Source of the DNA: Nitrospirota bacterium
GTDB taxonomy: Bacteria; NPL-UPA2; JAADIA01
Assembly: GCA_013151555.1 (NCBI GenBank)
Contig: JAADIA010000055.1
Location: 1 to 24,201, forward strand
DNA length: 24,201 bases
Reading direction: 5' to 3'
The notes under the pieces: generated by a model
Database searches by the model: none
Seen by the model: only the letters and a program-made list of their open reading frames with translations
Told to the model about the DNA's origin: nothing
In this document: positions 1 through 24,201 of the stretch, piece after piece
How positions within the stretch are numbered: the stretch's first letter is position 1
How the letters are laid out: each line of letters begins with the position of its first letter
Position numbers and translations under genes: made by a program

Positions 1-85
1 CCCAGATTACCGCTACGATCCGGGGGACTCGCCCTATTTCCACTTTTCCGATAGAGAAGTTAGGTATTTTTTTCTTCATCATCAT
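1..85 (-). CDS. Partial CDS, N-terminus only; probable type I 3-dehydroquinate dehydratase
   Basis: On the minus strand three consecutive ATG codons (first base at 85, 82 or 79) open a frame that runs off the left end of the window. The readable 28 residues have the core IPNFSIGKVEIGRVPRIV followed by AVIW. An N-terminal strand with 'IGxxPRIV' followed by a hydrophobic strand resembles AroD (type I 3-dehydroquinase, shikimate pathway), whose chain begins with a short strand and then a PKI(V) barrel strand. That is family resemblance over a very short stretch, so the name is tentative. A weak GGCAGG (86-91) sits 6 nt before the third ATG, which is therefore a reasonable start. The orientation matches every other gene here. 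Confidence 0.5.
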   Translation of the reverse strand, partial: MMMKKKIPNFSIGKVEIGRVPRIVAVIW

Positions 86-352
86 CCTGCCGATTGCTTT
101 TTCTCCATAACCCTTAAAAAACTTTGCAACCATGGATAAACACTGCTAAGAACTGCAAATTATTCTGACAGGATATACTGGATTAACCGGATTTTTTCGA
201 AATTCTTTAAAAAACTTAAAGGTTTTAAAACTATCCTGTATATCCTGTTAATCCTGTCAAAATAAACTTATAAATTTTTCTTCGTGTTTTTTTGTATCTT
301 CGTGCTTATCTATTATCTTGATTTACTGTATCCACCCGTGTCCTTCTCAGGT
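86..352. repeat. Gene-free spacer with inverted repeat of GGAT-type units
   Basis: The spacer between tyrS and the partial gene holds two inverted arms, 162-192 and 233-263. Each is built of 9-10 nt units of the form GACAGGATWWAC. The reverse complement of the right arm matches the left arm at 24 of 31 positions. The mismatches fall mostly where TA is swapped for AT, so each arm is itself quasi-symmetric. Further right (284-310) are degenerate 'cttcgtg' words related to those at 1583-1597. No ORF or RNA gene is seen here. Confidence 0.7.
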
Positions 353-1537
353 TTATCCTTTATTCTTTAAAACTATTCGCTTAAACCTTCTTTTGCCTAC
401 CTGGAGGAGATATTCTTTCCCCACTTCCAATTCGGCATTTATATCATTAAGCCGCTCTCCATTTACCCTAACGGCTCCTTGCCGAATCAATCTTCTAAAC
501 CCACTTTTGCTGTCCGTTATATCTAAGCCCACATCCAGCAAGCTGACAAGAGAAACTTTGCTTCCTTTAACCCAAAGGGTCTCCTTTTTCAACTCGTCAG
601 GAAGACCTCTCTTCTGAAAGACGTTCTCAAACTCCTCTGCGGCCTTCCGGGCCGACTCTGCATCATGATAGAGAGTCACTATCTCCCGGGCCAGCTTTTT
701 CTTAGCCTCGCGAGGGTGCATTTCTTTTATTTCCGAGATAGGAAAATCCGTTAACAGCTCATAATATCTAAACATCAACTCATCGGAAATGGACATCGTT
801 TTTCCGAATATTTCCTGCGGCGGCTCATCCAGGCCGATATAATTGTCATAGCTCTTACTCATTTTACGAATGCCGTCGGTCCCTTCCAGAATAGGCAAAG
901 TAAGCACCACCTGAGGTTGCTGACCATAGCGCTTCTGAATAGTCCTTCCCATAAGGAGATTGAATTTCTGGTCCGTCCCTCCCACCTCTACATCAGCTTT
1001 CAAAACCACCGAATCATAGGCTTGAAGGAGAGGATAGAAAAATTCCAGAATACTAATCTCGTCCCCTTTTTTTAATCTTTCCTTAAATTCCGCTCGTTCC
1101 AACACCCTGGCCACTGTCTGTTTAGAAGTCAATTCTACCAGATCGCTCAGACTCATCTTATCCAGCCATTCGCTGTTAAAGACCACCTTAGTCATCTTCC
1201 GGTCAAGAATTTTAAGAACCTGCTCCTCATAGGTCCGGGCATTTTTTAAAACTTCCTCCCGGCTAAGCGGTTCCCGGGCTTCCGCCCTTCCACTAGGGTC
1301 TCCAATGGTAGCGGTAAAGGCACCAATCAAAAAGATGACTTCGTGCCCCAGGTCCTGAAACTGCCTGAGTTTTCTCAAGGGAACAGTATGGCCCAGATGA
1401 AGGTCGGGCCGGGAAGGATCAGCTCCATACTTGATCCGAAGACTCCTTCCCTCACCCAGTTTGGCAAGCATTTCTTCCTCGGAGATAATCTCCGAAGTCC
1501 CTCTCTTTATAATTTTTAGTTGTTCCTCTGCTCTCAT
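353..1537 (-). CDS. tyrS: Tyrosyl-tRNA synthetase (TyrZ-like, KMSKS type)
   Basis: Charges tRNA-Tyr with tyrosine in the cytoplasm. The 394-residue length is normal for a class I bacterial TyrRS. HLGH is at residues 47-50, the tyrosine-pocket segment LLQAYDS at about 170-176, GGTDQKFN at 186-193 and KMSKS at 225-229. An S4 RNA-binding domain follows at about 330-394 ([10 protein letters not shown], then [15 protein letters not shown]). An intact KMSKS and the QAYDS segment place it with the TyrZ/TyrRS-2 type rather than the KFGKS/T type of E. coli and Bacillus TyrS; that is family knowledge. The start is the first ATG before [13 protein letters not shown], with only a weak GAGAG behind it. 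It lies 279 bp after rpmB with a repeat-rich spacer, so it is probably transcribed separately. Confidence 0.95.
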
Positions 1538-1816
1538 AGATACTCTCTATTTTGTCGGGACGGTTCAATTAAAAAAATAACTACGAAGACACGAAGGAAC
1601 GAAAACCTGTCTGCGTGCCACGCACAGGCAGGGATAAACTGGATTAACAAGATTTTTTATTTTTTCTCTACTTATTAATCATTAATCCTGTTTTTATCCT
1701 GCATATCCTGTCAGAATAATTTTTGATAATCACGTTAAAGTCTTACTCTTTTTCACGCTTACCTGATTAATGGAGACAAGCATAAAAAGCTATCACCTGA
1801 ACGCCGGCAACATCTC
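1538..1816. repeat. Repeat-bearing spacer between rpmB and tyrS
   Basis: At 1606-1632 there is a hairpin: TGCGTG, a single C, CACGCA, flanked by CCTG and CAGG with a 2-nt bulge. At 1631-1654 a GGGATAAACTGGATTAAC unit faces an inverted run (1681-1712) of ATTAATCCTG / TATCCTGC / ATATCCTGTC units. An ACGAAGACACGAAGGAACG run (1583-1601) belongs to the same degenerate vocabulary as other gaps in this window. No gene and no U-tract terminator was found. Confidence 0.65.
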
Positions 1817-2053
1817 TCAGGAACTCGGCGGCTCTTCTTTTTTCACTACCGGTTTCACTACCGGGCCGGGCTTTGTCACCTTACCGGAGCGGATACAGGC
1901 AGTACAGACACGAATTTTCTTAGAGGTCCCATCCACCACGGCCCTAACCTGCTGCAAATTAGGCAACCATCTTCGTTTTGTCCTCCGATGGGAATGGCTG
2001 ACATTACAGCCGGTACTAGGTTCCTTACCACAGATATCACAAACTTTAGACAT
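1817..2053 (-). CDS. rpmB: 50S ribosomal protein L28, zinc-ribbon form
   Basis: Structural protein of the large ribosomal subunit. The protein is 78 residues from MSKVCDICGKEP. It keeps the L28 core (NVSHSHRRTKRRWLPNLQ, then VRAVVDGTSKKIRVCTACIR) and carries two CxxC pairs (CDIC, CTAC) as in the zinc-binding 'C+' form of the family. The tail, rich in K, P, V and E, is probably disordered. I place the start at 2053 and not at the upstream in-frame ATG (2086): alignment with L28 begins at MSKVCDICGK, and a GGAAGGAAG Shine-Dalgarno lies just before it. The start overlaps the end of smc by 8 bp (2046-2053), so translation is probably coupled to smc, an unusual partner for L28. Confidence 0.95.
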   Translation of the reverse strand: MSKVCDICGKEPSTGCNVSHSHRRTKRRWLPNLQQVRAVVDGTSKKIRVCTACIRSGKVTKPGPVVKPVVKKEEPPSS

Positions 2054-5000
2054 TTGCTTCCTTCCTTTCCTTATCAAGGAGAGCATCTTTTGTGACGCCC
2101 TTGTCCTTTTCTCCTTCCTGAAAACGGACGGAGACTAATTTTGATACGCCGGATTCTTCCATGGTGACTCCATACATAACATTGGCCATAGCAATCGTTC
2201 GTTTATTATGAGTAATGATAATGAATTGAGATTGAGAGGTAAATTCCTGAAGCAATCCGTTAAAGCGATTTATATTGGATTCATCCAGGGGAGCATCTAT
2301 CTCATCAAGAAGGCAGAAGGGACTGGGCTTCACCCTGAAAAGAGCGAAGAGAAGAGCTATCGCCGTTAGAGCCCTCTCTCCTCCGGAGAGAAGAGATATA
2401 CTCTGAAGCTTCTTTCCCGGAGGTTGAGCGATAACATCAATCCCCGACTCCAGGATATCACTTTCATCAACAAGGGCAAGATCAGCTCTTCCTCCCCCGA
2501 AGAGAGTGCGGAAGAGAGTGTTAAAATGTTCTCTTACTTGCTCAAAGCTCTCCATGAAAAGGGAGCGGGTCGTCCGGTTAATCTTGGCAATGACCTTCTG
2601 CAGAGATTCCTTGGCCTGGATTAAATCTTCCAGTTGTTCAATGAGAAAATTATATCTTTCTTCCAACTCCTTGTTCTCATCGATAGCTACCAGGTTTACC
2701 GGTCCCATGGTTTCCAACCTGGCTCTAAGCTCAGCAATCTTCAGGGAGACAGTTTCCTCATCAATCTTTTCTGCTTTTCTCTCTTGGAAAAGGGCCTCAA
2801 GAGATACCTGATATTCCGATGAGAGTCTATTTTTTAAACCCTCCATCTTCATTTCCAACTGGGAATTATGAAGGTCCAGACTGTGAATCTTATCTTGTAT
2901 TTCCCCTAACCGGCTTCTTCTATCTTTAAGTTCCTTCTCCACCTCATTAACTGTGGAGATAATCTTTCGCCGCTCTCCTGCATCCTTCTCAATCTCTCCC
3001 GCCAATAAATCCCTCTTCTCGAAGAGCTCCTTCAGAACTTTTTCCTTTTCTTCCTCTTCTTTGTCTATCTCTACCCTTCGCCGGTCAGCTTCCTCAATTT
3101 CAGCAAAGCGACTACTTTGAGCCTCGATACATTCTTTAAAGGACTCTTTCAGCCGACTAAGATTGCTTCTCTCGCTTCGCTCCTTCTCCTCCCAGGAAGC
3201 CAACTCCACCCGATACTGGGTAAACTCCCGGGAAAGTTCCGCCTGGCGGTCTTTTTCTTTCTCTATCAACTGCTGAAGAAAGATAATTCTCTCCTGGACC
3301 ACCTCATTTCTCTGTTCCAACTCCTCTAATTCTTTGCTTAACTCCTCTTTCTCCTTCCCGGCTCTCTCTTCATCATCTTCTACTTCCCTCAACTCACTCT
3401 GAAGCAAGGAAATCTCCCGCTCCTTTCTTATCTTTTCTTCTTCAACCGAGGAATAGTCATTTTCTAAACCGGCTTTCTCTAATTCCTGCCGGCGCCGTTT
3501 TCCCTCGAGGATTTCAAGCTCACGGGAAAGTTTTTCTATGTCCTCTAAAACAACCTTCTCTTCCGCTTCCATCTTGGATACGGCTTTTTTTAAACTTTCC
3601 GTCTTCCCCCTAAGCTCTTCTATCTTCCTATCCCTTCGGAGCAGTCCTCCTCCCTTAACCTTGCTTCCTCCACTGACTACTCCTCGCCAGCTAATAAGCT
3701 CTCCCTTTAAAGTAACCAAATCTAACGAAGAGCCAATTCCTGAACTTGAAGATTTCTCTTGAAGAGATTGAACAATACTTTTCGCTTTCCCTAAATCCTC
3801 AACGACGACAGTCCTTCCCAGAAGGCAGGAGAAGACTTCCTTATAGACAGGATCGAATTTCACTAAATTAAAGGCCGTTCCCACTACCCCTTCCCAGCGG
3901 ACCACTGACTCCATAGGGAAATTCTCATATCCTCTCAAGGAATCCAAAGGCAGAAAAGTAGCTCGTCCCTTTCTTTCCTCCCGGAGATAGATTATAAATT
4001 CCTCGGCCGCTCCCGCCGTCTCAATAACGATATTTTGAACGCTCCCGCCCAAAGCCGCCTCTAAGGCCATTTCCAGTTCAGCGGGGAAATCGATAAGGTC
4101 TGCTACCGTCCCACGGACTCCCGGAAACCTCTCCCGGTTCTGAAGCACGGCCTTCACCCCGGCCTGGTAACCCTCGAATCTCCGCTTCAAGTCCTGGAGA
4201 AAATCCAATCGGGAAGAAGAAGCAACCAGCTCGTCCCGCTGAGAGTTCAGCTTATCTCTAAGAACAGATAGTTGAGAATGAAAAGCAGCAATCCGGTCCT
4301 GAAGCTTAGCCTGTTCTCTTTTCATTTCTTCAAGAAGGGCTCTCTTCTCCTCCAAGCTTGTGGAAAGCACCTTCACTCTCTCTTCTACTTTTTCTTTTTC
4401 TATCCTCCCTTGCTCTTCTACCACTTTCAATCTTCTCTTCCGGGCAGACAAATTCTCCAGGGTTACTTTGAGGCCGGCCAGGTTGTTCTTGACCTTAGCT
4501 TCCCGGCTAACTATCTCCACTACCGTAGCTTTATTCTCCTCTGTTTCCCTCTCTTCCTTCTCAATGCTCCGGGATATCTCATCTAAAGATTTTTTTCCCT
4601 CTTCAACCTTTGCTTCTCTCTCTTCTCTCTCTTGGGATAACCGGGACAACTCGGCTTCCTTCTCCTTTATTTCTTTCTGCAACTGGGAAAGTTTCTCCTC
4701 TATATTACCCAGTTCCCCCCCGGCTCTCTTCTTATCCCGGGATAACCCCTCTCGCCTCTCCCGAAGGAGGAGAACATGACTTTCTGTCTGGTTAATAATC
4801 GCGGTTAGCTCTTTGCTCTTCTCCTGTCGTTCCATCAAAACCTTTTCCAGGTCAAGAAGTTTTATTCTCAATTCTTCTAAGCGGCTATCTCCCTCACTAA
4901 GGTTGGCTGACAACTTTTCCCTTTCATCTTTAACTCTTTTTGCTTCCTCCAAAGAAAGGGCTTCTTCCTCTTTCATCCGGCTCCACTCGGCCAGAGCTGA

Positions 5001-5684
5001 TTTTATCTCCAATTCTTTCAAACCCTCAAACGTCTCCTGGTAACGCTCCGCCTTCCTCACCTGCCTCTTCAAAGAACCGATCTGCCTCTTCACCTCGCTA
5101 ACAATATCACTGACCCGAATCAGGTTCTGCTCGGTGGCTTCCAATTTCCGGAGAGCCGTTCTTTTCCTCTCCTTATATCTTGTGATTCCCGCTACTTCCT
5201 CAAAAAGGTAACGGCGATCATCCGGCTTGGAACTTAAGACAAGGTCAATCTTCCCTTGACCAATGAGAGAATAGGCCTCTGTTCCTATTCCCGTATCCAT
5301 AAAGAGTTCTTTTATATCCCGGAGACGGCAGGGAGTACGATTGATGAAATATTCGCTCTCCCCGGAACGAAATACCCGGCGGGTGATGGTTACTTCACTG
5401 TATTCTAAAGGAAGAAAGTTCTCCGGATTACTCAGGGTCAGGGAAACCTCAGCAATTCCCAAAGGTTTCCTTCCCACACTTCCGTTGAAGATAACATCCT
5501 CCATGCGGGAGCCCCTCAGGGCTAACGCACTTTGCTCCCCCAATACCCAGCGGATGGCATCGGCAACATTTGTCTTTCCACATCCGTTAGGACCTACAAT
5601 AGCAGTAATCCCCGGCTCGAAGACAAGTTTTGTCCTCTCAGGAAAAGACTTAAACCCAAATACCTCCAGCTTCTTAAAATACAA
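2046..5684 (-). CDS. smc: Chromosome segregation/condensation protein SMC
   Basis: ABC-type ATPase that, with ScpA and ScpB, compacts and segregates the chromosome. The 1212 residues are complete. Layout: head half with Walker A GPNGCGKTN (31-39) and Q-loop region GEQSALALRG; coiled coil about 170-500; hinge about 505-680, with FPGVRGTVADLIDFP and the glycine-rich GSKVKGGGLLRR at its end; second coiled coil about 690-1035, rich in K and E; second head half with signature LSGGERALTA (1099-1108), Walker B FCLLDEIDAPLDE (from 1123) and IIITHNKRT. The start MYFKKLEVFGFKSF is the family's usual N-terminus, preceded by a G-rich GGGGGTGGTG. It has its own promoter (5709-5737). scpA and scpB are not in the window. 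Confidence 0.97.
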   Translation of the reverse strand: MYFKKLEVFGFKSFPERTKLVFEPGITAIVGPNGCGKTNVADAIRWVLGEQSALALRGSRMEDVIFNGSVGRKPLGIAEVSLTLSNPENFLPLEYSEVTITRRVFRSGESEYFINRTPCRLRDIKELFMDTGIGTEAYSLIGQGKIDLVLSSKPDDRRYLFEEVAGITRYKERKRTALRKLEATEQNLIRVSDIVSEVKRQIGSLKRQVRKAERYQETFEGLKELEIKSALAEWSRMKEEEALSLEEAKRVKDEREKLSANLSEGDSRLEELRIKLLDLEKVLMERQEKSKELTAIINQTESHVLLLRERREGLSRDKKRAGGELGNIEEKLSQLQKEIKEKEAELSRLSQEREEREAKVEEGKKSLDEISRSIEKEERETEENKATVVEIVSREAKVKNNLAGLKVTLENLSARKRRLKVVEEQGRIEKEKVEERVKVLSTSLEEKRALLEEMKREQAKLQDRIAAFHSQLSVLRDKLNSQRDELVASSSRLDFLQDLKRRFEGYQAGVKAVLQNRERFPGVRGTVADLIDFPAELEMALEAALGGSVQNIVIETAGAAEEFIIYLREERKGRATFLPLDSLRGYENFPMESVVRWEGVVGTAFNLVKFDPVYKEVFSCLLGRTVVVEDLGKAKSIVQSLQEKSSSSGIGSSLDLVTLKGELISWRGVVSGGSKVKGGGLLRRDRKIEELRGKTESLKKAVSKMEAEEKVVLEDIEKLSRELEILEGKRRRQELEKAGLENDYSSVEEEKIRKEREISLLQSELREVEDDEERAGKEKEELSKELEELEQRNEVVQERIIFLQQLIEKEKDRQAELSREFTQYRVELASWEEKERSERSNLSRLKESFKECIEAQSSRFAEIEEADRRRVEIDKEEEEKEKVLKELFEKRDLLAGEIEKDAGERRKIISTVNEVEKELKDRRSRLGEIQDKIHSLDLHNSQLEMKMEGLKNRLSSEYQVSLEALFQERKAEKIDEETVSLKIAELRARLETMGPVNLVAIDENKELEERYNFLIEQLEDLIQAKESLQKVIAKINRTTRSLFMESFEQVREHFNTLFRTLFGGGRADLALVDESDILESGIDVIAQPPGKKLQSISLLSGGERALTAIALLFALFRVKPSPFCLLDEIDAPLDESNINRFNGLLQEFTSQSQFIIITHNKRTIAMANVMYGVTMEESGVSKLVSVRFQEGEKDKGVTKDALLDKERKEANV

Positions 5685-5708
5685 AACACACCACCCCCTT
5701 ACCCCCTA

Positions 5709-5737
5709 AATATACAGACTCCTTCAAAATAAGTCAA
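5709..5737 (-). promoter_or_regulatory. Sigma-70 type promoter of smc
   Basis: On the minus strand TTGACT (5732-5737) and TATATT (5709-5714) are separated by exactly 17 bp. Transcription would begin near 5702, leaving a leader of only about 18-20 nt that consists mainly of the G-rich ribosome binding region. No experimental support is available. The match is 5/6 in each hexamer with ideal spacing. Confidence 0.7.
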
Positions 5738-6118
5738 GAAAAAAACACCATAACTTGACTTGAATTTCTTCATGCCTACCACATGATGTGGTCATCTTCT
5801 AACCTGGATTATTCATTGTAAAGTAAATAATCCACCCGAAGGGCCGTATAATTAAAATGCTCAGCGTTTTAATTAAAGCTTGCCCTGAGAAATGCGAAGC
5901 ATTTCCAGGACTTTGGTCCTCGCAATCTTCCCCCGAGGAATCCAAGGGATTTCCGGGTCTGAGTCCCTGAAATTGCATCCACAATTTCCCGGGGCAGATT
6001 GCAAAGGGCGGGATAGTAAGAAGTCTCCCTGCTCCAATTTCAAGTAAGTTATGAATAAAACGGGTTAAGTAGACGATATCTGCGAATGCCGAAATTATCC
6101 CCTAACCTTCACTCCGAA
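5738..6118. repeat. Multi-hairpin spacer between yajC and smc
   Basis: There is no convincing gene here. Palindrome at 5778-5792 (ACCACAT, G, ATGTGGT). Hairpins: 5850-5874 (AATTAAAA / TTTTAATT); 5884-5909 (CCTG, bulged A, GAAATGC, GAA loop, GCATTTC, CAGG); 5907-5920 (AGGAC / GTCCT). A larger branched fold spans 5922-6002: GCAATCT pairs with AGATTGC, extended by a run of C against GGGG. It encloses smaller stems, including GAAATTG / CAATTTC at 5969-5988 and a GGAATCC / GGATTTCC stem near 5937-5954. No U-tract follows on the minus strand, so it is not a standard intrinsic terminator. Confidence 0.7.
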
Positions 6119-6442
6119 TCATCCGGGTTTGACTACCTGGGAAATAGCACTTCTGGAGAACTCCATCTTTACGTTATCGTCCACTTTCACAGTCACCGTG
6201 GTCTCTTTAACCCCGGCAACTATCCCGTGAATTCCCCCGGCAGTAACCACTTTATCCCCTTTTTTCAGGTTAGCTCTCATTTCCTCCGTCTTCCTCTTTT
6301 CTTTCTTCTGAGGAAGAAGAATGAGAATATAAAAAATGAAAAAAATGATAATGAGAGGCAAGAAAAAACTTACCGATGAAGCCCCGGCACCCGCTGCTCC
6401 CCCCCCGGGAGAAGTTCCCATAGCATACACTTCACTAAACAT
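6119..6442 (-). CDS. yajC: Preprotein translocase accessory subunit YajC
   Basis: Small inner-membrane protein that associates with SecDF and the SecYEG translocon. About 107 residues. A short Gly/Ala-rich periplasmic N-terminus precedes one membrane helix (VSFFLPLIIIFFIFYILILL), then the highly basic PQKKEKRKTEEMRANLKKGD. The cytoplasmic beta domain has the family motif KGDKVVTAGGIHGIVAGV and ends in SRSAISQVV. AGGAGG at 6450-6455 lies 7 nt from the ATG at 6442 and 4 nt from the one at 6445, so one of these adjacent ATGs is the start. A longer frame back to 6472 only reads into a repeat. Downstream of tgt, as in many bacteria (the queA-tgt-yajC order), which supports the call. secD and secF are not next to it. 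Confidence 0.93.
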   Translation of the reverse strand: MFSEVYAMGTSPGGGAAGAGASSVSFFLPLIIIFFIFYILILLPQKKEKRKTEEMRANLKKGDKVVTAGGIHGIVAGVKETTVTVKVDDNVKMEFSRSAISQVVKPG

Positions 6443-6458
6443 CATTACACCTCCTTTT

Positions 6459-6599
6459 AATGAGCACATCACTTAGTGAAACTAAGTGATAAGTGCGAAT
6501 TAACTCCGCCGCTTAAGGGGAAATTATCGCAGAGAATTTCCCCTTGTTTAAGCAAGTGAGTGTGCACATCGTCCGCCTCAGGCGGATAATAAGTGCGAA
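6459..6599. repeat. Composite hairpin element, copy 1 (modules A, B, A')
   Basis: Reading the plus strand: AATGA, then module A (6464-6496): GCAC, ATCACTTAGT, loop GAA, ACTAAGTGAT, 2-nt bulge AA, GTGC, followed by GAATTA. Module B (6511-6553): AAGGGGAAATT, loop ATCGCAGAG, AATTTCCCCTT, with GCTT / AAGC outside. Module A' (6564-6596): GCAC, inner stem with TCCGCC / GGCGGA, bulge AA, GTGC, then GAA. A and A' have the same length (33 nt) and lie exactly 100 bp apart as direct repeats. 6459-6555 aligns almost base for base with the reverse complement of 20480-20577. On the coding strand the element ends 3 nt before the Shine-Dalgarno of yajC. Confidence 0.85.
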
Positions 6600-6710
6600 A
6601 ACTTCGTAACCACCACCCCCTTCTCCCTCCAAGGAAGAGGGCAATATTTATACCTTACCATACTTCAAGAAAACTCGTCGCTTAACTCTTCATAACCTTC
6701 GGGCAAATTT

Positions 6711-8043
<1,333 letters not shown>

Positions 8044-8065
8044 TTCTTTTCTCATATCTTATCTT

Positions 8066-9091
8066 TTAAATTATCAACATGGCATCGCCGAAGCTATAGA
8101 AGCGATAATTATTGCTAACGGCTTCCTGATAAGCGGAAAGGAGAAATTCTTTTCCCGCAAAGGCAGCTACCAGAATGAGATTGGTCGAGTAAGGAAGATG
8201 AAAGTTAGTAACGAGAGCATCAACTACCCGGAACCGGTAACCTGGTTGAATAAAAAGATTCGTCCATTCCCTTCGAGGTTTAACCGAACCCTGAGCAGCT
8301 ACCGATTCCAAAGCACGTACCGTGCTAGTCCCTACCGCTATTATCTTCCCCCGGGTTTCTTCGATAGCCTGACAGGTTTCCTCCGGAAGGGAATAATATT
8401 CAGGCGTTAATTTAATCTCCCTTCCTTCTTTCAGCGGTTGGAAGCTAGCCAGGCCGAGATGCAAGGTGAGAAAGACAACCCTTACACCTTGGGACCGGAT
8501 GCTCTTCAACATCTCTTCAGTAAAGTGGAGCCCGGCTGTAGGGGCAGCTACCGCTCCCTCCTCCCGGGCATATATCGTTTGGTAACGTTTCTTATCTCCT
8601 AACTTCCGCTTATCTCCCGCTGAACGTCTAATATAAGGAGGGAGAGGAACTTCCCCGATTCTCTTCAGGACATCCATGAAATTGTCCTCGGATTCGAATT
8701 TGATCACTCTCTTTCCTTCTTTGTTCACCTCAATTATTTCCCCCTGCAGCTCTCCTCTCCCGAATTTTATTTTTGCTCCTACTTTAACTCTTTTTCCGGG
8801 CTTTACCAGCGTTTCCCAGTTGCTGTTCCCTAATTTCTTGAGAAGAAGAACTTCCACTTTCCCTCCGGTTTCCTCTTTCACTCCTCGTAAGCGGGCAGGA
8901 ATAACTTTAGTAGCATTGAGAACGAGCAAATCTCCTTCCCGAAAATAATCCAATAAATCCTTGAATCCCCGATGCTCAACGCCCCCCCCCTGTTTACTTA
9001 AAACCATCAGACGGGAATCGTCTCTTCCCGCCAGGGGTTCCTGAGCAATAAGCTCCGGAGGTAAATGGTAATTAAACTCGTTTAAATCCAT
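8066..9091 (-). CDS. queA: S-adenosylmethionine:tRNA ribosyltransferase-isomerase
   Basis: Transfers and isomerises the ribosyl group of SAM onto preQ1-modified tRNA to give epoxyqueuosine. 341 residues, normal family length. Recognisable blocks: N-terminal FNYHLPPELIAQEPLAGRDDSRLMVL; DYFREGDLLVLNATKVIPARL (about 48-68); VAAPTAGLHFTEEML (about 180-195); VGTSTVRALES; C-terminal TNFHLPYSTNLILVAAFAG and YRFYSFGDAMLI. It acts directly after Tgt in the pathway and is immediately upstream of tgt in the same direction, 156 bp apart with the inverted repeat in between. The Shine-Dalgarno is weak, but MDLNEFNYHLP is the family's usual N-terminus, so the start is secure. Confidence 0.96.
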   Translation of the reverse strand: MDLNEFNYHLPPELIAQEPLAGRDDSRLMVLSKQGGGVEHRGFKDLLDYFREGDLLVLNATKVIPARLRGVKEETGGKVEVLLLKKLGNSNWETLVKPGKRVKVGAKIKFGRGELQGEIIEVNKEGKRVIKFESEDNFMDVLKRIGEVPLPPYIRRSAGDKRKLGDKKRYQTIYAREEGAVAAPTAGLHFTEEMLKSIRSQGVRVVFLTLHLGLASFQPLKEGREIKLTPEYYSLPEETCQAIEETRGKIIAVGTSTVRALESVAAQGSVKPRREWTNLFIQPGYRFRVVDALVTNFHLPYSTNLILVAAFAGKEFLLSAYQEAVSNNYRFYSFGDAMLII

Positions 9092-9278
9092 TTTCTAAAA
9101 GGTCTCTCGAAAAGTTTACCAAGCCCTGCATAAGGGGGCTTTTCAAATTCGCCTGAGACGGATTATGCCGCAGTCCGCCAAGTAGGATGACGGACGAGGA
9201 ATAAAAATTCCGGGTGAGAAAAATCCCGAAGCAGGCGCTATTCACGTAACCGGCAACCTTATCTCTTCAGAGCTATCC
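9092..9278. other. Spacer between the DUF2905 gene and queA
   Basis: 187 bp without a gene. Small stems are visible: AAGCCC / GGGCTT near 9120-9141, GGAAT / ATTCC near 9201-9214, and CGCCTG (9151-9156) against CAGGCG (9233-9238), which encloses most of the segment. I looked for a preQ1 riboswitch in front of queA and did not find its conserved core. No U-tract terminator or good promoter was seen. Confidence 0.5.
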
Positions 9279-9497
9279 TTAAAATTTTCTGGCAAAGAGC
9301 CAGAAGATAAGGGACAGCACAAGGCTGAGGAGGACACCGGTTGTCAAAGGAAAGTAGAGGGTGAAATTCTTCTTCTGGATATGAATATCTCCGGGAAGTT
9401 TTCCTATCCAGGAAAGTTTATTGCCCAGGAGGAATAAGGTTCCTATTAAAATGAGGACTGCTCCCAAGAAGATCAGACTCTTGCCTAAGAAGCTCAC
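9279..9497 (-). CDS. DUF2905 family small membrane protein
   Basis: 72 residues with two predicted membrane helices (about 7-25 and 49-69) joined by the conserved loop IGKLPGDIHIQKKNFTLYFPL, which identifies the DUF2905 family (function unknown). It starts at GTG (9497), overlapping the glmM stop in a GTGA, so the two are translationally coupled. Members of this family are often found close to queA and ruvB, consistent with queA following here. The family link is firm; nothing in the sequence reveals its role. Confidence 0.88.
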   Translation of the reverse strand: MSFLGKSLIFLGAVLILIGTLFLLGNKLSWIGKLPGDIHIQKKNFTLYFPLTTGVLLSLVLSLIFWLFARKF

Positions 9498-10849
9498 CCC
9501 GTCGTTATCTCCTTTATCTTCTTCAAGATGGAATTAACTATTCCCTTAGCTTCCTTTGCCGTCCTCGCTTCCGCAAACACCCGGATTACCGGTTCCGTTC
9601 CCGAAAGACGGATGTGCACCCAGGAACTTTCCCGAATCACCTTAATTCCATCTCTCCGGTCCAGTTTCTCCCCGGCAAATTTTCTCTCCATCGTTTCCAG
9701 GACCTTCTTCTTTTTATCCTCGGGGCAACCGATCTTTCTTTTTACCAAATAATAACGGGGGATAGATTCTGCCAGGGTAGAAATTCTCTCTCCCGATTCG
9801 GCTAAATATTGAAGGATGAGACCCATTCCCGCCAGACTGTCCCGGCCGTAATGAGCCCGGGGGTCAATAACACCTCCGTTCCCTTCCCCTCCGATTATCG
9901 CCCTGTGTCTCTTCATCCCTTCAACGACATTAATTTCTCCTATCTTCGTTCTCACCACCCGGCTCTTAAACTTTCGGGCGATATCGTCAATCATCCGGCT
10001 GGTAGAAAGGTTAACGACCACAGTACCTTTCTTCTTCCCGAGAACAAACTGTACCGCCAGAGCCACCGAATACTCTTCTCCCAGGGGAACGCCATTCTCA
10101 GAGATAATAGCCAACCTATCAGCGTCAGGGTCCTGGGCAAAACCAATATCTGCTCTCTTTTGTTTCACCAAAGAAGAGAGTCCGGATAAGTTCCCGGGAA
10201 GCGGCTCGGGAGTATGCGGAAAAGGTTCATTGACCTGACGGTTAATGCTCATCACCCGACAACCTAACTTTCTCAGGAAAATGGGCGTAATAACCGAACC
10301 CGCCCCGTTGACACAATCCAGGGCTACCCGGAATCTTTTTCTTCTGATGAGTTCTACATCCAGATAGTTTAGGATTATCCCTATATGGGTGGAAATAGAA
10401 GAAGAATCTTCGCGGACCTTGTTCAAAAGATTATCCCAGGAAGTTCTTTTTATCTTCTCTTGCCGATAAATATCCAGCAGCCCGGAGAACTGACGGGAAT
10501 TGAGAAAGACTCCTTCCCGGGTAAAAAATTTAAGGGCGTTCCAGTTCGCCGGATTGTGGCTGGCGGTTATAGCTATCCCTCCCGCTGCTTTCAATCTTTC
10601 TATCATCAATTGGATAGTCGGAGTGGGCACAATACCCACATCGATAACTTCACACCCGAGGGAAATCAACCCGGCAAAAACGGAGTGCCGGCACATTTCC
10701 CGGGAAAGACGACTATCGGTTCCCACCACTACTCTTCCGCTCTTAACAAATGTTCCATAAGCTGCGGCAAACTTAGAGAGGACCTCGGGAGTAAGAACTT
10801 CCCCTACCACACCTCTTACTCCGGAGACACTGAACATCAAAGGTTCCAT
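9494..10849 (-). CDS. glmM: Phosphoglucosamine mutase-type phosphohexomutase
   Basis: Alpha-D-phosphohexomutase superfamily, most likely converting glucosamine-6-phosphate to glucosamine-1-phosphate for UDP-GlcNAc and peptidoglycan. 451 residues. SGVRGVVGEVLT N-terminus; phosphoserine loop TASHNP (Ser97); metal loop DPDADR (Asp240, 242, 244); sugar loop GEGNGG (321-326); phosphate loop RLSGTEPVIRVFAEA (414-428). The overall pattern is nearer the archaeal-type GlmM / phosphomannomutase group than E. coli GlmM, so sugar specificity is inferred. The start at 10849 rather than the upstream in-frame ATG (10885) is decided by AAAGGAG (10859-10865) and by a promoter whose -10 box lies at 10876-10881; the longer form would begin upstream of the transcription start. 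Confidence 0.85.
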   Translation of the reverse strand: MEPLMFSVSGVRGVVGEVLTPEVLSKFAAAYGTFVKSGRVVVGTDSRLSREMCRHSVFAGLISLGCEVIDVGIVPTPTIQLMIERLKAAGGIAITASHNPANWNALKFFTREGVFLNSRQFSGLLDIYRQEKIKRTSWDNLLNKVREDSSSISTHIGIILNYLDVELIRRKRFRVALDCVNGAGSVITPIFLRKLGCRVMSINRQVNEPFPHTPEPLPGNLSGLSSLVKQKRADIGFAQDPDADRLAIISENGVPLGEEYSVALAVQFVLGKKKGTVVVNLSTSRMIDDIARKFKSRVVRTKIGEINVVEGMKRHRAIIGGEGNGGVIDPRAHYGRDSLAGMGLILQYLAESGERISTLAESIPRYYLVKRKIGCPEDKKKKVLETMERKFAGEKLDRRDGIKVIRESSWVHIRLSGTEPVIRVFAEARTAKEAKGIVNSILKKIKEITTG

Positions 10850-10875
10850 TCCCACACGCTCCTTTAAACATCCAG

Positions 10876-10904
10876 ATTTTATCACTCTTCTCCCCCCAAG
10901 TCAA
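10876..10904 (-). promoter_or_regulatory. Sigma-70 type promoter of glmM
   Basis: Minus strand: TTGACT (10899-10904), exactly 17 bp, TAAAAT (10876-10881). Predicted transcription start is near 10869, giving a leader of about 20 nt that begins just before the AAAGGAG ribosome binding site. The arrangement matches the smc promoter: the same -35 hexamer, the same spacing and a similarly short leader. Confidence 0.75.
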
Positions 10905-11045
10905 TCTTCGCCTTTCGGCAACCTTGCTTTCTCTTTGTTATAATTCCCCTAATTTAATTTTACTTTTCAGAGGAACATGCCTGCCGGAGAAGGGATCCTT
11001 TTCCTTTCCCGGAAGGCAATCATTTATAGCTTCGTCATATCGTCG

Positions 11046-12518
11046 TTAATCCCGGGCCCAGTTCATCGCCCTTTTTACTGCGTCTTTCCATTGGGAGTAG
11101 TAAAATTGTCTTTTATCCTCATCCAGATTGGGAGTAAACACCTTATCAATTTTCCTTGCCTGGAAAAACTCTTCTTTATCCCAGAATCCTGCGGTAATTC
11201 CAGAAATCCCGGCTGCCCCCAGGGCGGTAGTTTCAATCAATAGAGGCCTATCTATAATCATGTTGAGAATATCCGCTTGGAATTGCATAAGAAAATCGTT
11301 TTGTGTAGCTCCTCCATCGACCCTTAATTTTTTAAGTTTCATCCCGGAGACTCTTTCCATCTCCTCAATTACATCCCTCGTTTGATAAGCAATCGACTCC
11401 AATGCTGCCCTGGCAAGATGTTCCCGCTGCGTCCCCCTGGTAATTCCAATAATCATTCCCCGAGCCGAAGGATTCCAATATGGAGCTCCCAAACCTACCA
11501 GAGCCGGCACAAAATATACGCCTTCATTGGAATCAAGTGACTTAGCCATCGTTTCCGTATCAGCAGACGACTCAACAATCTGCAAACCGTCTCTTAACCA
11601 TTGCAGGCAAGCTCCTCCGACAAAGACACTTCCTTCTATGGCATAATTAACTTCTCCCTTAATTTTCCAGGCAATTGTATTTATTAATCTCCCGGTTGGA
11701 AGCAAGTCCTTCCCCGTTGAAGTCATTATAAACAATCCGGTCCCATAAGTATTTTTTACTATTCCCGGCTCCCATCCTCCCTGGGTAAAAAGAGAAGCTT
11801 GTTGATCTCCTAAAATTCCGGTTATGGGTATCTCTTTCCCGGCAATTTTCTCATCTATGTTTCCAAAATGTCCTCCACTTTCCTTCACCCGGGGGAAAAT
11901 GCTTCTGGGCAGACCAAAGATATTCAATAACTCATCATCATAATCCAAGGTTTTTATATTGTAACAGAGGGTACGGGAAGCATTACTTGGTTCCGTGGCA
12001 TGAACCTTCCCCCCGGTTAAGTTCCATAAAACCCAGCTGTCAACCGTTCCAAAAATTATCTCGCCTGTGTCAACTTGTTCTTTCACGCCTTGGACATTTT
12101 CCATTATCCACTTGATCTTTGTTGCCGAGAAATAGGGATCTAAAGTGAGTCCTGTTTTCTCTTTTACAGTAGCTGAGTGTTCAGATAGTTGTTCACATAT
12201 CGCCTGCGTTCTCCGGCACTGCCAGACAAGAGCATTATAAACAGGTTTCCCGGTCCTTTTATTCCATAATACCGTTGTCTCTCTCTGGTTAGCAATCCCT
12301 ACAGCTACAACATTATCGCTTTTTACCTCCGCCAGAACATCTTGTAAGGCTTTGCAGGTAGTATCCCAGATATCAAGGGGATTATGTTCCACCCATCCCG
12401 GCCGGGGAAATATTTGCGGAAATTCATAATAGGACTTTGCCACCATCTTTCCTTCTTGAGAAAAGGCAATAACTCTGTTCCCCGTTGTGCCAAGGTCAAT
12501 AGCCAGAACCACCTTCAT
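11046..12518 (-). CDS. glpK: Glycerol kinase
   Basis: Phosphorylates glycerol to sn-glycerol-3-phosphate. 490 residues, FGGY family, colinear with E. coli GlpK. The glycerol contacts known in E. coli have counterparts: R79/E80 in ANQRETT, Y129 in DPYFSATK, D238 in GDQQASLF. FGGY blocks NTYGTGLF, GLGAPYW and LRVDGGATQNDFLMQFQADI are intact, as is the C-terminal QWKDAVKRAMNW. The N-terminal phosphate-binding motif reads DLGTTGNR instead of the usual DQGTTSSR. The start MKVVLAIDLGTT (12518) has GGGAGGG close upstream. The in-frame extension to 12629 reads through repeats and is rejected. No glpF or glpD lies adjacent. The gap to glmM is 196 bp and contains the glmM promoter. Confidence 0.93.
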   Translation of the reverse strand: MKVVLAIDLGTTGNRVIAFSQEGKMVAKSYYEFPQIFPRPGWVEHNPLDIWDTTCKALQDVLAEVKSDNVVAVGIANQRETTVLWNKRTGKPVYNALVWQCRRTQAICEQLSEHSATVKEKTGLTLDPYFSATKIKWIMENVQGVKEQVDTGEIIFGTVDSWVLWNLTGGKVHATEPSNASRTLCYNIKTLDYDDELLNIFGLPRSIFPRVKESGGHFGNIDEKIAGKEIPITGILGDQQASLFTQGGWEPGIVKNTYGTGLFIMTSTGKDLLPTGRLINTIAWKIKGEVNYAIEGSVFVGGACLQWLRDGLQIVESSADTETMAKSLDSNEGVYFVPALVGLGAPYWNPSARGMIIGITRGTQREHLARAALESIAYQTRDVIEEMERVSGMKLKKLRVDGGATQNDFLMQFQADILNMIIDRPLLIETTALGAAGISGITAGFWDKEEFFQARKIDKVFTPNLDEDKRQFYYSQWKDAVKRAMNWARD

Positions 12519-13130
12519 ATATTTCCCTCCCCGCAAACTTTTCACCACGGAAACATTGTTAACCACGGAACCGGGTTTGTTCCTAAAAGTGTAATTACCC
12601 ACAATCTTCTTCATAATCCTGTCAATCAAAACCTTATTTCGACAGGATAAACAGGATTAACAAGATATTAATTTTATAACAACGACTTCTCCAATGAATA
12701 TTCTCCAAGAAAACTTCTTAACCACAGAGACACGGAGAACACAGAGAAATACTTAAAAAATTTATAACAACAGATTATTACAGGATTATTTTTTAAAATT
12801 TAAAGAAAAATGTAAGATATTAATTCTTCCGTGTTTCCTTAGTTCCGTGCTTCTGCGGTTAACGTCTTTTATGATTTCCTTTGATTTTCTTCGGTGTTTT
12901 TCAGGGTTTGTTTTTTGATTTACACGATATTTTTATCTTGTCTATCCAGTTAATCCTGTCTGAATTTCTTTAATGATTCTTTCTCTTACTACTATTTTGG
13001 GAGAAGAGCCGAAAAATATAATTCACCCTTCTTTACCCTAAATTTATTATTCCGTGTTCCCGTGGTCTTTCTTAAAGTATTTATCTTTTTTCCTTGTCCA
13101 ATAAGTAAGAAAGACTCCTATAGCACCAAG
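12519..13130. repeat. 612-bp gene-free region with nested inverted repeats
   Basis: Outer pair: 12641-12667 (GACAGGATAAACAGGATT, then AACAAGATA) and 12934-12960, whose reverse complement matches at 23 of 27 positions. Inner pair: 12718-12739 (TTAACCACAGAGACACGG, then AGAA) and 12827-12862, with matching TTAACC...CACGGA units. The inner pair belongs to the CACGGAAGCAC vocabulary and the outer to the GGATTAACAGGAT vocabulary, so two unrelated unit types are nested about one centre. Further single units occur at 12543-12575 (ACCACGG) and 12615-12624. The rest is AT-rich. No ORF with coding character, tRNA or terminator was seen. Confidence 0.75.
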
Positions 13131-14009
13131 TTAATAATCCCACGCGGCCGAATCCGGTAAAAGACATTGTTTTTGTTTATCCCAGTCAGAAGGGACTGTT
13201 TGAGGAACCTGCCGCGGGCGTATCGGACAACAGCTGCAGGGAGGAAAACCGTCTTTACCTTTGCGCAAGATACCGGAAACAACCTCGAAACAGTCTTTAA
13301 GCTGAAAAAAGACCGCCCGGCAGTTTCCGATTAGAACTTCCTTTTGCAACTTCCGCGCCTGCATTTCCTTATCATATTTTCCTCCGTCAGAGAACGGACA
13401 CTTCTCCCCTCGATAACCCCAGGTACGAGCTTCTACCTTGCGGCCATCCGGCAACACCATAGGGTAAGTTTCCGTCCGCAAACCTAAACAGGGAGCGCCC
13501 ACGAACGTTTCCACTACATGATGGAAAGTATTCACGGCATACCCGACCCCCAAGAGAAGACAAGACCCTCCATCAGCGTAGAGAAGCCCTAAAGGGGATT
13601 GCGGCCCCATAGTTAATGTTCGATGATGAAATTCGGTATATCGTCGACCATTTTTTCCCCAGGCAGCGAAAGAGTGCGTAGGGTTCCAGCTCCTGTACAC
13701 CCCGGGCATCCTCCAGAACAAGTCCGGAATGGCGCCATTGGTAGTAGGAGTCTCCCCGGGATGGAAATAGCCCGGGCCCCCTTCTTTAAAAGGTGCTCCA
13801 TGATTAAAAGAGGGCATCAAAAGCGTCCCTTTCGGTGTTACCAGCTCCATTAAGGCTTCAACAACCGTACGGGGGCCACCCTCTACGCGGCCAAAACTTT
13901 TCAAGGACGAATGCACGATCATATTAATTCCGGGAGTTATGCCCAACTTGCGCAAGCCGGAGCTGATATCTTCTTTGTTCACCTGAGATATAGGTAATGA
14001 GCTAACCAT
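13131..14009 (-). CDS. AAC(3)-family (Antibiotic_NAT) N-acetyltransferase
   Basis: 292 residues of the aminoglycoside 3-N-acetyltransferase superfamily, which uses acetyl-CoA; many members do not act on antibiotics. Visible blocks: VHSSLKSFGRVEGGPRTVVEA (32-52), GTLLMPSFNHG (61-71), SWNPTHSFAAWG (107-118, His112), GPQSPLGLLYADGG (135-148), LLLGVGYAVNTFHHVVE (151-167, with the family's HxxE). C-terminal cysteines CSCC (258-261) are followed by PIRPR. GGAGGG lies 8 nt before the ATG. The gene stands alone, with repeats downstream and 111 bp to the regulator upstream. The substrate cannot be read from sequence, and calling it a resistance gene would be unjustified. Confidence 0.8.
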   Translation of the reverse strand: MVSSLPISQVNKEDISSGLRKLGITPGINMIVHSSLKSFGRVEGGPRTVVEALMELVTPKGTLLMPSFNHGAPFKEGGPGYFHPGETPTTNGAIPDLFWRMPGVYRSWNPTHSFAAWGKNGRRYTEFHHRTLTMGPQSPLGLLYADGGSCLLLGVGYAVNTFHHVVETFVGAPCLGLRTETYPMVLPDGRKVEARTWGYRGEKCPFSDGGKYDKEMQARKLQKEVLIGNCRAVFFQLKDCFEVVSGILRKGKDGFPPCSCCPIRPRQVPQTVPSDWDKQKQCLLPDSAAWDY

Positions 14010-14120
14010 GACAATTACCCTCCAATTTCCAATATAGTATACTTGCCTTTATCCATCTATTCTGTAGTGCTGCTCTTTTACCTTATTCCAACCGGCAGAG
14101 ATTATTGATCCCTTTCCCTA

Positions 14121-15473
14121 TCACTCTAATTCCAATTCTTTCATCTTGCGATAGAGAGTGCTGACACCAATACCCAAGATCTTAGCCACTTTCACCCGTT
14201 TTCCTTTCGCTTGAGAGAGAGTCCTTCTAATCACTTCTTTCTCTATCTCTTTCAGACTCATTCCTACCTCGATGGGAATAATAGCTTTATGTCTATCTCC
14301 CAGATTAAAACTGGAAGGCAGGTCCTTGAGGTCTATAATATTACCCCGGCAGAGAGCTACCGCCCTCTCGATAGCATTCTCCAACTCCCTGATGTTCCCC
14401 CGCCAGTCATAATTCCATAAAGCATCAAGGGCTGAGCGAGAAATGCCCTGGATTTTTTTATCATTCTCCCGGTTATATTTGGCCAGAAAATGGTCAACGA
14501 GAAGGGGAATATCTTCTCTTCTTTCCCGCAGGGGGGGGATAACAATGTTAACTACATTCAAACGATAATAGAGATCTTCCCGGAATTTTCCCTGTTCAAC
14601 TGCCTCTTTTAAATTGGCATTGGTGGCTGCAATTAGGCGGACATCAAGTTTAATTGTTGTATTTCCCCCAACTCTTTCAAATTCCCGTTCCTGGAGAATA
14701 CGAAGGAGCTTGATCTGCGTCAGACGAGGGATTTCGCTTATTTCATCTAAGAAGAGGGTCCCCCCATCAGCTAATTCGAATCTTCCTTTTCTCTGGCTGA
14801 TAGCTCCGGTGAAAGCTCCCTTTTCATGCCCGAAAAGTTCGCTCTCCAGAACCCCATCCGAGAGAGAAGCACAGCTAACTTTGATGAAAGGTTTATGAGC
14901 CCGGGGACTGCTATAATGAATAGCTGAAGCCAGAAGCTCTTTCCCCGTGCCGCTCTCTCCTTCTAAGAGAACAGTGGACTTCGTAGGAGCTATCTGAAGA
15001 ATAGTCTCGAATATGGATTGCATCCTCGGAGCCTGACCAATAATATTCTCTAATTTATATCTTTTCTTCAGTTCCTGACGTAGATAGACATTTTCCCGAA
15101 GGAGCACCTGCCTACCCAGAGCTTTCCGGATAAGGTGTTTAAGATGCCCGACATTAATAGGTTTGGTAAGATAATCCTCAGCCCCTTCCCGAATCGCTTC
15201 TATGGCCGATTCGATAGTTCCATAGGCAGTAATCAGAATCACGGCTACCTCCGGCCTAAGTCTCTTTGCTTCTTTCAGAATCTTTAAACCATCGGCTCCA
15301 GGCAGTTTCAAATCGGTAAGAAGCAAATCCAGGTTCTCTCGACGCACTTTCCTCAAGGCATCGTTACCATCCTCGCTTAAGATTACCTGATAGCCTTCCT
15401 TCTTCAGCACCCGGCAAAGTCCTTCCCGCGTATTCTTATCGTCTTCTACAACTAATATGTTAGCCGGAGGCAT
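14121..15473 (-). CDS. NtrC-family sigma-54-dependent response regulator
   Basis: 450 residues in three domains. Receiver (1-120): acidic pair in VVEDDKN, phosphoacceptor D54 in TDLKLPGADG, K104 in TKPIN. AAA+ activator domain (about 140-370): Walker A GESGTGKE (172-179), GAFTGA loop (219-224) for contacting sigma-54, Walker B GTLFLDEI (238-245), arginine motif FREDLYYRLNV. C-terminal Fis-type helix-turn-helix (about 405-450: AKILGIGVSTLYRKMKEL). With the GAFTGA loop intact it should activate sigma-54 promoters; target genes are unknown. GGAGGAG is 8 nt before the ATG. The kinase upstream in the same direction is its likely partner. Confidence 0.95.
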   Translation of the reverse strand: MPPANILVVEDDKNTREGLCRVLKKEGYQVILSEDGNDALRKVRRENLDLLLTDLKLPGADGLKILKEAKRLRPEVAVILITAYGTIESAIEAIREGAEDYLTKPINVGHLKHLIRKALGRQVLLRENVYLRQELKKRYKLENIIGQAPRMQSIFETILQIAPTKSTVLLEGESGTGKELLASAIHYSSPRAHKPFIKVSCASLSDGVLESELFGHEKGAFTGAISQRKGRFELADGGTLFLDEISEIPRLTQIKLLRILQEREFERVGGNTTIKLDVRLIAATNANLKEAVEQGKFREDLYYRLNVVNIVIPPLRERREDIPLLVDHFLAKYNRENDKKIQGISRSALDALWNYDWRGNIRELENAIERAVALCRGNIIDLKDLPSSFNLGDRHKAIIPIEVGMSLKEIEKEVIRRTLSQAKGKRVKVAKILGIGVSTLYRKMKELELE

Positions 15474-15695
15474 TATTTATACTCCTCCCTAAACAAAAGG
15501 ACAACCAGGGCGCTCCCATATGCAGGAACAGGATCGCTTGCCTATCTTTGTTAAATATCGGCAGAGCCGGTTTAATAAAAATTTTGGACATGGCAATTTT
15601 TCTCCATTCTGATAATATAAACAGGCTGCCACGAAATTCGTTCCGGTTTGTAATTGCGCGAATTTCTCCAACCCGGACAGACTGCCGGAATAGTT
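15474..15695. other. 222-bp spacer between the histidine kinase and its regulator
   Basis: This gap is longer than usual for an NtrB/NtrC-type pair. The minus strand has short open frames but none with coding character or a recognisable product. A TGGCAG followed by TTTAT (about 15618-15632) is only half of a sigma-54 site. No hairpin with a U-tract is visible. It may carry a separate promoter for the regulator. Confidence 0.4.
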
Positions 15696-16808
15696 TTAAT
15701 TGGTATAATCATCAAGGGCAACGCTCTTGTGACGTCCTAAGTATAAAGGAAGGCGAAGGATAACTCTCGTCCCCGAATTTTCTTTGCTTTCTACCTGAAT
15801 GTCCCCGCCATGCTCATTGACAATCTTCCGGGTGATAGAAAGTCCCAATCCTGCTCCCTCCTCACGCGTAGTAAAAAAGAAATCGAATATCTTTTCCTGA
15901 GCCTTCTCAGGAATTCCCACGCCGCTATCTCTTATCTCTATCTCTACCCAGTTTTCCCGGCTTCGGGTTATTAAGTGAAGTTCACCTCCCTGCGGCATAG
16001 CCTGGATACTGTTTATAATTACATTGAGTATTGCCTGGCGAATCTTCTTGGCATCTACCTGAACAGTAGGAAGCTTCTTGCGATAACCTTTCCTGATCTT
16101 AACTCCTCTCTTCACCGCTTCCGGTTGAATAAGACTCAGAGTACCATTTAAAATTTGATTGATGTCCGTGGTCTCTACGTTCAGAGAAGGGGGCTTGTCG
16201 AAACTCAGGAAATCGTGCACAGACTCATTTAACCGGTGGATCTCATCGCTAATGACCTTCATTAATCTTAGGGGTTCCTCCCTCAATTCCTCCTTGACAA
16301 GCCCCTCGACCTCCTCTTGCAGCAGTTCCAGGCTTATGGCAATAGAATTTAAAGGGTTCCTTATCTCGTGGGCCATCCAGGAAGAAAGACTCCCTAGAGT
16401 AGTCAGCCGAGCTACTTCTTCTACCTCCTTCTCCATCCTCTTGACAGCACTGATATCTTTGAATAAAGCTACCATCCCCTCAATGTTTCCCTCCCGACTA
16501 CGAAGAGGGGTAATGGTTGCACTGAGAGTCTTTGACTGAGGATAAGTGATACCTATTTCCCGATTAACAATTTCTTTCCCTTCGCTTCTTACCTGACGGA
16601 AGAGGTTGATAACCGCCAACTCGTTTATAGATTCAGTCAGCTTCCTTCCCAGGATTTCCTCTCGTTTTATCCCGAACACCTCCTCAGCATGATTATTTAA
16701 AAGGGCAACTTTATCTTCCCTGTCGGTAACCACCATTCCTTCTCCCAGACTATAGAGAATAGCACTCAGCAAATCTTTCCTTTCCAATAATACCTTTTCT
16801 ATCATCAA
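15696..16808 (-). CDS. Soluble PAS-domain sensor histidine kinase (NtrB/AtoS-like)
   Basis: 370 residues. PAS domain at about 10-120 (LGEGMVVTDREDKVALLNNHAEEVFG). HisKA with phospho-acceptor His147 in SSWMAHEIRNPLNSI. HATPase with N-box NVIINSIQAMPQGG (about 262-275), G1 DSGVGIP (294-300), F-box FDFFFTT and G2 GAGLGLS (318-324). No membrane segment or signal peptide, so it should sense a cytoplasmic cue through PAS. AGGAAGG precedes the tandem ATG start. The PHP gene ends 35 bp upstream, so it is probably co-transcribed with it. Its partner is the sigma-54 activator downstream. Confidence 0.93.
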   Translation of the reverse strand: MMIEKVLLERKDLLSAILYSLGEGMVVTDREDKVALLNNHAEEVFGIKREEILGRKLTESINELAVINLFRQVRSEGKEIVNREIGITYPQSKTLSATITPLRSREGNIEGMVALFKDISAVKRMEKEVEEVARLTTLGSLSSWMAHEIRNPLNSIAISLELLQEEVEGLVKEELREEPLRLMKVISDEIHRLNESVHDFLSFDKPPSLNVETTDINQILNGTLSLIQPEAVKRGVKIRKGYRKKLPTVQVDAKKIRQAILNVIINSIQAMPQGGELHLITRSRENWVEIEIRDSGVGIPEKAQEKIFDFFFTTREEGAGLGLSITRKIVNEHGGDIQVESKENSGTRVILRLPLYLGRHKSVALDDYTN

Positions 16809-16843
16809 AATCCTTCCTGTGACAGGCAGTTATGTTATTTGCG

Positions 16844-17662
16844 TCACCTGGCTTCTTTCAACTTTTCCAGACAGGAATAAGGAACCTTAACTTTTCCTAT
16901 CAAGATTTCCCTTTTAGCTAAACCGTGACAATCGGAACCTCCGGTGGGAATAAGATCATACCGATAAGCTAACTCTTCATAGCGATGAGAGGATTCCAAA
17001 TCATGATTGGTGCAGTAAACCTCTATCCCCCGGAGCCCATCTTTAATCAACGAGGGAATCAATTCATCGTTCCCTAAGAGGGAAGGATGAGCTAAAACAG
17101 GAATGCCGCCTACGCCGACGATCAGCTTCATGGCTCCCTCCGGAGTAAACCGATATTTTTTAACATAAGCAGGCCCTTCATCGCCAATATATCTTCTGAA
17201 AACCTCATCCACAGAGTTAACGTACCCTGCCTGAAGAATAACCCGAGCCAAATGAAGCCGCCCCATGGCTCCTTCCCCGGCCATCTTTTCCACCTCCGGA
17301 AAAGAAATAACTACTCCCAGTTCTCGCAACTTTTCAACCATTTTCTTTGCCCGGTCCATCCTCACCTTTTGCAACATCCCCAATTTATCTTGTAGTTCTT
17401 TATCCTGCCAGTCAAGGTAATAACCTAAGATATGTATTTCTTTGTTATCGACTTCGGCAGTCAGTTCCACTCCCGGCACAACTTCCAACTGATACTTCCG
17501 GGACAAAGCCAGGGCAGAACCGACTCCTCTCAAGCTATCATGGTCAGTAATGCTGATAGCTGTTAGATTATTTTTAACGGCATACTCGACCACTTCTTCG
17601 GGGGATAAAGTTCCGTCAGAAAAACGAGTATGGATATGCAAATCGATATATTTCTCTTCCAT
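16844..17662 (-). CDS. PHP-domain metal-dependent phosphoesterase (YciV/RNase AM-like)
   Basis: 272 residues, PHP superfamily. Metal-binding motifs: HIHTRFSDG (His9, His11, Asp16), ITDHDS (Asp40, His41), PGVELTAE, LAHPS and the C-terminal GGSDCHG. The inserted helical segment MGRLHLARVI lies between the halves, as in the YciV/TrpH group. Characterised relatives (E. coli YciV/RNase AM and the C. violaceum Cv1693 enzyme) act on nucleoside 3',5'-bisphosphates or RNA 5' ends; extending that to this gene is inference. It lies 18 bp after the glycosyltransferase and 35 bp before the kinase, so it is inside one transcription unit. Confidence 0.9.
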   Translation of the reverse strand: MEEKYIDLHIHTRFSDGTLSPEEVVEYAVKNNLTAISITDHDSLRGVGSALALSRKYQLEVVPGVELTAEVDNKEIHILGYYLDWQDKELQDKLGMLQKVRMDRAKKMVEKLRELGVVISFPEVEKMAGEGAMGRLHLARVILQAGYVNSVDEVFRRYIGDEGPAYVKKYRFTPEGAMKLIVGVGGIPVLAHPSLLGNDELIPSLIKDGLRGIEVYCTNHDLESSHRYEELAYRYDLIPTGGSDCHGLAKREILIGKVKVPYSCLEKLKEAR

Positions 17663-17680
17663 CTAAGGTATCACATCCTT

Positions 17681-19159
17681 TCAGTACACAATTGTTCTCA
17701 CAAATACCTTATAGGCAACAGCCTGGAGAAATTGCAGGGCGAGAACAACGGTCAAGGCAAAACAAGATTTACTTCCCCAATTCTTAATGGCCTGCGCGCT
17801 GACAAGGGCCAGCAAAGGAATTAAAAATATCCACAACCTGGCTACTTCACCCAAGTTTATTCCTGAGAAGTTCAGAAATAACAAGGTAACAAGAAAGGCA
17901 ACAAGTAAGGGGTCCCAAGGAAAACGCTTTTGACAAATCTCCTTAAAATGTGAAATCACTCTCTTGAACATAAGCAAACTGATTGGTAAACCGGCGAAGC
18001 TAAAAAAATCGTAAAGATTATACGATACCCATTTGGAATAAGTTCTCGTCCCCAGACCGTAACTTTCCTTGTTGATTGACATTGCTTTTAAGAATATAGT
18101 AACTATGTTAAGGTGAAATACAAGAAAAATAAACCCAAAGGGGACGGCAAAGCTAACCAGGAAGGCAATTATTCCTCTCCAAAAAAGATTCTTTTTAGAA
18201 GGAAAAAACCGGCCATAAGAGTAAATGGACAAAATCACCAAAGGTGCAAAGAGGGCAAGGAAGGTAAAGCTTAAAACGATTCCAAAAGATAAGAGGATTC
18301 CTGAAATAAAAAATGAAGCTGCCTGACCTCGCTTCAAGCCTCTATAGAATAACCAGATGACAAAAGTTGCTAAGAAAGGGTACGTCTGGTCTACAGTTGG
18401 AGTAAACATAATCAGGCTGGGGATTAAAATATAAAGAAGACAAGCATAAACTGCCACTCTTTGGTTATAAAGCTCTTTCCCCAGATAGTAAAGAGGGAAA
18501 ACAGTGAGACTTCCTATCAATGGTAACAACAGACCAATCAAAAACCCACTCGTCAGGAAAGTCAGGGAACCCGGGCCACTAACCAAATCGTTTAAATTAT
18601 ATCCCCAGAAAAGGTAACTGTTCACCAACCATATTTTAAGAAAAGAGAGTTGTGCCACCATCTTGAGGACAAGCCAGAAGAGGAAAATTATTCCCGGAGG
18701 ATGAGTTTCCGCATGAACTCCTAAATAGGGCATAAAGTTAAGATAATTATGCAAAAAGTAATTTATATTCCCTATCTTATTTGCAACGCTCAAATACCCG
18801 GTAGCGCCGGGATGATTAATTATTAAAGCTAATTCTAAAAGGCCAAACCGATTCTGGGAAAACAAGCTCAGGGTAATAAAGAAAGTAAACAAGGAAACAA
18901 TCACCATAAATTTTAATTCTCTTTTCCTGTCAAGTCTCTCATTAGACATTTTATCCAGGAATCTCTTCACCCAAAAAATGAGGATAAAGAAAACAGCCAG
19001 GGAGAATAAAATTTTTGAGTTGCTTAAAAATGATTGATAACTCCACGTCCATTCGCCCTCTATTCCCAAGGGCAGAAGCTGATAAGCGAGTGCCAGGGAA
19101 AATAAGATAGTGCTCAGGATCAGAAACAATAAAAATTTGTTCTCGAACATCCAACTCAC
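17681..19159 (-). CDS. Multi-spanning GT-C type membrane glycosyltransferase (GT39/PMT-like)
   Basis: 492 residues with roughly a dozen hydrophobic helices. The HAETHPPGIIFLFW stretch (149-162) matches the 'HPPG' signature seen after the first large loop of GT39/ArnT/PMT-like GT-C enzymes, which move a sugar from a polyprenyl-phosphate donor to lipid or protein acceptors outside the membrane. SLTVFPLYYLGKELYNQRVAV and TPTVDQTYPF fit the same fold. The usual paired acidic motif in loop 1 is not clear, so activity is not certain. The GTG start overlaps the nusB stop (GTGA); an ATG at 19150 is an alternative. It is coupled to nusB and followed closely by the PHP gene. Donor and acceptor are unknown. 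Confidence 0.75.
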   Translation of the reverse strand: MSWMFENKFLLFLILSTILFSLALAYQLLPLGIEGEWTWSYQSFLSNSKILFSLAVFFILIFWVKRFLDKMSNERLDRKRELKFMVIVSLFTFFITLSLFSQNRFGLLELALIINHPGATGYLSVANKIGNINYFLHNYLNFMPYLGVHAETHPPGIIFLFWLVLKMVAQLSFLKIWLVNSYLFWGYNLNDLVSGPGSLTFLTSGFLIGLLLPLIGSLTVFPLYYLGKELYNQRVAVYACLLYILIPSLIMFTPTVDQTYPFLATFVIWLFYRGLKRGQAASFFISGILLSFGIVLSFTFLALFAPLVILSIYSYGRFFPSKKNLFWRGIIAFLVSFAVPFGFIFLVFHLNIVTIFLKAMSINKESYGLGTRTYSKWVSYNLYDFFSFAGLPISLLMFKRVISHFKEICQKRFPWDPLLVAFLVTLLFLNFSGINLGEVARLWIFLIPLLALVSAQAIKNWGSKSCFALTVVLALQFLQAVAYKVFVRTIVY

Positions 19160-19566
19160 GGATTTAATTTTTCATCCTTTATTTTATCCAGAATACCATT
19201 AACAAACTTTCCGGAATCGGCAGTAGAGTAGTTTTTAACAATTTCTATGGCTTCATTTATGGTAACTTTAGGAGGGATATCATCAAGAAATAGGAGTTCA
19301 TAGGTAGCAAAGCGAAGGACATTTCTATCAACAGCGGCCAAGCGACTGATATCCCAATTATCAGTATGTTTCCTAAGCAAATTATCGATAGAGGATAAGT
19401 TCTTATAGGTTCCGGTCACCAACTCCGTGGCGAAACGTTGAATCTCCTCCGAGCAAGGATATGCTTTCCAGAAACCGGAGAGGACACAAGACAGATCTCC
19501 TTTGTTTATCTCCATTCCATAGAGAATCTGTAAAGCCAACTCCCGCGCTCTTCTCCGCTTACCCAT
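19156..19566 (-). CDS. nusB: Transcription antitermination factor NusB
   Basis: RNA-binding partner of NusE/S10 in rRNA antitermination. 136 residues, all-helical. RRRARELALQILYGMEI N-terminus, DWDISRLAAVDRNVLRFATYELLF-type core (here DNWDISRLAAVDRNVLRFA, then TYELLF), IPPKVTINEAIEIVKNYS, and KFVNGILDKI at the end, all diagnostic. GGAGG lies 7 nt before the ATG at 19566, while the ATGs at 19572 and 19587 are too close to it or upstream of it, so the protein starts MGKRRRARE. ribH followed by nusB is a common bacterial order. Here they are separated by 252 bp of structured DNA. Confidence 0.95.
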   Translation of the reverse strand: MGKRRRARELALQILYGMEINKGDLSCVLSGFWKAYPCSEEIQRFATELVTGTYKNLSSIDNLLRKHTDNWDISRLAAVDRNVLRFATYELLFLDDIPPKVTINEAIEIVKNYSTADSGKFVNGILDKIKDEKLNP

Positions 19567-19633
19567 CAACATACCTCCATCCAACAAGAAACAGAAAAAC
19601 TAAAAAACCAAAGATCAAGCCCACTCTCCCTCC

Positions 19634-19816
19634 GGGCATGGGTAAAGCATTAAGGAGCATTGGGAGCACAGCGTCCGCGGAGCTGAGAGAGAAAGAGGTT
19701 AAAGCAGAAATTTTGTCTGAGTCCGCCTTAGGCGGACGAGTTTAATTTCTGCCCCCTTTTTCGACCGAAGCGAAGCAGCGAGCACCCACCAGCGACTAAA
19801 TGCTTTGCTCATGCCC
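19634..19816. repeat. Large stem-loop between ribH and nusB
   Basis: Outer arms 19634-19651 and 19799-19816 (GGGCATGGGTAAAGCATT on the plus strand) are complementary over 18 bp. The only two departures from Watson-Crick pairing would be G-U wobbles in RNA. Inside are 9-bp arms GCAGAAATT (19704-19712) and AATTTCTGC (19744-19752), which surround the palindrome GTCCGCC, TTA, GGCGGAC (19721-19737). The outer arm begins 3 nt after the ribH stop. There is no U-tract. It could be an intercistronic RNA structure or a mobile hairpin element. Confidence 0.8.
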
Positions 19817-19818
19817 CC

Positions 19819-20289
19819 TTACTTCCCCATCTTCTCAAACAAATTAACCATTTCGATAGCCGCCAGAGCTGCATCGCTTCCCTTATTACCGGCCTTGGTT
19901 CCTGCTCTTTCAATAGCCTGCTCCAGAGTATCAGCCGTTATCACTCCAAAAATTGTCGGAACCCCTGTAGTCAGAGAAATATTTGCAATCCCTTTAGCGA
20001 CTTCGCCGGCGATATAGTCAAAATGAGGAGTCTCTCCCCGAATCACCGCCCCGAGGCAAATGATAGCATCGTATTTACCGCTTCCGGCCATCCGGCTGGC
20101 GGCATAGGGAATCTCGAAGGAACCGGGAACCCAGGCTATTTCTATCTCTTCCTCTTTCACTCCATGCCGGATAAGAGTATCAGTAGCTCCTTCCAGGAGT
20201 TTCTTGGTAATAAAATTATTGAACCTCCCGGCTACTAATCCAAATTTCTTACCCCGGACAACCAGTTGCCCTTCCAATATCTTTATCAT
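19819..20289 (-). CDS. ribH: 6,7-dimethyl-8-ribityllumazine synthase
   Basis: Condenses 5-amino-6-ribitylaminouracil with 3,4-dihydroxy-2-butanone 4-phosphate to lumazine. 156 residues, the usual length. [40 protein letters not shown] with the catalytic His in [35 protein letters not shown] near the C-terminus. AGGAGG (20298-20303) is 8 nt before the ATG and directly follows the end of hairpin element copy 2. Fourth rib gene after ribD, ribE and ribBA, in pathway-cluster order. Confidence 0.97.
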
Positions 20290-20303
20290 GTCTTTTTCCT
20301 CCT

Positions 20304-20577
20304 AATGAGCTCACAACTTACGCGACTAAAAGAAGCGTAAGTTGTTTGAGCGAATTATCCCGCGGAGTATGCCAAAAATTATCAAAGAGAATTTTTGCAT
20401 ATCCCACGAAGCGGGACCCCGTTTTCAACCAGCACAAATAACACATGCTACTTTCAATTACGGAAGTTATAAAACTCCTTTGCTTAGACAAGCCGAAATT
20501 CTCATTCGATAATTTCAGCTTAAGCTTCGGAGTTAATTCACACTTATCACTTATTTTCATTAAGTGATGTGTTCGTT
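20304..20577. repeat. Composite hairpin element, copy 2 (A-B facing B-A)
   Basis: Left unit, plus strand: AATGA; module A (20309-20351): GCTC, ACAACTTACGC, 11-nt loop, GCGTAAGTTGT, bulge TT, GAGC, then GAATTA; module B (20368-20401): TATG, bulged C, CAAAAATT, loop ATCAAAGAG, AATTTTTG, CATA. Right unit, inverted: module A (20540-20572): ACAC / GTGT outer stem, 2-nt bulge, ATCACTTA / TAAGTGAT; module B (20490-20521): AAGCCGAAATT, loop ATCGAATGAG on the minus strand, AATTTCAGCTT. The whole is a 274-bp imperfect inverted repeat with about 60-80 nt of unique centre. Its right end overlaps the 3' end of ribBA; its left end abuts the ribH Shine-Dalgarno. Confidence 0.85.
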
Positions 20578-21767
20578 AACAAATGCCCCAACTTCTCCCG
20601 CTTAGCTTTCAGGTAATCCCTGTTTAGTTCGTGGGGAGCGATTTCTATAGGAACCCTTTCTATAATCTTCAATCCATATCCCTCCAAACCCACTATCTTC
20701 CTGGGATTATTGGTAAGAAGCCGAATGGTAGATAATCCCAGATCTACCAGAATCTGAGCTCCAATTCCATAATCCCGAAGGTCGGGCTCGAATCCCAACT
20801 TTTTGTTAGCCTCTACTGTATCTAAACCTTCGTCCTGGAGAGCATAGGCACGCAGTTTATTCACTAAACCAATGCCTCTCCCCTCCTGACGCATATAGAG
20901 AAGCACTCCTGCTCCTTTCTCAGAGATCCGTTTCAAGGATTGACGCAACTGTTCCCCGCAATCGCAACGGCGAGAATGGAAGACATCCCCGGTAAGACAT
21001 TCAGAGTGGACCCGGACAAGGACATTTTTCTTCCCTTTGACTTTTCCTCTAATGAGAGCCAAATGATGTTCTTCATCTATAGTTGTCTCATAGACAACCA
21101 ATTGAAAATCGCCAAACTCTGTTGGCAAAGAAGTAGCTATTGTCTTTCTAATCAGTTTCTCCATTCGACGACGGTATTGGATAAGGTCGGTAATGGTACA
21201 GATACAAAGATTATGTTCCTTAGCAAACTTGATAAGCTGGGGAACCCGGGCCATAGTCCCGTCATCATTCATAATCTCGCAGATGACTCCTGCCGGATAG
21301 AGGTCGGCTAATCTAGCCAAGTCAACAGCAGTTTCGGTATGACCGGCTCGAGTTAAAACGCCTCCCTTTTTAGCTCGCAGGGGAAAGATATGACCGGGGC
21401 GAGCTAAATCCGAAGCTTTCGTCTTCGGATTTAAGACAGCTTTTATAGTAGTCGCTCTATCATGAGCCGAGATGCCCGTAGTTATCCCTTTTTTACCATC
21501 TATGGACACGGTAAAGGCAGTATCGAAACGGTCTCTATTATCATTGACCATAGGATAAATTTCCAACTCATCCAACCTCTCTTCAATAATAGGGAGACAG
21601 ATAAGTCCCCGTCCATGTTTGGCCATAAAATTTATTATTTGGGGAGTAACCTTTTCAGCAGCTACAATCAAGTCGCCTTCGTTCTCCCGGTCCTCATCAT
21701 CAATGACAATAACCATCCGCCCCTGGCGAATTTCTTCAATAACTTTAGGTATAGGATCAAACTTCAT
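20547..21767 (-). CDS. ribBA: Bifunctional 3,4-dihydroxy-2-butanone-4-phosphate synthase / GTP cyclohydrolase II
   Basis: Provides both entry metabolites of riboflavin synthesis. 406 residues. RibB half (1-200): acidic loop [10 protein letters not shown] (23-32), [26 protein letters not shown] (142-154, His143). RibA half (about 205-397): [21 protein letters not shown] with zinc ligands Cys257, Cys268 and Cys270; [11 protein letters not shown] (291-301); [22 protein letters not shown]. The start ATG directly abuts the ribE stop codon (TAAATG). Residues 398-406 (TNTSLNENK) and the stop are encoded by the end of the hairpin repeat element, so the family sequence really ends at KLGHLL. Both catalytic halves look intact. 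Confidence 0.97.
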
Positions 21768-22412
21768 TTATTCAAACCCCCGCCTTGTTAAGAAATCAGT
21801 AGTTATTCCACCCTTTTTCAGGTCCTGAGGATTCATCAACTTTTCCACATATTTACTCAGAGAATCTATTTCTACATTGACATAACTACCTACAGGTTTA
21901 AATCCCAGGGTAGTTACCCCAGCCGTATGAGGGATGATAGCCACGGTGAAATCATCCTGATTTTCTTCCACAACGGTCAAACTTATCCCATCAACGGCAA
22001 TAGAACCTCGAGGAATCAGGTACTTAGTCAATTCCTGTGAGACTCCGACCTTTAAGGTGAGAGCGTCTCTCTGTTTTCTCTTTTCTTTTATCTCCCCCAA
22101 GCCATCGATATGGCCGGTAACCAGATGACCGCCTAAACGATCACCGACCTTGACCGCTCTCTCCAGATTTATCTTCTCCCCTACCTTTAATCCGGAGAGA
22201 GTGGTTCTCTTCAAAGTCTCTGCAACAACATCAACGGAAAAAGATCGCGAACTAAAATCGGTGACGGTGAGACAGACACCGTCAACAGCGATGCTGGCAC
22301 CCACCTCCGCATCTTCCAATACCAGAGAAGCTCGGACCGTCAAGCGGAGAGAGTCCCCTTTCCGTTTTATTTTCTCTACGCTACCTAATTCTTCAATCAA
22401 TCCGGTAAACAT
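21768..22412 (-). CDS. ribE: Riboflavin synthase alpha subunit
   Basis: Dismutates two lumazines into riboflavin plus the RibH substrate. 214 residues made of two lumazine-binding barrels. The N-terminal [10 protein letters not shown] is diagnostic. Barrel 1 contains [12 protein letters not shown] (about 39-50); barrel 2 starts near [15 protein letters not shown] (about 93-107) and repeats the motif as [17 protein letters not shown] lies 4 nt upstream of the ATG. It lies 103 bp after ribD; that short spacer is AT-rich and shows no gene or strong hairpin. The stop touches the ribBA start. Confidence 0.96.
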
Positions 22413-22515
22413 AACAACCTCAGACTAAATCCAAAATCCAAATGTCAAAATCCCAATAATTAAATCTTATTCTTTTATTTGTCATTAATAATTCATTTGT
22501 CACTTACCATGTTCC

Positions 22516-23640
22516 TTAGTTCCTAATCGGTTTTCTGACGTAGCAAGGGTATGCTTCCACCATCAGGTCATCACCAATTTTTCTTATCTTAATATCCCGC
22601 AAGGGAATTGCCTGGCTAATCTTCTTAATTCCTTCCCCCTCTACTGCCGTAGGAGCTTCTTTACCTCCAATTATTCGGGGAGCGAGGAAAAACACGGCTT
22701 TATCCACAAGGCGAGAAGCGAAAGCAGAAGCGTTTATTTCGCCTCCTCCCTCTACAAGGAGATTAACGATATCTAACTTTCCCAATTCCTTCATCAGTTT
22801 AGCCAGGTCAACCTTTCCCTTTTTACTTCCCACGATGAGTACACGCGCGCCTCTTTTCTCCAGAGCTCTTATTCTCGTCTTGTTAGCATACCTTGTAGTA
22901 GCTACTATTGTCTCTGCTGAACCTTTCAGGACTTTCGCCTCCAGGGGAATCCGGGCTCGGCTATCCACTATCACCCTTAGAGGCCCTTTCCGACAATCTT
23001 TCCCCCGGTTTCCATTCCTGACCGTCAACCGGGGATCATCCTTAAGCACCGTATTTATACCCACAAGCACAGCATCTGCCTCCCGGCGGAGTTTCTGGAC
23101 ATATTGCCGGGATTCACTTCCTGTTATCCACTTCGATTTTCCTTCACTGGTAGCAATCTTTCCATCCAGGCTAGTAGCTACCTTAAGCACCATAAAAGGT
23201 TCTCTCTCCGTAATGAATTTATGGAAGGCTTCATTAATCCTTTTAGCTCTATCTTCTAAAACGCAAGTCGTTACCTTTATTCCGGATGCTCTTAACTTAC
23301 GGATACCCCGTCCGTAATTCAGAGGATTGGGATCCTTCATCGCTATTACCACTCTCCCGATACCAGCCGTTATTATCTCGTTGACACAAGGAGGCGTCCT
23401 TCCAAAATGGCTACAGGGCTCCAGATTGACATAAAGAGTAGCACTCTTGGCTTTTCTTCCCGCTTCCTTTAAGGCCAGAACCTCAGCGTGGGAAAAGCCA
23501 GCTCGAGCATGGTATCCCTTTCCCACCACCTTTCCTTGCTTAACAATTACTGCTCCCACCATGGGATTGGGGCTTACCCTACCTCTACCCCGTTCAGCCA
23601 GCTTTAAAGCCAGGGACATATACTTCTCATCTGCATTCAT
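22516..23640 (-). CDS. ribD: Bifunctional diaminohydroxyphosphoribosylaminopyrimidine deaminase / 5-amino-6-(5-phosphoribosylamino)uracil reductase
   Basis: Second and third steps from GTP to riboflavin. 374 residues. Deaminase domain (1-about 145): GRVSPNPMVGAVIV, HAEVLALKEAG (His51, Glu53), NLEPCSHFGRTPPC (Cys76, Cys85), forming the zinc site. Reductase domain (about 150-370): KVATSLDGKIATSEGKSKWITG, ADAVLVGINTVLKDDPRLTVR, LLVEGGGEINASAF, FFLAPRIIGG. The N-terminus MNADEKYMSLALKLAERG aligns with other RibD proteins, so the start is kept although the Shine-Dalgarno (GAAAGG, rather distant) is poor. First gene behind the FMN riboswitch. Confidence 0.97.
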   Translation of the reverse strand: MNADEKYMSLALKLAERGRGRVSPNPMVGAVIVKQGKVVGKGYHARAGFSHAEVLALKEAGRKAKSATLYVNLEPCSHFGRTPPCVNEIITAGIGRVVIAMKDPNPLNYGRGIRKLRASGIKVTTCVLEDRAKRINEAFHKFITEREPFMVLKVATSLDGKIATSEGKSKWITGSESRQYVQKLRREADAVLVGINTVLKDDPRLTVRNGNRGKDCRKGPLRVIVDSRARIPLEAKVLKGSAETIVATTRYANKTRIRALEKRGARVLIVGSKKGKVDLAKLMKELGKLDIVNLLVEGGGEINASAFASRLVDKAVFFLAPRIIGGKEAPTAVEGEGIKKISQAIPLRDIKIRKIGDDLMVEAYPCYVRKPIRN

Positions 23641-23748
23641 AAATACTATATAAAACCTTTCAACTACATTGGACGCGGATTTTCGCAGATTTCCAGGATT
23701 AAATTGGTTCTATCTGCTTTTAGCTACATCCTCTATAGTAAATTTCAC

Positions 23749-23779
23749 AAAAAAATCCCGAAGGTTCTATCTTCGGGAT
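23749..23779 (-). terminator. Riboswitch-controlled intrinsic terminator
   Basis: On the minus strand ATCCCGAAG (23779-23771), a 7-nt loop and CTTCGGGAT (23763-23755) form a 9-bp stem followed by a run of U (23755-23749). It lies between the FMN aptamer and ribD. Its 5' arm can instead pair with the first strand of aptamer helix P1, which makes the on/off switch explicit. Confidence 0.9.
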
Positions 23780-23806
23780 CATCTATTCAGGTTCATGTTC
23801 TTTTTA

Positions 23807-23947
23807 ATCTTCTTCCATCTAGCCTTTCACTATCGGCTCTGGATTTCCTGTCCGCCGGCTTTCCTAGCAGACTAACCAGATCCATCCGCCTTCGGCGGAC
23901 TCGCGGGCTTTTACCGCCGGTGGGGAATTTCACCCCGTCCCGAAGAT
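23807..23947 (-). promoter_or_regulatory. FMN riboswitch (RFN element) controlling the rib operon
   Basis: The RNA starts AUCUUCGGGA and contains the conserved GGGGUGAAAUUCCCCACC then GGCGGUAA, followed by GCCCGCGAG, later CCAGAGCCGAUAGU, then GGAUGG-like CUAGAUGG, and closes with GAAGAU pairing back to AUCUUC (P1: 23947-23942 with 23812-23807). The variable arm is TCCGCC / GGCGGA with a GAA loop. The arm just before CCAGAGCC carries an extra stem GUCUGC / GCGGAC, longer than in the common form. Family knowledge: FMN binding to the aptamer represses riboflavin genes, here by releasing the terminator at 23749-23779. Confidence 0.95.
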
Positions 23948-23962
23948 TTTTTTATCTAACAT

Positions 23963-23991
23963 ATAATCTATTTTTCTACTCTGTTTTTCTA
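23963..23991 (-). promoter_or_regulatory. Possible promoter of the rib operon
   Basis: Only 46 bp lie between the stop of the upstream gene and riboswitch helix P1. In that stretch the best minus-strand candidate is TAGAAA (23986-23991), 17 bp, GATTAT (23963-23968). Both hexamers match the sigma-70 consensus at 4 of 6 positions, and the predicted start falls about 9 nt before P1. The position is apt but the hexamers are weak; read-through from upstream is possible. Confidence 0.3.
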
Positions 23992-23993
23992 CG

Positions 23994-24201
23994 CTATTTA
24001 TTTTCTCCTTCACCTTCTTTTTTCTTTCCGGCTTCCTTCTCCGCCTTCTTGCGAGCCGCCAACTCTTTAGCCTTCTGCCTCTCAGCTTTAATTCGGGCTC
24101 GTTTCTCAGCTCTCTTCGCCGCCGCCAACTTCTTTGCTTCTTCCCAGCGTTTCTTTAACTCTTCCCGTTTCTTTAACTCCTCAGCACGTTTCTGAGCAGC
24201 T
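23994..24201 (-). CDS. Partial CDS: C-terminus of a lysine/glutamate/alanine-rich protein
   Basis: An open frame enters from the right end and stops at TAG (23994-23996). The 68 visible residues are almost wholly K, E, A and R, with repeating segments such as AEELKKREELKKRWEEAKKL and AERQKAKELAARKKAEKEAG, ending GKKKEGEGENK. This looks like a charged single helix or coiled-coil tail. No domain can be identified, and the composition fits the tails of many unrelated proteins, so I give no function. It precedes the rib operon in the same direction by 46 bp to the riboswitch. Confidence 0.7.
   Translation of the reverse strand, partial: AAQKRAEELKKREELKKRWEEAKKLAAAKRAEKRARIKAERQKAKELAARKKAEKEAGKKKEGEGENK

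Follow-up and report, generated by a model that had tools for sequence, protein, structure and literature searches.

The hairpins described here probably make up a family of small mobile DNA elements that are non-autonomous and resemble REP/BIME and BOX elements; their folded single-stranded ends would be recognised in trans. Four of the hairpins lie in the window, by which we mean the whole stretch analysed (24,201 nucleotides of contig JAADIA010000055.1, from a Nitrospirota bacterium). Hundreds more were found when further copies, whose absence would have refuted an earlier note on this DNA, were sought in the window's own genome and in related genomes with a covariance model. The family is a very common and apparently undescribed class of repeats in uncultured bacteria. 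The open-licence literature on Omnitrophota and repeats and on REP, MITE and BOX elements contained no description of it, and a survey of the Omnitrophota (PMC10066038) makes no mention of repeats.

Hairpins in the window

The four hairpins claimed by the earlier note were all present, with the stems and the GAA or GAATTA tail described there and a 2-nt 3' bulge reading AA, AA, TT and AA in turn. As also claimed, three are preceded by AATGA, AATGA and AACGA, respectively; the internal copy at 6564-6596 is preceded by GTGAGTGT. A covariance model (R1, built from 41 copies, with rough E-values) matched exactly these four A hairpins when the window was searched. Two groups are formed: A1-B1-A2 upstream of yajC, and A3-B3 together with an oppositely oriented A4-B4 between ribBA and ribH. 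Folding is given below as z scores of single-stranded DNA against dinucleotide shuffles.

The left-end (LE) hairpin A1 occupies 6459-6502 on the plus strand (hairpin proper 6464-6496) and reads AATGA-GCAC-ATCACTTAGT-gaa-ACTAAGTGAT-AA-GTGC-GAATTA; model R1 matched it at 6448-6502 with 66 bits, and its fold z is -5.75. Its LE end directly abuts the Shine-Dalgarno sequence of yajC (AAAGGAGGTG, 6448-6457, minus strand) and faces the start of this gene, which encodes a preprotein translocase subunit (6119-6445, minus strand; Pfam YajC, 3.9e-28). The B1 stem-loop follows at 6511-6553 (plus strand; GCTTAA-GGGGAAATT-atcgcagag-AATTTCCCC-(TTGT bulge)-TTAAGC), in a region (6502-6558) with a fold z of -4.95, and a B module is also found between A hairpins at other loci of the same genome. 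A2, the second A hairpin of the array (6559-6602, hairpin 6564-6596, plus strand), has a GCAC/GTGC stem and a TCCGCC inner stem and carries GTGAGT in place of TAATGA. It is the weakest of the four: its inner stem contains a single C.A mismatch and a single G.T, its model match (6548-6602) scores 35.5 bits and its fold z is -2.72.

LE hairpin A3 lies at 20304-20357 on the plus strand (hairpin 20309-20351; GCTC/GAGC, ACAACTTACGC, TT bulge; 59.2 bits, fold z -5.51). It abuts the Shine-Dalgarno sequence and faces the start of ribH, the lumazine synthase gene (19819-20289, minus strand; Pfam DMRL_synthase, 2.5e-60). Module B3 (20358-20416, plus strand; fold z -4.94) has a TCCCGC...GCGGGA outer stem and an inner stem with a conserved AATTATC..AGAGAATT loop region. 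Hairpin A4, on the minus strand at 20534-20577 (hairpin 20572-20540; ACAC/GTGT; 53 bits, fold z -4.34), is inserted at the 3' end of ribBA and is thus an exception to the start-codon placement described below. It is followed by B4 (20474-20533, minus strand; ACTCC-GA-AGCTTA...TAAGC-AA-AGGAGT), which matches the array repeat (20474-20579). The insertion extends ribBA (20547-21767, minus strand), the last residues of which (about TNTSLNENK), together with the stop codon, are encoded by the hairpin element. The riboflavin genes ribD-ribE-ribBA-ribH are headed by an FMN riboswitch (RF00050, 92.6 bits; 23803-23951, minus strand), and elsewhere in the window (13131-14009, minus strand) is a gene for an aminoglycoside 3-N-acetyltransferase-like protein (Pfam Antibiotic_NAT).

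The earlier note had not recognised the hairpins as a named family, and none of those in the window matched Rfam. Above the gathering score, a search of Rfam 15 returned only the FMN riboswitch in the window and nothing of note in the element-bearing loci.

Architecture and covariation of the end hairpins

The palindrome extends beyond its earlier description, with a TAAT/ATTA pair lying outside a conserved tandem GA/GA mismatch, and an A unit reads TAAT-GA-GCAC...(AA)GTGC-GA-ATTA. Each end hairpin is thus made up of an outer stem, the tandem GA/GA, a 4-bp stem, a 2-nt bulge on the 3' side, an inner stem and an apical loop. The bulge has two nucleotides in most of the 71 ends aligned and sometimes one, and of 41 aligned left ends, 39 carry 5'-TGAG...CGAA-3' (the GA/GA mismatch). 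The context of this mismatch would fit the 5'-pyrimidine-GA-purine rule that stable sheared tandem G.A pairs follow.

That stem sequences change with pairing kept, proposed originally from four copies, is strongly supported by covariation in two larger alignments. Among the 41 aligned copies 94.9% of cells are paired, double-sided changes are seen at 11 of 13 pairs, and there are 75 double-change cells compared with 19.0 +/- 4.8 in shuffles; the outer GCAC/GTGC and TAAT/ATTA pairs are little informative here, as most of these sequences had been collected with a pattern that required them. When partners were slid by 1-3 columns, pairing fell to 22-41%. The alignment of 30 right ends (RE) was found by the model and so is free of the pattern constraint on the outer pairs; 97.4% of its cells are paired and it holds 100 double-change cells against 26.5 when shuffled, with a bias toward similar right ends introduced by detection with the left-end model. 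Right-end stem variants include outer AAGT/ACTT versus AAAT/ATTT, as well as GGAC/GTCC, GGCC/GGCC and AGCC/GGCT, and the GA/GA mismatch is nearly constant (mostly TGAG/CGAA or TGAA/TGAA). Stems that no longer pair, which would have spoken against the earlier claim, were looked for, and 95-97% of cells were found to pair across copies. Inner stems, apical stems and the B arm vary almost freely in sequence, yet their pairing is near-perfect.

Complete elements and their variants

A complete element measures 130-290 bp and consists of an LE hairpin, the central stem-loop B and an inverted RE hairpin. Neither the B partners nor the inverted RE, nor the siting against Shine-Dalgarno sequences described below, figured in the earlier note. 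In several elements LE, B and RE fold as a cloverleaf, and for one element the DNA fold energy was -43 versus -13.2 +/- 3.2 kcal/mol (z -9.47). Of 105 left ends, 29 had a recognised inverted RE partner, in 28 cases at a distance of 127-384 bp. The other 76 have no recognised right end and are solitary or accompanied by B only, so the mobile unit varies. Because the RE is an inverted LE, the GA/GA motif stands on the top strand at the LE and on the bottom strand at the RE. Two equivalent ends of this kind would be expected of a DNA element and would sit uneasily with one RNA function.

Besides complete elements there are arrays of A-B units and solo copies. The A inner stems of the A-B-A-B arrays in the window's own genome fall into three main types, and the B modules are of several types as well. 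One tandem array (L071, 4443-4737, minus strand), in which A-type hairpins about 81 bp apart are each joined by ACCCCGAGATCTGGAGGGGT, is a local amplification. Other central modules, CCTGAGAAATTCGAAGAATTTCCAGG.. and CCCGATAGC..GAAAATTTAGAATAAATTTTC..GCTATCGGG, were seen beside A hairpins (L029 2725-2860, L031, L026, L030, L043, L056, L099 and L103), the latter module being common to the window's phylum and the Omnitrophota.

Distribution across genomes

DNA search of the window's own genome, a 1.81-Mb metagenome-assembled genome (MAG), gave 46 matching pieces, and model R1 gave 44 matches. A strict pattern (TAATGAGCAC N18-48 AGTGCGAATTA) was then scanned over 84,980 species, one genome per species; among the matches listed, practically all titled records were Candidatus Omnitrophota. 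Twelve Omnitrophota genomes had 5-94 R1 matches each, and 69 of 145 evenly drawn Omnitrophota genomes had matches. In a broad sample, 9 of 386 genomes matched: six of the nine genomes from the window's small phylum and 3 of 377 others. The three fall in two other families, in one of which copies also abut Shine-Dalgarno sequences (L210, L217); the protein read downstream of the L210 copy resembles ribosomal protein S4. The window's phylum appears separate from the Omnitrophota, because the nearest 60 genomes include only eight of its phylum.

Left ends were also found in two viral contigs, L203 (IMG/VR, 46 kb; match at 6765-6819, minus strand) and L202 (match at 1428-1482, minus strand). The former is a tailed-phage contig encoding portal- and protease-like phage proteins, and its element starts at the stop codon of a gene. 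Viruses are therefore a possible vehicle of spread.

Empty sites in related genomes

The copies are mobile in Omnitrophota, as several of their sites are empty in congeners. When an 8-kb stretch of a UBA1562 genome (G063, locus L117) was used as a query, its flanks matched in four genomes of the same genus and its elements did not. The elements at 926-1114, 1575-1710 and 5526-5766 are each absent from the syntenic site in at least one of these genomes; going by gene names read from the sequences, the empty sites include that of a 189-bp element between the S18 and L9 genes and another between L9 and a DnaB-like gene. The element at 5526-5766 joins CCTCCTTTT / AATGAG...CTCAC / TTAAAA at a place where genome G541 reads uninterrupted CCTCCTTTTTTAAAA.

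Joined-flank queries were made for 12 further elements, most of which matched across the junction in at least one relative, and those for L271 and L258 matched gaplessly or nearly so. In the relatives of L271 the two genes adjoin or overlap (..TTTTTCC-ATGATAG..), and in UBA1562 the element sits exactly between them, its TAA serving as the stop codon of the upstream gene. Junctions were otherwise variable, many with small indels, so that these between-species comparisons place the ends only to within a few bases. Two of the insertions in this genome, at L282 and L117, lie within apparent ribosomal-protein operons (L14-L24 and S18-L9) that are contiguous in relatives; at L282 there is no space for a Shine-Dalgarno sequence between the element and the ATG of the following gene.

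No significant target-site duplication was seen in 31 elements (flank similarity 3.58 versus 3.31 +/- 0.16 shuffled, with 57 of 1000 shuffles as high). Several of the empty-site comparisons show clean junctions without duplication, and single sites at L260 and L280 resemble duplications of 4-6 nt. Mobility in the window's own genome and phylum would follow by analogy with the Omnitrophota.

Relation to known repeats and the search for a mobilising enzyme

REP sequences are palindromes of 20-50 nt that follow a conserved tetranucleotide, those of group 2 being bulged, and in BIMEs they come in pairs (PMC8266576); the spacer hairpin of REPINs carries compensatory changes (PMC3116915), as does that of the present family. 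The hairpins share with REP/BIME/REPIN their short, extragenic, imperfect palindromes, a conserved bulge, a fixed motif at the 5' foot and dozens of copies per genome, and their inverted pairs around a variable linker correspond to those of BIMEs and REPINs. The REP tag, however, is an unpaired GTAG or CGTC, in place of which this family has TGAG/CGAA with tandem GA pairs and an outer stem. It further differs from REP in lying flush to Shine-Dalgarno sequences and start codons and in its hosts, the Omnitrophota and one further small phylum.

Pneumococcal BOX elements have a modular boxA-boxB(n)-boxC organisation, are structured when single-stranded and are non-autonomous (PMC3049150). Two end modules, a middle module, variable composition, single-strand structure and lack of autonomy are likewise features of the present family. 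Its end modules, unlike those of BOX, are inverted copies of one hairpin type, and the likeness to BOX rests on architecture. With IS200/IS605 elements and their MITE derivatives it shares subterminal hairpins with unpaired bases, an orientation-specific YYTT left flank and the absence of a consistent target-site duplication. The end hairpins of IS200/IS605 are same-strand, whereas these are inverted, with the RE GA pairs only on the opposite strand, and there is no tnpA inside or beside the element. Two further classes were considered and rejected: a MITE of a DDE-type insertion sequence, for lack of a fixed-length target-site duplication, and integron attC sites, since the ends TAATGAG and CGAATTA contain no R box (RYYYAAC / GTTRRRY). 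The best reading is a new REP/BOX-like superfamily, filed outside REP because it has neither the GTAG/CGTC tag nor flanking RAYT genes.

Bulged extragenic palindromes with a fixed preceding motif, arranged as inverted pairs (PMC8266576, PMC3116915), could also be ordinary REP/BIME elements mobilised by a RAYT, a Y1 HUH transposase, whose gene lies at another place in the genome; CGTC-tagged REPs are likewise without a dedicated or flanking RAYT (PMC3733652), and Y1_Tnp genes are common in element-bearing genomes. No mobilising enzyme was identified when Y1_Tnp was searched in more than 40 genomes and 54 Y1_Tnp loci were scanned with two models. Linkage to RAYT/Y1_Tnp genes, in the manner of GTAG-type REPs, was rejected: a convincing copy lay near 1 of the 54 loci (L192, about 150 bp past the gene and behind a terminator), which is about what copy density alone predicts. 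Y1_Tnp genes are about equally common in element-rich (15 of 16) and element-free (13 of 16) genomes, and none was found in G061, which has 50 copies, or in G001, both of which are incomplete MAGs. Together with the missing tags, these data make mobilisation by a RAYT unlikely.

None of the 105 left ends belonged to an element enclosing a transposase ORF, as an autonomous form would; one 3.4-kb spacing (L104) was taken as two separate elements. Replication-strand bias was absent in the one single-contig genome considered (G146, with its GC-skew switch at 915-1000 kb), with 16 of 30 copies leading and 14 lagging. A bias would be expected under a lagging-strand mechanism of the IS200/IS605 type. 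The window's own genome also contains a RAYT-like Y1_Tnp gene flanked by an inverted repeat, AAAGGGGACAGGCTACTTT / AAAGTAGCCTGTCCCCTTT (L009, 1430-2165, contig C1), which is a separate element family unrelated to the A and B hairpins.

Placement against gene starts

In the window's own genome, 27 copies that lead their array were examined, and 25 of these face the start of an opposite-strand gene. In 24 cases a Shine-Dalgarno sequence was seen within a few nucleotides of the element edge, and the start codon is 9-27 nt away. For random placement in the window's non-coding sequence (about 4.1 kb, 18 genes), a flush and oriented position was estimated at about 1%. A script applied to 82 Omnitrophota left ends assigned 37 to a Shine-Dalgarno sequence plus start, 14 to a position directly beside an opposite start, too close for a Shine-Dalgarno sequence to fit, and 13 to a position after a gene end (five with the element's TAA as stop codon), leaving 18 unassigned, many of which look by eye like Shine-Dalgarno sequences or terminator T-tails. 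At least 51 of the 82 thus face an opposite-strand start, an LE facing a start is favoured about 3:1, and roughly one copy in four follows a terminator or lies at a stop codon. The bases that precede TAATGAG are T (90%), T (73%) and then pyrimidines. A single rule, insertion after a pyrimidine-T run, could account for both anti-Shine-Dalgarno sequences and terminator tails; a similar pattern could arise if, in compact genomes, copies survived only at gene boundaries.

This placement is what would be expected of a cis-acting RNA leader, a 5'-UTR hairpin beside the Shine-Dalgarno sequence that tunes translation or mRNA stability and whose fold is kept for that purpose. Covariation of the stems agrees with such a role, and facing gene starts is the reverse of the preference of BOX, RUP and IS elements in pneumococci, which are over-represented between convergent genes (PMC3049150). 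At the left end, however, the conserved GA/GA pairs are antisense with respect to the downstream gene; congeners have cleanly empty sites, and their genes retain a Shine-Dalgarno sequence of their own (L317); and the copies after terminators or at stop codons also speak against this reading. Moreover, the downstream products (GroEL, S11, L27, PPDK, HisRS, IlvC, Fba, MetF, MiaB, LemA, YajC and RibH, of which YajC and RibH were identified by Pfam and the remainder by reading the sequences) have no common function or pathway, by which a riboswitch-like regulon was also rejected. We consider an RNA leader improbable.

Similarly improbable, in our estimation, is a reading in which the element inserts, or is retained, only at the boundary of translationally linked genes, and in which the enzyme that moves it does not belong to the known HUH/RAYT scheme. 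At the upstream stop codon the right-end sequence is TAAGTGAG, and the left end either has the sequence CTCATTA-AATG or lies against the Shine-Dalgarno sequence; the outer stem would then join the upstream stop codon to the downstream start, and the folded insert, by bringing stop and start close in the mRNA, could keep coupling in core operons (S18-L9, L14-L24) workable. Least probable is a mutation bias in which template switching within a palindrome copies one arm onto the other, making decaying palindromes look covarying: free variation with near-perfect pairing in the inner stems, apical stems and B arm would suit it, but arm copying would erase the GA/GA, 2-nt bulge and internal-loop mismatches that are conserved across two phyla, and both copy number and empty sites are left unexplained.

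Proposed mechanism and implications

For the favoured reading, a family of non-autonomous mobile elements, we propose that the single-stranded ends, once folded, are recognised in trans by an enzyme that reads their shape and a few fixed bases. The bases read by this predicted enzyme would be TGAG/CGAA with its GA pairs, plus the bulge. Recognition by shape would let stem sequences drift provided that pairing is kept. Insertions would be viable at gene boundaries only, in most cases with the left end turned toward the next gene and lying flush to its Shine-Dalgarno sequence or start codon, and this placement may reflect either target choice (a pyrimidine-T sequence such as CCTCCTT) or later selection.

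Insertion is tolerated where core genes are most sensitive, at the Shine-Dalgarno sequence or start codon of those for ribosomal proteins, GroEL and tRNA synthetases. With its many naturally covarying bulged DNA hairpins, the family offers material for learning which bases a mobilising enzyme reads, and with it the question of what mobilises RAYT-less REPs becomes directly testable.
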